From an uncultured Myxococcales bacterium (GTDB lineage Bacteria > Myxococcota_A > Polyangia > Polyangiales > Polyangiaceae), in the NCBI GenBank assembly GCA_937872925.1, contig CALMUT010000028.1, positions 1 to 64,000 on the forward strand: a stretch of 64,000 nucleotides of DNA. Reading direction: 5' to 3'. The notes beneath the pieces are model-generated. The model was not told where the DNA came from. It saw only the letters and a program-made list of their open reading frames with translations, and did no database searches. Below are positions 1-64,000 of the stretch, piece by piece. Position numbers and translations under genes: made by a program. The stretch's first letter is position 1; the number at the start of each line of letters is the position of its first letter.

Positions 1-1
1 C

Positions 2-1405
2 GGGGGGGGGGCCCCCCCGGCCACGGCCACGAGCGACCACACTGTGCCCGACCCCGCCGGCGGGCGGGGGGTGCGGCTCTGGGGGGGGGCCGACTGGGAC
101 AACACCGTACCCGCCGGCAAGACAGCGGCCGATGAGCGGGTGCTCGGATTCGACAAGCCGATCAGCGGATCGGTAGATCTGTCCTCGATCACGCTGCCCA
201 AGCGCGTCTGCGTGCGCGCAGTTGGCGTGTTCTCGTCCGACTATTCGTGCAGCACTTTCGTCCAAGGTATCGTCAACGTCTCCGGTAGCACGAACCTCTG
301 GCTATGCCTGATGGACATCCGGGCGCCCAATAACGGGCTCTTGGCCACTGGGATTGTGAATTTCAGCAATACGAAGTCCTGCGGTCTGTACCGCTGCAGC
401 GTCAGCGGCTGGCCATTCACCATCGCACCTGGGGCCACCGGCACCACAGCGTACGCACTGGCGCCGAAAGACACCACGAACCTTGTTGTGAAGCACAACG
501 TCTACCGATTCTTCAATGACGGGTTCGCGAAGTGGAACGGGAAGACCACTTCGCTTCACCTAGAAGGCAACATGGGCCTGTACTGCGGCGGCGACGACTA
601 CACGGTCGCAGCTGGCGCTGTCCTCGACGACCCAGTCATTGTCGCAAACTACTTCGACCGCCACCACGCCAAGGCTAAGGGGGTGCACAACGACGGTTGG
701 CAAAACAACGGCAACGGCGCGGGCTCGAAGATGAATCGCTTTACGCTGCGCTACAACGTCGGGTACCGCGGAACCTGGACCGGAACTGGCGAAACCACCG
801 AAAATGGCTGGCAACTCTGGTTCATGGCCGGTTCGGGCACGCCTTCGAGTGGACCGTGGCTCGCAGAGCACTGTCTGTTCATCAACGGTCAGAAGCGCGG
901 CTTCGATCGAATACCGGGTGCTGGCACGCTGACGGTCCGCTATTGCGCGGCGATCGATAGCGACATGCCCACGACGCAGCTAGCCAACGCGCCCTTCCCA
1001 AGCACCGCCTTCGGCGGTTCGGACGGGGCGGAGCGCAACTTCGTGACTGCCCCGAGCGTTGGCTCCGCCACCGCCGAGGGACAGAACGGCGTGCGGGTGG
1101 TGTTGGGCAATGTCCCCAACCACGCCCCGCTTTTGGCGTACATGGAGTCCGTGCCCACGGACATGACCGATTTGTGGGACATCCGCCCCAAAGCAGGCAG
1201 CCGCTGTCATCCTGCGTACACGCCCGCGTCCGATCGCGTCGGAGCGTTCGAGTTGTGGGAAAAGCTTTTCGCTGGCGATCCGCAGGTGGTCCTCAGCAAA
1301 GTGGGCTGGCCAGTCGCCCCGCTCTTCGTCGCCGACTTCGATCGCGGCAAGAACTTCTGGAGTGGCTATAGCGGGAAGTTCGACGCCAACGGCGACAACG
1401 TCTGA
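2..1405 (+). CDS. Parallel beta-helix (pectate-lyase-like) secreted protein, 5' partial
   Basis: The reading frame is open from base 2 to the stop at 1405, so the true start is probably outside the window; the first internal start codon is GTG at 44. The product shows the irregular Asn/Gly/Val/Phe-rich rungs of a right-handed beta-helix, for example 'NLVVKHNVYRFFNDG', 'FTLRYNVGYRG' and 'TLTVRYCAAID', the pattern found in polysaccharide lyases and surface adhesins. No catalytic set was recognised, so lyase activity is only a possibility. The first 90 bases contain several long G or C runs, so the N-terminal reading may hold sequencing errors; a Gly-rich linker like those of the neighbouring lipoproteins may lie there. 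It is a single gene with about 290 bp before the next one. Confidence 0.7.
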   Translation, partial: GGGAPPATATSDHTVPDPAGGRGVRLWGGADWDNTVPAGKTAADERVLGFDKPISGSVDLSSITLPKRVCVRAVGVFSSDYSCSTFVQGIVNVSGSTNLWLCLMDIRAPNNGLLATGIVNFSNTKSCGLYRCSVSGWPFTIAPGATGTTAYALAPKDTTNLVVKHNVYRFFNDGFAKWNGKTTSLHLEGNMGLYCGGDDYTVAAGAVLDDPVIVANYFDRHHAKAKGVHNDGWQNNGNGAGSKMNRFTLRYNVGYRGTWTGTGETTENGWQLWFMAGSGTPSSGPWLAEHCLFINGQKRGFDRIPGAGTLTVRYCAAIDSDMPTTQLANAPFPSTAFGGSDGAERNFVTAPSVGSATAEGQNGVRVVLGNVPNHAPLLAYMESVPTDMTDLWDIRPKAGSRCHPAYTPASDRVGAFELWEKLFAGDPQVVLSKVGWPVAPLFVADFDRGKNFWSGYSGKFDANGDNV

Positions 1406-1637
1406 GCGACGGGTCCCGGGCTGCTCACGGCGCGGTGTCAACGTCCGCGCTCCGCCGCGCTGCCGGCATCGGGTTGGCGGCGTCCACTGGTTCGCACTTG
1501 CCGATCAAAGTTCCGGAATCGTTCCACAATGGACCTATTTGGCCACCCAAGACGACAAGGCAAAACGCGGCGCCCGGACAAACGTTCCGCTCCAGGTGTT
1601 AGTAGGGCGACTCAAGCCAGGCTCCACGTAGATGCTG

Positions 1638-1670
1638 GCAGCGCGCGGCGGGATCCCTTTCGCGCGCTGC
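1638..1670. promoter_or_regulatory. 10-bp perfect inverted repeat upstream of the TetR gene
   Basis: GCAGCGCGCG (1638-1647) and CGCGCGCTGC (1661-1670) are perfect inverted arms around a 13-base centre, 28 bp before the ATG of the TetR-family gene. It could be the operator of that regulator, since TetR proteins often bind palindromes near their own promoter, or a terminator for the upstream gene, though no T-run follows. Confidence 0.35.
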
Positions 1671-1698
1671 TTGTCGCTTTTGGGTAAGCTTAGACATC

Positions 1699-2304
1699 AT
1701 GGCGAAGCATCGGGACCCCCTAGCGCCGCAGCCGCCGCCCGCGCCGACACGCACGGACTCCGCGGAAATCGTTGAGGCAATAGTCACGGCCGCAATCCAT
1801 CTCGGCCCCAACGTATCCATCAACCACGTTGCGCGACGGGCCGGAGTGGGCGTCGCGTCGGTTTACCGATACTTTCCCAACAAGGCCGCAATCTACGCGG
1901 AAATATCGCGTCGACTCCAGTCGGACTCTCTCGAGCGAATGCGGCGCATACTCCGTGAGCCAAACCTCAGCGTTCAGGAGGCCGTAGCAGAGTGCTGCCG
2001 AGCTGCGGTTGTCGCTCCGGGTGTGTCTCCGGAGCTGCGCAGCGCGCTCAACCTCGCCGTGCCGCTCTCTTGGAGCCACGAAAATGCTCACGAGGTGTTC
2101 TCAGCGACAATCGTCGAGTTTACCAATTGGTTGGCCGGGCGGCTAGAAACGCCGCCGCCCGATCTGTCGGCGAGAGTGTTCGTCGCATTCGCCGCAGCGA
2201 GAGGAATCGTGATGGTCTCCCGCATCCTTCCCGACTTGGCCCCAGACGACGAAACTCTCGCGAGGCACATGACAAGCATGGTCTTGCGGTGCCTGGAACT
2301 TTGA
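1699..2304 (+). CDS. TetR/AcrR family transcriptional regulator
   Basis: This 201-residue protein has the length and layout of TetR repressors: a short Pro-rich N-terminus, then a helix-turn-helix at about residues 22-68 ('HVARRAGVGVASVYRYFPNK', the most conserved block of the family), and an all-helical C-terminal ligand-binding domain. TetR proteins act as cytoplasmic dimers that release DNA when a small ligand binds. The ligand cannot be inferred. No transporter or oxidoreductase gene of the kind usually controlled lies beside it, so it may act on itself or at distance. A 10-bp inverted repeat just upstream is a candidate operator. Confidence 0.9.
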   Translation: MAKHRDPLAPQPPPAPTRTDSAEIVEAIVTAAIHLGPNVSINHVARRAGVGVASVYRYFPNKAAIYAEISRRLQSDSLERMRRILREPNLSVQEAVAECCRAAVVAPGVSPELRSALNLAVPLSWSHENAHEVFSATIVEFTNWLAGRLETPPPDLSARVFVAFAAARGIVMVSRILPDLAPDDETLARHMTSMVLRCLEL

Positions 2305-2311
2305 CACGTTG

Positions 2312-2345
2312 GTCGTGCAAACCCAGCACAGCGCGCGTCACTGCC
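2312..2345 (+). repeat. Intergenic repeat, copy 1 of 2
   Basis: This 34-base segment after the TetR stop codon matches 3618-3650 on the same strand, with one single-base indel and two substitutions. The shared core ends with GCGCGCGTCACTGCC. It lies outside coding sequence here. Function is unknown. Confidence 0.55.
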
Positions 2346-2523
2346 TGAATCGGTCCGACATGACAGTTGCCGCGTTGTGCGTGCTTTGTGAGTCGCAAGC
2401 CGCCACGAGACGGTGCGCAACGCCGTTCGCAACTGCGTCCGAACCACGCGCCTGCGCTGCCACAGTGTGAGCCCGTCGCTCACCGCGGGGCGCACTCAAG
2501 ATTGGATCCTGCGTCTGTCCGCT

Positions 2524-2539
2524 TGGCACATCGGTTGCT
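2524..2539 (+). promoter_or_regulatory. Candidate sigma-54 (-24/-12) promoter
   Basis: TGGCAC-ATCGG-TTGCT matches the RpoN consensus TGGCAC-N5-TTGCW with the required GG-N10-GC spacing. Transcription would begin near 2550, only a few bases before the ATG at 2553, so the message would be almost leaderless, which weakens the case. Confidence 0.35.
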
Positions 2540-2552
2540 TAGCCGCTCGTAC

Positions 2553-3410
2553 ATGACAAATCCATCCATCTATTCGTTTGGTTCTTTCGCAGTGGTGGTT
2601 CTGCTCAACGGGTGCGGTACGAGCGACCGAGACCTGAGCCTCGAGCCCACGGGCCCCGTCGCTCGTGATGCCCGGGAGGCGTGGCCACAAAAGCCGACGG
2701 TGAGTCGTGTCGCCCCAGAACGAGCTGCCCAGGCCTGCGCAGCCTGGGCCAGTTGCTCGGTACAGACGGATGGAGACCGGGAGATGTACTTGTTTGCGAC
2801 CGCCTTTTGCCTGGACTCTCTGCACTGGTCGCTCGAACGCGCAATCCCGATAAGCAGATCGGGATTGATCGGGGCATTCGACAACTACAATGAGCGCGGA
2901 GAGTTCTTCGTCGATTGCGCCATCGCAAGTGCGAACGACTGTGGGGGCGTGCAAGCTTGTCTCACCGAGCGCGCCGCCGGCATTGTGTGCCAAGAGGATG
3001 GATGCAGAGCTACGGAAGACTACAGCGTAGCTTGCGAGGGCGACGTCGCCGTGTTGACTTCCGCGACAGCCGCAGTCACTCGACGCGACTGCTCGCGTGC
3101 CTTCGCAAAGTGCGACACAAGCAGTCCTACCGGGTGCACAGATCGTCAGTTCTCTGCGTGCCCAACCGAGGCGCAGGTCGGCGATCGGTGCGATGGCCAG
3201 ATTCGCCTCGGGTGCGACAGGTTTTCACAAGTCAGCTATCACGACTGCGCGCGCATTGACGGTGGCGCATGCGTCGATGTGGACGGCCGCGGTCAATGCC
3301 AATACGACGAAAGTACGCCGTGCACAGACGCGGTGTGCGCCAATGGCAAGTTGACGATCTGCGCGTTCAACCAGTCTGTGACGATCGACGTCCCCACTGA
3401 CTGCCCGTGA
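2553..3410 (+). CDS. Cysteine-rich lipoprotein, function unknown
   Basis: The start is set at ATG 2553 because translation from there gives a signal peptide ending in the lipobox LNGC, with Cys at about residue 21; the frame is open further upstream but without secretory character. The mature 265 residues carry about 20 cysteines in short motifs such as 'CAAWASCS', 'DCGGVQACLTERAAGIVC' and 'CDGQIRLGCDR', suggesting a disulfide-stabilised protein on the outer membrane. The spacing resembles the small Cys-rich repeats common in myxobacterial secreted proteins, but no named domain was recognised. It is transcribed alone. Confidence 0.75.
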   Translation: MTNPSIYSFGSFAVVVLLNGCGTSDRDLSLEPTGPVARDAREAWPQKPTVSRVAPERAAQACAAWASCSVQTDGDREMYLFATAFCLDSLHWSLERAIPISRSGLIGAFDNYNERGEFFVDCAIASANDCGGVQACLTERAAGIVCQEDGCRATEDYSVACEGDVAVLTSATAAVTRRDCSRAFAKCDTSSPTGCTDRQFSACPTEAQVGDRCDGQIRLGCDRFSQVSYHDCARIDGGACVDVDGRGQCQYDESTPCTDAVCANGKLTICAFNQSVTIDVPTDCP

Positions 3411-3617
3411 TGCGCCATGCCCTACCCCGCTGTCGCAGCGTTGCTCATCCCGCTCGTCGGCCCCGCGGCGTGTCAGGCGCGGCCGCCCGACTGTGGCAGA
3501 TCTATTTCGCACATCACACGAGCCGTGCGTCCCCGCACGCAGCGAACAGACGCCCCATCCCGATGGTGCATTTCTTGATCCTCCAGTGCTCTAGGATTGG
3601 CTCAGCCCATGGTGAGC

Positions 3618-3650
3618 GTCGTCAAACCCAACACTGCGCGCGTCACTGCC
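3618..3650 (+). repeat. Intergenic repeat, copy 2 of 2
   Basis: This 33-base segment matches 2312-2345. It overlaps the stop codon (3643-3645) of the convergent lipoprotein gene, so the repeat runs from that gene's last codons into its 3' flank. Confidence 0.55.
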
Positions 3651-4752
3651 ACTGCTTGGAACTCTTGTTCCACTTTTGACACGTAAGGCCTGTGCTGGTG
3701 ACGCCTGCCGCGTTTAGGAGGCAGGGATTGGATGCAGCAAAGCCTGTGCACACCGGATCTGTACCGTCGGTTCGCCCTGATCGAAAGCTCGTACCGGTCA
3801 CCGCGCCAGTCGCCTGTCCAGTCGTGAACAGGGAGTGATTGCAAGCGATGAACTTTCCGCGGACAACGTTCGTATTCTGCGGATAGTTTCCGTTGGCGCT
3901 GCTGTAGTAGAAAGCGCCGCCACCACCGATGCACGTCGATAGCCCTGAGTCGTAGTCACCGATCACGAAATCTACGAAGCTGATGTCGCGCCCGCCCTGA
4001 AGCTGGACCCCGTCCTGGTGAGCGCCGGGCCCGACAGGGCCGCAGTCGGCCTTACCGGTCAGCTGGATGGACGCAGAGTATCCTGCCATTAGTTTGACTT
4101 TGACCGCATCATCTCCGACTCCGAAGGTCTTGCCGTCTCCGCGAACTTCCAAGATGAGGTCGATGCTCGTCGGATCGGCGTCTCCCGCGCAGCCTGTGGT
4201 CAATTCCGCCCCGTTTCCCTTGAAAGCCTTGCCTGGAGTGAAGTCGACGATGACCTTCAGTGGCAACTTCCCGTAGCTAGACAACGGCTTGTTGCACACG
4301 AAGGTCTGGTCCTTGAAGGTCAGTGTTGAGCCCGCCACGCAGCCTGACGTGTCCGACACCGTGCACTTGCCGGTTCCGGTGGCCCCGCCCGTGCCCGCGG
4401 TACCGCCGCCGGAGCCGGCAGAGCCACCGCCGCCACCCGCGCCGCCGGATCCGGACACTCCAGCTGATCCTCCGCCCGACGACCCCGCAGCGCCGCCGGC
4501 GTGCGTGCCGCCTGTGTTGGTAGTGCCGCCGGAAGCTGCGCCGCCAGCGCCGCCACTTGCTCCAGCGCCGCCGGATGCACCGGCCCCTGAGTGACCCGCG
4601 ACACCGCCGCTAGCCTCGTTGCCGCCGGCCGACGAAGAACAGCCGAGCAGCAGTGTCACCAGCAGCGCGCCGCTCCAGCGGATGCTCCAAAGCGGGAGAG
4701 GAATGTGAAACTCGGAGACTCCGCTGCGCAACAGGGGTGTGATCGTCTTCAT
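3643..4752 (-). CDS. Gly-linker lipoprotein with beta-helix-like domain
   Basis: The start is the ATG at 4752, preceded by GAGG at good spacing. The N-terminus is a long signal peptide ending in LLLGC. About 80 residues of Gly/Ser/Ala/Thr linker follow, then a domain of about 230 residues with eight or more cysteines. Phrases such as 'HQDGVQLQGGRDISFVDFVIG' (split over two rungs) and 'NVVRGKFIACNHSLFTTG' look like parallel beta-helix rungs of the pectate-lyase type: HQDGVQ-style segments recur in these folds. The linker presumably holds the domain away from the outer membrane. Enzymatic activity is not established. The gene is convergent with the Cys-rich lipoprotein gene. Confidence 0.75.
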   Translation of the reverse strand: MKTITPLLRSGVSEFHIPLPLWSIRWSGALLVTLLLGCSSSAGGNEASGGVAGHSGAGASGGAGASGGAGGAASGGTTNTGGTHAGGAAGSSGGGSAGVSGSGGAGGGGGSAGSGGGTAGTGGATGTGKCTVSDTSGCVAGSTLTFKDQTFVCNKPLSSYGKLPLKVIVDFTPGKAFKGNGAELTTGCAGDADPTSIDLILEVRGDGKTFGVGDDAVKVKLMAGYSASIQLTGKADCGPVGPGAHQDGVQLQGGRDISFVDFVIGDYDSGLSTCIGGGGAFYYSSANGNYPQNTNVVRGKFIACNHSLFTTGQATGAVTGTSFRSGRTDGTDPVCTGFAASNPCLLNAAGVTSTGLTCQKWNKSSKQWQ

Positions 4753-5074
4753 ATCGTGTCCTCTCGCAGTGATCCTGCCACGCGCGTGATGCCGAACCAC
4801 TCCGGCCGTCGATGCCGCAACCGGCTAGATTGACTCGGAAATCTCCCGCCACGCCCCGCGGCGTTCCGCTGGACCGTTGCCCTTCATCGATCGGCGTCGC
4901 GGGGTCATGCAACGCGAGGTCCGCGCCGCGAGGGCGGGTGGGCTGGAATGTGTGCAACTCCATGCGGCGGGGTTCATCAGCAGCGCGGGTCGGAGTTGCG
5001 CCGAATCGTGGGCGCGCCGAGGATCGGATGAAGCGTTCGATGCGATCCAGCTCTGCACCGAAGCGTGAACTCCA
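4753..5074. other. Intergenic region, 322 bp
   Basis: It lies between two minus-strand lipoprotein genes and should hold the promoter of the 3643-4752 gene. Reading frames here are Arg-rich shadows with no signal peptide or domain. No clear promoter or hairpin was seen. Confidence 0.5.
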
Positions 5075-5635
5075 TCAATCGTTCGTGTCGAAGTTGAGCA
5101 TTTCGATCGTAACGCCGACTGTGCAATCGTCCACACACCCCTTTTGTCGATAGAAGCAATACTGGAGCACGCCGCTGTCAAAGAAGCCCAAGGTGATTTC
5201 ATTCTTCTCGGGATCTTGGGTCAGCACCTCGTTGCGGCATTCATCGTAGAGCTCGGGCATTGTCTTGACTGGATGTCCGAAGGAACTGTCACCAAGGTTC
5301 TGGCTAGCACTAGTCTCGGTGATGACGTTCCCGTCCGCGTGGTAGTGATCTTCGACGACACGCTCGACGACGTCGCCGTTGATCACGCGGATGGTGGTGC
5401 GGTACCAGGACGCCCCGAAAGATGTGTCGAATCGGCGGGAATAGCTGTAACTGTTGCCGGCCGCGACACTCAGGCCGTCAAACTTGGCTTGGGACTCGGT
5501 CAAAGTTTGGACGTGCGTCCTGCCTGGCGCTCCGGCGCTTCCACCCGCGCCAGGTGGCGGCCTGTCGTCGGAACTGGATGAGCAAGCCGAAGCGGAGACA
5601 ACTAGGCCAAGAAAACAGATGATGATGGGCTTCAT
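5075..5635 (-). CDS. Small lipoprotein, possibly DUF6174-like
   Basis: Starting at ATG 5635 gives a signal peptide with the cleavage region ASAC followed by a short Ser/Pro/Gly linker; the frame opens seven codons earlier. The mature domain of about 150 residues contains 'YSYSRRFDTSFGASWYRTTI', 'VINGDVVER' and a C-terminal region with four cysteines. The order (YxYxR strand, NG turn, a middle 'MPELYDECRNEV' helix, then a C-terminal strand) resembles DUF6174-like secreted proteins, but that is a tentative reading. Function is unknown. It is a single gene with 645 bp of non-coding sequence upstream. Confidence 0.7.
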   Translation of the reverse strand: MKPIIICFLGLVVSASACSSSSDDRPPPGAGGSAGAPGRTHVQTLTESQAKFDGLSVAAGNSYSYSRRFDTSFGASWYRTTIRVINGDVVERVVEDHYHADGNVITETSASQNLGDSSFGHPVKTMPELYDECRNEVLTQDPEKNEITLGFFDSGVLQYCFYRQKGCVDDCTVGVTIEMLNFDTND

Positions 5636-6280
5636 AGTGACTGACGCCGCAAGCACATGTCATGCCGGACAACTTCTTGATCAGTATGCAGTGGTCGCGT
5701 CGACCGTCCGTGGGGCCGTCATGTTTCGACCACGACAGCAACACCATGACTGTGAGCCGGGGTGTGCCAACTGCGGGAGGTCGGGGCTTGGACAGGTAGG
5801 TTGTCGCTACCCGCTGAACTCGTCCGGCCTATCCGAGACGAACACTATCGTGTTCTGGCGATGCTGGGGCGTTGCAAACACGAAAGCGGGCCAGCGCCAT
5901 CGCGCTTAACGCGCACCACCTTGCGCTGAAAAGCTTCGGCGTTTCTTTCAAACGCAAGCATCTGTTCAACCGAAAAGACATCGCTTCCAAGTTTCGCCCA
6001 TGGCGAACCGTTGTGAGTCTTCATGCAATGTTGAAGCTCGGTGGAAAGTCGGTCCTCGAGTTGCGCTTCTTTGTACGGCGACACCACGTGGCGCCAGCCG
6101 GGGTGTGGCGCGCGGCAGGTTCCGAGCTGGGGGGCCAGCGGATAAGTCTATTGGTCTTTGGTCGTCTCAAGCGTCTTTTGCAGCGGATCTGTGCGAGCTG
6201 CAGCGGAGTTGTTGGTCGCGCGTGTGAGTGGCAAACCAAGGAAAGTTTGGTGTCATGTGAAACGTGCAAGGAATGCAGAT
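5636..6280. other. Intergenic region, 645 bp, between divergent lipoprotein genes
   Basis: No convincing gene was found. Bases from about 5860 to 6060 look less GC-rich than the surroundings. A minus-strand frame at 5845-6087 would give an 80-residue charged peptide, but it lacks a ribosome binding site and any recognisable domain. Promoters of both flanking genes must lie here; none could be pinned down. Confidence 0.45.
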
Positions 6281-7303
6281 ATGAATTTGAACGTGAGCAA
6301 GGCTCTCCTGGCGGTTGGTCTTGGTGTTCTCGGATGTTCTTCAGCGGACGGGGAGCCCAGGAGTGCGCCGACCGGGCTCGGAGGCAGCGGTGGCAGCGCC
6401 GGTTCCGTCGGAGGGGCCGGCGTGGTCGTCGACTCGGGCGCAGGCGCTTGGACCGGAGGCGGAGCTGGCGACAGTGCCGCGGCCGGAATGGGCGGCCAAG
6501 CCGGTACGTCCGGAAGCGGCGGCGCTGGACCGGGGGGAGCAGCCGGCAGCGCTGGCGGCGGCGGTGCGGGCGCTGGGTCAGATGCAGGGACCACGGCGTG
6601 CAGTACGCAGCCGGTGCTGTCCGGTGCGACCAGTCCTCCAGCCGGCACCAGCGGTGCTGAGGTCCAAGGGGCCAGCGCTGCTGGTGCGAAGCTGGACTTC
6701 AGCGTCTGTGGCATGGGAAAGAACTCGAAGCAGTGCGCCGAGAGCACCATCACACTTAAGCACTTCACCGCCACGGGTGTCGTTGCGCTCCCATCGGGTT
6801 TGACGCAACCCACGCTGAAGCAGGTCACCGGCAGCGGGAGCGCCCTTGACTTCACGATTTGTGGACTGAGCAAGAATGGCTCCCAATGTCACATACAATC
6901 GGTAAAACTCACGGGCGCCGTCGCCTCCGGTACGGCAGCTGCGCCGGTCGGCTATCCACACGCGCATCAGCTCACCAAGGTTGTCGGCACAGGCAGCAAC
7001 TTGGATTTCACCATTTGCGGGGGTAACGACAAATCGAAGAGCAAGGCCGCGACCACTTCAATTGTTCTAAAGTGTGCGAACAAGACGAACGAACGCACCG
7101 ACGCGCGCCCTGGGCCGACCGTGCGATCTCGTAGGCCGGTCCACAACACCATGGACGCCTCGGGCCTGCACAGCGGCACAGGGTTTATCGCTCCAGCCCG
7201 GCCGCAGATCTTTCGGCATTGTCGCGAGGCCTATGAGCAAGCTAGCGGCGCATTCTTGAGCTCTCGTCGGGTGCGACGCGCAACTGGAAGACCGACGAAG
7301 TAG
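6281..7303 (+). CDS. Gly-linker lipoprotein with three tandem repeats
   Basis: The ATG at 6281 follows AAGGAA at good spacing and begins a signal peptide ending in VLGC. A Gly/Ala/Ser linker of about 80 residues leads to three repeats of roughly 50 residues, each with a 'G(S/A)xLDF(S/T)(I/V)CG' core: 'GAKLDFSVCGMGKNSKQC', 'GSALDFTICGLSKNGSQC' and 'GSNLDFTICGGNDKSK'. This is probably an all-beta repeat domain of unknown role. After the third repeat (base about 7083) the remaining 70 residues are Arg-rich, low in hydrophobic periodicity and unlike the rest, as if the frame had shifted or the native stop had been lost. Confidence 0.7.
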   Translation: MNLNVSKALLAVGLGVLGCSSADGEPRSAPTGLGGSGGSAGSVGGAGVVVDSGAGAWTGGGAGDSAAAGMGGQAGTSGSGGAGPGGAAGSAGGGGAGAGSDAGTTACSTQPVLSGATSPPAGTSGAEVQGASAAGAKLDFSVCGMGKNSKQCAESTITLKHFTATGVVALPSGLTQPTLKQVTGSGSALDFTICGLSKNGSQCHIQSVKLTGAVASGTAAAPVGYPHAHQLTKVVGTGSNLDFTICGGNDKSKSKAATTSIVLKCANKTNERTDARPGPTVRSRRPVHNTMDASGLHSGTGFIAPARPQIFRHCREAYEQASGAFLSSRRVRRATGRPTK

Positions 7304-8036
7304 TCATGCTCGACCTAGGAAGCGCGCGTCACGTTCGACTCTTGAGACCCACAGCGTACTCACACGCAGCCACGACGATCGGGCGACCCACAATCTCACC
7401 TCGGTCTTTGGTCGTTCTGGCCGCGGCGGCGCGTGGATCGCCACAGCGCAAGTGAAACCAGCCCCACTGCCCACCACTCGGCCCCCGAGCCTCCCCGCGG
7501 GCGATCTGAGATGGCAGCTACGGCTTTGGGGGATGGAATCAATCGCTCCTGGGTTTGCCCGGGCGGGAGGGTACGGTGCGGTTACTTGGGCGTGCAGCAC
7601 CTGTTCAAAGGAGCTTTGGGCTGCCAAACGGCGTAGCGAATCCCACAGGGATAGGGGTTCGTGCGAAACACTTCGCGGGTGTCGACGGGGCGATGATGGG
7701 AGTCTGTGAGCGAAGTGGCGGCCAACGGCCAAAAGCCAAAAGTGACCAGTGGCTCGTTGGCCGGATGCTCCCAGCCAACTGGAGGAACAGCGATTTGTGA
7801 AGCACGGATGTGGCACGTAAGTGCTCCCGCCGGTCGGGCAATCGCGACCATTGCAAGGGCGACCAATGGGGCGAGGCCACACTGCATCTTGAGCGATAAA
7901 GCACGTGCCGTGCCGAAAAGCATTGCGGCCTGACAGCGGCGCCTCGCCGGTCTGATCGGTGTCCGCGCTCGTCAACGCCGGTGGCACCGCCGCCTACTGG
8001 GGTGCGACAAGACGACGCACTACGAGAGTAATAGGC
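7304..8036. other. Intergenic region, 733 bp
   Basis: It lies between convergent genes. Long minus-strand frames exist, but the longest (to 7987) is compositionally implausible. Only the short secreted-looking frame at 7582-7887 deserves a separate entry. Confidence 0.4.
7582..7887 (-). CDS. Possible small secreted protein or gene remnant
   Basis: Translation from ATG 7887 gives 101 residues beginning with a plausible signal peptide ('MQCGLAPLVALAMVAIARPA' then GA) and a mature part with 'VPPVGWEHPANEPLV' and two spaced cysteines. The sequence looks more protein-like than the other frames here, but no Shine-Dalgarno sequence is evident and the C-terminus ends abruptly in basic residues. It may be the 5' remnant of a longer secreted protein. 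No function can be given. Confidence 0.3.
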   Translation of the reverse strand: MQCGLAPLVALAMVAIARPAGALTCHIRASQIAVPPVGWEHPANEPLVTFGFWPLAATSLTDSHHRPVDTREVFRTNPYPCGIRYAVWQPKAPLNRCCTPK

Positions 8037-9920
8037 TTAGGGGACTACGAAGCGCGCGAGGAACGCGTCGTCCTTGCCGCCGGCGTACTTCGATTGGAAC
8101 GCGCCGGGCGTGGTCGGAAGTGGGTTGGAGGCGGTTTGCCCGATTGACACGATGTTCCCCGCGGCGTCGACCCAAAGCGATCGCCCTTCGTCGTCGCCGC
8201 TGCCGCCCAAGTAGGTCAGGTACTGTACGGTCGCCAGGTTTGGCGACATGCGCGTCGCCCAGGCGTCGGCAACTCCGCCGTATTTGGACTGGTAGGCAGT
8301 CGCGGTTACAGGCAGGTTGGACGAGCCTGTGGTGCCACCCGCGAGGATGTTGCCGGCAGCGTCAATGGCGACACCCTGCACGCCGTCGCCCGAGCTGCCT
8401 CCCACATAGGTGGATGCGAGGAGCGTGGATCCGTTGCTCGAAATCTTCGCAAGGAATCCGTCAGAGGGCCCGCTCCTGGTCTTTCGATGCGCGGACGGCG
8501 TCGTGGGTAGATCCGTTGACGTGGTCACTGCTCCAATCACAGCGTTGCCCTGCGCGTCGATCGCAAGCGTGTGCGTCTCCGCGTTTTCGTCCTGGCTGCC
8601 TCCGAAGTAGGTGCAAAAAATCAGGCTCTTGCCGTTTGCCGCAAACTTCGCCAGGAAGTACTCGCGACCGCCTTTGCGGGTCTTCTGGTAGGCCGATGCC
8701 GTGACGGGCATGTTGTTGGAGTCGGTGTTGGAGCCGTAATAGAGCTGGCCGCTGGCGTCGACTTTGACGCTGGCCGGCCCTTCATTGCCGGAGCCGCCCA
8801 GGTAACTGCCGTAGATCACCTGTTTGCCGTCGTTCGAGACTTTGACCGCTGCGTTGTCGAGCCCGCCGTTGTGTGTGGTGTCGAACGCTCCCGCGGTGAT
8901 GTGCGGGAAGCCGGGGCTGACCGAGGTCATGCCGGCGTAGGCGTTGCCTTGAGCATCGATGGCGATGTCGCGTAGAAATTCGCCTCCCGTGCCGCCCAGG
9001 TACGTGGACCACAGCAGCTTCTTGCCATCGCTCGAGAGTTTGGCGATGAATCCGTCCTGGGTTCCGTACAGATTGTTCGGGGAGGCGTCGCCCGCGAAGT
9101 TGGGTTGCACCACGCCCGGCGTCGTCGGAAACCCAGCTCCGGCGCGACCGCCAATGTAAATGTCGCCAGCAGCATCGGTTTCCACGCCATACGCGCGGTC
9201 GTAGTTGGGGCCGCCTACGAAAGTCGCCCACAGCAGTTTGCCGTTCTTGTCGAACTTGGCAACAAACGCATCCATTGGGCCACCGCTGCCGAGGGACGTG
9301 CCACCGGTCGCGAACGTCGTGTCGTAGCTTCCCGCAGTGACCGGAAAGTTGGGCGACTGCGTTCCTCCCACCACGATGATGTTGCCTTGGGTGTCGACCG
9401 CGACGTCGCGCGCTTGTTCAAAGTTGTTGCCGCCCAGATACGTCACGAAGTTGTTGAGCCCGGAAGAACCTCCGGTACCACCCGTTGCGCCAGTGCCCCC
9501 GGTACTACCCGTTGCGCCAGTGCCACCCGTTGCGCCAGTGCCACCCGTTGCGCCAGTGCCACCCGTTGCGCCAGTGCCCGCCGTCGCGCCAGTTCCCCCG
9601 GCGCCGCCCCCTGAAAGCAGGTGGCGGCCCCCCCCCGGGGCGCCCCCCCCCCCCCCCGCCGTCCCGCCCCCCCCGCCGAACCCGCCCCCCCCCCCCAGGC
9701 CCCCCCCCCCGCCGAAGCCGGCACCGCCCGCCGTTCCGGCACCTCCGCCGAAGCCGGCACTTCCTCCGAATCCGATGCTGCCGCCTGTGGAGCTGGACCC
9801 AGTTCCCGCGCTGCCCCCGCCCGCGCCCCCAGTTGCGGGATCCTTCGAATCGGACTCGCCGCTACACGCGGCGGAACTCGCCAACACCAAGAGGACAAAC
9901 AGATGACGTGCGGTTTGCAT
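8037..9920 (-). CDS. Lipoprotein with seven SBBP (beta-propeller) repeats
   Basis: The ATG at 9920 starts a signal peptide ending in SSAAC. A very long Gly-rich linker of about 140 residues follows, then seven repeats of about 55-65 residues, each built as 'xxTYLGGxxxDxxxxVAVDxxGNIxxxGxTxSxxFPxTxxAxQ'. Seven copies were counted: starting near FVTYLGG, LWATFVGG, LWSTYLGG, IYGSYLGG, IFCTYFGG, LASTYVGG and QYLTYLGG. This is the SBBP family pattern, and seven blades fit a closed propeller. It likely acts as a surface binding scaffold; no enzyme motif was seen. The linker is encoded by long C-tracts and an 18-bp repeat array, so its length is probably unstable. Confidence 0.88.
   Translation of the reverse strand: MQTARHLFVLLVLASSAACSGESDSKDPATGGAGGGSAGTGSSSTGGSIGFGGSAGFGGGAGTAGGAGFGGGGGLGGGGGFGGGGGTAGGGGGAPGGGRHLLSGGGAGGTGATAGTGATGGTGATGGTGATGGTGATGSTGGTGATGGTGGSSGLNNFVTYLGGNNFEQARDVAVDTQGNIIVVGGTQSPNFPVTAGSYDTTFATGGTSLGSGGPMDAFVAKFDKNGKLLWATFVGGPNYDRAYGVETDAAGDIYIGGRAGAGFPTTPGVVQPNFAGDASPNNLYGTQDGFIAKLSSDGKKLLWSTYLGGTGGEFLRDIAIDAQGNAYAGMTSVSPGFPHITAGAFDTTHNGGLDNAAVKVSNDGKQVIYGSYLGGSGNEGPASVKVDASGQLYYGSNTDSNNMPVTASAYQKTRKGGREYFLAKFAANGKSLIFCTYFGGSQDENAETHTLAIDAQGNAVIGAVTTSTDLPTTPSAHRKTRSGPSDGFLAKISSNGSTLLASTYVGGSSGDGVQGVAIDAAGNILAGGTTGSSNLPVTATAYQSKYGGVADAWATRMSPNLATVQYLTYLGGSGDDEGRSLWVDAAGNIVSIGQTASNPLPTTPGAFQSKYAGGKDDAFLARFVVP
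9484..9582. repeat. 18-bp tandem repeat in the linker of the SBBP lipoprotein
   Basis: Copies of CCGTTGCGCCAGTGCC begin at 9484, 9511, 9529, 9547 and 9565, the last four exactly 18 bp apart. On the coding strand they encode GTGATG hexapeptides, so changes in copy number keep the frame. Confidence 0.85.
9628..9710. repeat. Cluster of five poly-C tracts inside a coding region
   Basis: Runs of 9, 15, 8, 12 and 11 C residues start at 9628, 9643, 9667, 9685 and 9700. They encode poly-Gly on the minus strand, and the reading frame is currently intact across them. They could be slippage-prone phase-variation tracts or homopolymer base-calling errors. Confidence 0.8.
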
Positions 9921-10092
9921 GGGGTCGACTCTGACAGCTGCGGTTCGAACACGCACTTACACTTGATGCGCGCATGGGCTGTGTTGCTAGTGTTCCTTGG
10001 TGTCGATGGCCAAGCGGGTTGCCCCGCTCCGGTTTGAGGATGTCGCGTTCCATCGCGAAGCGTCGCCGCGCCTCAGCACACGGCCGTGGCGG

Positions 10093-10752
10093 TCAGAGCG
10101 TGCCTGTCAGCACGAATGACACCATGTGCGCGTTTCCTGCATAGTCGTCGCTTTCCACGCGAGGGGCCCAATCGAACCGAATCCCAGCCCCTAGCAGTTT
10201 ACCCGCGACGCGCGCCCCCGTCTGCTTCTCTCCGGTCCCCTGACGCACCTGGAGGATTCTAGAGTCCAGACCGAGAATCACAGAGAGTCCGGGACCCATC
10301 ATCAACGAGGCGTCGACCGAATCGTCCATGTATGCGAATGCCCAGCCCCCCGCGAGGCCGAAGTTCAGACCGAATTCCTCGAATGGATAGAGCTGCACGC
10401 CAACGCCGGTGAAGGCGTTCGTTCGCAAGAGTTGGAGCTTGTTCGTGGGCGTCTCCAACGTCGCTTGAGCGATGGAGAGGTCGCCATGAAAACCCACGGC
10501 CAGCCAACGTGCAGGTGCGTAGCCGATTCCCAGGGCTAGCGTAGGCCCGTCCGACTCCAGGGTCTGATCGATCGGCTCACTGTTGTGCTCGCGGCGAATG
10601 GTACCCGACCCCCAGCCCATCTCGCTCCGTAGCCAGAACCCCCGTTCGAGATTGGCCGACGAATGCGAGGGTGCGTCGGCGGACGCGGAACCGGAAGCCG
10701 AAAGAAGGCCTGCGAGGCAGGCGGAGCCCCAAGTCATCTTGCGTAGATCCAT
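10093..10752 (-). CDS. Outer-membrane beta-barrel-like protein
   Basis: The 219-residue product has a classical cleavable signal peptide ('LAGLLSASGSASA') and then alternating hydrophobic/polar strands rich in Gly and aromatic residues: 'GPTLALGIGYAPARWLAVGF', 'FTGVGVQLYPF', 'LNFGLAGGWAFAYMDD'. It ends in a strand 'AHMVSFVLTGTL', as expected of a small eight-stranded barrel. A second ATG five codons in is an alternative start. It resembles the OmpW/OmpA-barrel-like proteins common in myxobacteria, though no named family was matched. It is a single gene. Confidence 0.7.
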   Translation of the reverse strand: MDLRKMTWGSACLAGLLSASGSASADAPSHSSANLERGFWLRSEMGWGSGTIRREHNSEPIDQTLESDGPTLALGIGYAPARWLAVGFHGDLSIAQATLETPTNKLQLLRTNAFTGVGVQLYPFEEFGLNFGLAGGWAFAYMDDSVDASLMMGPGLSVILGLDSRILQVRQGTGEKQTGARVAGKLLGAGIRFDWAPRVESDDYAGNAHMVSFVLTGTL

Positions 10753-11220
10753 AGGCCATTCTACGGGTCGAGTTGCTCATGCTCCCCGGGATGAACGCGC
10801 AGCGGAACAAGGCCGTGGGTTGCCCGCAAGTCGCAGGTCGTTTTCCGCACTTCATGGCAACGCGCAGCGGAGTCCATCAAGCGCGCAAAGTCGGACGGCC
10901 ATCCCTCGGAGCGAGGGTGTTCGACGCGAGGGACGGGTCGCATCATTGCCGCTGCTTCTCCGTCTTGCTCCCAACTTTTGGAGCCTTCGGGAATCTCGGG
11001 GCGATTCAGCGCTGATAGCTGTGAGTTTCTGGGCCGTCCTGGCCCCCGGACTCCGCGAGTGCACGGTTTGTCGTTGGGTGCCCACGTGTCAGCGGAACAT
11101 CAGCGCGCGAATCGTGATTGCCTCTTGATTTCGTTGGTGTTTCACGCGCGCCCAGCGGAGTTGGTTGAACACGAGACTGGTGCAACGCTTAGACGGCTGC
11201 CCGCCAACAGGAGTTGTGTC
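10753..11220. other. Intergenic region, 468 bp, between divergent genes
   Basis: No plausible gene was seen on either strand. A clear ribosome binding site (AGGAG at 11209-11213) marks the start of the downstream VWA gene at GTG 11221. No sigma-54-type or other clear promoter was seen. Confidence 0.5.
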
Positions 11221-12375
11221 GTGAAGAGGCTCGAACAAAGACGTGAACCGATTCCTGGGAACTTTCCGGCGGGAGCGTTGCTTGCGCTTGCTGCGCTGCT
11301 CATCCCGGCCGCATGCTCTGCGGCCACGACGGATGACTCCGGCTTACGCAACGGCACGGCAGAAACGGGAGGAACCGGCGGTTCTGGTGGGTCCACCATC
11401 GATCCGAAACCTGGAGGAACCGGTGGTGTTCCGCCTGGCACTCAATGCGCGGGTGTCAGCGAGGAAGCCTCCAACGCGGTGCTGCCCGTAGACGTTGTTT
11501 GGACCATCGATACCTCGGGCAGCATGCTGCAGGAGACCAGTGCGGTGCGCCAGAACATGAATCAGTTCTCGGACCAAATCTCCAAGGCCGGAGTCGACGC
11601 GCGCATCATCTTGATCGCAGAGAAATTTGGCAAACCACCGATAGGTTTCGGTCCGGACTTGGGCATTTGTATCGATTCACCGCTTGGCTCTGGCAGCTGC
11701 CCCAACGACACGAACCTGCCCGGATTTGCCCACGTCTACCAGAAGGTCAGTAGTAGGAACTCGCTCGCCATCATCCTCTCCGAGTTTCCCAACTACAGGG
11801 ATGCGCTACGCCCCGGGTCACTCAAGATCTTCACGGTCGTGACCGACGACGATTCCGACTTGTCTGCGCAAGCATTCACCCAACAGGTTGAGCAGCTGGA
11901 CGCGGCGTACATCAAGCCCATGCTGTGGAAGCTGTACGGCATCTTCTGTTTCACTGATTGCCCCCAGGCGGCACGCCCCGGAACGGTCTATCAGCAACTC
12001 GTCACGCAGACCGGAGGCGTCGCTGGGGATTTGTGCAAGCAGGATTTCAAGCCGGTGTTCGACAGCCTAGCTCAGAGCATCGTGGCCGCGAGCAAGTTGT
12101 CCTGTGGATGGACCATTCCCGCGCCGCCCAGCGAACAGACCTTCAACAAAGGCGAGGTGAACGTGGTGTTCACACCGGGTACGGGACCGGCTGAAACATT
12201 TGGCAAAGTGGGCAGCGCGGCTGAGTGTGGGCCTGCGGGTGGCTGGTACTACGACGACGAGATCAACCCCGGGACCGTGCTGGTGTGCCCCACCACTTGC
12301 CAGAGCATTCAAGCCGACCCCCTAGGCAAGATCGAAGTGCAGTTCGGTTGCAGCACCGTCGTGATCCCCAAGTAG
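11221..12375 (+). CDS. VWA-domain lipoprotein (first of two paralogues)
   Basis: The GTG at 11221 is preceded by AGGAG with seven bases between, and starts a signal peptide with lipobox PAAC; longer upstream frames lack secretory character. A short Gly/Thr linker leads to a von Willebrand factor A domain: 'VVWTIDTSGSM' carries the DxSxS part of the metal-ion-dependent adhesion site, and 'KIFTVVTDDDSD' the later acidic loop. The last 100 residues form a Cys-containing domain with 'GGWYYDDEINPGTVLVCPTTC', shared with the paralogue at 13152. VWA domains mediate metal-dependent protein binding, so this is likely a surface-anchored binding protein. Six or more cysteines suggest disulfides. Confidence 0.88.
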   Translation: MKRLEQRREPIPGNFPAGALLALAALLIPAACSAATTDDSGLRNGTAETGGTGGSGGSTIDPKPGGTGGVPPGTQCAGVSEEASNAVLPVDVVWTIDTSGSMLQETSAVRQNMNQFSDQISKAGVDARIILIAEKFGKPPIGFGPDLGICIDSPLGSGSCPNDTNLPGFAHVYQKVSSRNSLAIILSEFPNYRDALRPGSLKIFTVVTDDDSDLSAQAFTQQVEQLDAAYIKPMLWKLYGIFCFTDCPQAARPGTVYQQLVTQTGGVAGDLCKQDFKPVFDSLAQSIVAASKLSCGWTIPAPPSEQTFNKGEVNVVFTPGTGPAETFGKVGSAAECGPAGGWYYDDEINPGTVLVCPTTCQSIQADPLGKIEVQFGCSTVVIPK

Positions 12376-12411
12376 GGGCCGTAAGAACGCGTGGGCTCGG
12401 ATTCGCACTGC

Positions 12412-12697
12412 TGGTGATCGGAACGGGCGCTAGCGGAACGGCCGGTAGTGGAACGGGCGCTTGGCCAGCTTGATCGCGTGCGTTTTTCCCGGCGGTGGTT
12501 CTCAACCCATCACCACTCTTATCTACGTCGAAGGTAATCGGCTCATCGGGGGGGGGGCGTACATCGTGTACTGCGTCAAGAGCATGCACGTGACGAACAA
12601 CGTGTTCGGCAACTACGTGTACGGCCCCGCCACCGGGAATTGTGGCATCTGGTCTGGCAACGTCTGGGAGAAGGACGGAAAGCCAGTGATTCACTGA
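12412..12697 (+). pseudogene. Remnant of a Gly-linker beta-helix lipoprotein gene
   Basis: Bases 12412-12473 read in one frame as 'IGTGASGTAGSGTGAW', a typical linker fragment, and bases 12461-12697 in another frame read as the C-terminal rungs of a parallel beta-helix ('LIYVEGNRLIGGGAYIVYC', 'MHVTNNVFGNYVYG', 'CGIWSGNVWEKDG'). There is no signal peptide, the frames do not agree, and a run of 10 G occurs inside. This looks like a beta-helix lipoprotein gene with most of its middle deleted. Confidence 0.5.
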
Positions 12698-12769
12698 GCC
12701 TGGGCGACCACGGATCCGATGCAGCGATAATTTCACTTCGGAGTCGAGCCGTACTCCGGGCGCTTCGTA

Positions 12770-12995
12770 TTAGTCGGGCGGAAAACAAACCCGCGTTGGA
12801 ACAGCGGAATCGCCCTTGTTGCGGCCGATGCCAAGTTGCCCCGCCGTGTTTTGCCCCCAACACCAAAGCGTGCGGTCTCCGCGAATTGCGCACCAGCACG
12901 CCCGGTTCCGCGTGTAGTTCAACAATGACCTGGGTCGCCGTCTTCTTGCCGCAGCCCAAGACGAGCAACGCAGTAGCCCCAGAGGGCCCGCGCAC
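12770..12995 (-). pseudogene. Internally deleted, frameshifted RCC1-repeat lipoprotein gene
   Basis: From GTG 12995 the minus strand encodes a signal peptide ending in LVLGC and then 'GKKTATQVIVELHAEPGVL', which matches the N-terminus of the intact RCC1 gene at 17433 ('GKQTATQVIVELHAEPGVL'). Directly after this, in a different frame, comes one terminal RCC1 blade ('RTLWCWGQNTAGQLGIG', then 'VPTRVCFPPD' and stop at 12770). About 1.5 kb of the parent's middle is therefore missing, and the two ends are out of frame. It is a clear decayed paralogue. Confidence 0.8.
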
Positions 12996-13151
12996 GGCGA
13001 TGATCTGTTCGGCAACTGCATTGCGCGCCAGTAACGAATTACTCCGCTGGGCGGAATCGCAACATTGCAGATCCACTTGGGTTCTTGGAGTGACGAGAAG
13101 CGGCGCTCCGCGCGGCCAACCTGCATCACTGTGTATGGCACAGTCACGATC

Positions 13152-14393
13152 ATGGTGACTCGAAATCTCACATGGCTACACGTGCTGCCGGCAGCGACGA
13201 TCGTCGCCGCTTGCAGCTCAACCACAGACGGCAGTGGTGTTGTCCCGAATGGAGGCACTGGGGCACAGGGCGCTTCAGGCAGTGCGGGCGCCGCTGGTTC
13301 CGGAGCGGGCGGTCCGATCAACCTCGGCGGAGCAGACGCTGGCACGGGTGCGAGCGGGGGCAGCCTCGGTGACGCTGCATGTGCTGCAAGCCAGTACGAT
13401 GGCGAGCACGTACCCCTCGACATGCACATCGTGTTCGACCGATCCGGTTCGATGAAGAACCAAACTGGTAGTGGCAAGTCGCTCTGGGACGCTACCGAAC
13501 AGGCCTTCCTGACCTTCATGAACGCGCCGCAATCCGTTGGCACGGGTGTGGGTCTGTTGCTGTTTCCACCGGTTTCCACCGCCACGAGCAGTTGTTTCGG
13601 GCACACAGGGCCGAACTGCCCTCCAGGCTGCGTCGATGTGTTCGGCTTCTGCGCTCCGGACGAGAATTTGCTGTGCTCCATCAGTGACTTCTCGCCGCCA
13701 TCGGTTCTCATCGAGCCACTGCCCGCGGTGCAGGCCAAGATTGCGTCTGCACTCAAAGCTACCTCGCCGGGGGGCGGCACGCCCACGCATCCCGCAATGG
13801 CAGCAGCGGCACAGTATGCCGCCAGTCATGCCTCGACGCACCCCGATCGGCAGGTCATCTTGGTGCTTGCGACAGACGGCAACCCCAACAACTGCAACAG
13901 CACGATCCAGAACGTCGCCAACGTTGCGGCTGCCGCCGCAGCGGGAAGCCCTTCCGTGAAGACGTTCGTCATCGGGATCAACAACTCGGGCGTCAACGTT
14001 GGCGGACTGCATCAGATCGCGAAGGCGGGAGGAACCAGCTCCGCACTGATTGTGAATCCTACGAATGCCGGCAAGGAGTTCCTCGCTGCAATCCAAGCAA
14101 TCCAAGGTCAGGCGCTCGGTTGTACGTTCAAGGTCCCGACGCCGCCGCCTGGGGAGACCTTCGATCCTTTGCGGGTGAACGTCGTACATACGCCCCAGGC
14201 TGGTGCGCCGGAGCTGATCTTCAACGTCGATGGCCCGGCGCTTTGCAACCCAACCCAGGGCGGTTGGTACTACGACGATCCTCAGAACCCCACCGAGATC
14301 TCGCTCTGCCCTGAGACTTGCAAGCACGTTGGTGGGTCGACAGGGAAGGTTCGCATCGAACTCGGCTGCGACACGGTCACCGTCCCTAGATGA
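13152..14393 (+). CDS. VWA-domain lipoprotein (second paralogue)
   Basis: ATG 13152 begins a signal peptide ending in IVAAC, a short Gly/Ala/Ser linker, and a VWA domain of about 220 residues. 'MHIVFDRSGSMKNQ' supplies the DxSxS metal site and 'VILVLATDGNPNNC' the conserved later strand and acidic loop. The C-terminal 95 residues ('GGWYYDDPQNPTEISLCPETC', 'IELGCDTV') match those of the 11221 gene, showing that the two arose by duplication. The insertion between the metal-site strand and the next helix carries several cysteines. It is probably a surface-anchored, metal-dependent binding protein. Debris of two other genes separates the paralogues. Confidence 0.88.
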   Translation: MVTRNLTWLHVLPAATIVAACSSTTDGSGVVPNGGTGAQGASGSAGAAGSGAGGPINLGGADAGTGASGGSLGDAACAASQYDGEHVPLDMHIVFDRSGSMKNQTGSGKSLWDATEQAFLTFMNAPQSVGTGVGLLLFPPVSTATSSCFGHTGPNCPPGCVDVFGFCAPDENLLCSISDFSPPSVLIEPLPAVQAKIASALKATSPGGGTPTHPAMAAAAQYAASHASTHPDRQVILVLATDGNPNNCNSTIQNVANVAAAAAAGSPSVKTFVIGINNSGVNVGGLHQIAKAGGTSSALIVNPTNAGKEFLAAIQAIQGQALGCTFKVPTPPPGETFDPLRVNVVHTPQAGAPELIFNVDGPALCNPTQGGWYYDDPQNPTEISLCPETCKHVGGSTGKVRIELGCDTVTVPR

Positions 14394-14451
14394 TGCGAGG
14401 GTGGCCCAGGTGGGCGCGGGCGAAGCTTGGGCGCGCCGTCTGCAGTGGCAC

Positions 14452-15744
14452 TCATTTCCGCGACACAATCACCGGTCCCCGGTCTGGGACGGCGGTGACG
14501 AGGGCAAAGGGTTTTCCGGAGTGCTGGACGATTTTCACGGCCACGGCGTTGCCGTTCTGCGATGCGGTTGCTCCCATCCACGTGGCATCCAGGCCGATCT
14601 TGACGGTCAGCGGAAAGTCGAAAGAGCTGTCGGGGAGCGTATCCTTTACCTCCACGACGACCTTGTCTGCGGACACATGGGGCACGCTGAGGGTGGCGCT
14701 TTCGCGCTCTCGACCGTACAGCACTGTCTCCCGGAATAGCCCGACCCACAGGTCGTTCTTGTGTGCAGCGATCCACTGGAAGCCAGCTAGAGCGTTGGTC
14801 TTGTCCTGCATCAAGTGGTAATGCACGCAATGCCAGGCTCGGAACGACTTGGCTTGCGCTGGATTCTTGACCACGATGTTCGGAAGCCCGGCCCAGTGAT
14901 CCGTCGCAAGATTCAGCTGCCCGCTGATGGAATTCACCATCATGTAGTCGGTGGCTCCGATCTTGTTGTTGTGCCCAATGCCGCTTCGCGCGCCGAGGTA
15001 GTATTTTGCGGCGACCTTGGGGTCGTTGGAAATCGGGTGGTTTCCGCCGGGATAAGCCAAGGTGACGGCCTTTACGTTCGGCAGGTTCTTCTCAATGTCC
15101 TGTTGGGAAAGCTTGTATTCGTCGTCGAGAGTCAAGCCGTCGTTGAGGTGGGACACCGTGTGCGATTGCACGTCGTGGCCAGCAGCTACCAAGCTGGCAA
15201 AACCCGGCCACGTGCCACCGAAGCTCGACGGAATATGGTTCGTGATCACGAACCAGGTCAGCTTCAAGCCGTAAGCTTGCGCCTGTTGGAGCCACCAGGT
15301 GTGATCCGGGGCCGTGTTGTCGTCGATGGTGATGGTCAGCGCAGCGATCGCGTCGTCGTGCCAGAGTGAAATGAGCGCGTCGCCGTGTGCAGCGGGCCAG
15401 GTGCGCGCCGCGGTGGGGTCGTCCACGAGAACCTTCCCCGTCGTGCCGCCTGCCCAGCCGCCGGTTCCTCCTCCTCCTCCTCCTCCGCTGCCAGCCGTGC
15501 CGCCGCTTCCGGGCGAACCCGCGCCGCCGCCACCGAAGCCAGCGAACCCAGCGTTTCCCGCGGCGCCTGCATGCCCGCTGGCGCCGGCCGCGTTGCCGCC
15601 GCCTGCCGCGCCGCCGGAGGCTCCGTTCCCTCCCGAGTTGCCCGCGCCGCCCGCGCCCGCACCCGCGTCATCCGAAGAGGAGCATGCGGTATTAGCGAGC
15701 ACGAAGGAAACGAGCAGGGCGGTGCGACGCGAACGGATACGCAT
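14452..15744 (-). CDS. Lipoprotein polysaccharide deacetylase (NodB/CE4-like)
   Basis: ATG 15744 starts a signal peptide with lipobox NTAC, then about 90 residues of Gly/Ala linker, then a NodB-homology domain. Family motifs are visible: 'ALTITIDDN' (the TFDD-type motif with the catalytic base Asp and a metal-ligand Asp), 'HDVQSHTVSH' (the H-S/T-H metal-binding motif) and 'LAYPGGNH' (the RxPY/G-type motif). CE4 enzymes remove N- or O-acetyl groups from chitin-like, peptidoglycan or capsular glycans using a divalent metal. A C-terminal beta-rich segment of about 90 residues may bind carbohydrate. As a Gly-linker lipoprotein it probably works at the cell surface. An alternative start lies 12 codons upstream. 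Confidence 0.88.
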   Translation of the reverse strand: MRIRSRRTALLVSFVLANTACSSSDDAGAGAGGAGNSGGNGASGGAAGGGNAAGASGHAGAAGNAGFAGFGGGGAGSPGSGGTAGSGGGGGGGTGGWAGGTTGKVLVDDPTAARTWPAAHGDALISLWHDDAIAALTITIDDNTAPDHTWWLQQAQAYGLKLTWFVITNHIPSSFGGTWPGFASLVAAGHDVQSHTVSHLNDGLTLDDEYKLSQQDIEKNLPNVKAVTLAYPGGNHPISNDPKVAAKYYLGARSGIGHNNKIGATDYMMVNSISGQLNLATDHWAGLPNIVVKNPAQAKSFRAWHCVHYHLMQDKTNALAGFQWIAAHKNDLWVGLFRETVLYGRERESATLSVPHVSADKVVVEVKDTLPDSSFDFPLTVKIGLDATWMGATASQNGNAVAVKIVQHSGKPFALVTAVPDRGPVIVSRK

Positions 15745-15864
15745 GTCCTCGGAGTACCGCGTGCCCCGCGCCTCCGCCATTACAGAGCCAGCGCGGATCC
15801 TGGCCACCGCCGCGCAGGAGCCACCCAAATGCCGGTGGCCCAGGAATTGAGCGTCGGCGGAGGA

Positions 15865-17007
15865 CTACTGGAACCAGCTGCATTTGCCCTGCACGCAGCC
15901 GCAGCCCGCAGCGCCGGCGCCGGGGCCTGCGCACTCGCACGAGCTGAAACCGGTCCCCCCCGCAGGATTGAAGCAGAGTTCGCCGCCGCACCCGCCCGAA
16001 ACGCAGTCCGCATCTGTGGTGCAAGTGTCGTTGCTGTTCTTGATGCACTGGCCAGAGGCCGGCGTTCGGGCTTCCGTGCACATCGCCTGGTAGTCGCCAC
16101 AACAATCGCCGAACTTGAGGCAGTCCTTGTCGCAGAAGCAGCTGCCGTCGCCGCTTTTGCCTCCGCAAAAGCCGCTACATGAATCGGCCGCTTCACATTC
16201 GCAGATCGGGCATCCATTGGCGGCCTTCTTGAACCCAGCGGGGCAGGCCAGCGCACACATGACCTGACCGCAGCTCGGTTTTGCGACGCAGACGCCGCCG
16301 CAGTCCGCGCCACCGTTGTTGGGATCGCAGCTGTCGGCTGGATCATCCACGCAGATCTCATTGGGTCCGCAAGGGATCCCGGCAATACCACCGCAGCCGA
16401 TCTTCGGTTGGCAAACGCCAGAGCAGTCAGTGCCCCCATTGTCCGGATCACAAGTATCGCTCGGATCGTCGACGCAGATCTCTCCCGAGGCGCAAGGAAG
16501 GTTCGCGATACCGCCGCATTGAGTCTGTGCGCACTTTCCGAGGTGATCATAGCGATCCCAAATGCAACCGCTAGACGCGGTTTGCGTGACGCCTTTGCAA
16601 TCGCAGTATTCCGTCACCACCTGCGCGCAGGCAACGATGGGAATGGGCTTGCAGTTGCCCGGCGTCGCGCAACCGTGCGTCGAGGCGCAGTACTGGCCGC
16701 TCGGGCACTGCTTGTTGTCGGTACACTCGCCGCCCCCGATGCCGCACACGCCGGCTGCGTCTGCGCAGCAATCGCCGAACGAAACGCATGCCGCGTCGCA
16801 GTGACAGTTGCCGTCGGGGGCCTTGCCTCCGCATATGGGTTGACCGCCGCTCTGGCAACTGCCGAGGAGATCCGCCTTTCCAATTGCCACACGGCGAGCG
16901 TCCTTGGATGCGGTGTCGCCGGGCGAGGAACTTTCCGAACTCGAACAGCCGCTCGCAAGCGCCACAGCGGCCAGAAGGATCAAGGGTACGAGTATTGTGT
17001 GTTTCAT
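15865..17007 (-). CDS. Cys-rich lipoprotein with somatomedin-B-like and antistasin-like domains
   Basis: ATG 17007 follows GGAG at good spacing and begins a signal peptide ending in ASGC. Two segments match the somatomedin B pattern: one near residues 40-80 ('CHCDAACVSFGDCCADAAGVC') and one near 270-305 ('CFCDKDCLKFGDCCGDYQAMC', each read as spaced cysteines). Between them are repeats of the type 'CGGIAGIPCGPNEICVDDP', and a block 'ALACPAGFKKAANGCPICEC' that looks like an antistasin-type inhibitor fold. In animals these modules bind proteases or matrix proteins; in myxobacteria similar Cys-rich lipoproteins are common but unstudied. About 45 cysteines imply extensive disulfides. Confidence 0.8.
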   Translation of the reverse strand: MKHTILVPLILLAAVALASGCSSSESSSPGDTASKDARRVAIGKADLLGSCQSGGQPICGGKAPDGNCHCDAACVSFGDCCADAAGVCGIGGGECTDNKQCPSGQYCASTHGCATPGNCKPIPIVACAQVVTEYCDCKGVTQTASSGCIWDRYDHLGKCAQTQCGGIANLPCASGEICVDDPSDTCDPDNGGTDCSGVCQPKIGCGGIAGIPCGPNEICVDDPADSCDPNNGGADCGGVCVAKPSCGQVMCALACPAGFKKAANGCPICECEAADSCSGFCGGKSGDGSCFCDKDCLKFGDCCGDYQAMCTEARTPASGQCIKNSNDTCTTDADCVSGGCGGELCFNPAGGTGFSSCECAGPGAGAAGCGCVQGKCSWFQ

Positions 17008-17432
17008 GAGCTTCTCCCCGCGTTGGGTCCGAACAACCGCATGCATTCCCATGCGCGTCCGGGTCGCCAGTCGTCGCAAGATACGCGCTGTCGTGGCCAA
17101 ATGTCCCGGCTGAGGCCTCGTGCGGAGTCCATGCTGTGCTCGCAGGAATTTCGTCAGCAATTCCGTCGCGGTTGCGAATCGCGCAGCGGAGCGCTGAGTT
17201 CCTCGACAAGACTGCACGTCGCCGTCGCGCCGCAGCGAGGTTGACGGCGAGCAGCAGGAGCGCACTTGCCCACGCAGCTTGGCAGCGGAACGCCATCGGG
17301 GGCCAAAGCGAATCGGCCTGCGTTTGCATCCCTGGCACGCTTGCGCAGCGGAGTCGACGCGCTCGGTCGCGCCGTGCGAATGTCACCGCTACCCCGCTAC
17401 CGCAGGAACGCCGTGCTACGATTGCAAAAGAA
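17008..17432. other. Intergenic region, 425 bp, between divergent genes
   Basis: It holds the promoters of the Cys-rich and RCC1 lipoprotein genes. A short minus-strand stretch reads like a signal peptide ('ASALLLLAVNLAAA') but leads into Arg-rich sequence, so it was not called. No clear promoter was identified. Confidence 0.45.
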
Positions 17433-19166
17433 ATGCCGGACCGCCTTCGTCGATTCTGCGCACTGGCCGCCACGGGGCTCGCGTCGGTGGGCTGCGGGAA
17501 GCAGACCGCAACCCAGGTGATTGTCGAGCTACACGCAGAGCCCGGTGTGCTGGGAGCGGCCGATGCGCTTCGCGTCGAGGTCATGAACAACGAAGGGCAG
17601 ACCGTGCTGACGCGGACCAAACCGGTTAGCTCGGCTTTGAGTGTCCTGGCGCGGGTGCCTTTGATCCCAAGCGGCGAGGATGCCACCCGCAGGTTCACGG
17701 TCACAGCCAAGCTGCTGAAGGCGGACAAGGCGATAGCGCGCATCGAGGCGCGTTCGGGCTATGTCGAGGACGAATTGCGCGAACTAGAGCTCTGGTTTCA
17801 CGACGCGTGCAGCGAGTCCTCGGGCGGGCAGGCGCCGGATTGTGGGACCGGCCGAACGTGCTTTTCCGGGACGTGCCGAGGTTCCTGCTTCAACGCACGC
17901 CCGACGGAGCTAAGCGGCCCGTCGGTACCTTCGTGCGGCGAGTGCCAGCGTTGCACGACCACGTGCGACAATCTCCAAGGAGATCCGTGCGGATGCCCGG
18001 GAGACTCCTGTGAAGGTGGCGTCTGTCGTTTGGCAAAGGATCGCCGCATGCTGGCTGTTGCTGCCGGCGCCTCGCATGTTTGCGCTGCCACTCGAAGCAG
18101 TGCCGTCTACTGTTGGGGCGCGACCAAAGTTAGCAGCGGCGGGGGAGTGCTTGGAACTGGACCGTCCGGCGCCGACTCGCCCACACCGGTGCTAGTTCCC
18201 GCGGTGACAGCAAACGTTTTGGCCGCAGGTGACTTCCACACCTGCGCCGCCCACGGCAAAGAGCGGAGTTGCTGGGGAAAAAACTCCAAGGGACAGCTGG
18301 GCGGGCCGCCGAAATCCGACATGGTGGCAGTGCCCTACACAGTGACCGAAGCTGGTTTTACTGTGCTGGGCGGCGGGTTCGAGCATTCATGCGGGCTGTT
18401 GGCGGGAGACGTTCTGTGTTGGGGCGGCAACGCGACTGGCGATCTGGGAACCGGTGATACCGTTGACGCCCTTGTCCCGGTTCCAGTAGCGGCCAACGCA
18501 GCTTCTTCGAAGTACGTCACCATCGGTTCGGGTGGAGACTTCAATTGTGCCATCGACGACAAAGGCGCGCTCTGGTGTTGGGGACGAAACGACGTCTATC
18601 AACTGGGGAATTCTGACAATTCGCGGAATTTCTTGGTGCCGACACGCGTGGGCTGCGAGCCTGGAGCCACCGAGACCTGCTTTTCCGACTGGACAAAAGT
18701 GGCTGCCGGCTGGTTCCACGCCTGCGCGCTTCGAAAAAACGGCGAACTGTATTGCTGGGGCGGAAACGAGTTCGGACAGGTCGGAAATGGCAGCTCGCGC
18801 AACAAGATCCCGGAGCTCGTGCGAGTAGGCTCGAATGTGACTTGGCAGGACGTTTACGCCGGGCGAAGCCACACCTGCGCGACGGATACAGAGCGCCAGC
18901 TCTACTGTTGGGGCGACAATACGAATGCTCAACTCGGCTTGGGCGGCAACGCACTGAACGCGCTGCGGCCCGAGCGCGTGGATTTCGGTGGGTTACCTGC
19001 AGCTGACACTCAGTGGTCTCTTGCGGCTCTCGGGGAAGCGTTCAGCTGCGCAGTGCAAGCGAACGAGGAGTCGATTTGGTGCTGGGGAGCGAAGCTGGGC
19101 GTCCCTGCGCCAGCGAAGGGAGACCCGACCCCGACCGGCAAACCGGCGCGGGTTTGCCTCCCCTAG
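17433..19166 (+). CDS. RCC1-repeat (seven-bladed propeller) lipoprotein
   Basis: Starting at ATG 17433 gives a short signal peptide with lipobox-like SVGC, then a domain of about 200 residues including a Cys cluster ('CGECQRCTTTCDNLQGDPCG'). The rest is an RCC1-type propeller with repeated 'LYCWGxNxxGQLGxG' signatures: VYCWGA, RSCWGKNSKGQLG, VLCWGGNATGDLG, LWCWGRNDVYQLG, LYCWGGNEFGQVG, LYCWGDNTNAQLG and IWCWGAKLG, seven in all. The family is best known from eukaryotic RCC1; bacterial secreted versions are frequent in myxobacteria and presumed to bind ligands. A deleted copy of this gene survives at 12770-12995. Confidence 0.9.
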   Translation: MPDRLRRFCALAATGLASVGCGKQTATQVIVELHAEPGVLGAADALRVEVMNNEGQTVLTRTKPVSSALSVLARVPLIPSGEDATRRFTVTAKLLKADKAIARIEARSGYVEDELRELELWFHDACSESSGGQAPDCGTGRTCFSGTCRGSCFNARPTELSGPSVPSCGECQRCTTTCDNLQGDPCGCPGDSCEGGVCRLAKDRRMLAVAAGASHVCAATRSSAVYCWGATKVSSGGGVLGTGPSGADSPTPVLVPAVTANVLAAGDFHTCAAHGKERSCWGKNSKGQLGGPPKSDMVAVPYTVTEAGFTVLGGGFEHSCGLLAGDVLCWGGNATGDLGTGDTVDALVPVPVAANAASSKYVTIGSGGDFNCAIDDKGALWCWGRNDVYQLGNSDNSRNFLVPTRVGCEPGATETCFSDWTKVAAGWFHACALRKNGELYCWGGNEFGQVGNGSSRNKIPELVRVGSNVTWQDVYAGRSHTCATDTERQLYCWGDNTNAQLGLGGNALNALRPERVDFGGLPAADTQWSLAALGEAFSCAVQANEESIWCWGAKLGVPAPAKGDPTPTGKPARVCLP

Positions 19167-19235
19167 CTTGGGCGCCACATAAAGAACAACCTGTGAGGAG
19201 CTCTTGGAAATCCCCGCTGCAATGCGCCCCGCTCG

Positions 19236-20921
19236 TTACACCTGCGGACTCACGTGGGTGAGCCCCGTCAGTTGCTCCGCCCGCAGGCGTGCAGTTGGCT
19301 CCGAGAACACGGTGTCTTCAACGACGTATGCCACGGCGCGTCCGCGCTTTTGTGCATCGCATGCACCCTGTTCTGAGAGCTCCGCCAGCGCGCCCTGGGC
19401 AGCGCGCAGGGAAATCCCCAGTGTGCTCGCCATTTCCTTGGCGCTCGCACTGCCCCGCTCGGACAACAGGCGCAGCACGCGGTCGGCTGTCCGTTGAGAC
19501 ACCCGTGGGTCAGGAATGACCAATGCACGATCGGAATCCAGGCGCAGGCCGTGCTCCTCTTTGACGATAGCGCCAGCATCTGCCAGGGCGACACGTGCGC
19601 GGTGCAACAGCACGTCGAACACTCCGCGGTGTACTTCCGGCACGAACGGAAAGCCGTAGGTTTGTGCGAAGCAGTCCGCCTCGGGCATGACCGCAGTCTC
19701 GCTGAGAGCGAGCACCGCGAGCACGGTCTCGACGCGACCTTGGGCGCGCTGGGATTGAGGCAAGCGAAACGCGCCTGGGTCGACGCGATCCAGCCCCCAG
19801 TGCAGGATGCGCACGGCGCGGCCGTCGGAGGTTCGGAGCACATAGGCGGCGGCAGTTTCGCCCACGTCGACGAGGTCGCTTCGCAGCCGCAAGCCGTGGA
19901 GCGCGGCGGGGATCAGGACGTCGCGTCCGGACCTCCAAGCTGCGAGCGAAGCATTGGGCGGGTCAACCGTCGGGTCCGACGCCGCGATGAACGTCAGCGC
20001 GTCCCGGGACGCGGGAAAAAAGACGTCCGGGCGAGCCAACGCGGTGCGGGTTTGTTTCAGGGTTTCGTGCTGTGCGGCTGTGGGATCTCGCAGCAGCGAC
20101 AGCAATGCATGGCAGTTCGTCCCAACTGCCAAATCCCCTGCGAACTCAAGATCGTGCAAAGCGGGCGCTTCGTCTCCGCCGGCCATCAGCCACTCCCAGC
20201 ACAAGAAACCGCGCCAGGGATCCGTCACAACGCTACGGAGTGCCTCCAGTATGCGCAGCGAAAGGTGCGACTGCCTGGCATGACGTCTCGCTCTCGCCAG
20301 GACGATGTGCGCAAAGAACTCGGGTTGCGGCAAACCCTCGGCGCGTGCGGCCAGTGAAGCGCGTCGGGACAGCGATAGCGCTTCCGCGACGTCTCCGGCT
20401 TCCAACGCCGACAGTGCGCGCAGGGCTTGGGCTTCCACGACCAGAGCAGCGGACTTGAGACGAAGGGCGCCCTGCATGGCCTGGTGGCTCTGTTCGTAGG
20501 CCTCTGCCGCGTTGCCGCTGACGTAGCTGGCCCACGCCCTGCAGAACTCTGCCAACAGCCCCGTTTCATCCCCGAGTCCGACCTGCAACCGCTCCGCGAT
20601 CTGCGCGAGCTCGGCAACGCGCCCTGCATCGAAGCCCAGGACTGCCAGCCGCAGGGCGTCTGTCGCGGCCAGCACGGCCGCGTGGCGCGCGACAGGTGGC
20701 CCGTCAACGAAATCGGCCAGGTGACCGATCTTGGGCGGGGCGCCGTAGCGGGGCGCAGTGAGCGCCAGGCGCGTCCGCAGTGCAATTGCCCACGCGCGCG
20801 CTACTGGGCTCAGAGTCGCTTCCAGTGCGCGCAGGATGGGTCCGACGCGCGTGAAGTCCCCAGCGCCCATGCCGTCGTGGCTGGACTGGGCCGTATTCCA
20901 CAGGGCGTCCCGGGCGTGCAT
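19236..20921 (-). CDS. Helical-repeat protein with C-terminal winged-helix DNA-binding domain
   Basis: The product of about 560 residues is mostly Ala/Leu-rich helical repeats of TPR-like character ('AEAYEQSHQAMQGALRLKSA', 'EAQALRALSALEAGDVAEAL'). Near the C-terminus is a helix-turn-helix: 'RVLRLLSERGSASAKEMAST' then 'LGISLRAAQGALAELSEQG', typical of winged-helix regulators. It is soluble, with no signal peptide. It is probably a transcriptional regulator with a sensing or scaffold repeat domain. The start is uncertain: ATG 20921 gives the longest plausible protein but overlaps the divergent kinase start, while ATG 20870 would leave a workable promoter gap. Neither has a clear ribosome binding site. 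Confidence 0.75.
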   Translation of the reverse strand: MHARDALWNTAQSSHDGMGAGDFTRVGPILRALEATLSPVARAWAIALRTRLALTAPRYGAPPKIGHLADFVDGPPVARHAAVLAATDALRLAVLGFDAGRVAELAQIAERLQVGLGDETGLLAEFCRAWASYVSGNAAEAYEQSHQAMQGALRLKSAALVVEAQALRALSALEAGDVAEALSLSRRASLAARAEGLPQPEFFAHIVLARARRHARQSHLSLRILEALRSVVTDPWRGFLCWEWLMAGGDEAPALHDLEFAGDLAVGTNCHALLSLLRDPTAAQHETLKQTRTALARPDVFFPASRDALTFIAASDPTVDPPNASLAAWRSGRDVLIPAALHGLRLRSDLVDVGETAAAYVLRTSDGRAVRILHWGLDRVDPGAFRLPQSQRAQGRVETVLAVLALSETAVMPEADCFAQTYGFPFVPEVHRGVFDVLLHRARVALADAGAIVKEEHGLRLDSDRALVIPDPRVSQRTADRVLRLLSERGSASAKEMASTLGISLRAAQGALAELSEQGACDAQKRGRAVAYVVEDTVFSEPTARLRAEQLTGLTHVSPQV

Positions 20922-22367
20922 GGCGTCAGTTGCAGTATACTGATCTCCTTGGAAAATTCGCAGGAGCTCAATTCCAACACCGGGTCGTACCAGACGCTCT
21001 GCGCTTTGGCCTCCGGGGGCATGGGACGCGTTGACCTGGCTGTTCGGAAAGAGGGCAGCTTTGAGCGGCTGTTTGCTGTGAAGCGGCTCAAGGCGGAGTT
21101 CGCCACCGATCCGGAAGTTCGCGGCATGTTCCTGGACGAAGCGCGCATCGCGGGCCTGGTGCGACACCCGAACGTCGTCAGCGTGATGGACATCGGCGAA
21201 GACGAATCGGGCCCGTTTCTGGTCATGCAGTACGTGGAAGGCATCACCGTTGCGGCCCTGATCTCCGAAAAGAGCGCGCAACCCATCCCCATGGAGGTTG
21301 CTCTCAAGATCGTGATCCACGCTGCGGAAGGCTTGCACGCTGCCCACGAATTGCGTGGAGCCGATGGCACGCCGCTTCAGCTCGTGCACCGCGATGTGTC
21401 CCCGCAAAACATCATGGTCGGTTTCGACGGAGTGTCGCTGGTTACCGACTTCGGCATCGCAAAAGCCATGGGCCGGACCAGCAGAACGTCTACCGGCGTC
21501 CTGAAAGGCAAGCTGGGCTACTTGGCCCCGGAGCAGCTGCGTTTCGAGGAGCCTGATCGACGCGCGGATCTGTTTGCGCTCGGCGTCGTGCTTTTCGAGT
21601 TGTTGACCGCGCGCCGCCTGTACAAGAGCCGCGACGGGACGGACGGTCCACGGCGAATTCTGTCTGAGCCGCCACCGGACTTGGCGGACTATCGCGACGA
21701 CGCCGAACCCGAGCTCGTCGAACTGCTATTCGAACTGTTGGCGAAGCGGCGAGAGGATCGTCCGCCAGACGCAAAGATCGTCTCGCGCCGACTCGAAGCC
21801 ATCCTGGCCAGCGTGGTGGCTAGTGGCGATTCAGTGGACGTTGCAGAGTTCTTGACTAGGCACTTTGCGGCGCAGCGGGCCGAAATGCAGGCACACATTG
21901 CTAGCGTGCGAAGCGCCCGGGCAAACGCCGTGCGGCTCGGCGACCTCGCGTCAGCGTCTAACGCAAGCGCAATCACCTTGCGGCGGCCGCGCTGGCCGAA
22001 ACGGACGCTGCTGGCGCTGGGTGCCCTCCTTGCGGGCGGAGCGCTGGCGGGCTTCGCGTTCTCGCGTCTCCGCCCGTTACCGGCATCCGCGGGACCGGAA
22101 GCATCTGCCGTGCGAAGCGATTCGCCCATACCGTCCGCGGCGGCGCTCAGCCAAGAATTGCGCGCGATCCCGACCTCGGAAAGAGCTACACCACCGGTGG
22201 TCGCAGCACCAAGTCCACCGGCCGAGGCGTCGGGGGTACCCGCGACGCAAGCCGCAACCTCGAAGTCGGTGCCGGAGAGGGCAAAGGCGACAGCACCTAC
22301 TCGCCCTGCCGCGCAACCGCGTTCTGCGCCCAAACCAAAAGGCGTGCCCGTTTGGGAGGACTACTGA
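20916..22367 (+). CDS. Eukaryote-type Ser/Thr protein kinase, membrane-anchored
   Basis: The kinase domain (about residues 20-290) has 'LASGGMGRVDLAV' (Gly-rich loop), 'FAVKRLK' (VAIK lysine), 'HRDVSPQNIM' (catalytic loop), 'TDFGIAKAM' (DFG) and 'YLAPEQL' (APE), so it should be active. A hydrophobic helix near residue 380 ('LALGALLAGGALAGFAFSRL') is followed by a Pro/Ala/Ser-rich tail, placing the kinase domain in the cytoplasm and the tail outside. The start is uncertain: GTG 20916 or TTG 20949, neither with a good ribosome binding site; the first overlaps the divergent gene. Its stop codon overlaps the start of the TPR gene, so the two are cotranslated and probably act in one pathway. Confidence 0.9.
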   Translation: MHGVSCSILISLENSQELNSNTGSYQTLCALASGGMGRVDLAVRKEGSFERLFAVKRLKAEFATDPEVRGMFLDEARIAGLVRHPNVVSVMDIGEDESGPFLVMQYVEGITVAALISEKSAQPIPMEVALKIVIHAAEGLHAAHELRGADGTPLQLVHRDVSPQNIMVGFDGVSLVTDFGIAKAMGRTSRTSTGVLKGKLGYLAPEQLRFEEPDRRADLFALGVVLFELLTARRLYKSRDGTDGPRRILSEPPPDLADYRDDAEPELVELLFELLAKRREDRPPDAKIVSRRLEAILASVVASGDSVDVAEFLTRHFAAQRAEMQAHIASVRSARANAVRLGDLASASNASAITLRRPRWPKRTLLALGALLAGGALAGFAFSRLRPLPASAGPEASAVRSDSPIPSAAALSQELRAIPTSERATPPVVAAPSPPAEASGVPATQAATSKSVPERAKATAPTRPAAQPRSAPKPKGVPVWEDY

Positions 22368-23317
22368 TGAGCGTACCGGCGGCTCGTAGTTGGTGGACCT
22401 GGATCGCCTGCGTCGTCTGGTGTTCGTTCGCGAGTGCGCAACCGAGTTCGGACCAACAAGCGAGCGCGAAGGAACTGTTCGAACGCGGCAAGGCCGCTAT
22501 GGCTGTAGGGCGTTTTGCCGAGGCGCAAGAACACTTCAGTCGGTCTCTTGCACTCGTGCCCAAGGCTAGCGCTGCGTTCAACCTGGCCGTGTCGTTTCGG
22601 GGCACAGGCAAACCGAAAGAGGCCGCTCAAGTGCTCGAGGGTCTTGTAGCGGGGAAGTACGGTGCGGTGCCACCGGAGATGCGGGGACAAGCCACGCAGC
22701 TGGAAAAGGAAGCGCGCCGCGACATCGCGATCTTGAGCGTCGTTCAGACGGGGGCGCCCCGCGCCGAAGTGCGGGTGGATGGCAGTGCGGCCGGCGAGGC
22801 CCTGGAGGGCATCCAACTGCTGGTGCAGGTGAATCCAGGAGAGCGTCTTGTGTCCGTGTCGGCGCCACTCCGTTCGCCCCGCGAGCTGCGGGTGACGGTT
22901 GCTGCGGGGCAGAGCAAGCGCGTCGCGACGACCCTAGTGCTGTCCCGGGCGGCGCGGATGAGCACGCTGGAACTGGTCGCCAAAGATCCGAAGGGCTCAC
23001 TGGAGATCGTCGGCGTTGCCCGTGGTCGCGGCCGCATCGTGAAGAAGCTCGAGCCGGGCAAGTATCGAGTGCGTCTGCGGTCTGACGCTGGGGATCGCGA
23101 CACCCAAATCGAACTCCGCCCGGCCACGCGCCACCGCGTCGAGCTCGAGCCCGAAAAGGGAGGCGTGTTCCAGAGTCCTTGGTTTTGGGCGGCCGCGGGA
23201 ACGCTCACGGTGGGAGCCGCGGTGGGTGGTTACTTCCTGCTTCGCGACCCGCGGGAAGATCCCGTGCGCGATCCGGAATTTTCGGTCGTTGAGACTTTGG
23301 GCGCTACGCACTTCTAG
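22367..23317 (+). CDS. TPR/PEGA-like envelope protein coupled to the kinase
   Basis: The ATG at 22367 overlaps the kinase stop (TGATG) and is preceded by GGAGG, giving strong translational coupling. The 316-residue product has a signal sequence ('WIACVVWCSFASA'), TPR-like helices ('AKELFERGKAAMAVGRFAEA', 'ASAAFNLAVSFRGTGKPKEA'), beta-rich segments resembling PEGA-type domains ('VRVDGSAAGEALEGI', 'VNPGERLVSVSAPL') and a C-terminal membrane helix ('WAAAGTLTVGAAVGGYFLL'). This architecture is a frequent partner of Ser/Thr kinases in Polyangiales. It may be the extracytoplasmic sensor or a substrate of the kinase; that is inference from the operon. Confidence 0.85.
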   Translation: MSVPAARSWWTWIACVVWCSFASAQPSSDQQASAKELFERGKAAMAVGRFAEAQEHFSRSLALVPKASAAFNLAVSFRGTGKPKEAAQVLEGLVAGKYGAVPPEMRGQATQLEKEARRDIAILSVVQTGAPRAEVRVDGSAAGEALEGIQLLVQVNPGERLVSVSAPLRSPRELRVTVAAGQSKRVATTLVLSRAARMSTLELVAKDPKGSLEIVGVARGRGRIVKKLEPGKYRVRLRSDAGDRDTQIELRPATRHRVELEPEKGGVFQSPWFWAAAGTLTVGAAVGGYFLLRDPREDPVRDPEFSVVETLGATHF

Positions 23318-23323
23318 AACGAA

Positions 23324-24757
23324 TCAGCCCAGTTCCGCGAGCGGGCCCTTCTTGTACGCAGCGTCGTTGCCGAAGTGCGCGTCCGGGTAGCCGAAAGCTT
23401 GGAGGATCGACGTGTATACGTTGTGGGTCGAGGCGTCGGTGCTGTACTGCAGCGTATTCGGGTTGCTCGCGGCGTGTTTGTTGTAGTTGATGTGACGGCC
23501 GGTCTGCCAGCGTCCACCGGCCTTGCCTGCCAAGAGTACGGGCACGTCACGCACCGAGTGCACGCTGGCCGTTGAAAACTCGCTGGTGAAAAGCACGACG
23601 CTGTTGTCCAGCATGTTGCCGGCTCCTTCCGGCGTGTTCTTCAAGCCGTCCAGAAGTCGGGCGAACATGGTCATGCGCCATTGCCGATTCGGCAGGATCT
23701 CCCCGAAGAAGTCATTCACCCGCGCCTTCTTCGAACCCGTTGGTCCGACGTCGCGCGCCGCGTGCCCGAGTCCGTGGGCTATGTTGTCCCCCCAGGGGGT
23801 CGGCAGCCAGTTGGTGATGAGGTCACCGATCTGGAGCGTCGCGACGTTGGTCAGCCCGCAGCGCATGGCGTGCACGATGAGGTCCACCATCAACGGTGCC
23901 ACCTTCTCCGCGTCCTTGTAGTTGCTTGGCGCTGGGCTCATGCCCGGCAAGGTGCAGGACGCGGTGACTTCGCCCAGGGTCGCCAGCTGGGTCTCCATGC
24001 TTCGGATGTGTTCGGCGTGTGCGTCGAGCATTACCCGATCCGCGCTGCCCAGTTGCGTGCGAAAGAGCTTGAACCCGTCAAGGACCCCGTCGAGCACACT
24101 CTTCTTCTGCGCGCGCAAAGCGACCAGTGCCGGATCCGGTCCACCGGAAGTTGGATTGACGTTCTTGAACAGCCGATCGAACGCGGCTTGGGGCAGGGTC
24201 TCACTCGAGACCACTTGTTGCGCCGCGCTAAATAGCGGCGTCCCGTAGCCGACGTTGCCCACTTGCAGGTCAATCGACGGAAATGCCGTCGGTGCGTCCG
24301 TGCTGAGTCGGCCTGCCAATACTTGGTCGATGGATGGGCCTTGAGCCACCTTTCCGCCTGCGTCGGCGCATGTCAGCGCGGTGGCATTGGCATGCCCGTG
24401 GGATCCGCCATTGGGTCCAAGGGTTCCGGCCATGTTGTCCACGCCGCGAAGAAGAATCAGCTCGTTGGTGAGAGCTGCCAGGGGGGATGCTTCTTCGCCA
24501 AGCACCAGACTCTGACCGGGGTCCGCCGGCGCCCAAAGGTCTTGCCCATGATGCGTGCCCTTGCCATCCTGCTTGGCGCCTTTGCGGTCGCGACAACTGA
24601 TGGACCCGCCATGGGAGAAGAACACGATGAAGCGCTTTGCCTGAGCGGCCGGCGTTGCGGCGTGGGCGCGGCCTTGTGTTATTTCCAGTAATGGGAGTGC
24701 CACACACACTCCACCTGCACCTACCAGGAACGCTCGTCGACTTTGCTTCCCGCGCAT
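23324..24757 (-). CDS. DUF1552 protein with Tat signal
   Basis: ATG 24757 overlaps the stop of the upstream gene (TGATG) with GGAG upstream, so translation is coupled. The N-terminus has a twin-arginine signal ('KQSRRAFLVGAGG') and the 477-residue product has the DUF1552 layout: 'FSHGGSISC', 'LRGVDNMAG', 'GSHGHANAT' and 'VVLFTSEFSTASVHS'. DUF1552 proteins are sulfatase/alkaline-phosphatase-fold relatives nearly always paired with DUF1592 cytochrome-like proteins, as here. The reaction is unknown; Tat export suggests a cofactor or metal inserted in the cytoplasm. It acts in the periplasm or on the surface. Confidence 0.9.
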   Translation of the reverse strand: MRGKQSRRAFLVGAGGVCVALPLLEITQGRAHAATPAAQAKRFIVFFSHGGSISCRDRKGAKQDGKGTHHGQDLWAPADPGQSLVLGEEASPLAALTNELILLRGVDNMAGTLGPNGGSHGHANATALTCADAGGKVAQGPSIDQVLAGRLSTDAPTAFPSIDLQVGNVGYGTPLFSAAQQVVSSETLPQAAFDRLFKNVNPTSGGPDPALVALRAQKKSVLDGVLDGFKLFRTQLGSADRVMLDAHAEHIRSMETQLATLGEVTASCTLPGMSPAPSNYKDAEKVAPLMVDLIVHAMRCGLTNVATLQIGDLITNWLPTPWGDNIAHGLGHAARDVGPTGSKKARVNDFFGEILPNRQWRMTMFARLLDGLKNTPEGAGNMLDNSVVLFTSEFSTASVHSVRDVPVLLAGKAGGRWQTGRHINYNKHAASNPNTLQYSTDASTHNVYTSILQAFGYPDAHFGNDAAYKKGPLAELG

Positions 24758-26493
24758 CACGGCGCTCCTTTCACGTACAAAAACGCGTCACTGACCGTCA
24801 GCGCGATGATCAAGTCGTCCACGCGCCCGCTCGTTTGCATCACGTCGCTGAGCTGGCGCATGCTTTCTGTATCCTCGATCACGGGCAACCGGGAGAACGC
24901 ATGCTCGAACCAGTTGCGCGCGAAGCAGCGCTGCACCGCGGCGTCTTGGCTCATTTGTTCGGAGAACTCAACGGCGCCGTTCACGGGGATTTTGCCAGTG
25001 ACGTTGTCTTCCTCGTCGTAAACAGGAAAGCCGCCGCTCGCATCAACGGGCAGGCTGAACGCACCTTTTGCACCGGTTCCGGTTTCCTTGTCGTGGTAGC
25101 GGCCCAGCGCGTCGTAGAGATCGAAGGCGAAACCGATGGGGTTGAGGACTTGGTGGCATCCGTTGCAACCCGGGCCGCTGGTCTTGGCTTCCACGTCCTC
25201 GCGCACGGTCAAGTCCACGGTCTTTCCGTTGGAGACCACGGAGCCGCCGGTCACCGGCACGTCGTTTGCGTTTGGGGGCGGTTCTCCTAAATGCACGCAT
25301 AGCGCCTTCTCCACCAGGAAGGCCCCGCGTCGGATCGGAGACTTCACCTGCGGGCTTGCGTACAAAGTGGCAAAGGCCGCCCGAGTGAACAGTCCCGCGC
25401 GCTCCGTGGCCGGAAGGTTGAGCCACTGAAAGTCTTGTGCACCCTTTGGTCCCGCAACGCCGTAAAGCGTGGCCAGCGGTTCGTTGACGTAGGCTTCGGT
25501 CGTCGTCAAGAGAGTCGACAGCTTTCCGTCGCCGTCGAGCACAACCCGCTCCACGAGGGCGACAACTTCGGTTTCCATGGCAGCGCGAAGCGACGGGCTG
25601 TCCTCCGGGAACAGTGCCGGATCTTTGGCTGCCTCGGCCAACGAACCATGCAGGTTCGTGCCCGTCAGTTCCAGCCAATCGATGAAGAACTTCGTGATTT
25701 GGCTTCGGGCGCGCGGGTCCGCGAGTAGGCGCAGGGCGTGCGTCTTCACCCCCTGCGCTGATTCGAGTTCCCCTTTCTCCGCGGCCAGCAGCAACTCCGT
25801 GTCGGGAGTCGTGTTCCACAGGAAGTACGACAATCGCGTCGCGCGCTCAAAGCCGGTCAGCGCTTTGACGCCTTCTGCGATCTTGCCGTTGCTCGGGCGT
25901 CCCACTTCGAGGAAGTAGAGAAACTGTGGCGATTGCAGCATGACTTGCAGCACCACGAACAAGCTGTCTCGAAAGCCTTGGCCCTTGCGAGCCGTGTCGT
26001 ACACGCCACGCAGCCAAGCCTTCTCTTCGTCGGTCACAGGGCGTCGGAAGGCGCGCTTGCCGAAGTCGCTGATGAACGTGTCGACGCAAGCGGAATCCTC
26101 GCTGCCACTGGTGTCACAAGGAAAGATGGGATCGCCCCAGCTACCTTGGCTGGCCGTGATTTCTTCCGCGGCCGTGTTGAACTTCTCGGCCGCCAGCCGC
26201 GACACGGCTTGGCCGGTATCCGGGTCGAGGGAAAGCACCAGTTTCGGCGACGCGAAGAGGTCGCGCACGGTGTTCTCGTATTGCGTCGGCGTCATCCGAC
26301 CCAGTCCGGTCGCCGCCACGTTGATCGTCCCCGGCGGCGTTGCGCCATTGCTCTTGCCCGGCCCGCTGCCATTGCCGGAGCCGGGCTCTCCGCCCGGATC
26401 GGAGATAACCCCGTTGCACGCGGACACCGCGAGTGCGGCGGCGATGCCCAGGGAGCTCCATGCGGAAATCGTTCGATAGCTGTGCCGCGCCAT
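24757..26493 (-). CDS. DUF1592/DUF1588/DUF1585 c-type-cytochrome-like lipoprotein
   Basis: A signal peptide ending in VSAC is followed by the ordered domains typical of this family: DUF1587 ('RMTPTQYENTVRDLF'), DUF1595 ('FGKRAFRRPVTDEEKAWL'), DUF1592 ('GFERATRLSYFLWNTTPDTE'), DUF1588 ('RAGLFTRAAFATLYA' to 'RRGAFLVEKALC'), and DUF1585 at the end ('AVQRCFARNWFEHAFSR'). A single CxxCH heme motif ('CNGCH') lies inside the DUF1588 part. Such proteins are abundant in Planctomycetes and Myxococcota and are thought to work in extracytoplasmic redox or polysaccharide chemistry; no reaction is proven. It forms a coupled two-gene operon with the DUF1552 gene. Confidence 0.92.
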   Translation of the reverse strand: MARHSYRTISAWSSLGIAAALAVSACNGVISDPGGEPGSGNGSGPGKSNGATPPGTINVAATGLGRMTPTQYENTVRDLFASPKLVLSLDPDTGQAVSRLAAEKFNTAAEEITASQGSWGDPIFPCDTSGSEDSACVDTFISDFGKRAFRRPVTDEEKAWLRGVYDTARKGQGFRDSLFVVLQVMLQSPQFLYFLEVGRPSNGKIAEGVKALTGFERATRLSYFLWNTTPDTELLLAAEKGELESAQGVKTHALRLLADPRARSQITKFFIDWLELTGTNLHGSLAEAAKDPALFPEDSPSLRAAMETEVVALVERVVLDGDGKLSTLLTTTEAYVNEPLATLYGVAGPKGAQDFQWLNLPATERAGLFTRAAFATLYASPQVKSPIRRGAFLVEKALCVHLGEPPPNANDVPVTGGSVVSNGKTVDLTVREDVEAKTSGPGCNGCHQVLNPIGFAFDLYDALGRYHDKETGTGAKGAFSLPVDASGGFPVYDEEDNVTGKIPVNGAVEFSEQMSQDAAVQRCFARNWFEHAFSRLPVIEDTESMRQLSDVMQTSGRVDDLIIALTVSDAFLYVKGAP

Positions 26494-26584
26494 GGACCCA
26501 GCTTGACCAAGATCAAGGCGTGGCCGCCATTACAGAGCCTGCGCGGAAGCCCAGGTCGGCTGCGACAAGCAGCCGGAATCGCCG

Positions 26585-27772
26585 CTAAAGTGCCGCAATC
26601 TCGGCGATGATGGTCGCCAAGTACAGGCCGGCCGGGAACGCCGCCGGGACCGGGTGATCGGCGCCTTGGAACCAGCGCTCCAGGACGATGGGGCGCGTGC
26701 CCGCATCGCGCCCGCCGAGGGCCAAAGCGCGGGTCAATTCGTCCACCCCGATGGCCGCGGAGCAGGAACACAGGACTAACAGGCCGCCGGGGCGCGTTGC
26801 GCTGGCGCCGGCAGCCGCCAGACGCCGCATCGCCCCCTCGGCTCGCTTTTTTGCGGCGCGGTTCGGGGCCATTTTGGGCGGATCGCAGACCACCAGATCA
26901 TAGCCGCCTTGGCGGCCCGCGCGCGCCAGCACGTCGTGGGCGTCGGCGCGTTCGAAATGCAGGTTCGCTTCGAGTTGGTTTTCCTTGGCCAGCTCGGCGC
27001 CAAGCTCCACGGCGATCGCGCTCTCATCCACCGCCAGCACCTCCGTCGCGCCACCACGCGCGGCGCCCAGCGCAATCGCGCCGACGTAGGTGAACGTGTC
27101 CAGAACGCGACGTCCTTTGGCCAGGAGTTCGATTCGCCCGCGCAGCGGACGCTGGTCCAGGTAGAAGCCCGTCTTCTGGCCCAGGGAAAGCGGGATACGA
27201 AAGCGTATGCCGCGTTCTTGAAAGGACAGCGCGCTGATGTCCTCTCCGCGCACGACACCCTTGCTGGTTTGGAAGCCTTCCAACTTTGCGGCCTTTTCCG
27301 AGCTGCGATCAATGATGCTGCGCGGCGCAAGCAGTCGCTCCAGGGCGTCCAGCAGGATGCCTTCGCGGCGCTTCATGCCGATCGTCGCAAACTGGACTGC
27401 CAGGGCGTCGCCGAAGCGATCCACGATCAGCCCCGGCAAGTCGTCGCCCTCGGCGTGGATCAAGCGATAGGCGTTGGTCTGCTCGGATGGCAACCCAAGC
27501 CGCGTGCGCCGGGCAATGGCCGCTTCGATGCGTGCTGCCATCCATGCCGGATCCAGCTTCACGTCGCGGGAGCGCGTGCACAGGCGCACGACGATCGCCG
27601 ACCCCGGCGAGTACAGACCGCGCCCCAGGAAGTTGCCACGTTCGTCCTCGACATCGACTTCGTCGCCCGCGACCGCTCCCCCACTGATGCGTGCGACGGC
27701 CTGGGCAAATACCCAAGGATGCCCGGCCCATACGGGGCGAACGTGGCCTGCCTTGATGGTCACCTTCGGCAC
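26585..27772 (-). CDS. Class I SAM-dependent rRNA methyltransferase (RlmI/RlmK family)
   Basis: The N-terminal PUA-like domain ('VTIKAGHVRPVWAGHPWVFA') is followed by the RlmI-type central region ('DDLPGLIVDRFGDALAVQF', 'GFYLDQRPLRG') and a Rossmann methyltransferase domain: 'RVLDTFTYVGAIALGAARGG' (SAM-binding motif I), 'VLAVDESAIAVELG' (motif II) and 'YDLVVCDPPKMAP' (catalytic DPP motif). Family members methylate C5 of cytosine in 23S rRNA. The GTG start at 27772 matches the usual family N-terminus; the frame continues 33 codons further upstream without matching it. It stands alone, divergent from the outer-membrane protein gene, and is one of the few housekeeping genes in the window. Confidence 0.9.
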   Translation of the reverse strand: MPKVTIKAGHVRPVWAGHPWVFAQAVARISGGAVAGDEVDVEDERGNFLGRGLYSPGSAIVVRLCTRSRDVKLDPAWMAARIEAAIARRTRLGLPSEQTNAYRLIHAEGDDLPGLIVDRFGDALAVQFATIGMKRREGILLDALERLLAPRSIIDRSSEKAAKLEGFQTSKGVVRGEDISALSFQERGIRFRIPLSLGQKTGFYLDQRPLRGRIELLAKGRRVLDTFTYVGAIALGAARGGATEVLAVDESAIAVELGAELAKENQLEANLHFERADAHDVLARAGRQGGYDLVVCDPPKMAPNRAAKKRAEGAMRRLAAAGASATRPGGLLVLCSCSAAIGVDELTRALALGGRDAGTRPIVLERWFQGADHPVPAAFPAGLYLATIIAEIAAL

Positions 27773-27859
27773 AGAACAGCGAGTAGCGCCGGATCCAGGT
27801 GTCTGTAAACTGCGCTCCACAGCTTGCGCCGAAAAAACCTCAGATTTTCGCGGATTCTG

Positions 27860-27888
27860 CCTGGGTGGCACCTGGCACCCAGGTTGCT
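27860..27888 (+). promoter_or_regulatory. Sigma-54 promoter overlapped by an 8-bp inverted repeat
   Basis: TGGCAC-CCAGG-TTGCT at 27873-27888 is a full match to the RpoN -24/-12 consensus. The -24 element sits inside an inverted repeat, CCTGGGTG (27860-27867) and CACCCAGG (27876-27883), so a protein bound to the palindrome would block RpoN. The expected start of transcription is near 27899, leaving a leader of about 35 bases before the ATG at 27934, with GAGGA as ribosome binding site. Confidence 0.65.
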
Positions 27889-27933
27889 ACCGTTTGTCAG
27901 CTGTCGCTTATTGATAGATCCGAGGAAGCCAAG

Positions 27934-28788
27934 ATGCCGCGCAGCCTGCTTGCCAGTTTACTAACTTGTTCCGTCTTTCTGGTCCCCGCCGTCGCGGTTG
28001 CCGAGGAAGAGCCTGAATGCCCGCCGGGTGGGTGGTTCTGCGAAGAGACGCCGCCGACGGATCCGGAGGCCGAAGTGGACCCGGGCGCCGAGCCCGAAGC
28101 GGAGGCCGAGGCGGACAAACCCGTCGTGGTGACCAAGACCGAAGAGGACGGCACGCGGAAGATCCTGATCGTCGACAAGCCGCCGACGAAAGAGAAGAAG
28201 AAGAAGCGCCGGCCCAAGAAAGAGTGGGGCCTCAACTTGCACGCGCAGGGCGTACTGATGGGCGGCGCCAACGACCGTCGGCGTCAAGAGCCACACGAGA
28301 CGGCGGGCATGGGCGGCCTAGGATTCAGTCTACGCTATCGTCCCGTGCCCCATTTTGCGTTCGATGCGGGTTTGGATTTCATCGGCGGCATCGACTACCT
28401 GGGCAATGAGCGCGGCGAGACTGCGCTTCTGCTCAACGGCATGGTCTTCATCAATCCGAAGAACAAGGTTCAGGTCTACGCCCTCGGCGGACTGGGCTTC
28501 AGCGGCGCCAGCGTGAATCGCAGAAATGTCACGGAGCTGGCTGACGGCAGCTTGATCGAATCCGAAGAGCGAGTTGAATACAGCTACTTTGGCGGACAGC
28601 TCGGCATGGGCGTGGAGTTCCGCATCGCCAAACGCACGGCCCTGAACGTAGACGTGCTTGGGTTTGTGCGTGGGCGCACCGACGAACGGGCACGCACCGA
28701 ACCGGAGTTCATCGATCCAGAGACCGGCCGCACCACTAACACTTCGGGTGGCGGCCTGCTGCGCGGCGGCATTACATTCTATTGGTGA
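27934..28788 (+). CDS. Outer-membrane beta-barrel protein with acidic/basic linker
   Basis: ATG 27934 follows GAGGA and gives a signal peptide ('LLTCSVFLVPAVAVA'). Residues 25-55 are Glu/Pro-rich, then comes a short Lys/Arg cluster ('EKKKKRRPKKE'), then a C-terminal domain of about 190 residues with strands rich in Gly and aromatics ('WGLNLHAQGVLMGG', 'GLGFSLRYRPVPHFAFDAGL', 'YALGGLGFSGA') ending in 'RGGITFYW', the terminal aromatic typical of outer-membrane barrels. It resembles OmpA/OprF-like N-terminal barrels without a peptidoglycan-binding part. Expression is probably RpoN-dependent. Its stop codon abuts that of the convergent gene within TGATCA. Confidence 0.78.
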   Translation: MPRSLLASLLTCSVFLVPAVAVAEEEPECPPGGWFCEETPPTDPEAEVDPGAEPEAEAEADKPVVVTKTEEDGTRKILIVDKPPTKEKKKKRRPKKEWGLNLHAQGVLMGGANDRRRQEPHETAGMGGLGFSLRYRPVPHFAFDAGLDFIGGIDYLGNERGETALLLNGMVFINPKNKVQVYALGGLGFSGASVNRRNVTELADGSLIESEERVEYSYFGGQLGMGVEFRIAKRTALNVDVLGFVRGRTDERARTEPEFIDPETGRTTNTSGGGLLRGGITFYW

Positions 28789-31700
28789 TCACGGGTAGGG
28801 GGGCGCTTTGGAGTCGCCGCGCTTGGCGTTGACCACGTCCAGAGGCACCGACTTCTTGGCGGCCGCGTTGGACGCTTGGGTCAAGACATCGGGATTGACG
28901 GCGACGTCGTGCTCCTTGCCACTGATGGATCCGTGGCAGCCACCACAGAAGCCGTTAAAGAGCTCGCGTCGGAAGGAAAGGGTGACCCACTCTCCGGGGT
29001 AGTACTGCACCTCTTCCATCTGGTGGTGCAGGGAAGGTGAGTTCTCCCCAGCGAATTGCGCCTGGGTACCAATGATGACCGGTAGGCCGCCCGGGATCTG
29101 CACCCGCACCGAGCCATCACCCTGTAGCGGTACGTTGCCAACCAAGCGCCGCCGGGAGTAGAGCTTGCCGTACTTGTCGTCGACGATGTAGGCGCTCGAA
29201 TCCGAGAGGCTCTTCTCGTTTTCCGGGGGCAGGCTCTCCCACAAATCGAAACTGCTCATCTTGGGCACGAAGCGTCCGGAACGCGTGTTCTGGAACATCA
29301 AGCTCGTGATGAGCGGGAAGTCCAGGTACGTCAACTGCGCGCGGTCTGTGCGGGGCTGTCCGTCGTTTTCCGTGTAGATCACGGCGCTGCCCGTCGGGTC
29401 CGCGGGACTTGAGCGAAACACGCCCCGGGAGTAACGACCGTAGACCGGCACGGCCCAGATCTCGTCCTGGCTAGGGTCCGACAGACCGGGCAGGGGTGTG
29501 CGCGCTCCGGTTGCCGTGTTGACGACGACAACGTCGAAGTTCCCGGAGAAGTTCGACAGGTCAACGACGTTGGCGGCGTAGCTAACGAGCAGGTGCCCGT
29601 TGGGCAGGGGAGCCGGGTTGCGGTAGGCGCCCTTCGTCGAGCCCGTCACCCGTCCCGTTGCCGCAGAGTCGAGGAACGTGAGCGAACGCTGGAAGAAATT
29701 TGGCGACGGGTAAGTGATCGCGTCCGGGTTCTGGGTGTAGTCGTCGGGATCTTCGCTGCGATGGTCTGGGCCTAGGGAGCGGTTAACGAGGACGAGGGTT
29801 CCGGCCTCATGCACCGCGCCGAACTCGCTGGCGATGACCGCGAAGTTCAGATCGAATAGGTGAATGATGTCGGTGACCTGCTGGAAGCCGAAGCTTTGGC
29901 GTTGTCCGATCAGCGGGTGGTAGTCGCCGCCGTCCAGGTTGATGCGGCGCGCTGCCAACTGGTGGAAGCCCGGCGCGCGTTTCTCCGTGGTGAAGAGCAC
30001 TTGGCCGTTGCTCTTGAAGGACGGCTGCAGTTCCTGGTTCAAGAGGAAGGTGAGCTGGCGGATCTTCCCGCCTTCTAGAACATAGAGGTTCGAGTTCAGC
30101 TTCGCCGGATCCGCCGGAGTGCGCTGCGGCCCGGCATAGTCGAAGGCGGCCGTGTTCATGGTGTTGCCACGGGTGGAGGCGAAGACCAGCGTGCCGTCGG
30201 GGGCGAAGGCTGGGTCGAAGTTGTGCACCAGTTCGCCATTGGTGGGCACGGCCTTGCCTTCGTCATCTACGGCCGGAGCGTCGATTGCGGAATCCACGGC
30301 ACAGTTCGAACCGTCTGCGTTCATGACGTAAACGCGGAGCGGCTCGCTCGCCGCGCTGCGCGCCGCGAAGGTGATCTTGCTTCCGTCCCAAGCCACTTGG
30401 GGGCGACGGATGTCGGCACTCGCCGTGGCGAGGCCGCAGCCGGCGGTGAGGCTGGTGTCGCCACCCGAAAGTGTCACGTTGCCCGTCGCGTCCATGCTGG
30501 CGGCAGCGAGTCTCAGGTCCGCGCCAGGGTTGTAGGCTTCGAAATCAACGACCCGCGCGGGAAGTGCCGCCGGCGGTCGTCGCACGTAGACGATGCCGGA
30601 GAGCGGTGCGAGTTTGGACTGTCGATCCGCTTGTTCTTTCTCCAGCCAGGTGACGATCACGCAGTACGGATCTTGGTCATCCAAGGGACCTGTCTCTGCG
30701 GCAGTGCGGTCACATACGGAGGGATCGCCCCCTGCCGCGAACAGAGGACCGCCGCGGTGCAAGATGCCAAAACCGGTGGGTGCCGGCGGCAGGTTCTTGC
30801 GCAGGAGCCGGCTCGCATTCGGGTCTGGCGACTCAATCGCGAGCTGTTTGAGAGACTGCCTGTAGTTTGCGCGCGTCGTGGGCAAGCTGAAGTAGCCATT
30901 CGAACCGCCGCGAGGTGAAAAACCGGGGAACGCTGGCGTTGAGTGGCAGCCCAATTGCAAGCAGCCGCGCTTGGCCAGCATCGGTTGCACGCGTTTCGCG
31001 AAAAACTCGAAGCCGGGATCCGGCGGGATGTTCGTGGGACCGCCCAGCTGGCGGGCCCAATCCTCGATCGCCTTGTACTGCCCGTCCTCGGGCGTGTCGA
31101 AGAAGTGCCCGCCCTCGTGATAGGTGCCGCCGAAAGCGGGATCGAGCACGCGTCGAATGAGTTCGCTCTGGGAAGCGTCGGTCGCGACGTAGTCTTTCGC
31201 CGAGAAGTAGTTCCAGCGCTTTTGCTCGTCCGTCTTGCCGCAGCTGAGCATCATCGCGCCCTCGGCAACGCCGTGGCAGTTCGCGCCTGCGCAGTTCTGG
31301 ACCAGGAAAGGGTTCACTTGCTCAAGGAACACTTGATAGTCAGGCGTGCCGGGGTCTTTCGTCGGATCGAATAGGGAGTCATGACCGACACGCTCCACGC
31401 AGGGTTCAGTCGCCTGCTGGGTCTTCTTGGGGCTGACGTTGTTTTCCGTCGCACCACGCTCGATCCACCGCGAAAGTGTGGAGAAGCTCGGCGTGCCGAC
31501 CTCGATCAGCGTGCCTCCCGCGTGTGGCACGCCCTTGGTGACGGTGTCGTAAGTGCCGTCCCAGTGCGTGATGCGCATGCTGTAGTCGGGCACTGCTTTC
31601 ATCAACAGCGCCGGCATGCCGTAGGGACCGTAGTTGGTGAGTAGGTCGCGCCGCTTTGCGATCAACTCGTGGGTGGTGACGTCCAGGTTGCCCAGCGCGT

Positions 31701-31896
31701 TGCCGCGATCGTCGGCGGTCACGTGGCAACTGGAACCCGTTGGGCTAGTTGCGCATTGGCTGATCAGAATGGGAGCGATCTTGCGCTCATAGTAGGTGCC
31801 GCCGGGCTCCACCTCTCGCTGCGAACAGCTCGTGAAGACCAAGGTGGCCAGGATGACGGCGGGTGCGGTAATGACGGCAAATATTCGGCTTCGCAT
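28789..31896 (-). CDS. HzsA-like c-type cytochrome lipoprotein with TolB-like propeller
   Basis: ATG 31896 starts a signal peptide ending in FTSC, 1,035 residues in all. Heme-binding-like motifs are present in the first third ('NCAGANCHG', 'CLQLGCHS', both CX4CH) and one canonical CxxCH lies near the C-terminus ('FCGGCHGSISG'). The middle is a TolB-like propeller ('RPQVAWDGSKITFAARS', 'VYVMNADGSNC', 'FDPAFAPDGTLVFASTRG'). This order, hemes, propeller, then C-terminal heme, is that of proteins related to the hydrazine synthase alpha subunit, which in non-anammox bacteria have unknown roles, probably extracytoplasmic electron transfer. The CX4CH spacing means those sites may not bind heme normally. 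It is a single gene, convergent with the outer-membrane protein gene. Confidence 0.8.
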   Translation of the reverse strand: MRSRIFAVITAPAVILATLVFTSCSQREVEPGGTYYERKIAPILISQCATSPTGSSCHVTADDRGNALGNLDVTTHELIAKRRDLLTNYGPYGMPALLMKAVPDYSMRITHWDGTYDTVTKGVPHAGGTLIEVGTPSFSTLSRWIERGATENNVSPKKTQQATEPCVERVGHDSLFDPTKDPGTPDYQVFLEQVNPFLVQNCAGANCHGVAEGAMMLSCGKTDEQKRWNYFSAKDYVATDASQSELIRRVLDPAFGGTYHEGGHFFDTPEDGQYKAIEDWARQLGGPTNIPPDPGFEFFAKRVQPMLAKRGCLQLGCHSTPAFPGFSPRGGSNGYFSLPTTRANYRQSLKQLAIESPDPNASRLLRKNLPPAPTGFGILHRGGPLFAAGGDPSVCDRTAAETGPLDDQDPYCVIVTWLEKEQADRQSKLAPLSGIVYVRRPPAALPARVVDFEAYNPGADLRLAAASMDATGNVTLSGGDTSLTAGCGLATASADIRRPQVAWDGSKITFAARSAASEPLRVYVMNADGSNCAVDSAIDAPAVDDEGKAVPTNGELVHNFDPAFAPDGTLVFASTRGNTMNTAAFDYAGPQRTPADPAKLNSNLYVLEGGKIRQLTFLLNQELQPSFKSNGQVLFTTEKRAPGFHQLAARRINLDGGDYHPLIGQRQSFGFQQVTDIIHLFDLNFAVIASEFGAVHEAGTLVLVNRSLGPDHRSEDPDDYTQNPDAITYPSPNFFQRSLTFLDSAATGRVTGSTKGAYRNPAPLPNGHLLVSYAANVVDLSNFSGNFDVVVVNTATGARTPLPGLSDPSQDEIWAVPVYGRYSRGVFRSSPADPTGSAVIYTENDGQPRTDRAQLTYLDFPLITSLMFQNTRSGRFVPKMSSFDLWESLPPENEKSLSDSSAYIVDDKYGKLYSRRRLVGNVPLQGDGSVRVQIPGGLPVIIGTQAQFAGENSPSLHHQMEEVQYYPGEWVTLSFRRELFNGFCGGCHGSISGKEHDVAVNPDVLTQASNAAAKKSVPLDVVNAKRGDSKAPPYP

Positions 31897-32010
31897 GGGC
31901 AACTCTCCCCAAAGCAATTGTGAGTCGAGGCCGTCCCGACCGCGATGACATCGGTCAAGTCCGCCTGACATAGATCAAGTGGGTCCAACTCCCACAAGGT
32001 GCGACAGACG

Positions 32011-32739
32011 CTACTTGGAGCTGAAAACCAGCGGGTAGCTCACGGTGACGATGCCTCCACCCTTGGGCGCGGGGAAGTGCATGGTTCGAAATACTTGCTG
32101 CACGCAGCTGTCGAGGGAGCCGCGTTTGCTGGCTTGGCTCAGCTTGATGCTGGTGACGCGCCCGCTTGAGCCGATCACGAAGCTGGTCACGATCTTCGTG
32201 CTGAAGTCCCCGCGCAGCAGCTCCTTTTCATAACAAGCGCGGATGCGACTCATCTTCGAGCGTACGACACGCTGAATGACCTGCGGGTCGAGCTTGCCTC
32301 GGATCGCCTTGGCGCCGAGTCGCACCTTTGGTGTTGCCTTGGCTGCGGCGCTCAGGCTGCCGACGCCCACGCCTGCGCCGAAGCCCGAGCCGCCGCCGCC
32401 GGATCCGATACCGCGTAGTCCCAGACCACCCTCGAGCATGGGGCCGCCGGTGAGTGCGCCTATCACACCGTACTCCTCGTAGGGAGCGCCTTCGTCTGAC
32501 GCGTCGAGAAGTTCGTCTTCGCCGTCTTCACCGGCGCGCGGATCGCGTCCGTCGTCTTCGACCACGGCGACCAGCTCTTCGCCACCTTCAGGTTCGCTTT
32601 CTTGCGGGGTGGGCACCGCGACGACCGCCGCGTCTTGCTTGCTTTCCGGGCTGCTCGCGGGTGCAGAGCTTCGAGCGCATGCGACGGAAACCGCCATGCC
32701 TGCCGTGAGTGCTAGGAATCGCTCGACGTCGAAAACCAT
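32011..32739 (-). CDS. AgmX/PglI C-terminal-domain lipoprotein
   Basis: ATG 32739 gives a signal peptide ending in SVAC, then an acidic low-complexity stretch (about residues 45-85), a Gly-rich segment, and a C-terminal domain of about 100 residues: 'KLDPQVIQRVVRSKMSRIRA', 'CYEKELLRGDFSTKI', 'SFVIGSSGRVTSIKLSQAS' and 'FPAPKGGGIVTVSYPLVF'. That is the AgmX/PglI C-terminal pattern, a TonB-C-like fold found in adventurous-gliding proteins of Myxococcus. It could couple to an energised envelope complex, but the motor genes are not in this window. It is divergent from lnt, with 65 bp between them. Confidence 0.85.
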   Translation of the reverse strand: MVFDVERFLALTAGMAVSVACARSSAPASSPESKQDAAVVAVPTPQESEPEGGEELVAVVEDDGRDPRAGEDGEDELLDASDEGAPYEEYGVIGALTGGPMLEGGLGLRGIGSGGGGSGFGAGVGVGSLSAAAKATPKVRLGAKAIRGKLDPQVIQRVVRSKMSRIRACYEKELLRGDFSTKIVTSFVIGSSGRVTSIKLSQASKRGSLDSCVQQVFRTMHFPAPKGGGIVTVSYPLVFSSK

Positions 32740-32804
32740 GCCTGCAGTGTAGACCCAGGACGACCTGTCATCAAAGCAGCGGAGCGTGCTAGCGTTTTGG
32801 TGCG

Positions 32805-34328
32805 TTGCATCTAAAACACCGCGACCATTGGACCGCTGCGCTCGGGGGGCCGGTTTTCGCGCTGTGCGCGCCACCGACGGACCTGTACCCACTGGTGTTT
32901 GTCGGCCTAGGTTTGCTGTACCTCAGCCTGTGTGACGCCGCGCGTGGTCGCACCGTCTTCTTTCGAGCATGGCTCTGGGCCGCCTGCGCCAGCGTGCTCG
33001 GCATGCGCTTTATCGTGGGCGTGGTGGACCGCTTCACGCCCCTCGGCGTGGCGGGTGGGGTGGGCGCGCTATTGCTTTTGGCGGCGGGCCAGGCGGTGCC
33101 CTGGGGCTTGGGCGCGCTGCTATTCCGCACCCTCGCGCGGCGCGTGCACCTGCCGCAGCCGGTGGCCTTTGCCGCGGGCGTCACCCTTGCCAGCAGTCTG
33201 ACCCTGGTCATCGCGTGGTCGCCGGGCGCACTGCTTTCGCCTTGGCCTGCGTTGGTCCAGCTTGCGGAGTTCGTAGGCGAGCGCGGTGTGACCTTTCTGG
33301 TAGCGCTGATCGCGGCACTACTGGCACAGCCACTGCGCCGCTACTTCGGCGGAGAGCGCATCGCGCCGCAGCGACCGATGTTGTTCGCCGGGATCACCCT
33401 GGGCGTCATGCTCGGATTTGGTACGGCGCGCATGGCATCCGAGCGCGCCAAGCACGCCACACGCCCCAGCATGCGGATCGGCATGGTGCAGCCCGCCGTC
33501 GAAGCGCGATTGCGCTGGCAACCCGCGGCCCGCGACGAAATCCTGACGCGCCTGCTTTCGCTCACTCGCGAAAGTGAAGCGCAGGGCGCCGAGCTGACGT
33601 TGTGGCACGAAGCCGCGTACCCCCATCGCATTGCCGCATCGCCGCACCGCATGCACCGGGGGCGCCGCGGGATTGTTGGCCGCGGAGTCCGCGGCCCGGT
33701 TCTCTTCGGTGCGCTCGCGGACGCGCCCGGTGGCGCGCGTTTCAACGCCGCCACCATTGTCGACGGCGACGGCATGACGCAGACCGTGCAAGCGAAAATG
33801 GAGCTGCTGTGGTTCGGCGAAGCGATCCCGCTTTCGGGCGTGCTGCCGTTCTTGCGGCGCTGGTTCTTTCGCGCTGGCGGCCTGGTGCCGGGCACGGAGG
33901 TGCAGTTGTTGCACACCGGCGCGGCCAAGATCGGAGTGTTGAATTGCTTCGAAGACACGCTGCCCAGCGTGGGCCGCCGCATCGCGCAGCGCGCGCCCAA
34001 TCTGCTGGTGAACGTCACCAACGACGCCTGGTTCGGCGCTACCGCCGAGCCCGAGCTTCATCTGCGCCTAGCAGCGCTGCGCGCGGTGGAAACGCGACGG
34101 GATCTTGTGCGGGTGGTCAATCTCGGTGTGCCCGCGTGGATCGATTCGACGGGAACGGTGCGCGCGCGGGGGGCGGCGGACGCCCCGGGTGTGCTGTTCG
34201 CGACGCCCGCCCTTAACGACGAATCCCCAACCTTGTACGTGAAGGCTGGGGACTCGCTGCTACTACTTTCCTTGTGCTTGGCCGGAGCCGGCTGCTTCCT
34301 GCGTCGCCGCGCTCGAGAAAAGCCCTAG
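32805..34328 (+). CDS. lnt: Apolipoprotein N-acyltransferase
   Basis: This enzyme adds the third acyl chain to the N-terminal cysteine of lipoproteins in the inner membrane, the step before outer-membrane sorting. Residues 10-215 hold several hydrophobic helices ('YPLVFVGLGLLYLSL', 'AGGVGALLLLAAGQAVP'). The nitrilase domain follows, with the catalytic triad in place: Glu269 ('LTLWHEAAYP'), Lys331 ('QAKMELLWFGE') and Cys381 ('GVLNCFEDTLP'). The 507 residues fit the family. The start is TTG 32805; no better in-frame start exists. It sits among a large number of lipoprotein genes. Confidence 0.9.
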   Translation: MHLKHRDHWTAALGGPVFALCAPPTDLYPLVFVGLGLLYLSLCDAARGRTVFFRAWLWAACASVLGMRFIVGVVDRFTPLGVAGGVGALLLLAAGQAVPWGLGALLFRTLARRVHLPQPVAFAAGVTLASSLTLVIAWSPGALLSPWPALVQLAEFVGERGVTFLVALIAALLAQPLRRYFGGERIAPQRPMLFAGITLGVMLGFGTARMASERAKHATRPSMRIGMVQPAVEARLRWQPAARDEILTRLLSLTRESEAQGAELTLWHEAAYPHRIAASPHRMHRGRRGIVGRGVRGPVLFGALADAPGGARFNAATIVDGDGMTQTVQAKMELLWFGEAIPLSGVLPFLRRWFFRAGGLVPGTEVQLLHTGAAKIGVLNCFEDTLPSVGRRIAQRAPNLLVNVTNDAWFGATAEPELHLRLAALRAVETRRDLVRVVNLGVPAWIDSTGTVRARGAADAPGVLFATPALNDESPTLYVKAGDSLLLLSLCLAGAGCFLRRRAREKP

Positions 34329-34344
34329 GGACCCGAAGGCAGGA

Positions 34345-35115
34345 TCAGAGCGTGGGGCTCAGCGCGTCGTCGATCTCCACGGCGGGTTTCCGCTGCTCGA
34401 ACTCTTTGCGCTTGGCCTCGAAGTGGGCCTTGAGTTCATCTTTGCTCAGAACCTGGTCGCCGTTCTTGTCCGCCTTTTCAAGGTGTGACCGTTTCCGCTC
34501 GGGGATTTCTGCGAGCTCAAGAGTGCCGTTCTTGTTCTCGTCTAGCTTGTCGAACCACGCTTCGGGGTTCATGCGGTGTTTGCCACGGAAGCCGTGTTTG
34601 CCATGTCGGCCCTTGAACTTGAGGGTTCCGTTTTCGTGGGCTTGCTCCAATTCGGCTTGGGTCAGCTTGCCGTCGTTGTCGGCGTCGGCGACCTTGAGCT
34701 TGTCCCAACGCCGACCCGCCTCCGCCTCCGTGACGAAGCCGTCGTTGTCGGAGTCGATTCGGGCGAACCGCTTGCCCTTTTCGGCTAGCCTATGGGCTTC
34801 GAGTTCGGCGACTGAAAGTGTGCCGTCCTTATCTGTGTCTGCGCCTTCGAAAAAGCGTGCTTTGCGTTCGGGCAGTTCGCTGAGTTGCAGCACGCCGTCC
34901 TTGTTTTCGTCGAGCTTCTCGATCATCGCGGCCGGGTCGTGGCAGCCTTTGCGGGCTTGCTTTTCGACAGCCGGGGCCGCTGGCTGCTCGGCAAGGGGCT
35001 CTTGGGCCTCGTCGAAGTCTTTGGTGTCGACGGGACCTTGGCTGCAGCCGACGGTAGCGAGGAGAGAAGTGATGGCGAGGGTCGAAAGAGCGGTGCGAAT
35101 CAGTGTGCGTTTCAT
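34345..35115 (-). CDS. Lipoprotein with six EF-hand calcium-binding motifs
   Basis: A signal peptide ending in TVGC starts a 256-residue protein whose body is a chain of EF-hand loops: DENKDGVLQLSE, DTDKDGTLSVAE, DSDNDGFVTEAE, DADNDGKLTQAE, DENKNGTLELAE and DKNGDQVLSKDE. Each has the Asp/Asn, Gly6 and Glu12 pattern needed to bind calcium. A basic patch ('GRHGKHGFRGKHR') separates loops four and five. As an outer-membrane or periplasmic lipoprotein it could buffer or sense calcium. It is divergent from the ECF sigma operon, with 184 bp between, so shared control is possible. Helices around the loops are rich in Lys and Glu. Confidence 0.9.
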   Translation of the reverse strand: MKRTLIRTALSTLAITSLLATVGCSQGPVDTKDFDEAQEPLAEQPAAPAVEKQARKGCHDPAAMIEKLDENKDGVLQLSELPERKARFFEGADTDKDGTLSVAELEAHRLAEKGKRFARIDSDNDGFVTEAEAGRRWDKLKVADADNDGKLTQAELEQAHENGTLKFKGRHGKHGFRGKHRMNPEAWFDKLDENKNGTLELAEIPERKRSHLEKADKNGDQVLSKDELKAHFEAKRKEFEQRKPAVEIDDALSPTL

Positions 35116-35240
35116 ATGGGTGAGACGCGCCGCAGCCTCGAACTCCTACGGGCTTCCTGGATTTTCTCAAAAAGGCCAGTCGTCTCAGAGGTTTACGCCT
35201 AGGGTCCCCAGGCGGGAGCGACAAATGCCAGTCTGATCTG

Positions 35241-35266
35241 TAGGAAACGCGGTCCGGCCATCGTCT
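35241..35266 (+). promoter_or_regulatory. Candidate ECF promoter, copy A (TAGGAAAC-N13-CGTCT)
   Basis: TAGGAAAC at 35241-35248 is followed after 13 bases by CGTCT. The same arrangement, TAGGGAAC-N13-CGTCT, precedes the export operon at 36626. ECF sigma factors commonly recognise AAC-containing -35 and CGTC-type -10 elements, though usual spacing is two to three bases longer. It lies 59 bp before the sigma gene's start, which suggests autoregulation. Confidence 0.45.
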
Positions 35267-35299
35267 AGCTTCTGTGATCGCACTAGGTGGAGAGCCGCT

Positions 35300-35836
35300 T
35301 TGGATTCACTCGAACAGGCCCGTCGCCGCGTCACACGGGGCGATGTGGGCGCCTTCCAGAGCATCGTAGAACAGACTGGCGACATGCTCGTTCGCCTGAG
35401 TGCCCGCATGCTCGGAAACGTTACAGATGCAGAAGATGTGGTTCAGGAGGCTTTCGTGAAAGCGTACCAGGCACTCGTAGCCGACGAGTTCGATGGGCGC
35501 AGCTCTGTGAAGACCTGGCTGTACCGAATCGTGACCAACGCCTCCCTCGACGCGTTGCGCAAGCGCAAGCGCAAGGCGGAGGTTGGCGACGACGTCTTGA
35601 CGGATCTGCCAGGGGGAAGCGATGCGGCGCAGCTCGAGGCGCGGATGGCACTGCGAGAACTCTCTGACTATCTAGACGGTTTGCCCGAGGACCAGCGAAC
35701 CGCCATCATCCTCAAAGGAGTGGAGGGTCTGACTACTGGTGAGGTCGCGGCAATCATGGAGACCACCGAAGGCGCGGTGGAACAGCGGTTGGTGCGTGCG
35801 CGGGCAACATTACGCAGCAAGAGGAGCGAAACGTGA
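35300..35836 (+). CDS. ECF-type RNA polymerase sigma factor
   Basis: The 178-residue product has region 2 ('LVRLSARMLGNVTDAEDVVQ' and 'EAFVKAYQAL', with the DAED motif that contacts core polymerase and 'VKTWLYRIVTNASLDALRKR' for -10 recognition) and region 4 ('LDGLPEDQRTAIILKGVEGL', 'TTGEVAAIMETTEGAVEQRL'). There is no region 1 or 3, as in sigma-70 family group 4. The TTG start at 35300 has GGAG at good spacing. The gene overlaps the next by four bases (GTGA), so it is cotranslated with the small membrane protein and the CpxP-like gene, the usual sigma/anti-sigma arrangement for envelope stress. Confidence 0.92.
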   Translation: MDSLEQARRRVTRGDVGAFQSIVEQTGDMLVRLSARMLGNVTDAEDVVQEAFVKAYQALVADEFDGRSSVKTWLYRIVTNASLDALRKRKRKAEVGDDVLTDLPGGSDAAQLEARMALRELSDYLDGLPEDQRTAIILKGVEGLTTGEVAAIMETTEGAVEQRLVRARATLRSKRSET

Positions 35837-36108
35837 CCGCAGGCGACGAACAAGTGGATAGCAAGCTGAAACGTCTTGCGGCCGAGACGGAATCCCTCGG
35901 CGCAAGCGCCCGGTTTTCAAGCCGTGTGATGCAAAGTTTGCCGAGCGTCACGCCGTCAGGCATCTGGACGGACGTGACGGCGTCCGCCAGGTGGCTCATG
36001 CCAGCGTTCGCGCTGGCCGCGGTGGTGGCGGTTGTGTGGGCAGTCTCGTCTGAAGAGCTCAACACAGAGCTCTTGGCGAGCACGGAAACGGCAGAAATCG
36101 AATGGTGA
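35833..36108 (+). CDS. Small single-pass membrane protein, putative anti-sigma factor
   Basis: The GTG at 35833 overlaps the sigma gene's stop. The 91-residue protein has a cytoplasmic N-terminal half ('SKLKRLAAETESLGASARFS') and one membrane helix near residues 55-72 ('MPAFALAAVVAVVWAV'). It lacks the zinc HxxxCxxC motif of ZAS-type anti-sigma factors, so the anti-sigma role rests on position and topology only. It overlaps the next gene by seven bases. Confidence 0.75.
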   Translation: MTAGDEQVDSKLKRLAAETESLGASARFSSRVMQSLPSVTPSGIWTDVTASARWLMPAFALAAVVAVVWAVSSEELNTELLASTETAEIEW

Positions 36109-36512
36109 TTTCGAAACGCACGCGCGCCATCGGGCTGCTGGTCGGCGTTTTCTTGGTCGGCGGAGTTGCCGGCAGTGGGGCGACGTTTGCGTTTGCGCAG
36201 CGCGACATGCGCGGCCTCATGGGTCGAGAAGGTTTCGAGCAACGCAAGATGCGCGCGCTGACTCGTCGCCTTGATTTGACGACCGAGCAACAGACCCAGG
36301 TGCAGGAGATCCTGCGCCGGCGTGGCGAGGAGCGTCGGCAGCTGATGGACAAAATGCAGGAATCCTGCGGCAAACCCGTGGCGGAGCATCGCGCCAAGAC
36401 AGACGACGAGATCCGCTCTGTGCTGACGGACGCGCAGAAACCCAAGTTTGAAGAGCTGATCGAGCGGCGCGGGCGGTACGGAGGTGGTCGGGGCCGTGGT
36501 CCTAAGCGGTAA
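36102..36512 (+). CDS. CpxP/Spy-like periplasmic protein
   Basis: The ATG at 36102 overlaps the preceding stop. An N-terminal signal-anchor ('AIGLLVGVFLVGGVAGSGAT') is followed by helices of the Spy/CpxP type: 'LTRRLDLTTEQQTQVQEILR' is the LTxxQ region that defines the family. The tail is Gly/Arg-rich ('YGGGRGRGPKR'). Related proteins are periplasmic chaperones or metal sensors that report envelope stress. Cotranslation with an ECF sigma factor suggests it feeds back on that response. Confidence 0.85.
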   Translation: MVISKRTRAIGLLVGVFLVGGVAGSGATFAFAQRDMRGLMGREGFEQRKMRALTRRLDLTTEQQTQVQEILRRRGEERRQLMDKMQESCGKPVAEHRAKTDDEIRSVLTDAQKPKFEELIERRGRYGGGRGRGPKR

Positions 36513-36625
36513 CGAAGCGTCCGATTTCTGAGTATTTCTGCCCGAAAAACCGCGCGCGGGGTCGCGTTCACCAGGATTTGTGCCCGATGGTTGAAGATTG
36601 GCGAAAATATTCCTTAGGCGTGGCG

Positions 36626-36651
36626 TAGGGAACGGTTTGCTGCGGGCGTCT
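36626..36651 (+). promoter_or_regulatory. Candidate ECF promoter, copy B (TAGGGAAC-N13-CGTCT)
   Basis: TAGGGAAC at 36626-36633 and CGTCT at 36647-36651 repeat, with the same 13-base spacer, the motif found upstream of the ECF sigma gene at 35241. It lies 66 bp before the GTG of the export operon. The two copies are the only ones noticed in this window. Confidence 0.45.
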
Positions 36652-36691
36652 CTGCCTGGCAACTGGGAACACGGAAGCAGGCGATACGAGC

Positions 36692-38074
36692 GTGGCAGAC
36701 AATCAAGCTGAACCGGAAGTTCTGAAAACACTGGGCGTTGGCAAGGGGCGGGGCGTGCGCCGCTGGCTGGTGCGAATTCTGGTCCCCTTGGTCCTCTTGG
36801 GTGCGGCCGCAGGTGGGGTCTATGTGTGGCGCACCCAATCCAACAAGGACAAGGTCGAAACCTATTCGACGGAGAACGTCGAGCGCGGCGATTTGCGCCA
36901 AACCGTCACCGCCACGGGCACACTGAGCCCGCTGGACGCCGTCGAGGTCGGCGCGGAAGTCACCGGGCGTGTGACCAAAGTCACGGTGGACATCAACGAC
37001 ACCGTCACCGTGGGGCAGCTGCTCGTGGAGCTCGACGCCGAGCAGTTCGAAGCGCGCGTGGAGGAGTCCCAGGCCCAGCTGCGCAGCGCCCAGGCGTCGT
37101 ACAAGACATCCAAAGCGACGATTGCAGAAGCTGAGGCAAAAGCGCAGCGCACGCGCGAATTGCACAAGCGCGGACTGGCATCCAGCCAGGAGTTGGAGAC
37201 CGCCGACGCAGCATTGGAGCGTGCCAAGTCCAGCGCCACATCGTCTTCGGCGCAGATCAGTCTAGCGCGCGCGGGCCTGAAATCCGCCAAGACCACCAAG
37301 GGCAAGGCGATCATCAATTCGCCCATCGACGGCATCGTGCTCGCGCGTTCCGTCGAGCTGGGTCAGACGGTCACCAGCGGGCTGCAGACGCCTGTGCTGT
37401 TCACATTGGCCAAAGACCTGAATCAGATGGAGCTGACCATCGACGTCGACGAAGCCGACGTCGGCCTGGTCAAGGAGGGCCAGAAGGCGACCTTCGTCGT
37501 GGACGCCTACCCGAAAAAGACCTTCTCTTCGACGGTCAAGCGCCTACACAACCTGCCCAAAGCGGGCACGACGGTCATCACCTACCAAGCGGAACTCATC
37601 GTCGACAACACCGAGCGCCTGCTGCGCCCAGGCATGACTGCGACGGCCACCGTTGTCGTCAACGAAAAGAGCGACGTGCTCAGCGTGCCGAACGCCGCGC
37701 TGCGCTTCAAGCCCGAGGGCGACAGCGAAGAGAGCGGCGGGGCCAAGTCCAGCGGGCTGGGCATTCCCGGCTTGGGGGGCAGAGTGCGCGGCATGCGCGG
37801 TGTCGGTCCGCGGGGTGGTGGCGGCGGCCCGCGTCCTTCGGGCGGCGCGGCTCCCGCCGGAAGCGGACGTGCCGGGGGGCCGCGTCCGGACGGGAGCGGT
37901 GCAGCTGGCGGCGAGCGCAAGGATCGCGGGCGAGTCTACATCGTGGAAGCCGGCAAGCCGAAGGCCGTGCGCGTCCTGATCGGCGCGAGCGACGGACAGC
38001 GCACCGAGATCTTGTCGAAGGAGCTACAGCCTGGCACGCCGGTGATTGTCGACGTGTTGGAGGCGCCGAAGTGA
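36692..38074 (+). CDS. Periplasmic adaptor (HlyD/MacA-like) of an ABC export system
   Basis: A membrane helix near residues 28-48 ('ILVPLVLLGAAAGGVYVW') anchors a membrane-fusion protein: a lipoyl-type half-motif ('LSPLDAVEVGAEVTGRVTKV'), a coiled-coil hairpin (about residues 115-190, Ala/Glu/Arg-rich), the second lipoyl half ('INSPIDGIVLARSVELGQTV') and beta-barrel ('LNQMELTIDVDEADVGLVKE'). An unusual Gly/Pro/Arg-rich insertion of about 80 residues (near 345-425) interrupts the C-terminal domain. Start is GTG 36692. It overlaps the ATPase gene by four bases. MacA-type adaptors link an inner-membrane ABC permease to a TolC-type channel for macrolide, siderophore or lipopeptide export. Confidence 0.92.
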   Translation: MADNQAEPEVLKTLGVGKGRGVRRWLVRILVPLVLLGAAAGGVYVWRTQSNKDKVETYSTENVERGDLRQTVTATGTLSPLDAVEVGAEVTGRVTKVTVDINDTVTVGQLLVELDAEQFEARVEESQAQLRSAQASYKTSKATIAEAEAKAQRTRELHKRGLASSQELETADAALERAKSSATSSSAQISLARAGLKSAKTTKGKAIINSPIDGIVLARSVELGQTVTSGLQTPVLFTLAKDLNQMELTIDVDEADVGLVKEGQKATFVVDAYPKKTFSSTVKRLHNLPKAGTTVITYQAELIVDNTERLLRPGMTATATVVVNEKSDVLSVPNAALRFKPEGDSEESGGAKSSGLGIPGLGGRVRGMRGVGPRGGGGGPRPSGGAAPAGSGRAGGPRPDGSGAAGGERKDRGRVYIVEAGKPKAVRVLIGASDGQRTEILSKELQPGTPVIVDVLEAPK

Positions 38075-38844
38075 CGGCCACGGGCTCGCCTCGGATCAAG
38101 CCCTACGTCGTTGAGTTTCGAGACGTCTACAAGATCTACGGTGAGGGTGACACCGAGGTGCGCGCGCTCGATGGTGTGGACTTGCGCATCGACCACGGGG
38201 AATTCGTGGCCATCATGGGCGCCAGCGGCTCGGGCAAGTCGACCTGTATGAATATCGTCGGCTGCCTGGACGCGCCCACGAAGGGCGACTTCCTGTTCCG
38301 TGGCGTGGATGTGGGCGCGCTGGACAACAACCAGCGTGCACTCTTGCGCCGCCACTACATCGGATTTGTCTTTCAAGGCTTCAACTTGCTGGCGCGTACG
38401 ACGGCGCTGGAAAACGTCGAGTTGCCCTTGGTGTATCGGCGCGTCCCGGCACGCCAACGACGCGAAAAAGCGATGTGGGCCCTGGATGCGGTGGGCATCG
38501 CGAACCGCGCCAATCACACGCCATCGGAGCTTTCCGGCGGGCAGCAACAACGTGTGGCCATTGCGCGCGCGCTCGTGAGTGATCCGTCACTCCTTCTAGC
38601 GGACGAGCCGACGGGCAACTTGGACTCTGCCCGCAAGATCGAAACCATGGAGCTCTTGGTCAAGCTGAACCAGGAGCGCGACATCACCATCGCCATGGTG
38701 ACCCACGAGCCAGATATGTCGGTCTTCGTGTCACGAGTGGTGATGTTCAAAGACGGCAAGATCGTGGATCAGGGCCATCCGAAAGACGTCAACTTTGCTG
38801 GTGCGATCTCCAAGCGCCCGCTTTCGGAAAGGTCCGCAACATGA
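38071..38844 (+). CDS. ABC transporter ATPase (MacB/LolD-type)
   Basis: The 257-residue nucleotide-binding subunit has Walker A 'GASGSGKST', the Q-loop region 'IGFVFQGFNLLART', the signature 'LSGGQQQR', Walker B 'LLLADEPTGNLD' and the switch His in 'MVTHEPD'. The closest type by pattern is the MacB/LolD class that powers FtsX-like permeases. It overlaps both neighbours by four bases (GTGA and ATGA), so the whole export operon is translationally coupled. In E. coli MacB the ATPase and permease are fused; here they are separate. Confidence 0.95.
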   Translation: MTATGSPRIKPYVVEFRDVYKIYGEGDTEVRALDGVDLRIDHGEFVAIMGASGSGKSTCMNIVGCLDAPTKGDFLFRGVDVGALDNNQRALLRRHYIGFVFQGFNLLARTTALENVELPLVYRRVPARQRREKAMWALDAVGIANRANHTPSELSGGQQQRVAIARALVSDPSLLLADEPTGNLDSARKIETMELLVKLNQERDITIAMVTHEPDMSVFVSRVVMFKDGKIVDQGHPKDVNFAGAISKRPLSERSAT

Positions 38845-40046
38845 TCTGGCTGACCATCGTCATGGCACTGCGAGAAATCCGCCGAAACACGCTACGGTCC
38901 ATTCTTACGATGCTCGGCATCGTGATTGGTGTGGGCGCGGTGATCGCTTTGACGACCATCGGTGCTGGCGCCACCGCGAAGGTGACCCAGGACATCAGCA
39001 AGCTCGGCGACAACTTGCTGATCATTTCCCCGGGCGGAGACCGGCGGTCCACGGGTTTCAGTCAAGCAAGCGGCTTCACCAAGGACGACATTAGCGCAAT
39101 TCAGCGCGAAGTCCCTGGCGCAGAGCAGGTCGCGCCGACGGTGAGTTCGCGCGCGCTGGTGGTGTGGGGCAACAAGAATTGGCAGTCGAGCGTCACGGGA
39201 TCGACTGCGGCCTACCTGGACGTCCGCTCCTACGCGGTGGCCAAAGGCCGTTCCCTGACAGACGTTGAAGGGGGTTCAGGTCAGCCGCTGTGCGTGCTGG
39301 GTGCCACCGTAGTCAAGGAGCTATTCGGCAGTGCGGACCCTCTGGGGGAGTCGATTCGCGTAGGAAAGGTGAGCTGCGAAATAATCGGGGTCCTGGCGGC
39401 GAAGGGGCAGTCAGGCATGGGACAGGACCAAGACGACATCGTGCTCATGCCCCTGCGCGCAGTGCAGCGGCGCCTGCTTGGCAGCAACGACATTCAGCAG
39501 GTTTACGTCAGCGTGGCCAAGAACCGAAATACCACGCGCGTCAAGGGCCAGATTGAGGCGCTGCTGCGCGACCGGCGTAAGGTCGCCAAGGACGCCGAAG
39601 ACGATTTCAACGTGCGCGACATGGCCGAGATCGCAGCAACGGTGACCAGTGCCACGGGCGCATTGACAGCACTACTTGGCGCGATTGCCGCCGTGAGCCT
39701 GTTGGTCGGCGGCATCGGCATCATGAACATCATGCTGGTCAACGTGACGGAACGGACCCGCGAGATCGGCATTCGCCTCGCCATCGGGGCTCTGGCCCGC
39801 GAGGTGTTGCTGCAGTTTCTGGTCGAATCCATCGCGCTGTCCATGCTGGGCGGTTTGTTGGGAGTGGGCTTCGGCCTTGCCGGCTCCTACGCGGTGACGA
39901 ACGCGTTGAAAGTGCCCTTTGTCGTCGATCCGACGATGTTGATGCTGGCCTTCGGTGTGTCCGCATTCATCGGCGTCGCTTTCGGTTTTCTTCCCGCGCA
40001 GAAGGCTGCGCGGCTCAACCCCATCGAGGCATTGCGTCATGAGTAA
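38841..40046 (+). CDS. ABC transporter permease (MacB/FtsX family)
   Basis: The 401-residue protein has the MacB topology: an N-terminal membrane helix after 'LREIRRNTLRSILTMLGIVI', a large periplasmic domain (about residues 50-265) and three C-terminal helices. Those lie around 'ALLGAIAAVSLLVGGIGIMN', 'LLGVGFGLAGSYAV' and 'LMLAFGVSAFIGVAFGFLPA', and the family sequence 'VNVTERTREIGIRLAIGA' lies between the first two. Such permeases do not form a channel but transmit ATPase motion to the periplasm, driving substrate through the adaptor and outer channel. The gene overlaps the next by eight bases. Confidence 0.95.
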   Translation: MIWLTIVMALREIRRNTLRSILTMLGIVIGVGAVIALTTIGAGATAKVTQDISKLGDNLLIISPGGDRRSTGFSQASGFTKDDISAIQREVPGAEQVAPTVSSRALVVWGNKNWQSSVTGSTAAYLDVRSYAVAKGRSLTDVEGGSGQPLCVLGATVVKELFGSADPLGESIRVGKVSCEIIGVLAAKGQSGMGQDQDDIVLMPLRAVQRRLLGSNDIQQVYVSVAKNRNTTRVKGQIEALLRDRRKVAKDAEDDFNVRDMAEIAATVTSATGALTALLGAIAAVSLLVGGIGIMNIMLVNVTERTREIGIRLAIGALAREVLLQFLVESIALSMLGGLLGVGFGLAGSYAVTNALKVPFVVDPTMLMLAFGVSAFIGVAFGFLPAQKAARLNPIEALRHE

Positions 40047-41508
40047 TCGGATCCTTCCCCGCGTCTTCTCCCTGCTACTGCTCGCGGGCACGGGCACGGC
40101 TCAGGCGGAGACTCCCATCGATGCCAATACGGCAGTGCGGCAGGCGCTCGCCAACAACTGGAACCTGAAGTCAGCGTCCCTCGATATCGAACGAGCCCGC
40201 CAAGACGTGCTCGCAGAAGAGGACCGCTATCCGTACATTTTCGGGGCGGACGCCGGCGTGACTCGCAGCGAGAGCCCGCGACTCACGACGGGGGACAACG
40301 TGTCGAGCAGCATCAGCCGTTCCTACACCGTGGGCAGTTCCTTGCGGCGAACCTTCGCCACGGGCACCACCGGTGAAGTTCGATTGCAGGGGGATCGCTT
40401 CGAGAATGAGACGCAGCAGGGGTTTTCAGGCAGCGCCGTTGGTAGTGGCTATGGCGTGACCGGGCGTTTGTCCGTCACGCAGCCCCTCATGCGGGGAGCT
40501 GGCACGCGCGTGGGGGAGGCGGAGCTGCGCGCTGCCCGAGTCAGCCGTGCCCTGGCTGAGCGCACCAAGCAGCGAGTCACAAGTGCGCTGATTCGGGACG
40601 TGCTGCTTGGCTATTGGGAGCTGTGGTACGCAAACGAATCTGAAAGCATCGAGGCCGCCGCTCTCAAGCTGGCTCAAGCCCAAGAAAAAGAGGCCAAAGA
40701 ACGCGTGCGTCAGGGCGCGCTGGCCCCGGCGGATGTGCTGACGTTCACCACGCGCGTCGCACAACTCGAAGAGAGTGTGGTGTCGGCGGGTATCGGCAAA
40801 GAGCAACGTGGATTGTCACTGGGGCAGCTGATGGGCACGATGACGGACGCCTCGAATTTGGTTGCTTCGAGCGCTCCGCCCACATCGCTGACACCTGCAT
40901 CGCGCACGGAGATCGAGGCGTCACTGCGCTCCGGGTCCGTGGAGCTGGCGGAAGCCGAAGCCCAGGTACGGCTGGCAAAGACGCGCGCCGAAGTTGCGGG
41001 TGAAGCATCGCGTGCACGTCTGGATCTGGACGGCTTCGTGCAAACCGAAGGCGTCAGCACGGGGATCCCAAAGGCCGGCGCGCGTGCGGCGCAGATGGGC
41101 TGGCTCACCGCGCACGTGGGCTTGACCTTTGAGACGCCTCTGACCAGTTCTCGTGGTAACGCCCAGCGGAATTCCGCTGTGCTCGCGGTGAAGATTGCCG
41201 AGCACAACGTGCGCGCCACTCGTGACCGCATTGCGTCCCAGGCAATTCTTGCCGTGTCGGAGCAGCGTGCCGCCGAGCGACGCCACCAATTGGCGGAACG
41301 CACCCTGGAAGTCGCCAAAAAAGCCCACGCCGCCGAAAAGGAGCGCTTCGAACTGGGTCAGGGCCTGCCGATCACGGTGCAGCAGGCCGAAGACGAAGTG
41401 CGGCGGGCACAATTGCGCGTCGCCCGCGCCCGTGTCGACATGGCGCAAGCGGAAATCAGCGTGCAGCACCTGTCAGGGCGTCTGTACCGAACTTGGTTGC
41501 GGCGCTAA
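40039..41508 (+). CDS. TolC-family outer-membrane efflux protein
   Basis: Starting at ATG 40039, inside the end of the permease gene, the product has a signal peptide ('LLLLAGTGTAQA') and 489 residues with the internal duplication of outer-membrane efflux proteins. Each half has long coiled helices ('NWNLKSASLDIERARQDVLA' in the first, 'SVELAEAEAQVRLAKTRAEV' in the second) and short barrel strands. It completes a tripartite pump with the adaptor, ATPase and permease upstream. Substrate is unknown. No lipobox is present, unlike many OprM-type homologues. Confidence 0.92.
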   Translation: MSNRILPRVFSLLLLAGTGTAQAETPIDANTAVRQALANNWNLKSASLDIERARQDVLAEEDRYPYIFGADAGVTRSESPRLTTGDNVSSSISRSYTVGSSLRRTFATGTTGEVRLQGDRFENETQQGFSGSAVGSGYGVTGRLSVTQPLMRGAGTRVGEAELRAARVSRALAERTKQRVTSALIRDVLLGYWELWYANESESIEAAALKLAQAQEKEAKERVRQGALAPADVLTFTTRVAQLEESVVSAGIGKEQRGLSLGQLMGTMTDASNLVASSAPPTSLTPASRTEIEASLRSGSVELAEAEAQVRLAKTRAEVAGEASRARLDLDGFVQTEGVSTGIPKAGARAAQMGWLTAHVGLTFETPLTSSRGNAQRNSAVLAVKIAEHNVRATRDRIASQAILAVSEQRAAERRHQLAERTLEVAKKAHAAEKERFELGQGLPITVQQAEDEVRRAQLRVARARVDMAQAEISVQHLSGRLYRTWLRR

Positions 41509-41681
41509 ACGCAACGGTTCAGCCTGAGCCAAGAGTTTGCCGAGGAAACCCGGTGCCGCATCTGTGTGCCAATGGCACAATCCGGACTTCCGCGCCCGGC
41601 CTGGCCACGGGAAGATTGGCGCGCGAGGGGAGAAGCGGGGCAAATCACTCCTGGCATGGAGCTCGCATTCCTGGGCGGGCG

Positions 41682-42560
41682 ATGAAAACCGCGTACGCCC
41701 TCGCCGCACTTCTGCTCGCCGCCTGTGGCGGAGCCACGGACAAAGATCTCAAGGGTTCGGGGGGCAGTGGCGCCGCTGCGGGCAACTCGGGAAGCAGTGG
41801 GTTTTCCGGCGGCGGGGCCGGCGGCTCGACCTCGGGAGGCGCAGGGGGCGGCGCTGCCGTCAGCGGAAGTGGCGGTGTCGCAACCGGAGGCGGCGCGGGG
41901 ACTGGTGGTTACGGAGCCTCACCCGGTTGTTGTTCAACTGCGGCGGACTGCCCCAGCTATACCTATGGGCCCCCGCCTCAGTGCATTGCCGGCGTTTGCA
42001 AAGAAGCTCCACCCGGAGGACAGTGTTGGAGCGACAAGGACTGCAACGCAGGCGTTCAAGGCGCGTGCATCGGCGCCTTCGTATGTCCGTGCGATGCGGA
42101 TTGCGACGGCCCCGACCAACCCGGCAAATGCGTCACCGTTGGGCCAGGCTGCTGCACCAAGAACTCGGACTGCCCCGCGAGCAGCGCGGGTCAGATGATA
42201 TGCGTTGAAGGCAACTGCGAACAACCGCTGTCGCCCGGACAATGCTGGAGCAACAAGGACTGCAGCCCGACCTCCACTTGCACGGGTGCCTGCGTCTGCC
42301 CCTGCGGCGCCATTTGCGCTTGCGGTGGGAGTGTTGGCAAGTGTTCGCCTTCGCCAGGACCGCTCTGTTGCAGTTCTGACAAGGAGTGCCTGGGGGCCGA
42401 GGTATGCGCTGCTGGCGTATGCAAAGCGCCCGCTAGCGGGGCCTGTTGGAAGGACGCGGAGTGCGGCCCGAGCGCTACCTGTGAAGGCGAGTCTATTTGC
42501 CCCTGCGGCGCCCTATGCGCCTTGGCCGACTATCCGGGTAAGTGCGTAAAACACCCCTGA
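41682..42560 (+). CDS. Gly-linker lipoprotein with three Cys-rich tandem repeats
   Basis: ATG 41682 starts a signal peptide ending in LLAAC, then a Gly/Ser linker of about 60 residues, then three repeats of about 65 residues. Each runs 'CC(S/T)xxxxC', 'CxxGxC', 'G(Q/A)CW(S/K)(N/D)K/AxDC/EC', 'C(P/V)CPCxAxC' and 'GKC'. With about 14 cysteines per unit these must be disulfide-knotted modules. The family is a frequent but uncharacterised myxobacterial surface repeat. It follows the pump operon by 173 bp and is probably transcribed separately. Confidence 0.8.
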   Translation: MKTAYALAALLLAACGGATDKDLKGSGGSGAAAGNSGSSGFSGGGAGGSTSGGAGGGAAVSGSGGVATGGGAGTGGYGASPGCCSTAADCPSYTYGPPPQCIAGVCKEAPPGGQCWSDKDCNAGVQGACIGAFVCPCDADCDGPDQPGKCVTVGPGCCTKNSDCPASSAGQMICVEGNCEQPLSPGQCWSNKDCSPTSTCTGACVCPCGAICACGGSVGKCSPSPGPLCCSSDKECLGAEVCAAGVCKAPASGACWKDAECGPSATCEGESICPCGALCALADYPGKCVKHP

Positions 42561-42650
42561 CGGACGCGCTGCTGTACAAGGTACATTGTGTTTGCAGAAC
42601 GTCAGCGAGCCGGGCCGCAGCTACTCTGTCCTATCCGGCTTGAGCGCCCC

Positions 42651-43358
42651 TCAGCGTCGCGTATTGAGCTCAGCCAATAGCTCCAACTGGGTTTCTTGCA
42701 TCTCCACCATGCGTTCCCATTGCTCGTGCAGCAGATGGTCGACCTTGGCGTGAAGCAGCCCGATCTCGAGTTCCGCCTTGAGGTTGATCTTGAAGTCTTC
42801 GTTCGCTTGCAGGCGGTCTCGGGCAGACGACCGGTTTTGGCTCATCATGATGATCGGAGCCTGGATCGCTGCCAAGCAGGAGAGTAGCAAGTTGAGCAAG
42901 ATGTAGGGATACGGGTCGTAGGTGTGACGGCCGAGCACGGCGGTGTTTAGTACGATCCAAACTGCCAGCGTGACACCGAAACCGATGACGAAGGGCCAGG
43001 ACCCTCCCACCGCGGCGACTCGATCTGCCAGGCGCTGTCCCAGCGTTTGCCCCTGGTCAAAGGCCTCCCCGATGTGCTCAGCAATCGTCTCGTGTTGTGC
43101 GGCTTTTCCGGCAATGTCCGTCTCAAGCGCGGACAACTGCCCGCGCTGACTCGCGAGCGCTTCCGCGAGGTGTGTCACGCGCGCGGAATCGCGGCAAAAA
43201 TGACATATGCGGTCCGTCGGCTCCAGACTCTTGTCAGCAGCTTGGGCGATGTGCTCCACCAAGCCAAGGCGCAGGGCTGAGGTCGGAGTGGACAGCTTGG
43301 GCGAAACCGATTTACCGCAAACGATGCACTGGTGATGTGCGTTCCTTGCCTTGGACAT
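42651..43358 (-). CDS. DUF1003 membrane protein with N-terminal zinc-ribbon-like motif
   Basis: ATG 43358 gives a 235-residue protein. The N-terminus carries 'CIVCGKSV' and a later 'RICHFCRDS', four cysteines spaced like a zinc ribbon. A helical region follows, then two membrane helices ('FVIGFGVTLAVWIVLNTAVL' and 'LLNLLLSCLAAIQAPIIMMS') and a cytoplasmic coiled tail ending in 'VEMQETQLELLAELNTRR'. The helices and 'MSQNRSSARDRLQANEDFKI' are the DUF1003 signature. Function is unknown. It is divergent from the histidine kinase gene with a candidate -24/-12 element between them. Confidence 0.85.
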   Translation of the reverse strand: MSKARNAHHQCIVCGKSVSPKLSTPTSALRLGLVEHIAQAADKSLEPTDRICHFCRDSARVTHLAEALASQRGQLSALETDIAGKAAQHETIAEHIGEAFDQGQTLGQRLADRVAAVGGSWPFVIGFGVTLAVWIVLNTAVLGRHTYDPYPYILLNLLLSCLAAIQAPIIMMSQNRSSARDRLQANEDFKINLKAELEIGLLHAKVDHLLHEQWERMVEMQETQLELLAELNTRR

Positions 43359-43464
43359 GGCGTATTGTTGCTGGGACCGCTCCTGTCGACAAGCCGACCG
43401 GGCCCCCAAAGGCCGCTCCGCAGCACCACGCCGTTTAAGAAGATCCGAACCACCCACTGCAAAG

Positions 43465-43481
43465 TGCAAGCCGCCTGCCGG
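43465..43481 (-). promoter_or_regulatory. Weak candidate sigma-54 promoter for the DUF1003 gene
   Basis: Read on the minus strand, CGGCAG-GCGGC-TTGCA keeps the essential GG-N10-GC spacing and a perfect -12 half but a degenerate -24 half. It would start transcription about 95 bases before the DUF1003 gene. Confidence 0.25.
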
Positions 43482-43539
43482 GAATACCTGCGTCGAGCCG
43501 CGCGCTCTGAACAGCGTCGTTGGGTCTTTGGGGACCGGC

Positions 43540-44991
43540 ATGAAACTCACTCGCAAGCTCACCCTGCTCATCGCGCTGGCGGTGTGGTCCGTTATCAGCT
43601 TGGTTGCCATCTTCCGAATCGTCGAAGAACGCGAGCTCTTCCGTGACGACGTCAAGCGCGATCACGAAGTGCTTGGCTACGCTTTGTCGGCGGCCGTTTC
43701 TGAAGCCTGGCGGGAATCCGGGCAGGCGATCGCCAAAGATGTGGTCTCCCACAGCAACACGCCGGCGAGTGCGGTTCAGGTGAAATGGGTGGATCTGAAC
43801 TCTCCGGAGGGCACTTCCGTGCTGGCGACGGCGGACCTTCAGCGGCTGAGAGCAGGCAACCTGGTGCACACGATTCGCGAGGCAGCCGTCCCGGCGTTGG
43901 TCACCTTCGTATCCCTTCGCACTCCGAACGACACGCAGGCGGCACTAGAGCTGTCGGAAACCCTTGCTGGAGAGGCGCGCTATCGGGAGCGTACCGTGTC
44001 GCACACGATCGTGGTCACGCTGGCGGTGGGCTTCGTGTGCACGGCATTGGCGTTTGCGCTGGGCACCTGGATGGTGGGGCGCCCGATTCGTGCGCTGCGC
44101 GACAAAGCCCGCCGGGTGGGCACCGGGGACTTGGACACGCCGGTCTTGATCTCGCAACGCGACGAACTGGGGGAGCTGGCATCCGACATGAACCTGATGA
44201 GTGAGGAACTCGCGCGAGCACGAAGAACCAGCGAGCAGGCAATCCAGGACAAGCTCAGCGCGCTAGAACAACTGCGTCACGCGGAACGCCTCGCCACGGT
44301 GGGTCGCCTCGCCGCCGGCGTGGCCCATGAACTGGGAACCCCGCTGCACGTCGTCCTGGGTCACACAAAGATGCTCGAAAGCGGCGAAGTCTCGACTCCG
44401 GTCGATATCATCGACTCGTTGCAGACCATCCGGCGCCAGTCGGAGCGCATGACGACTATCATTCGGCAACTGCTCGACTTCTCTCGGAGCCGCAAGCCGA
44501 ACAAAACGCGCGTGGACCTGGTGCGGATCGCCCGCGAAGCGGCCAACATGCTCTCTGCCATGGCCAGCAAGCATGGGATCCGACTCGAAGTGTTGGGCAA
44601 CTCGGAGGGCCTCTTCGCCAGCGTGGACGAGTCCCAAGTCCTTCAAGTGCTCACAAACTTGCTGAAGAACTCTGTTGACGCGACCACCAGCCAGGCACCC
44701 GTGACAGTCCGCGTTTCGGCTGCCGAAAGAGACGCCTCCAAGCCGGACGAAAAGATGCTGCGGATCGACGTGATCGACCACGGCTCGGGCATTTCCGCCG
44801 AAGTTCGCGAACACCTATTCGAGCCGTTCTTCACCACCAAGGACGTGGGTGCGGGCAGCGGTCTTGGGCTGGCCGTGTCTCACGGCATCATTCAGGAGCA
44901 CGGCGGAGAAATTCGAGTGGAGTCTGCCCCGGATGGTGGCAGCGTCTTTACCGTATTGCTACCGGCGGAGGGCGCTTGCCTTCCCGCGTAG
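43540..44991 (+). CDS. Membrane-bound sensor histidine kinase
   Basis: ATG 43540 begins a 483-residue kinase with membrane helices near residues 7-27 and 157-180, a periplasmic sensing domain of about 125 residues between them, a HAMP linker ('RPIRALRDKARRVGTGDLDT'), a HisKA domain with phosphoacceptor His263 ('GVAHELGTPLH') and an ATPase domain with N-box 'NLLKNSVDAT', G1 'DVIDHGSGIS' and G2 'GAGSGLGLAVSHGI'. It overlaps the NtrC-type regulator gene by 16 bases. Its likely role is to phosphorylate that regulator, and perhaps the stand-alone receiver further down, in response to an extracytoplasmic signal. Confidence 0.95.
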   Translation: MKLTRKLTLLIALAVWSVISLVAIFRIVEERELFRDDVKRDHEVLGYALSAAVSEAWRESGQAIAKDVVSHSNTPASAVQVKWVDLNSPEGTSVLATADLQRLRAGNLVHTIREAAVPALVTFVSLRTPNDTQAALELSETLAGEARYRERTVSHTIVVTLAVGFVCTALAFALGTWMVGRPIRALRDKARRVGTGDLDTPVLISQRDELGELASDMNLMSEELARARRTSEQAIQDKLSALEQLRHAERLATVGRLAAGVAHELGTPLHVVLGHTKMLESGEVSTPVDIIDSLQTIRRQSERMTTIIRQLLDFSRSRKPNKTRVDLVRIAREAANMLSAMASKHGIRLEVLGNSEGLFASVDESQVLQVLTNLLKNSVDATTSQAPVTVRVSAAERDASKPDEKMLRIDVIDHGSGISAEVREHLFEPFFTTKDVGAGSGLGLAVSHGIIQEHGGEIRVESAPDGGSVFTVLLPAEGACLPA

Positions 44992-46361
44992 TCGTCGTCG
45001 ACGACGACGCTGATCTACGCAAGATGCTTGCGGCTCAGTTGCAGCGCCGTGGCTACGAGGTGCGAACTGCCAGCTCGGGCGAAGAAGCGCTGGCCGCGAC
45101 TTGCGAGAGCGATGCGGACATCGTGATTACCGATATCTCAATGCGCGGCATGAGCGGCCTCGAATTGTGCAAGCGTTTCGTCGCTTCCGGGCGTGACACG
45201 CCGGTGCTCGTTCTCACGGCCTTCGGCAGCCTCGACACGGCCGTGGACGCCCTACGCGCTGGCGCAACGGACTTCATCACCAAACCCGTGGACGTGGAGC
45301 TGCTGATGTTTTCTTTGGAACGGGCTCTGGAACAGCGCTCGATGAAACAAGAGGTGCACCGCCTACGAGAGCTGGTGAAGGCGCCAAGTGTGAACGAAGA
45401 CTGGATTGCCGACAGCGAGCCGATGCATCGCGTGCGCAGCACGCTGCAACGTGTTGCAAACACCGACGTGTCGGTGTTGATCAGCGGTGAGAGCGGCACA
45501 GGCAAAGAGGTCGCCGCTCGGATGGTCCATGAGCACAGCTCCAGGCGAGACGGTCCGTTCGTCGCAATCAACTGTTCCGCTCTGCCCGAGTCGCTGATGG
45601 AGAGCGAGCTCTTCGGGCACAGGCGCGGCGCATTCACCGGGGCTGTCACGGACCGTGATGGTTTGTTCGCTCGCGCCCACGGAGGCACGCTCTTCTTGGA
45701 CGAGATCGGCGAGCTGCCGCTGGGGCTTCAGCCCAAATTGCTCCGGGCGCTTCAAGAGCGGCGCATTCGGCGCGTCGGAGATGATGTTGAAGTGCCCGTG
45801 GACGTGCGATTCGTCTCCGCTAGCAACCGCGACTTGGAGCATATGGTCGAGCTGGGCACTTTCCGCGAGGATCTGTTTTACCGCATCAACGTGGTTGTAG
45901 TGCACCTGCCGCCGCTGTCCGCCCGCGGCAACGACGTGCTGTTGCTGGCGCAGCATTTCATCAACCGCTACGCCGCCGCAACCGGCAAGCCGGTCCAGGG
46001 GCTGTCACCGGCCGCTGCGGCTGCGCTGCTGCACCACCATTGGCCCGGCAACGTGCGCGAGCTCGGCAATTGCATCGAACGTGCCGTAGCACTCACGGAG
46101 CATGAGCAGATCGTGGTGGAGGACTTGCCAGAAAAGCTGCGCAAGCAGGACTCGCAGCCCGTGCTGCCGACGTCGCGGTGCCTGGAGGACCTGCCGCCCC
46201 TTTCCGAAATAGAGAAGCGCTATATTCTGTGGGTATACGAAGCCGTCGGAGGCAGCTCTAGTCGTGCCGTTCAGGTGCTCGGCATGGATCGCAAGACGCT
46301 GTACCGCCGCTTGCAGCAGTATCGCGTCGTCCCGGGCTCTGAGCCCCCGGGGGCAACCTGA
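44976..46361 (+). CDS. NtrC-family sigma-54-dependent response regulator
   Basis: The receiver domain has acidic pocket residues 'VVVVDDDADL', phosphoacceptor Asp53 ('IVITDISMRG') and Lys103 ('ITKPVDVE'). The AAA+ domain has Walker A 'GESGTGKE' (171-178), the RpoN-contacting GAFTGA loop (218-223), Walker B 'LFLDEIG' and the 'DLFYRINVV' segment. A Fis-type helix-turn-helix ends the protein ('SSSRAVQVLGMDRKTLYRRL'). All residues needed to activate RpoN are present. Start is TTG 44976, inside the kinase gene; no alternative start fits. Likely targets include sigma-54-type promoters seen in this window. Confidence 0.95.
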   Translation: MPSRVVVVDDDADLRKMLAAQLQRRGYEVRTASSGEEALAATCESDADIVITDISMRGMSGLELCKRFVASGRDTPVLVLTAFGSLDTAVDALRAGATDFITKPVDVELLMFSLERALEQRSMKQEVHRLRELVKAPSVNEDWIADSEPMHRVRSTLQRVANTDVSVLISGESGTGKEVAARMVHEHSSRRDGPFVAINCSALPESLMESELFGHRRGAFTGAVTDRDGLFARAHGGTLFLDEIGELPLGLQPKLLRALQERRIRRVGDDVEVPVDVRFVSASNRDLEHMVELGTFREDLFYRINVVVVHLPPLSARGNDVLLLAQHFINRYAAATGKPVQGLSPAAAAALLHHHWPGNVRELGNCIERAVALTEHEQIVVEDLPEKLRKQDSQPVLPTSRCLEDLPPLSEIEKRYILWVYEAVGGSSSRAVQVLGMDRKTLYRRLQQYRVVPGSEPPGAT

Positions 46362-46426
46362 CCCCATTTGGGAAAAATGCCCCAGGCGTTCCTACAGGTT
46401 CCCGCAAGTATGGGCGCAATTCACTT

Positions 46427-46442
46427 CGGCACGGTCGATGCA
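46427..46442 (+). promoter_or_regulatory. Candidate sigma-54 promoter of the receiver gene
   Basis: CGGCAC-GGTCG-ATGCA keeps the GG-N10-GC spacing of RpoN promoters with two deviations from consensus. Transcription would begin near 46453, and the ribosome binding site AGGAGA (46455-46460) and ATG 46467 follow directly. Its place just behind the NtrC-type gene supports it. Confidence 0.4.
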
Positions 46443-46466
46443 AGAGTTCCCATCAGGAGAACGAAC

Positions 46467-46937
46467 ATGCAACGAAAGCCCGAACCCGCCGAAGAACACG
46501 CCGACCCCGCGGTCGAACCCGCGTGCGTGCTGTTGGCCGAGGACGACGACGAACTGCGGCGTCTGCTCGCCCGCGCGCTCCGGCGCGACGGCTATCGCGT
46601 CATCGAAAGCGAGGACGGCACAGAGCTTCTTGAAGTGCTTGCCAAAGACCTGGCTCAGTGTGGTGCCCTACAGGAAGTGGACCTGATCGTCAGTGATATC
46701 CGCATGCCTGGATACACCGGGCTCAATGTGCTGTGTGGACTTCGCCAGGCGGGAGTGCACGTACCTGTCATCATCATGACCGCGTTCGGCGATTCCGACA
46801 CGATCGATCGCGCACACAAGCTAGGTGCCTACTGCGTGCTGGACAAGCCTTTCGAAACCGAGACTCTGCGACACGCGGTGCTGGCAAGTCTGTCCGAGCA
46901 CCTACCGGCTCACGTCCCAGTTCATTTTCGCTACTGA
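46467..46937 (+). CDS. Stand-alone receiver-domain protein
   Basis: ATG 46467 follows AGGAGA. The 156-residue protein is a single receiver domain with 'VLLAEDDDELRRLLARAL', the phosphoacceptor Asp in 'DLIVSDIRMPGYTG', Thr in 'IIMTAFGD' and Lys in 'VLDKPFETE'. There is no output domain, so it acts through protein contacts, as a phosphate sink, or as an intermediate. It sits 105 bp behind the NtrC-type gene and may belong to the same pathway. Confidence 0.92.
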   Translation: MQRKPEPAEEHADPAVEPACVLLAEDDDELRRLLARALRRDGYRVIESEDGTELLEVLAKDLAQCGALQEVDLIVSDIRMPGYTGLNVLCGLRQAGVHVPVIIMTAFGDSDTIDRAHKLGAYCVLDKPFETETLRHAVLASLSEHLPAHVPVHFRY

Positions 46938-46951
46938 CGCGAGGCCTCGCG
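46938..46951. terminator. 14-bp perfect palindrome after the receiver gene
   Basis: CGCGAGGCCTCGCG begins directly after the stop codon, and flanking GAC/GTC bases nearly extend it. It could terminate transcription or serve as a protein site; there is no T-run and a perfect palindrome leaves little loop. Confidence 0.35.
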
Positions 46952-47054
46952 GCGTCGGCAACCCGCTCCTCATTTCAACTTGTTTCTGTCGCATACTTCG
47001 CAGCGCCAGAAAAACAGCGTCTTCCTCCAAACCCGTCAAAGAACGACAGAGATC

Positions 47055-47255
47055 ATGCACATGTCCATACACAAACTCGGTTCCATCGTGATTGCCTCGA
47101 GCATCGGCCTCGCCTCTGCCTCGATGGCTCTACCGGCGTTTGCAGCCGCAGGCGCCAAGAAAGCCCCGACCGCCGCGAAAGCCCCCTCCAAGAAGAACAC
47201 CCACCAAACCAAGAAACACGCACCCTCCGGAAAGGACCCCAAAGCTAAGAAGTAG
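47055..47255 (+). CDS. Small secreted Lys/Ala-rich peptide
   Basis: From ATG 47055 the 66-residue product has a good signal peptide ('GSIVIASSIGLASASMALPA', cleavage near AFA-AA) and a mature part of about 35 residues that is one third Lys, with Pro, Ala, Thr and His ('KKNTHQTKKHAPSGKDPKAK'). Such basic secreted peptides may bind nucleic acid, polysaccharide or membranes, but no family was recognised. A second ATG lies two codons on. The inverted repeat at 47263 probably ends the transcript. Confidence 0.6.
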   Translation: MHMSIHKLGSIVIASSIGLASASMALPAFAAAGAKKAPTAAKAPSKKNTHQTKKHAPSGKDPKAKK

Positions 47256-47262
47256 TGCTTTC

Positions 47263-47326
47263 GCCGCGCAGTCGGAAGGGGGGCGGTGGTGGTCCGGAAT
47301 GCCCCAGCGCCGTCCGACTGCGCGGC
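47263..47326. terminator. 14-bp perfect inverted repeat between convergent-free genes
   Basis: GCCGCGCAGTCGGA (47263-47276) and TCCGACTGCGCGGC (47313-47326) form a perfect 14-bp stem around a 36-base loop, eight bases after the small basic peptide gene. There is no T-run, so it may be a Rho-assisted terminator, an RNA-stabilising hairpin or a regulator site. Confidence 0.45.
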
Positions 47327-47395
47327 ACTTACGTCGCCGTTGGCCCGGGCTGCTGCAGCCTAGTCTCCCGAGCCAGACGATGAGATGCTCGCGAC

Positions 47396-48322
47396 ATGCC
47401 CGAGTCGCCAAGTAGCCCGGACGGCAGTGAGCCAATCTCTACCGCGCCCGTTGCGACGACTCCTGAGTCGACTCCAGATTTCAAACGTGGAAGCCAGCGG
47501 GGTCTGATCGCGTTCGCGGTGTTTGTCGTCCTCGGCGTTGTCGCTGTTCTCGCCCTCAGTGGGGTTTTTGAAACGAAGAAGAAGGCCAGGGTCGTCGAAC
47601 CAGACAACAAAGAAGGAGGCTGCCCCTGCAGCTGCGATCGATCCGAAGCGATGCTCACAGATCTGCGTTCCATGGGAGGCAACGCAGCTCGCCGCGCGAT
47701 CGACAAGTCCCTGTCCGCCATTGCCGAACGGGAAGCCGCCGGATACATCACCGAAGCGATGGTCTCGCACCGCTTGCGTTTGCTCGACTTTGAAGGTGGG
47801 CTCTCAGAACCGAGAGGCGCCCAGGGCGCGAGCCCCGAAGAAAGGCAGGTGGCCGCGCCGGGGATGAATTCCTTGCTCACCGCTGACAGCCGCGCCGGCC
47901 GGCCAGCATTGCGAGTCATGCAAGGGGGGCGCCTGCGCGCGGGCATGGAGCTCATCGTTCATGGGCAAACGACGGAGTGGGTCCAGAATCGTCAGAAGCC
48001 GCTGCGGGCCTGTTTTCTCTTGTCGATGGAGATCGAGAACTTGACGGACTCAGATCGCGTTGTCACGCAGCCGGCAATCGTGGGCAGCGTGCCCTTTCCG
48101 ATCAGTCGCTGGTATGTGCGCGGTGGAAGTGGCGAACCCTGGAGCGGGGATCTGAAAGCGCGTGAGCACAAGTCCGTGCATGTGATCGGCTATCTTGGGG
48201 AGCCGGTAAGCCCCAAGACGCCTGTGCAAGCGGCGATTCAGTTCGAGGCGTCAACCTTTCATGCGACGACGCGGGCACGTTCGCGCTGGAACCACGTGGA
48301 GCCGACGCATACGACGTTGTGA
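47396..48322 (+). CDS. Membrane-anchored protein of unknown function
   Basis: The 308-residue protein has a Pro/Ser/Thr-rich cytoplasmic N-terminus (35 residues), one membrane helix ('LIAFAVFVVLGVVAVLALSG'), a short cluster 'GGCPCSCD', a helical part with Ala/Arg repeats and a C-terminal beta-rich domain ('ACFLLSMEIENLTDSDRVVT', 'VHVIGYLGEPVSP') that may be an immunoglobulin-like fold exposed outside. The three close cysteines could bind a metal or form disulfides. No family was recognised. It is convergent with the beta-helix gene that follows. Confidence 0.7.
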   Translation: MPESPSSPDGSEPISTAPVATTPESTPDFKRGSQRGLIAFAVFVVLGVVAVLALSGVFETKKKARVVEPDNKEGGCPCSCDRSEAMLTDLRSMGGNAARRAIDKSLSAIAEREAAGYITEAMVSHRLRLLDFEGGLSEPRGAQGASPEERQVAAPGMNSLLTADSRAGRPALRVMQGGRLRAGMELIVHGQTTEWVQNRQKPLRACFLLSMEIENLTDSDRVVTQPAIVGSVPFPISRWYVRGGSGEPWSGDLKAREHKSVHVIGYLGEPVSPKTPVQAAIQFEASTFHATTRARSRWNHVEPTHTTL

Positions 48323-48367
48323 AGCGCTAGGGCGCGCCCATTCGATGCTCTCGGCAGTGCCGACAAA

Positions 48368-48432
48368 GCGGCTCGAGCCGCCCGTTGCGCGGCTGCCGCC
48401 TACCGCCCGTCGCGCGGCGGCTTGAGCCGCCG
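48368..48432. repeat. Two REP-like palindromes at the end of the MYXO-CTERM beta-helix gene
   Basis: GCGGCTCGAGCCGC (48368-48381) is a perfect palindrome, and CGGCGGC-TTGA-GCCGCCG (48415-48432) is a stem-loop; both share the core GGCTYGAGCC and are followed by similar CCCGTYGCGCGGC-type spacers. The second overlaps the last codons of the minus-strand gene. They may end transcription from both convergent genes. Confidence 0.5.
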
Positions 48433-49932
48433 TTCGGTGCATGAAACACGGCGCCGCGCGAGCAATGCGCACAGAAAGACCAGGAGCAGGCCCACGGGCT
48501 GTTTGGACTTGCCAAGCGGTGCGGAACACTGACACCCGCCGTCGTCCGACGCGCCGTTCGATGGCGTGCTGGGCATCCCAGTACCGGCGTCCTTGGGGAT
48601 GCCTGCGTCGGGGCCGGCTGCTGCTCCGTCTGGCTCGCCCGCGTCTGCATCCGGGTCGGACGAGGCATCGCTCGCTCCGCTGTCCGAATGGCCCGCGTCC
48701 GCAGGCTCGTCAGGAAACTCGTAAGCACCGATATCCGTGGCCGTGCCCTGGGGGCGGGAGGCCCCAAGCAGGTCAACTTTCGGCGCGCCGACGCCGGTGC
48801 CCGTATCAATGCTCAGGGCCCCGGGACGTTGTGTGTAGTCCGCGGTCTTGGGATCCGTGAACTCATTCGTCAGGTTCGAGTTAAGAGTGTTGTTCGCCAT
48901 AGACGCGCCCGGGCAGCCCGCCTTGCACAGCTTCGGCAAGTTCGTGAGATTGTTCTCGGCAAGGCTCACCACGCCCGATCCCGCCGACTCGGCGATCGCG
49001 TATTCGTAGCCCGAAGCACTAACAGCTTCGTAGAGGACGTTGTTGCGAATGACGTGTCCGGCGCCAAAGGCGACGATGCCGCCGCTTCGCTCGGAGTTCG
49101 TATTGACGAGGGTGTTGTTGATGAAGGTGTGATTGGATGCCGGTCCGCCATGGTTGTGATCGTCAAAGACGTGAACGGGCCAGCCGTGAGGGATGTCGTA
49201 GACCAGGTTGTTCACCACGCGGATCTTGTCCGTGTTATCCGATACGTATACGCCGTGATACTGGTTTACCGCGTCGGGCAAGCCGCCATACACGTCGAAG
49301 ATCACGTTCCGCTCGACCACGGAGTTCTCCGTGGCTTCCAGCTCTATTCCGCTGTGGCGTACGTGGTGCACGCGCAGTCCGCTCAGTTCGATGTTGTCGC
49401 AGCGCGTATTGTAGGGCGCTCCGTTGTTGTCCTTGGAACGCACGCCCAGTTCGAAGAAGTTCGCGATTTCAAAGTCTTGAATGCGAATGTGAGAGGCAGG
49501 GGGCGAGGCATGGCAATTGAGCCAGATCGCCCCGTGCATGGTGTTGGCGCCGGAGAGAACGGCGCCCCACTTGTTTTCCGCGCGAAACGTGATCGGCGCA
49601 GCCAGGGTTCCGCTCGCGTCAATGTAGAGCACGACTTCGTTCCATTCTTGCGCGGCGCTTCCGTAGGTGCCGTCGCCCACGATGACCGTGTCACCGGGCC
49701 CGACATTCTCTTCGGCGTGGTCGATGGTCTTCCACGGTGTGCTTCGGCTCTGCGCTTGGGTCTTTGAGCGCGCATCGCTGCCCGTCGACCAGCCGCTACC
49801 GGCGCCGGCGTTGCAGTCGGCTGCGCTGTCGCACACGTAGTACGTCGCTGCCGCTGCCGTCGTCCCGAAGCAACTCACCAGCACTGCCACGCACAGGGCG
49901 ACGGAACTCGGCGTTCGAATCATACTCGTCAC
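48400..49932 (-). CDS. Secreted parallel beta-helix protein with MYXO-CTERM-like tail
   Basis: The start is GTG 49932 or ATG 49923; AGGAA favours the first. A signal peptide is followed by a right-handed beta-helix (about residues 70-380) with clear rungs: 'IRIQDFEIANFFELGV', 'IELSGLRVHHVRHSGIEL', 'IRVVNNLVYDIPHGWPVH' and 'HVIRNNVLYEAV'. The middle reads like the DUF1565/polysaccharide-lyase type. An Asp/Ala/Gly-rich stalk follows, then 'GGCQCSAP', a hydrophobic helix ('VGLLLVFLCALLA') and 'RRR', the MYXO-CTERM sorting pattern in which cysteine is probably lipidated after cleavage. Likely a surface-displayed glycan-binding or glycan-cleaving protein. Confidence 0.88.
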   Translation of the reverse strand: MTSMIRTPSSVALCVAVLVSCFGTTAAAATYYVCDSAADCNAGAGSGWSTGSDARSKTQAQSRSTPWKTIDHAEENVGPGDTVIVGDGTYGSAAQEWNEVVLYIDASGTLAAPITFRAENKWGAVLSGANTMHGAIWLNCHASPPASHIRIQDFEIANFFELGVRSKDNNGAPYNTRCDNIELSGLRVHHVRHSGIELEATENSVVERNVIFDVYGGLPDAVNQYHGVYVSDNTDKIRVVNNLVYDIPHGWPVHVFDDHNHGGPASNHTFINNTLVNTNSERSGGIVAFGAGHVIRNNVLYEAVSASGYEYAIAESAGSGVVSLAENNLTNLPKLCKAGCPGASMANNTLNSNLTNEFTDPKTADYTQRPGALSIDTGTGVGAPKVDLLGASRPQGTATDIGAYEFPDEPADAGHSDSGASDASSDPDADAGEPDGAAAGPDAGIPKDAGTGMPSTPSNGASDDGGCQCSAPLGKSKQPVGLLLVFLCALLARRRVSCTERRLKPPRDGR

Positions 49933-50355
49933 TCGCTTTCCTGACGGCGGGAAGTGAGCAAGCGCCGTGCCGTATGGCCCTGGGCTGCCGTGCCGCTCCT
50001 GAAGCCCAAATCATGGGCCACCACGCGGATAGAGGGGTGACAAGAAGCGTCAGGGTGACGAGGGATAGCGTGACGCCGCGAGGTATCCGAGGATGAAATG
50101 GGCGCGTGACGGGGGGGCATGACTCCGCGAGTCCGCGAAGGCGGCGCATGTGTGCCAAGTTAAATCCGGCATCTGTGCCAAAGGGGCAAGACGATCCGCG
50201 TCAGCGCGCGCACTTGGTGCCACTGAACGCAAGAAGACGGCGGCTTTTCTCGCCTTGGCCTAGCGCCATCAGCGCGACCGACACATGGCCCGAACATTGC
50301 TAGTCGCTAGACGTTAGACGTTAGACGCTAGTCGCCGAAAGTGACGGGAGGCTCC
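49933..50355. other. Intergenic region, 423 bp, with heptamer array
   Basis: This region separates two divergent MYXO-CTERM genes. It contains several GTGAC/GCGTGACG words near 50036-50110, the heptamer array at 50300-50334, and the ribosome binding site of the DUF2330 gene (GGGAGG before ATG 50356). No gene was found. Confidence 0.5.
50300..50334. repeat. Five tandem heptamers YTAGWCG
   Basis: CTAGTCG, CTAGACG, TTAGACG, TTAGACG and CTAGTCG follow one another exactly. The outer two units are identical, and CTAG-containing words are unusual in GC-rich DNA. The array ends 21 bp before the DUF2330 start codon. Confidence 0.75.
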
Positions 50356-51534
50356 ATGTTCCAACGAGTCGTCGCATTGACCATGACCCTGCTCGCCGGC
50401 AGCTTTTGCGCGCAGCCAATCGCGCACGCCTGCGGCGGAGGTTTTGGCAACGGCCTCACGGTCGACGCTGCGCAGCAAATCGTCGTGGCCCACAAAGCGG
50501 GCGTCGAGACCTACGTCTTTGGCCCGCATTTTTGCGGCGCCGCCAAGGATTTCGGGCTGATTCTACCGGTGCCGGACGTGCTCACCAAAGACCCGAGCCT
50601 GGCGGACAAGGCGCTCTTCGAACAGCTCGAAGCGCTCACGAAGCCCACGATCATCGACAAGGTGCTGTGCGAGGGTACGCAACCGCCCGGTGATGGTGGC
50701 AGCGTGCCGCCACCGCCGGACGCGGACGCCCCATCGGCTAACGTGATTGATCGCGGTCAAGTCGGCATCTTCGACTGGGTGCTGCTCAAAGCGGACACCA
50801 CAGCGGCGTTCACGGATTGGCTGACCACGAACAATTTTCCCTATGACCAAAGCTCCGTGAATGCCTTCGCGCACTACGTGAGCAAAGGTTGGCACTTCGT
50901 CGCGTTTAAGGTGACCGCCGACGACAAGGCGCCACCCACGGGCAGTTTGCTGTGCGGAAACTTGGGGCCGCTGAGCCTCTCCTTCACTTCGACGGAGGCC
51001 GTGATCCCGACGCGCATTGCCGGCGTGGGTGGCGTCGGCCCACTGCACTGGCGGGTCTTCGCGGTCGCCGACAGCGAGCGTACGCTTCCCCTTGGCAACG
51101 GCGTTGGCCGCGACCTGCGTTACTCCGGCACGCTCACCGCTTCGGACATGAGCACCTATCCGCAGTTCGCCAAGATCGCCGCCGCAGGCGACCGCCTGAC
51201 CAAAATCGATCTAACGATTTACGACCCGACCCAAACCACGGACGTCGTGCTCGAACCCGCCGCACAGCAGGCGGACTTCCGCCACAGCATCACGCAATAC
51301 AGCTTCGTTCCCTGTGACGACGGTGGCACGCCCCTGCCCGATGGCGGCGTGCAGCCCGACGCAGGCCCGCAAGGTCGTCCCGCTTCAGGTGACGACGACG
51401 GCGGCTGCACGCTCGCAGCCAGCGGTTCTGCGAGCCGGCCGCTGGCTTGGCTCGCGCTGCTTGGGCTGTTCCTAGGTGCTCGTCGCCGCCGGCGTGGGTC
51501 AATCAGGGCACGTCCACCGACGTGGGCAAGGTGA
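50356..51534 (+). CDS. DUF2330 protein with MYXO-CTERM-like tail
   Basis: ATG 50356 follows GGGAGG. A signal peptide ending at 'AHACGGGF', the characteristic start of DUF2330 proteins, leads into about 300 residues with the family pattern: 'AQQIVVAHKAGVETYVFGPH', 'DFGLILPVPDVL', 'VGIFDWVLLKADTTAAF' and 'GWHFVAFKVTADD'. An Asp/Gly/Pro-rich stalk, 'DDGGCTLA', a hydrophobic helix ('LAWLALLGLFLGA') and 'RRRRRG' form a MYXO-CTERM-like tail. DUF2330 proteins are surface or secreted proteins of unknown role, widespread in Myxococcota and Actinobacteria. Confidence 0.9.
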   Translation: MFQRVVALTMTLLAGSFCAQPIAHACGGGFGNGLTVDAAQQIVVAHKAGVETYVFGPHFCGAAKDFGLILPVPDVLTKDPSLADKALFEQLEALTKPTIIDKVLCEGTQPPGDGGSVPPPPDADAPSANVIDRGQVGIFDWVLLKADTTAAFTDWLTTNNFPYDQSSVNAFAHYVSKGWHFVAFKVTADDKAPPTGSLLCGNLGPLSLSFTSTEAVIPTRIAGVGGVGPLHWRVFAVADSERTLPLGNGVGRDLRYSGTLTASDMSTYPQFAKIAAAGDRLTKIDLTIYDPTQTTDVVLEPAAQQADFRHSITQYSFVPCDDGGTPLPDGGVQPDAGPQGRPASGDDDGGCTLAASGSASRPLAWLALLGLFLGARRRRRGSIRARPPTWAR

Positions 51535-51609
51535 TGCAACTCAAGCTGAAGTGAGCTGCGCGGCTTCGGAGGAAGCCGGGCGTTGCTCACCGGATCGATC
51601 AGCGTGTGG

Positions 51610-52986
51610 CTATTGCGCGGGCGCGTCAGCACGGCAGCCCGCGGCGGGGTGCGCGGTCAAGTAGCGTTGAAAGTCCTGAAGCAGCGCGGTCGCGAAGCGG
51701 GCTCCCTTCAGCCGGCCGCCCTTTTCCGTGAGGTGAATGAAGTCCGTCCAGGCCATCTTGTTCTCAGCGAAACGCACGATGGACTGCTCACCGCCCATGG
51801 CAGCGCGGAAGTCCCAAAACATGGTGCGGAGTTCCTTGGCGACTTTGAGCTTTTGTTTTCCGATCTGACCAATGCGTACGCTTTTCGTCGGCGCTTTCAG
51901 GGTACCGCCCGCAAGATCCGGCGGCGTCATGATCACAAAAGGAACCCCGGGCCTCGCTTCCTGGTGGCGCTGCACAATCTCGCGCAGTGCGGCCATGTGT
52001 TTCGCCGAATCCGGTTCCGTGGCGCCCGTCAGCAGCACGAAAAGGTCGTGCTTGCGCATGCGCAGAGTCTGCACGGTCAAGTCGCGGTCGCTGCGCGCGA
52101 TGAGTTCGCTGTTGACCCCCCCGACGGCAATGTCATCCACCACCACACCGGGTTCTTTTCGTTCCAGAATTGCGCCAAGCAACCGCACGAACTTTTCCCC
52201 AGCGATGAAGTCGATCCGGTGCGGCGCGTCTTTGAACTCGAACCGCTTGGACCCCGCGCTGATGTGCTCGCTCGCCGTATCAACCTCTCCAACGGCTTTA
52301 CGATCCAGTTCAACCGAAAACCGGCCGTAGCCGGGATGCTGCAGGTACATGATTTCCACGCTGGAGATACGCGTGCCCACAGGCGCGCCCTCCACAGCGC
52401 TGGCGACCCAAGTCCGTGCGCCTTTGCCTTGGCTCTGCACCGCGATGCCACCAAAGCCGTAGAGTCGATCCCCAAGTTGAATCGTGGACTCGTTGTAGAG
52501 TTTCCACGCGTCCTTATCGGCATTGTGCCGAACGTCCATATGCAAGTACCAGCTCCACGGGCGCCCGAGCGCAATGTAGCCGTGGCCTGCGTCGCCAAAG
52601 CGCCCCTGCAATACCCGACGCAACTCGCCCGTGATGAAGTCGCGGGTGCCGTTGGAGTCACCGTAGAAGCCGATGCGCACATGATCCTGTGCGGTGCCAC
52701 GAGCCAGTTGGGCCAAACGTTCATAGAAGGGTGCCATCTGCTCTTGGTCCGAAAGATCCACCAGGGGGATCTGAGGCGCCGAGACAGCGGCATGATCCGG
52801 AGGCGGAACGTCGATGCTCAGCGGCGCGCACAGCGCGCGCGGGGCTGGCGTTTGGGGCGGCGCCGCTTTCAGCTGGCCGGTGCGAGTTGCTTGCAGTGGC
52901 GGTCGAGACGCGGCGGCGGGCGGCTTGTCGGGCGCAGCGCAGCCGATCAAGAATAGCCCCAGGCAGAGCCCGCTGAATATACGCAT
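51610..52986 (-). CDS. SGNH/GDSL-type hydrolase lipoprotein
   Basis: The signal peptide ends in FLIGC; a Pro/Ala-rich linker of about 60 residues follows. The catalytic domain shows 'VRIGFYGDSNGTRD' (block I with the nucleophile Ser), 'VVDDIAVGGVNSEL' (block II Gly), 'FVLLTGATEPDS' where block III would be, with Thr in place of the usual Asn, and 'WTDFIHLTEKG' (block V DxxH, the catalytic Asp and His). SGNH enzymes cleave acyl esters from glycans or lipids; lipoprotein anchoring suggests O-acetyl esters on cell-wall or prey glycans. The Asn replacement may weaken the oxyanion hole. It is convergent with the DUF2330 gene. Confidence 0.82.
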   Translation of the reverse strand: MRIFSGLCLGLFLIGCAAPDKPPAAASRPPLQATRTGQLKAAPPQTPAPRALCAPLSIDVPPPDHAAVSAPQIPLVDLSDQEQMAPFYERLAQLARGTAQDHVRIGFYGDSNGTRDFITGELRRVLQGRFGDAGHGYIALGRPWSWYLHMDVRHNADKDAWKLYNESTIQLGDRLYGFGGIAVQSQGKGARTWVASAVEGAPVGTRISSVEIMYLQHPGYGRFSVELDRKAVGEVDTASEHISAGSKRFEFKDAPHRIDFIAGEKFVRLLGAILERKEPGVVVDDIAVGGVNSELIARSDRDLTVQTLRMRKHDLFVLLTGATEPDSAKHMAALREIVQRHQEARPGVPFVIMTPPDLAGGTLKAPTKSVRIGQIGKQKLKVAKELRTMFWDFRAAMGGEQSIVRFAENKMAWTDFIHLTEKGGRLKGARFATALLQDFQRYLTAHPAAGCRADAPAQ

Positions 52987-53279
52987 CGCCAGTCCAGCCT
53001 AGTGCAAGGGACTGTCTCCCGCCCACTCTCGAATCGGCCTATTTGTGGACTACGTTCTATCCAACCCGTGGATAAGGGTCGCGTGGGTCTCGCGTCTTTC
53101 TGAAGACGGTCTGTGGGCGCTCAGGGCTCGCCAGTCAGCAAGCGTGGTGGTTAGATGAACATGGCACGCGGCGCGCGGGTGGGCGGACGGCGGAACTGGG
53201 CGCGTCGCGAGTATACTCACCTCGTGGACAATAGCGACCATGCCGGCTCTTCCCGAGGTCGGCGCGGAGAGCAACGAAC

Positions 53280-54281
53280 GTGACGACCAAGACCTGGAGT
53301 GAAGTGGTGCTTGCGGTTCGGAAGGCCATCGCAGAGCGCGATTTTGAGGAAGCCCATGTGCTGCTCGACCCGTTCGAGGACCTGGCCGCGGCGAACGGCC
53401 GCGCGGAACTCGCGGGCAAGGTCGCCTTCTACCGAGGCATCTGTTTTGACACGGAGGGCCTCTGGGCGGAGGCAGCTACCGCGTTCCGCGAGGCGATCGA
53501 CTTCGACTCGGAGGCGCACGGCGCGGAGAGCCGCGCGGTCGCCGACGCCATGAGCAGCTTGGCGCTCGTCTACACCAACGCGAAAGATTTCGTTGAGGCG
53601 GCGACTGTCTACATCGACGCAGCGGATCTCTACAAGGCGATCGGCGATCCGGTCGAAGCCAACGGTTGCCGTCTCCAAGCGTGTCAGCGACTCTTGGACG
53701 CCGGCGATTTCGAAGGCTGCCTTGAGGGGCTCGGACATGTCGACGCCGACGCTACGCCGGCGCAGCGCGTGTATCGGCTCATGCAAGAGTCGGAGGTTTT
53801 GCGCAGGTACGGCATGCGCCAGGACCCTGAGCCGCGCTCCACCATGATGTACTTGGCCTTCGACCAAGCGACGGAATCGACCCGTGTCGTGGGCGATTCG
53901 AGCGAGGAGTTCCAACGCGCGCTGCGCGGAGCGTGGATGAACTACGCGTTCATGTGCTTGTGCTTCCGTCGCCCGGACCCAGCGGCACTTGCGTACTCGA
54001 TCGCGCTCGGTCTCGCGACGAACAACGCAGAGAAGCGCCAGGTCCAGGAGCGAGCGAAGGCATGGAGTGCGGAGGGATACGCGCTCGTCTTGCGCGAGTT
54101 CGACGCCGACGCGTTCGTCGTCGCGGAGCAGCAGGGCGAGGGCCGCCATGCGACCGTCACCGTGTACCATCGAGAGCATGGGGTGCGCACTGTGGCAGGC
54201 AATCGTGCGGTCGGGAAAACAGCGGCAGTTCAGGTGGTGGACGGCGTGTATCGACTCGCCTCGGATGCGGACGACACGTGA
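53280..54281 (+). CDS. TPR-like cytoplasmic protein in a two-gene unit
   Basis: The GTG at 53280 starts a 333-residue soluble protein. Residues 1-190 are TPR-like pairs of helices ('VAFYRGICFDTEGLWAEAAT', 'SSLALVYTNAKDFVEAATVY', 'CRLQACQRLLDAGDFEGCLE'). The C-terminal part is less repetitive and ends with a small beta-rich domain ('HATVTVYHREHGVRTVAGN'). There is no signal peptide or membrane helix. Its stop overlaps the start of the next gene (GTGA), so both are made together and probably interact. TPR proteins act as scaffolds; the specific role is unknown. Confidence 0.75.
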   Translation: MTTKTWSEVVLAVRKAIAERDFEEAHVLLDPFEDLAAANGRAELAGKVAFYRGICFDTEGLWAEAATAFREAIDFDSEAHGAESRAVADAMSSLALVYTNAKDFVEAATVYIDAADLYKAIGDPVEANGCRLQACQRLLDAGDFEGCLEGLGHVDADATPAQRVYRLMQESEVLRRYGMRQDPEPRSTMMYLAFDQATESTRVVGDSSEEFQRALRGAWMNYAFMCLCFRRPDPAALAYSIALGLATNNAEKRQVQERAKAWSAEGYALVLREFDADAFVVAEQQGEGRHATVTVYHREHGVRTVAGNRAVGKTAAVQVVDGVYRLASDADDT

Positions 54282-55645
54282 CGGTCGCCTGGCGCGATGG
54301 CGCCGGTGGGTCGATCGCGCTCCTGGCCGATCTCTTCTCCGACGCGGATCTCGCGCGGCTCGCAAACCGCTTCCCGGTGACCGAGCGTTTCGTTCCGGAC
54401 GGCGAGGGCTTCATGTCCACCCGCTGGCCGGGGTCGATCGACGCGGCCCTGGCCACAATGGCTTCGAGAGTGCTCCTACCGACACATCCAGAGCTCGCGG
54501 ACGCCCGGCGCGACGTGCGGGCCTGCGGCCGAGACCCTGAACTTCTCGGCGAGCTCTTCGCCCGCACCCACGAGGCGATGGTTGAGCGGGCAAGCGCCGC
54601 GCCGCGCGACGCACTGATGTCCAGCTCGTTCTGGGCGGCGAGGGCGTTTGTCCTCGCACATCTGGGCGCGCGTGGGATCTCCGCCTACCGGGTGCATCGA
54701 CGCTACGTGGCGCCACCGACCGAGGCGTCAGCTCAACTGTTGCGGCTTGCCATCACGGAGCACGGTCTTGAGCGGGCGAGGGTAGTGGACGCACTCGACA
54801 AGTGGGCGCCTACCGAACACCACGCAAGCCACGTGCACTCAACCGATGACCGTTTGCTGAGTGCGGCGACATGGCCCGATCTGGCGCTCGTCGTGGACGG
54901 GCGCGTTCCCCGAGGCTTCTTCAGAATGATCGCGGCGGAGTGCGCCGCGTCTCAAGAGTCGTCAGGCGCGGCGATCGTCGCGCAGGCGCTCGAGCGAATG
55001 ACCCAGGAGCTCGTGGACGCCCGCGGCCTCGGCGTGGCCCTGATGACGATGACTGGCGCGTTCGGTGCCACGCTTGGAACGGTCCGCTGTTATCCCCATC
55101 CGGATCCGCGCTCGCGCGTGAACGCCTCCCTACCGGCGACCCATTTTTCTACCGAGTTCAGCACGCTGGTGCTGAGCACGCTCCCCTTGGCTCCAGAAGA
55201 CGCGACGTCTGTCCGGCCCGATCCGGTCGAAGTGCACGAAGCGTTCAGACGCCTTCCCCTGCGATCGCTGGTTGCGAAGATGGTTCAGAGCGTGACGACC
55301 AAGGAACTCGGCGCGCCGCCGGTCGCGATGGCCGCCCTTCGCGCCGGCTGGGCTCCGGCGCCGGTCTTGGACCATGATCCCGGCGATTCGTCGCGTCGGC
55401 GCGAGCGCCTTCTCGAGATCGCCGAGCGATCGGTCGCCGAGTTTGGTCTCTCGATCGTGGTGCGTGAGTCCGTCGGAACTACAAACGCGCTCTTCGAGTC
55501 TGAACCGTGCCTCCAAGTGGTCGTCGTTCGCGACGATGTCGCGGGCGCGGCTGACGAATCCGCCGCAGCGCGTCGCTTGGAGGAGCTGCTCTCCGGGGAG
55601 CAATCCCTTCGCCCGTTCACCGTGCATGGGGAGTATTGCAAATGA
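54278..55645 (+). CDS. Unrecognised 455-residue cytoplasmic protein coupled to the TPR protein
   Basis: This was not recognised as any known family. GTG 54278 overlaps the TPR stop. The N-terminus contains 'LLADLFSDADLARLANRFP', which is reminiscent of the small helical effector-associated domains found at the start of proteins in bacterial conflict systems, but the match is weak. The body alternates Ala/Arg/Leu-rich helices with hydrophobic strands ('LALVVDGRVPRGFFRM', 'ALMTMTGAFGATLGTVRC', 'FGLSIVVRESVGTTNALF'). There is no obvious catalytic motif, signal peptide or membrane helix. High Ala/Arg/Asp content matches the TPR partner and differs from the lipoproteins around it. Confidence 0.7.
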   Translation: MTVAWRDGAGGSIALLADLFSDADLARLANRFPVTERFVPDGEGFMSTRWPGSIDAALATMASRVLLPTHPELADARRDVRACGRDPELLGELFARTHEAMVERASAAPRDALMSSSFWAARAFVLAHLGARGISAYRVHRRYVAPPTEASAQLLRLAITEHGLERARVVDALDKWAPTEHHASHVHSTDDRLLSAATWPDLALVVDGRVPRGFFRMIAAECAASQESSGAAIVAQALERMTQELVDARGLGVALMTMTGAFGATLGTVRCYPHPDPRSRVNASLPATHFSTEFSTLVLSTLPLAPEDATSVRPDPVEVHEAFRRLPLRSLVAKMVQSVTTKELGAPPVAMAALRAGWAPAPVLDHDPGDSSRRRERLLEIAERSVAEFGLSIVVRESVGTTNALFESEPCLQVVVVRDDVAGAADESAAARRLEELLSGEQSLRPFTVHGEYCK

Positions 55646-55933
55646 GCGACTCGTCAGGGGCCGGCCTAGACTGCCGGGCGCTGAACATGCTCGTCGCGTC
55701 GGGGATAGTCTCAGCTGATCCCCGCGATTGAGGCCGCCGCCAGAAAGGCCGGCTTAGTCTGCTCATTTCGACGGCTGCATGTTTCGTGGCGCTTCGCGAT
55801 CTGCCGCGACCTTCCAGCAGCGCGGGCGCTTTTCAGACGAATAGCGGTACTGGCCGTAGCAGCTTTCACGCCCCCCTTTGGACGCGGCGACGGAAACTCA
55901 CGCTTGCTGCCAGGGCTCTGGTAAAATGGCGAG

Positions 55934-57031
55934 ATGCGCTTCTGCCTGCTCGCACTCTGTGTCCTGGTTTGCGCGTGCACAAGCACGTCGTCGCGCAGCA
56001 AGGCCAGTGGCGGCAGCGCAGGAGCGGGAAACACGGCTGGCCAGGGCGGCAGCTCCGGCGCCGGCGCGACGCCGGGCACTGGCGGCGTGGTTGCTTCAGG
56101 CGGCGCTGGTGGTGCGACTTGCGCGCCATGCAGTCCCACGACCGATCCGGTCGTCCCGCGCATTGACGCCGCGGACATGGTGCTATGGACCGATGCGGAC
56201 CGTTTGGTGCTCACCGGGAGGGCTCTTCCGAGCGCCACCGCGGGACTCATCACGCTCTGCACTCCAAATAACCTGAACTGCTCCGGCACGGACATTACGC
56301 ACAGCGTTCCACTCGGCGCCGCCCTCGTCTTTGGGAATGACTTATTCGTCGCGGCGAATAAGCGGGTCGTCCGAGTCGCGGTCAACACGACCGTCGTTGC
56401 AGAGCAATTCCCGGCTAATATCTCTCTGACCTTTCCGATCTCGGCGCTTACCGTAGACGAAAGCCACGTCTTCGTCACCCCGGGTCTAGGTGTTACCCGT
56501 ATCGATCGCAGCGGCGGCGCACAGCGCCAGCTAAACCACACCTACCAAATCCGACAGCTCCGCTCCGGAGACAAGCGCGTCTTCTACACGTCCGAAACGG
56601 CGTTCGGGAGCTTCATCAAGCCGGAAAGCGGCGGCAGCGGCTTGGTTCAGATGGACGACCTGTTCGACATCAGCTCCGATGCCCTGGTCGTTGTCAGCGA
56701 CAACGAAGTGTACTTCGCAACGGCGGGAGCCGGCAGCGACATTTTCGCAAGCGACGGCACACTCGGCGCAACTGGGAAACTCACCGAGAAAGACGTTTCG
56801 TTTGCGCCGATCACAGCGCTGGCACTACAGAACAAGATCCTGTACGCGGGCAGCGTGGACGGGCAGGTCGTCCGCGTGCCGGCTGTGAAGGACTCCAAAC
56901 CAACCGCCCTGGCCAAACTTGGCGGTCCGATTCTCGCGCTGGCTAACGAGGGGAACGTGCTGTTTGCCTTGGTCGCTGGAGCACCCAAAACGATCGTGCG
57001 GATCGGTGCTCCTCAAAGCTGCTGCCAGTAG
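55934..57031 (+). CDS. Gly-linker lipoprotein with beta-propeller-like domain
   Basis: ATG 55934 begins a signal peptide with lipobox VCAC, then a Gly/Ala/Ser linker of about 45 residues ending in a 'CAPC' pair. The rest is a 290-residue all-beta domain with repeated units of the kind 'ADMVLWTDADRLVLTGRALP', 'LVFGNDLFVAANKRVVRVAV', 'LTVDESHVFVTPGLGVTRID', 'LVVVSDNEVYFATAGAGSD' and 'LALQNKILYAGSVDGQVVRV'. Those repeats (strand, display verb-like 'V(Y/F)xA', value) are typical of a propeller. It is probably a surface binding protein. The C-terminus ends in 'SCCQ'. Confidence 0.8.
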   Translation: MRFCLLALCVLVCACTSTSSRSKASGGSAGAGNTAGQGGSSGAGATPGTGGVVASGGAGGATCAPCSPTTDPVVPRIDAADMVLWTDADRLVLTGRALPSATAGLITLCTPNNLNCSGTDITHSVPLGAALVFGNDLFVAANKRVVRVAVNTTVVAEQFPANISLTFPISALTVDESHVFVTPGLGVTRIDRSGGAQRQLNHTYQIRQLRSGDKRVFYTSETAFGSFIKPESGGSGLVQMDDLFDISSDALVVVSDNEVYFATAGAGSDIFASDGTLGATGKLTEKDVSFAPITALALQNKILYAGSVDGQVVRVPAVKDSKPTALAKLGGPILALANEGNVLFALVAGAPKTIVRIGAPQSCCQ

Positions 57032-57177
57032 CGCAGGCGGCACGTTACTGACGCCCACTCCGAACGACCCCAGCGTCAGTCCCGCCTGACAATCCGCACC
57101 GCTGCACAGCAGAAACGCGGTTCCGAGCGAGGACTCACTGCGTGACTAGGGGACAATCGTTGATTGCGGACTGCGTT

Positions 57178-57813
57178 CTATTCGCCTTGAGGCGGCGTGA
57201 TGGTACCCGCGCCCCACTTTCTTTCGAGCAGCGCGACGTTGCACGCGACAAACTCGGGGCAGTTTTCGGCCTCTCGTAAGCAGGTCCGCTCGCTCGCCAG
57301 GATCGCGTCGCGGTTCGCTTTCGGTTTGGCCAGCAAGGCGCCGCAACGCTCTGAGATTCCCAGATCTGAGAAGTCGTGGTCGAACTCCTTGGAGGCGATG
57401 GGCAGGAGCTCGCTTTCCCCATCGGCCTTGTAGCGCGCGGCGATGCCGGGAGGTTGGTCGTACTTGGCGCGGGTGCGGAGCAACGCCGGTAGGTACAGTT
57501 CTTTGCACGATCTCGTCTTGCGAATGATCGTTGCGCAGATTTCTCTCGCTTCCTCGACTGTGAAGCCTGGGGCGTCGGATCCGGATCCGGAGCTGGTGTT
57601 GTCGCTCGGGCTCTCGCGCTTGGACACGTCATCGTCTGCCTGTTGCGCCGGATGAGGGCCGGGCCCCTGACTGCTTTGGTTGGCGGGGCTACACGCCGTC
57701 ACGACCAACGCGCCGATCGCCAATAGCGGGCTCCGCCTCGACCTCAGCAGTGGTCGGAAAGGTTCCGTTGAGCGCGGCGGCGGCGCTGGCATCAGCTCGG
57801 CAAGATCAGACAT
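57178..57813 (-). CDS. Lipoprotein of unknown function
   Basis: The ATG at 57813 gives a 211-residue product with an unusually long Pro/Arg-rich leader before the hydrophobic segment ('LLAIGALVVTAC'), then a polar linker rich in Gln, Asp and Ser, and a domain of about 120 residues with six cysteines ('EICATIIRKTRSCKELYLPA', 'CGALLAKP', 'CLREAENCPEFVACNVALL'). The paired cysteines in helices suggest a small disulfide-stabilised helical fold. No family was recognised. It is divergent from the repeat-bracketed segment that follows. Confidence 0.65.
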   Translation of the reverse strand: MSDLAELMPAPPPRSTEPFRPLLRSRRSPLLAIGALVVTACSPANQSSQGPGPHPAQQADDDVSKRESPSDNTSSGSGSDAPGFTVEEAREICATIIRKTRSCKELYLPALLRTRAKYDQPPGIAARYKADGESELLPIASKEFDHDFSDLGISERCGALLAKPKANRDAILASERTCLREAENCPEFVACNVALLERKWGAGTITPPQGE

Positions 57814-57901
57814 GGCTCAGTGCGCGACCTCCGCCGCGAATTCCGGCCGGTGGCGGCGGCGACAGTTGACCAGGACACCACCCGATTTGAAAGCTTTGCC
57901 A

Positions 57902-57956
57902 CTGGTCACTGAACCCCCACTCGCGATGGCCGTTCGCTGGTCACTGGACCCCCACT
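57902..57956 (+). repeat. Left pair of CTGGTCACTGRACCCCCACT repeats
   Basis: Two copies at 57902-57921 and 57937-57956 differ at one base and lie 35 bp apart. Both point right, toward the M23 peptidase gene. Two related copies in the opposite direction lie at 60428-60466, on the far side of the EEP gene. Confidence 0.75.
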
Positions 57957-58044
57957 GGATGTGTTTTGACCTGCACTTTCGGGCAAACTCGCAAGCAACT
58001 GCCATGGCGCTAGCGTGGCGCGCGACTTGCACACACCGTCGGGC

Positions 58045-59220
58045 ATGGGAAGCAGTAGCAATCTTGCGTGGGCGGCGATCACACTCGTGTGCGCCAGTGC
58101 CTGCGCCTCGGATGCGGACGGTCCTCTGGGCGGCGCGGGATACGGCGGGCAAGGCGGCGACATCTCCGGCGCAGGAACGGACGCCGGGTGGGTCGGCCAC
58201 GCCGGCGCTAGCGGGTTCCCCGGCGGTGGCGGTGCTGGCGGCAGCGCCGGTGGGGCCGGCTTGGGCGGCGGAGCAAGCGCCGCTGGTGCTGCAGGCGCTG
58301 ACGCCGCAGTGCCCAAGTGCGGTTGCTTCTTTGGCGACGGACCGTACTGCTCTGGTCGCGCGAAGGCGGAGGCTGACAAGGCCGGTTGCGATTTGCCGAA
58401 AAGCGTCGGCACAGGCGCAAAACTCCTGAAGTGCTCAAACGACAAGTGGTCCGTGCTTGAGGACTGTCCCGGAAAGTGTTTGTACAACGCTGGTTCGAAG
58501 AAGCTGAACGATGAGTGTGAGCTTCCCGTGTGCAAGTGCTTCGTCGAAGTTGCCTGGTGCGGTTCCGGTGTTGCGAAGGAAGCAGAAAAGCGCGGCTGCC
58601 GCGTTCCGCTCCTGCCAGCGCAAAACGGCAGCATTTTATACTGCCCGGGCGGAAAATGGACGGTCAAAACTAAGTGCCCGCTGGGCTGCGTAGAAGCACC
58701 CAGCGGGACGCCGGACTTCTGCAAGACGAAGAACGACTACAAGCTGCCCTACGACTGCGGCAGCACGCGCACGTGTTCGAACGGCAACAATACCGGCTCG
58801 CACACGGGCAAGGACCATTATGCCTACGACTTTCCCATGCCGGTTGGCACCAATGTTCGCGCGATGCGCGGCGGGAAAGTGCTGCGGGTGCGCTACGTGT
58901 CGAAGCCAGGCAGCCCTTGCTACAACAGCGGCAGCTCCAGTTGCGCGAACTTCGCAAATACCGTGGAGGTGCTGCATTCAGATGGCAGCGTGGGCCTGTA
59001 CATGCACCTTTCGAAGCCCACGGTCAGCGCGGGCCAGAGCGTGGGGCAAGGCGCGATCTTGGGTAAGAGCGGCAACAGCGGCTGGTCCACGGGCCCCCAC
59101 ACTCACGTTCAGGTCCAGAAGAATTGCGGGATTTGGTGGTGCCAAAGCGTCCCGTTCAAGTTCACCGAGGACTCGACCATCGGCGCTGGTACCAGCGTGA
59201 AGTCGCAGAACTGTCCGTGA
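58045..59220 (+). CDS. Gly-linker M23-family metallopeptidase lipoprotein
   Basis: ATG 58045 starts a signal peptide with cleavage region ASAC; an in-frame GTG lies ten codons earlier. About 65 residues of Gly/Ala linker follow. Then come two Cys-rich modules of about 65 residues each, beginning 'CGCFFGDGPYCSGRAKAEAD' and 'CKCFVEVAWCGSGVAKEAEK', and probably duplicated. The C-terminal M23 (LytM) domain has 'HYAYDFPMPVGTNVRAMRGG' (His...Asp zinc motif), 'VEVLHSDGSVGLYMHL' and 'GPHTHVQV' (HxH). M23 enzymes cut peptidoglycan cross-bridges; the ligands are complete, so it should be active. The Cys-rich modules may bind wall material. Confidence 0.88.
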   Translation: MGSSSNLAWAAITLVCASACASDADGPLGGAGYGGQGGDISGAGTDAGWVGHAGASGFPGGGGAGGSAGGAGLGGGASAAGAAGADAAVPKCGCFFGDGPYCSGRAKAEADKAGCDLPKSVGTGAKLLKCSNDKWSVLEDCPGKCLYNAGSKKLNDECELPVCKCFVEVAWCGSGVAKEAEKRGCRVPLLPAQNGSILYCPGGKWTVKTKCPLGCVEAPSGTPDFCKTKNDYKLPYDCGSTRTCSNGNNTGSHTGKDHYAYDFPMPVGTNVRAMRGGKVLRVRYVSKPGSPCYNSGSSSCANFANTVEVLHSDGSVGLYMHLSKPTVSAGQSVGQGAILGKSGNSGWSTGPHTHVQVQKNCGIWWCQSVPFKFTEDSTIGAGTSVKSQNCP

Positions 59221-59246
59221 TTTCATGAAGGAGAAAGCAGGCAACG

Positions 59247-60374
59247 ATGCCAAGTGTGCTACCGAAAAAAAGCCAAGGGTCTGATTGCAGTTGGCGGCTG
59301 CTGGTTCTATTCGGGGTTGCCACAGTTTGTGCGGCCTGCGGAGCAGACAGTTCCCCGAACGCCTACGCGGACAATGCCGGTGGCGGATCCGGGTTCGCCG
59401 GTGGCGCAGCAGGCTGGGCCGGAAGTGCTGGAGCAGCCGGCAGCGCGGGTGCGGGTGGCTATGCCGGTGAAGGCGGGGTTGCGGGTCAAGCCGGGGCGCC
59501 GCCAGGTGGCAGCGGTGGTGGCGACGCCGGCGCTGGCGGCACGGCCAACCCACCGATCCCCGGTCCAAAGGTCAAGTTCATGACCTTCAACATTCGTCTT
59601 GGAACGGCCAACGACGGCCCCGACTCCTGGCCCAAACGCAAATCACTCGTCTTCGACGTCTTCAAGAACCAGGACGCCGACTTCGTTGGCCTTCAAGAGG
59701 CGCGTCTGTTTCAGCTTCAAGAGATCGACAAAGCCATTGCCGGGTACAAGCGCGTCGGCATTGGCCGGGATGGCGGAAAAGGTGGGGAGTTCTGCGCGAT
59801 CTATTATCGGTCCGCGCGCTTTGCAGTGAAGAATTCCGACACGTTTTGGCTCTCAGGCACTCCGAACAAGCCCGCTTCGACCAGCTTTGGCAATCAGCTG
59901 CCGCGCATCGTGACCTGGGGCCGTTTCGTCGAGAAGAGTAGTGGCTACGGCTTGTACGTCTACAACACGCATTTCGATCACATCTCTCAGAACTCGCGTG
60001 AGAAAAGCGCGGCGCTGTTGATGGATGTAGTCGCCAAGAGAGCTCCAAAGGACCGATTCATCGTGATGGGAGACTTGAACGCGGGCGAAGGCAATCTTGT
60101 GATCAAGTTCCTCAAGGGCAACGCCAAGATCGGCGGAAAAAACAACCCGCTGCCCATGCTGGACACGTTCCGCGCAGTGCATCCCAACGAGACCAAGGTG
60201 GGAACGGCGCACGGATTCAAGGGCGGTACTGGTGGTAACAAGATCGACTACGTCCTGGCGCAAGGCAAGAAACAGAACGTGTTGTCGGCTTCGATCGATC
60301 ACTACAACGTGGGCGGTCGCTACCCTTCTGATCACTTCCCCGTTGTGGGAAAGCTCGCGCTGCCAGACCAGTGA
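59247..60374 (+). CDS. Gly-linker endonuclease/exonuclease/phosphatase-fold lipoprotein
   Basis: AAGGAG precedes the ATG at 59247. A signal peptide ending in CAAC and a Gly/Ala linker (about residues 38-105) lead to an EEP domain. All family residues are visible: Asn in 'MTFNIRLG', Glu in 'VGLQEARL', His in 'YNTHFDH', Asp/Asn in 'VMGDLNAG', Asp in 'KIDYVLAQ' and the terminal Asp-His in 'PSDHFPVVG'. EEP enzymes cleave phosphodiesters in DNA, phospholipids or phosphoinositides with Mg2+. Lipoprotein export suggests an extracellular nuclease or phosphodiesterase. It follows the M23 gene by 26 bp, so the two are probably one operon. Confidence 0.9.
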   Translation: MPSVLPKKSQGSDCSWRLLVLFGVATVCAACGADSSPNAYADNAGGGSGFAGGAAGWAGSAGAAGSAGAGGYAGEGGVAGQAGAPPGGSGGGDAGAGGTANPPIPGPKVKFMTFNIRLGTANDGPDSWPKRKSLVFDVFKNQDADFVGLQEARLFQLQEIDKAIAGYKRVGIGRDGGKGGEFCAIYYRSARFAVKNSDTFWLSGTPNKPASTSFGNQLPRIVTWGRFVEKSSGYGLYVYNTHFDHISQNSREKSAALLMDVVAKRAPKDRFIVMGDLNAGEGNLVIKFLKGNAKIGGKNNPLPMLDTFRAVHPNETKVGTAHGFKGGTGGNKIDYVLAQGKKQNVLSASIDHYNVGGRYPSDHFPVVGKLALPDQ

Positions 60375-60427
60375 GGCATGCGCCCAGGCCCCAAAACCGG
60401 AGCGAAGCGAGACCGTGGTCGTCTGCG

Positions 60428-60466
60428 GTGGGGGTCCGCTGACCAGCCCGGGGGTCGAGTGACCAG
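60428..60466 (-). repeat. Right pair of CTGGTCAC-type repeats, inverted
   Basis: On the minus strand CTGGTCACTCGACCCCC (60450-60466) and CTGGTCAGCGGACCCCCAC (60428-60446) match the left pair at 57902-57956. Both point left, into the segment that holds the M23 and EEP genes. Confidence 0.7.
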
Positions 60467-60558
60467 GCGACCCGCATCGAACATCGCCGGATCCCGCGAA
60501 GAAGTTGGGATGCGGAGGCGCAAACCGCGTTGGTCCTGAGTTTGCAAAGACAGCGACC

Positions 60559-62703
60559 ATGTCTCGTCGCTCGAAGAGGAATTGGATCGGGTTCGCGCTG
60601 TTCTTTTGGATCCTGACGGCCTGCGCGGCTCCTCCCGCACCGTACCCCGAAAGGCGTGCTGAACTTCGAGGACAATCCGAGCTCATCGCCTTCTTTCGAG
60701 ATGCAGAGCGCGAGACGGGGGTGCCGGCGGAGCTACTGGCCACGGTTGCCTGGGTCCAAAGCGGCATGAGCATGAACCTGCACCCTCGGCACGCGCACCC
60801 CGGTGAGGCAGAGCACCAACCCGCGGCTGCCGGTTTGATGGGCATTGGCAGCGCTGAGCTCACGCGGGTGGAAGATGCAGCGTCCCTATTGACGGTTCCG
60901 CAGGGCGAAGTGCGCTTGGATCCACGCACGAACGTGCGCGCGGGCGCCGCGCTCTTGTCGGATGAAGCGCGCAAGCTGGGTATCGCGCCGCAGCAAGCGT
61001 CCGAGTGGAGTCCTGCACTCGCGGCATACGGTGGCGATGCATTGGTGGAAGCGACGTTGCGCCTGCTGGCCACGGGCTTTTCGACGGTGGACGACGTGGG
61101 TCGCAGCATCGAAGTCGTTGGTAGCGGGGTGGAAAGCGACACTCTCGACACTGTCGTGCAAGGGCTTGGGTACCCAGGCGCCAAGTGGAGCGCTGCGCAT
61201 TCCAGCAACTATTCACCTGCTTCCAGAGGCGCGAGCCAGATCGACTTCATCGTGATTCATACGACACAGGGCTCCTACGCGGGCACCATCTCCTGGTTCA
61301 AGAATCCGAGCGCCAATGTTTCGTCACATTACGTCGTGCGCTCTAGCGATGGGGAAGTCACTCAGATGGTGGACGACAGCGACATCGCTTGGCACGACGC
61401 TTGTTTTAATACGAATACCATTGGCATCGAGCACGAAGGCTACGTCGATGCCCCAAAGAAGTGGTACACCCAGAACCTGTATCAGGGCTCTGCGAAGCTG
61501 AGCGCCTGGCTCTGCGACAAGTACGGGATCCCCCGGGACCGCAAACACATCTTGGGCCACGGAGAAGCGCCGGACTGCTCTACGCACACGGATCCCGGTT
61601 CGGGCTGGAACTGGTCCCTGTACATGGATCTGGTCAAGCACGGCGGCATGCCGGACAAAGATGGCGACGGTGTGCCGGACAAGAACGACAACTGCGTCAA
61701 TGTGAAGAACGCGGGCCAGAACGACACCGACAAAGACGGCAAAGGCGACGCCTGTGACGGGGACGATGACGGCGATGGCGTGAACGACCCAAAAGACAAC
61801 TGCCCAAAGCACAAGAACGCGGGCCAGAACGACACGGACAAAGACGGCAAAGGCGACGCCTGCGACGGCGATGACGATGGCGACGGCGTTAAAGACGAAA
61901 AGGACAACTGCCCCAAGGTGGCCAACAAAGGGCAGTCGGACACGGACAAAGACGGCAAAGGCGACGCCTGTGACGGCGACGACGACGGCGACGGCGTTAA
62001 AGACGAAAAGGACAACTGCCCGAAACAGAAGAACGCCGCGCAAACCGACACGGACAAGGACGGTCGCGGTGACGCCTGCGCCGACGACAACGACGGCGAC
62101 GGCGTGCTCGATGCCGACGACGTCTGTCCAAAAGTGTCCGACCCCGAGCAAGAAGACCTAGACCAAGACGGCAAGGGCGACGCGTGCGACGCGGACGACG
62201 ACGGCGACGGCGTGCTCGATGTCGACGACAACTGTCCGGGGCTGGAAAACGCAGACCAGCTAGATGCGAATCAGAACGGCGTTGGCGACGTTTGCGACAA
62301 CGACATGGACGCGGACGGCGTCCAGGACGCGGACGACGTGTGTCCAGAAGTTGCGGACCCCGATCAAACGGATACGGACGACGACGGCACAGGCGACGCG
62401 TGTGACGAGGACGACGATGGCGACGGCGTGAACGATGTCGAAGACGCTTGCCCCACGGTTGCCGCCGGCAGCAGCGAAGTCGAAGGAACGGGATTGGGCT
62501 GTGACGCCTGGGGCGGCGCCACGGGCGGGGAAACGCCAGCCCCAAGCGCTTCAGGCGCCAGCGAAGAGGGCGGCTGCAGCGCCAGCGTCGCTTCGCGCGC
62601 GCCCCGTTCGAAGGGTGTGTTGTTGCTCTGCTTGATAGGCGTCGCATTCTCACGGCGTAGGCGCCAGCCCCGCGCCCAGCGCGCCTCCAAGGCGACCCCA
62701 TGA
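60559..62703 (+). CDS. N-acetylmuramoyl-L-alanine amidase with TSP3 repeats and MYXO-CTERM-like tail
   Basis: ATG 60559 starts a signal peptide with lipobox LTAC. Residues 30-175 resemble a lysozyme-like/transglycosylase fold ('ETGVPAELLATVAWVQSGMS', 'AAGLMGIGSAELT') but the catalytic Glu is unclear. An Amidase_2/PGRP domain follows: 'IDFIVIHTTQGS' (first zinc His), 'TIGIEHEGY', and 'ILGHGEAPDCSTHTDPG' (later zinc ligands). Then come seven thrombospondin type-3-like calcium repeats ('DTDKDGKGDACDGDDDGDGV'), and a tail 'EEGGCSAS', hydrophobic helix, 'RRRR' (MYXO-CTERM-like). It should cut the glycan-peptide bond of peptidoglycan and be held on a calcium-stiffened stalk. A lipobox plus a MYXO-CTERM tail on one protein is unusual. 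Confidence 0.9.
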   Translation: MSRRSKRNWIGFALFFWILTACAAPPAPYPERRAELRGQSELIAFFRDAERETGVPAELLATVAWVQSGMSMNLHPRHAHPGEAEHQPAAAGLMGIGSAELTRVEDAASLLTVPQGEVRLDPRTNVRAGAALLSDEARKLGIAPQQASEWSPALAAYGGDALVEATLRLLATGFSTVDDVGRSIEVVGSGVESDTLDTVVQGLGYPGAKWSAAHSSNYSPASRGASQIDFIVIHTTQGSYAGTISWFKNPSANVSSHYVVRSSDGEVTQMVDDSDIAWHDACFNTNTIGIEHEGYVDAPKKWYTQNLYQGSAKLSAWLCDKYGIPRDRKHILGHGEAPDCSTHTDPGSGWNWSLYMDLVKHGGMPDKDGDGVPDKNDNCVNVKNAGQNDTDKDGKGDACDGDDDGDGVNDPKDNCPKHKNAGQNDTDKDGKGDACDGDDDGDGVKDEKDNCPKVANKGQSDTDKDGKGDACDGDDDGDGVKDEKDNCPKQKNAAQTDTDKDGRGDACADDNDGDGVLDADDVCPKVSDPEQEDLDQDGKGDACDADDDGDGVLDVDDNCPGLENADQLDANQNGVGDVCDNDMDADGVQDADDVCPEVADPDQTDTDDDGTGDACDEDDDGDGVNDVEDACPTVAAGSSEVEGTGLGCDAWGGATGGETPAPSASGASEEGGCSASVASRAPRSKGVLLLCLIGVAFSRRRRQPRAQRASKATP
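61657..62460 (+). repeat. 108-bp tandem repeats encoding TSP3 units
   Basis: The word GACACSGACAARGACGG begins at 61723, 61831, 61939 and 62047, each exactly 108 bp apart, with more diverged copies to about 62460. The first four units are nearly identical in DNA, which favours copy-number change by recombination without loss of frame. Confidence 0.85.
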
Positions 62704-63914
62704 AAGCTAGGAGACTCTGCAGTTTGGCCTTGGCGAGTCTTGCGCTCGCCTGCGGCGGCGGTTCCGACGAGCTGAACGATGTGCCAGCCGTCGACGCCGG
62801 CGCGGATGGCCAAGGCTGGGAGAGCGACGCCAACCTGCAAGACGGCGCCGTGCAGGATGCTTCGCAGTTCGAAGCGAGCGACCAAGATGGAAGCATAGAC
62901 GACGCGACTGCGGGGGACGCGCCCCTCTCGCCCGACGCAGGCGGGGGAGCCAACTGCCCCAAAAGCGTCGCCAAGCCAAAAGCATTTACGGGCGTGAACG
63001 CTTCGCCAGACTTTCTTCAAGTCTACGTGAACAACGTTGAGAATCTCGAGACGCCGGCGGATCAATGCAAAGGCGACTGGAAGGACCTGTACTACTACAT
63101 GAAACTTCAGCCGAGTCCGGACCTGTTCCTTGTGCAGCAGATCTCGGGCAAGGCGCAGTTGGATCTTCTTGTGAAGTACATGACGGACAACCTGCCCGGC
63201 GTGTTTGAAGGCATCATCGCGGAAGCAAGTCCCAAGAAGATGAACTCGCCTTGTGGTCCGGCCAAGGACTACCAAACCAACGCGATCATCTACCGACCCG
63301 CTCGTTTGAAACCGATGGGAAATAAGGCGACTTGGCAGGTCCAGTCCTTCTATTCCGGAAGTTGTAAGACCAACTTCCAATCTCGCACCATCACGGTGAT
63401 GCAGAAGTTTCGGGACACCATCGCCAATAGGGACGTCAGCGTGGCATCCATGCACTGGGCCACGTTTCAGGGCACCGGGGCCGACCCAGCGTGCGCTGAA
63501 CACAACGTCGCGCAGCTCTCCAAGAAGCTCGAGTCGGCCGGGTTCGGTGGGGACCTGATGATTTGGGGCGGGGATGCCAACGAGTCGGATCGAAACAGCA
63601 GCAACGGCTACAAGGACTGGTACCGGGCAGCCAACGGCGATTTGGGTGGCAAACTCGGATTCCGAGATGCGATCTTCGCGCACTGCGAGGCGACTAGCGG
63701 TCCGATCAAAGCCTGTCTCGATGACAACAAGACCGGCAAAGCTCGCATCGACTACCTATTCGCAAAACGAGGCGACGGCTGTCTGCCGATGATCACGCGC
63801 CCGCACACGATTTCCTTTGAAGAGGCGGACCAAGCAGCGCAGAAGTTCGCCGGCGGGGATTCGGCTTACAACTACTCGGACCATCGCGCGATCCGCGCGG
63901 CGGTTCACTACTGA
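62700..63914 (+). CDS. EEP-fold lipoprotein with a substituted active-site residue
   Basis: The ATG at 62700 overlaps the amidase stop (ATGA). A signal peptide ending in ALAC is followed by an Asp/Ala/Gly-rich linker. The EEP core has Asn in 'QVYVNNVENL', His in 'VASMHWATF', Asp/Asn in 'IWGGDANESD', Asp in 'RIDYLFAKR' and Asp-His in 'YSDHRAIRA'. Where family members have the metal-binding Glu ('LQE'), this protein has 'LVQQIS', with Gln147. It also has several extra cysteines. The substitution suggests reduced or altered chemistry. It is a paralogue of the 59247 gene in fold, and is translationally coupled to a peptidoglycan amidase. Confidence 0.82.
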   Translation: MKARRLCSLALASLALACGGGSDELNDVPAVDAGADGQGWESDANLQDGAVQDASQFEASDQDGSIDDATAGDAPLSPDAGGGANCPKSVAKPKAFTGVNASPDFLQVYVNNVENLETPADQCKGDWKDLYYYMKLQPSPDLFLVQQISGKAQLDLLVKYMTDNLPGVFEGIIAEASPKKMNSPCGPAKDYQTNAIIYRPARLKPMGNKATWQVQSFYSGSCKTNFQSRTITVMQKFRDTIANRDVSVASMHWATFQGTGADPACAEHNVAQLSKKLESAGFGGDLMIWGGDANESDRNSSNGYKDWYRAANGDLGGKLGFRDAIFAHCEATSGPIKACLDDNKTGKARIDYLFAKRGDGCLPMITRPHTISFEEADQAAQKFAGGDSAYNYSDHRAIRAAVHY

Positions 63915-64000
63915 TGCTTTTCTTTCAAGTGCGCTGGAGCTCACAACGCGCCGCGTACTCCCAAAACGCACCCGGGCTGCAAGCGGCTTGGATGCCTGAC

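Follow-up and report, generated by a model that had tools for sequence, protein, structure and literature searches.

Here, we describe the genes and predicted promoters of an ECF sigma factor locus in a 64,000-nucleotide stretch of DNA (the window) from an uncultured Myxococcales bacterium. The ECF operon lies between a divergent EF-hand lipoprotein gene and a MacA-ABC-MacB-TolC-like operon, with the following features:

34345..35115, minus strand: EF-hand lipoprotein, 256 aa, predicted third target (EF-hand models, e.g. 6.3e-23, Pfam)
35124..35149, minus strand: P3, predicted promoter of the divergent EF-hand lipoprotein gene (GTAGGA-N16-CGTC)
35240..35265, plus strand: P1, predicted promoter of the ECF operon (GTAGGA at 35240-35245, 16-base spacer, CGTC at 35262-35265)
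35300..35836, plus strand: ECF sigma factor, 178 aa, TTG start, recognition helix EGAVEQRLVRAR (Sigma70_r2 1e-18, Sigma70_r4_2 7.6e-16, Pfam)
35833..36108, plus strand: putative anti-sigma factor, 91 aa (position, overlap, conserved neighbourhood)
36102..36512, plus strand: membrane-anchored Spy/CpxP-like helical periplasmic protein (profile match to E. coli Spy)
36625..36650, plus strand: P2, predicted promoter of the MacA-ABC-MacB-TolC-like operon (GTAGGG-N16-CGTC)
36692..38074, plus strand: MacA-like periplasmic adaptor, 460 aa (NCBIfam MacA, 181.8 bits, cut-off 342)
38071..38844, plus strand: MacB/LolD-type ABC ATPase, 257 aa (Pfam, NCBIfam)
38841..40046, plus strand: MacB-like FtsX-type permease, 401 aa, separate from the ATPase (MacB_PCD 1.7e-50, FtsX 9.3e-19, Pfam)
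40039..41508, plus strand: TolC-like outer membrane efflux protein (OEP 6.2e-25; start 40039 by coding score)

The 178-aa protein carries sigma2 and sigma4 domains above the Pfam cut-offs and no other sigma domain, and thus falls under the definition of ECF (group IV) sigma factors given in excerpts of PMC8103513, in which these two are the only promoter-binding domains. It scores 102.9 bits against the NCBIfam sigma70-ECF superfamily model (cut-off 42.9), and its TTG start is found at the same place in several orthologues. The 91-aa protein encoded next is a putative anti-sigma factor by its position, with a short N-terminal part, one hydrophobic stretch (by reading) and a short tail; no zinc motif was seen in it and neither Pfam nor NCBIfam gave a match. 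A short protein follows the ECF gene wherever one could be delimited (21 aligned).

The third protein of the operon is a candidate sensor. Its profile matches E. coli Spy (3oeo) at 3.4e-6, and because its matches to NCBIfam Spy (7.9e-6) and CpxP (1.7e-5) are below the equivalog cut-offs, and those to Pfam Metal_resist and LTXXQ below the Pfam cut-offs, it is assigned to the Spy/CpxP proteins at superfamily level only. The structure model is helical (pLDDT 80.5, pTM 0.47), and a fold search listed both CnrX and Spy, none of them significant (CnrX E 5.8 or worse, all Z ≤3.9). One Cys is kept in most of 24 aligned orthologues (it is absent from, e.g., L045 and L052) and may be a redox or metal site. 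Since the MacA score and that of the MacB permease (244.5 of the 966 bits of the NCBIfam cut-off) fall short of the MacAB-TolC equivalog level, and since ATPase and permease are separate genes, we call the exporter MacAB-like. The EF-hand lipoprotein has a signal sequence and a lipobox-like LATVGC, both read in the translation.

A sequence-only reading of the window had pointed to two copies of TAGGRAAC-N13-CGTCT, agreeing in all fixed positions and in spacer length, 59 and 66 bp before the start codons of the ECF and export operons. Both copies are present without mismatch (35241-35266 and 36626-36651, plus strand), at these distances from TTG 35300 and GTG 36692. A scan of the assembly (9,389,512 bases, 377 contigs, 95% complete) gave a divided answer: the exact form occurs at just these two places, but allowing one mismatch raises the number to 8, compared with 19 for the reversed control, so the loose form is at background. 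Such a background frequency is what a chance similarity of two GC-rich upstream regions would give, and conservation among relatives bears directly on that explanation.

A search of 60 genomes of the family yielded an orthologue group consisting of the window's own genome and 22 others at ≥133 bits, the next best match being at 97 bits. The rule GTAGG-N17-CGTC was fixed from the upstream regions of the own genome and 8 relatives, before the remaining loci were scanned, and was found in 20 of the 22 relatives; in the other two (L046, L051) the contig ends near the ECF gene, 53 and 201 bases upstream of its predicted start, and both were left out of the count. Scanning contigs with the single ECF protein gave 80 loci, mostly distant ECFs, from which L076 alone was taken as an orthologue (a Myxococcales MAG, 58% identical; next best locus 41%). 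A profile search of 282 genomes of the phylum, in which 12 candidates per genome were scored, added two further orthologues (L250, from another family, and L252), so that orthologues occur in at least 8 of these 282 genomes, the own genome included.

Upstream of the ECF operon, GTAGG-N17-CGTC is present in all 24 assessable loci (own and 23 orthologous), with about 0.08 expected from dinucleotide shuffles (about 0.04 per set). Nine of these loci served to derive the rule; the held-out loci comply in 15 of 15 cases (0.037 expected), including L053, where the motif was visible before the rule was written, though unused. Conservation of this kind refutes chance similarity, to which we give a negligible probability. 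Eleven held-out loci have the motif farther away, 0.9-1.3 kb ahead of the ECF gene. In 10 of them its start is followed, at 47-115 bp, by the start of a predicted gene for an exported protein, which would then come first in the ECF operon; in the remaining one (L058) the start of the gene after the motif could not be placed.

The conserved element has other boundaries than first read. When spacers of 10 to 25 bases were scanned (own and 22 loci, 200 kb), N17 gave 30 matches and each other spacer 0-10. At these 30 sites, C precedes GTAGG in 90%, the base after GTAGG is a purine (G 80%, A 20%), and A stands three bases after CGTC in 80%. Of 35 sites, only 5 carry RAAC after GTAGG, P1 and P2 being among these five, and TAGGRAAC-N13-CGTCT was rejected in favour of GTAGG-N17-CGTC. 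Comparison with the promoters of orthologous sigma factors, which had been suggested as a check, thus brought out a conserved element but moved its edges.

The same shift removes the supposedly short spacer. ECF spacings given in parts of PMC11588781 are GGAAT-N18-20-GTT and GTAAC-N17-18-GAT (N18-20 in the introduction of the same paper), and the conserved register, GTAGG-N18-GTC, lies inside this range. The spacer had seemed shorter than usual because the variable AAC was taken as the -35 core; the proposal of a short spacer was rejected.

In the own genome, GTAGGR-N16-CGTC has 13 matches (reversed control, 45), and 3 of the 13 fall inside one 1.53 kb stretch. The third of these, P3 (minus strand, 35149-35124), had been missed in the earlier reading and faces the EF-hand lipoprotein gene, with only 8 bases between its CGTC and the ATG. 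This short gap might mean a leaderless mRNA or a start at CTG, codon 5, the position at which the L041 orthologue has its start Met. Six of the other ten matches are within scored ORFs, two (L069, L072) have no scored gene just downstream, and one (L063) has a weakly scored ORF downstream, which leaves P1, P2, P3 and L074 as the matches that lie outside any ORF and are closely followed by the start of a well-scored gene. The L074 copy (1501-1526; G000:C205:11152-11177) begins 37 bases from a predicted 393-aa ORF and is a possible extra target.

Among the relatives, divergent copies point towards EF-hand proteins (L041, L042, L076, L252), towards MacA (L043, L044, L047, L053) or towards an LTXXQ (Spy-like) protein (L052); L250 has the divergent EF-hand gene and no second exact motif. 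The exported protein under the motif is an EF-hand protein in some genera (own, L042 and L076; Pfam, 2/2 tested relatives). In other genera it belongs to the Spy family and has an LTXXQ domain; there, 8/8 tested were above the cut-off (L018, L048, L050, L052, L054, L057, L059, L061) and five of the eight have two LTXXQ stretches. A further target that is either an EF-hand or an LTXXQ protein points to the periplasm.

For the pump, 30 of 39 matching MacA-like loci from the 22 ECF-bearing relatives were examined, and 8 of the 30 have the exact motif just upstream of the MacA-like gene. Four of these genes stand beside the ECF gene (G009, G028, G040, G046) and four are not adjacent to it: those of G014, G018 and G027 are on other contigs, and that of G056 is 5.4 Mb away on the same contig. 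The G018 gene (L203) encodes a more distant homologue (37%), its ATG 45 bases after CGTC. G006 has a one-mismatch motif before MacA, in G055 the pump directly follows the ECF operon, and in G013 the contig begins at MacA. As controls, 30 of 43 matching MacA-like loci were examined. They come from 26 genomes out of a set of 29 in which no ECF orthologue was detected; these 29 were taken from 37 such genomes sampled in the family, the eight others being left out, and as some are incomplete (77-100%), the selection refers to detection and not to absence. The motif was found at 0/30 control loci within 1.5 kb upstream, nor was a one-mismatch form found within 300 bp; the contrast is imperfectly matched, the control MacA proteins being on the whole less similar to that of the window.

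These data bear on the suggestion, made in the sequence-only reading, that the ECF sigma factor controls both itself and the pump. Self-control is made very probable by the element before every assessable ECF operon, and pump control is supported by the four non-adjacent MacA genes set against the controls, but the MacA orthologues of G021 (same genus, and the one congeneric genome searched), G024, G032, G039 and G041 have no motif. The last observation would suit an arrangement in which the sigma factor acts on its own operon and on the lipoprotein gene next to it, the copy ahead of the pump being an inactive remnant or an inactive gain of this lineage. We regard that arrangement as unlikely, given that the exact motif lies at most about 90 bp from the estimated or read MacA start in the own genome and in the four adjacent and four non-adjacent cases, that it is missing from all 30 MacA-like loci examined in genomes without a detected orthologue, and that in L048 the pump genes come directly after the ECF operon.

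Any regulon is tiny, since genome-wide enrichment was seen neither in the 22 ECF-bearing genomes (92 matches to CGTAGGG-N16-CGTC, 133 in the reversed control) nor in the 29 genomes without a detected orthologue (90 and 123). A large regulon was accordingly rejected, the motif being at or below control frequency.

A protein bound to one face of the DNA could also account for two short blocks with constant spacing, and the element might be an operator of another DNA-binding regulator (e.g. a dimeric repressor), with the blocks, 17 bases apart, as half-sites. However, the blocks are neither inverted nor direct repeats of each other, their distance and the -10 block (CGTC with the frequent A three bases on) match ECF promoters as these are described in the excerpts used here, the element travels with the ECF gene, and no other common regulator gene was noticed in the ORF lists of the loci (by eye, N-termini). 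An operator of this kind is quite improbable, and we consider it highly likely that GTAGGR-N16-CGTC is a promoter read by the ECF sigma factor of 35300-35836.

Through this one promoter code, which recurs in related genera and departs from that of the best-studied ECF sigma factors, the stress-response sigma factor very probably turns on itself, the neighbouring cation-binding EF-hand lipoprotein and the export pump. The data show the conserved element, where it lies, that it goes with the ECF gene, and the invariant residues; we infer recognition of the element by the sigma factor, sequestration, sensing and export, which could be connected as follows. In the resting cell, the one-TM anti-sigma factor would hold the ECF sigma factor, and the Spy-like periplasmic protein would set the state of the anti-sigma factor. 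On an envelope signal, for which misfolded protein, a cation or a toxic amphiphile are candidates, the sigma factor would be released. It would then amplify expression of its own operon from P1 and turn on the genes of the tripartite exporter from P2 and that of the EF-hand lipoprotein from P3. Such a module, very probably autoregulated, would be ordinary in kind and unusual in its -35 specificity.

According to passages of PMC8103513, a -35 box with AAC and a -10 box with CGT were early hallmarks of ECF promoters and are now regarded as an early generalisation that does not define the class, target promoters being too diverse; the central A-tract of the -35 is described there and in parts of PMC6713349 as widely conserved. 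At the present locus, CGT is found at the usual spacing (CGTC 17 bases after GTAGG), and the -35 register is occupied by GTAGG in place of AAC. The unusual specificity proposed earlier therefore survives for the -35 sequence (GTAGGR, not GGAAC), but not for the spacing. Parts of PMC6713349 report the contacts made by E. coli sigma-E and B. subtilis SigW: Arg176/175 reads G-35, Ser172/Thr171 and Thr169/168 read position -34, and Arg171/Lys170 reads the template G at -31.

Alignment to these two proteins places Arg166, Gln162, Ala159 and Glu161 at the contact positions. All 23 aligned orthologues have Glu161, Gln162 and Arg166, and 22 of them have Ala159 (the broken G006 copy was left out). Written in the sigma-E register, the motif reads G-35 T-34 A-33 G-32 G-31, and Glu161 takes the place of E. 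coli sigma-E Arg171 where the -31 pair changes from C:G to G:C. Glutamate can take a hydrogen bond from cytosine. Region 4.2 may thus have been re-tuned, with Arg166 holding the G at -35, Gln162 and Ala159 facing the T at -34, and Glu161 reading the -31 pair with its template C. On balance, we favour the view that this ECF clade exchanged the A-tract/AAC -35 code for GTAGGR by a reversed -31 contact (Arg to invariant Glu) together with Gln at -34. In that case sigma factor and promoter would form a natural orthogonal pair, and the regulon would comprise one to three promoters.

Glu at the position equivalent to 161 was found in 7 of the 80 ECF loci of the contig scan, and Glu-Gln in L076 and L084. 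No GTAGG-N17-CGTC lies within 300 bp of the latter, a Mesorhizobium ECF; a Glu-Gln pair is therefore not enough to predict such a promoter. A literature search for ECF sigma factor with GTAGGG found no paper, and a search with GTAGG revealed no such promoter in the part of the matches considered by title and opening of the abstract.

Like E. coli sigma-E and B. subtilis SigW, the ECF of the window is a two-domain sigma factor with an adjacent putative anti-sigma gene. As far as those two systems are described in the excerpts used here, an element before the own operon, a CGTC -10, normal spacing and an Arg for G-35 are likewise in common, whereas the present -35, GTAGGR, lacks both AAC and the A pair at -33/-32, and Arg171 and Ser172 of sigma-E are replaced by Glu161 and Gln162. 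A conserved clade that lacks the A-tract and shows a residue-for-base exchange in the recognition helix would offer a natural test of region 4.2 specificity, and its GTAGGR sigma/promoter pair is a candidate orthogonal switch.

In its parts and logic, the locus resembles CnrYXH of Cupriavidus metallidurans, in which an ECF, an anti-sigma factor and a periplasmic sensor control their own operon and trans-envelope efflux, in the portions of its description used here. In size and topology, CnrYXH comprises a small anti-sigma factor and a membrane-anchored sensor. Excerpts of PMC9045368 present it as an ECF sigma factor with a membrane-bound anti-sigma complex, CnrYX, that has a periplasmic sensor, and with efflux as its output. 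Unlike CnrYXH, the window has a MacAB-TolC-like exporter rather than CnrCBA and a different gene order, and the profile of its sensor finds Spy and not CnrX, the fold match to CnrX being weak. Since the sensor is Spy-like by sequence and the fold match is not significant, we claim the logic of CnrYXH and not membership. The locus would bring a Spy-like sensor together with a MacAB-type exporter and a lipoprotein in one small circuit.

Two further systems resemble it in part, as described in excerpts of the respective papers. Promoters of C. glutamicum sigma-D (GTAAC-N17-18-GAT) also have T-34 after G-35 and a similar spacing, but keep AAC and have GAT as the -10 (PMC11588781). CorE of Myxococcus xanthus, which is copper-dependent, is likewise a myxobacterial ECF controlling efflux genes, but has its own Cys-rich domain (Cys mutants), and the search for CorE sites relied on an AAC -35 (PMC3107203).

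A paralogous second ECF with the helix GT[IV]AWR[VI]HEAR (AWRVHEAR) lies divergent beside a second MacA in 14 of 45 MacA loci (L204, L210-L214, L225, L229, L234-L236, L240, L243, L245). GTAGG-N17-CGTC was found at 0/14 of these loci on either strand, and other blocks (GATAG, GACAA, TTGG), common to up to 7 of the 14, lie between the genes. The ECF orthologue of G006 (L054, 1477-2034) was recovered with two in-frame TAG codons, and the motif and the anti-sigma-like and Spy-like genes are present at this locus.
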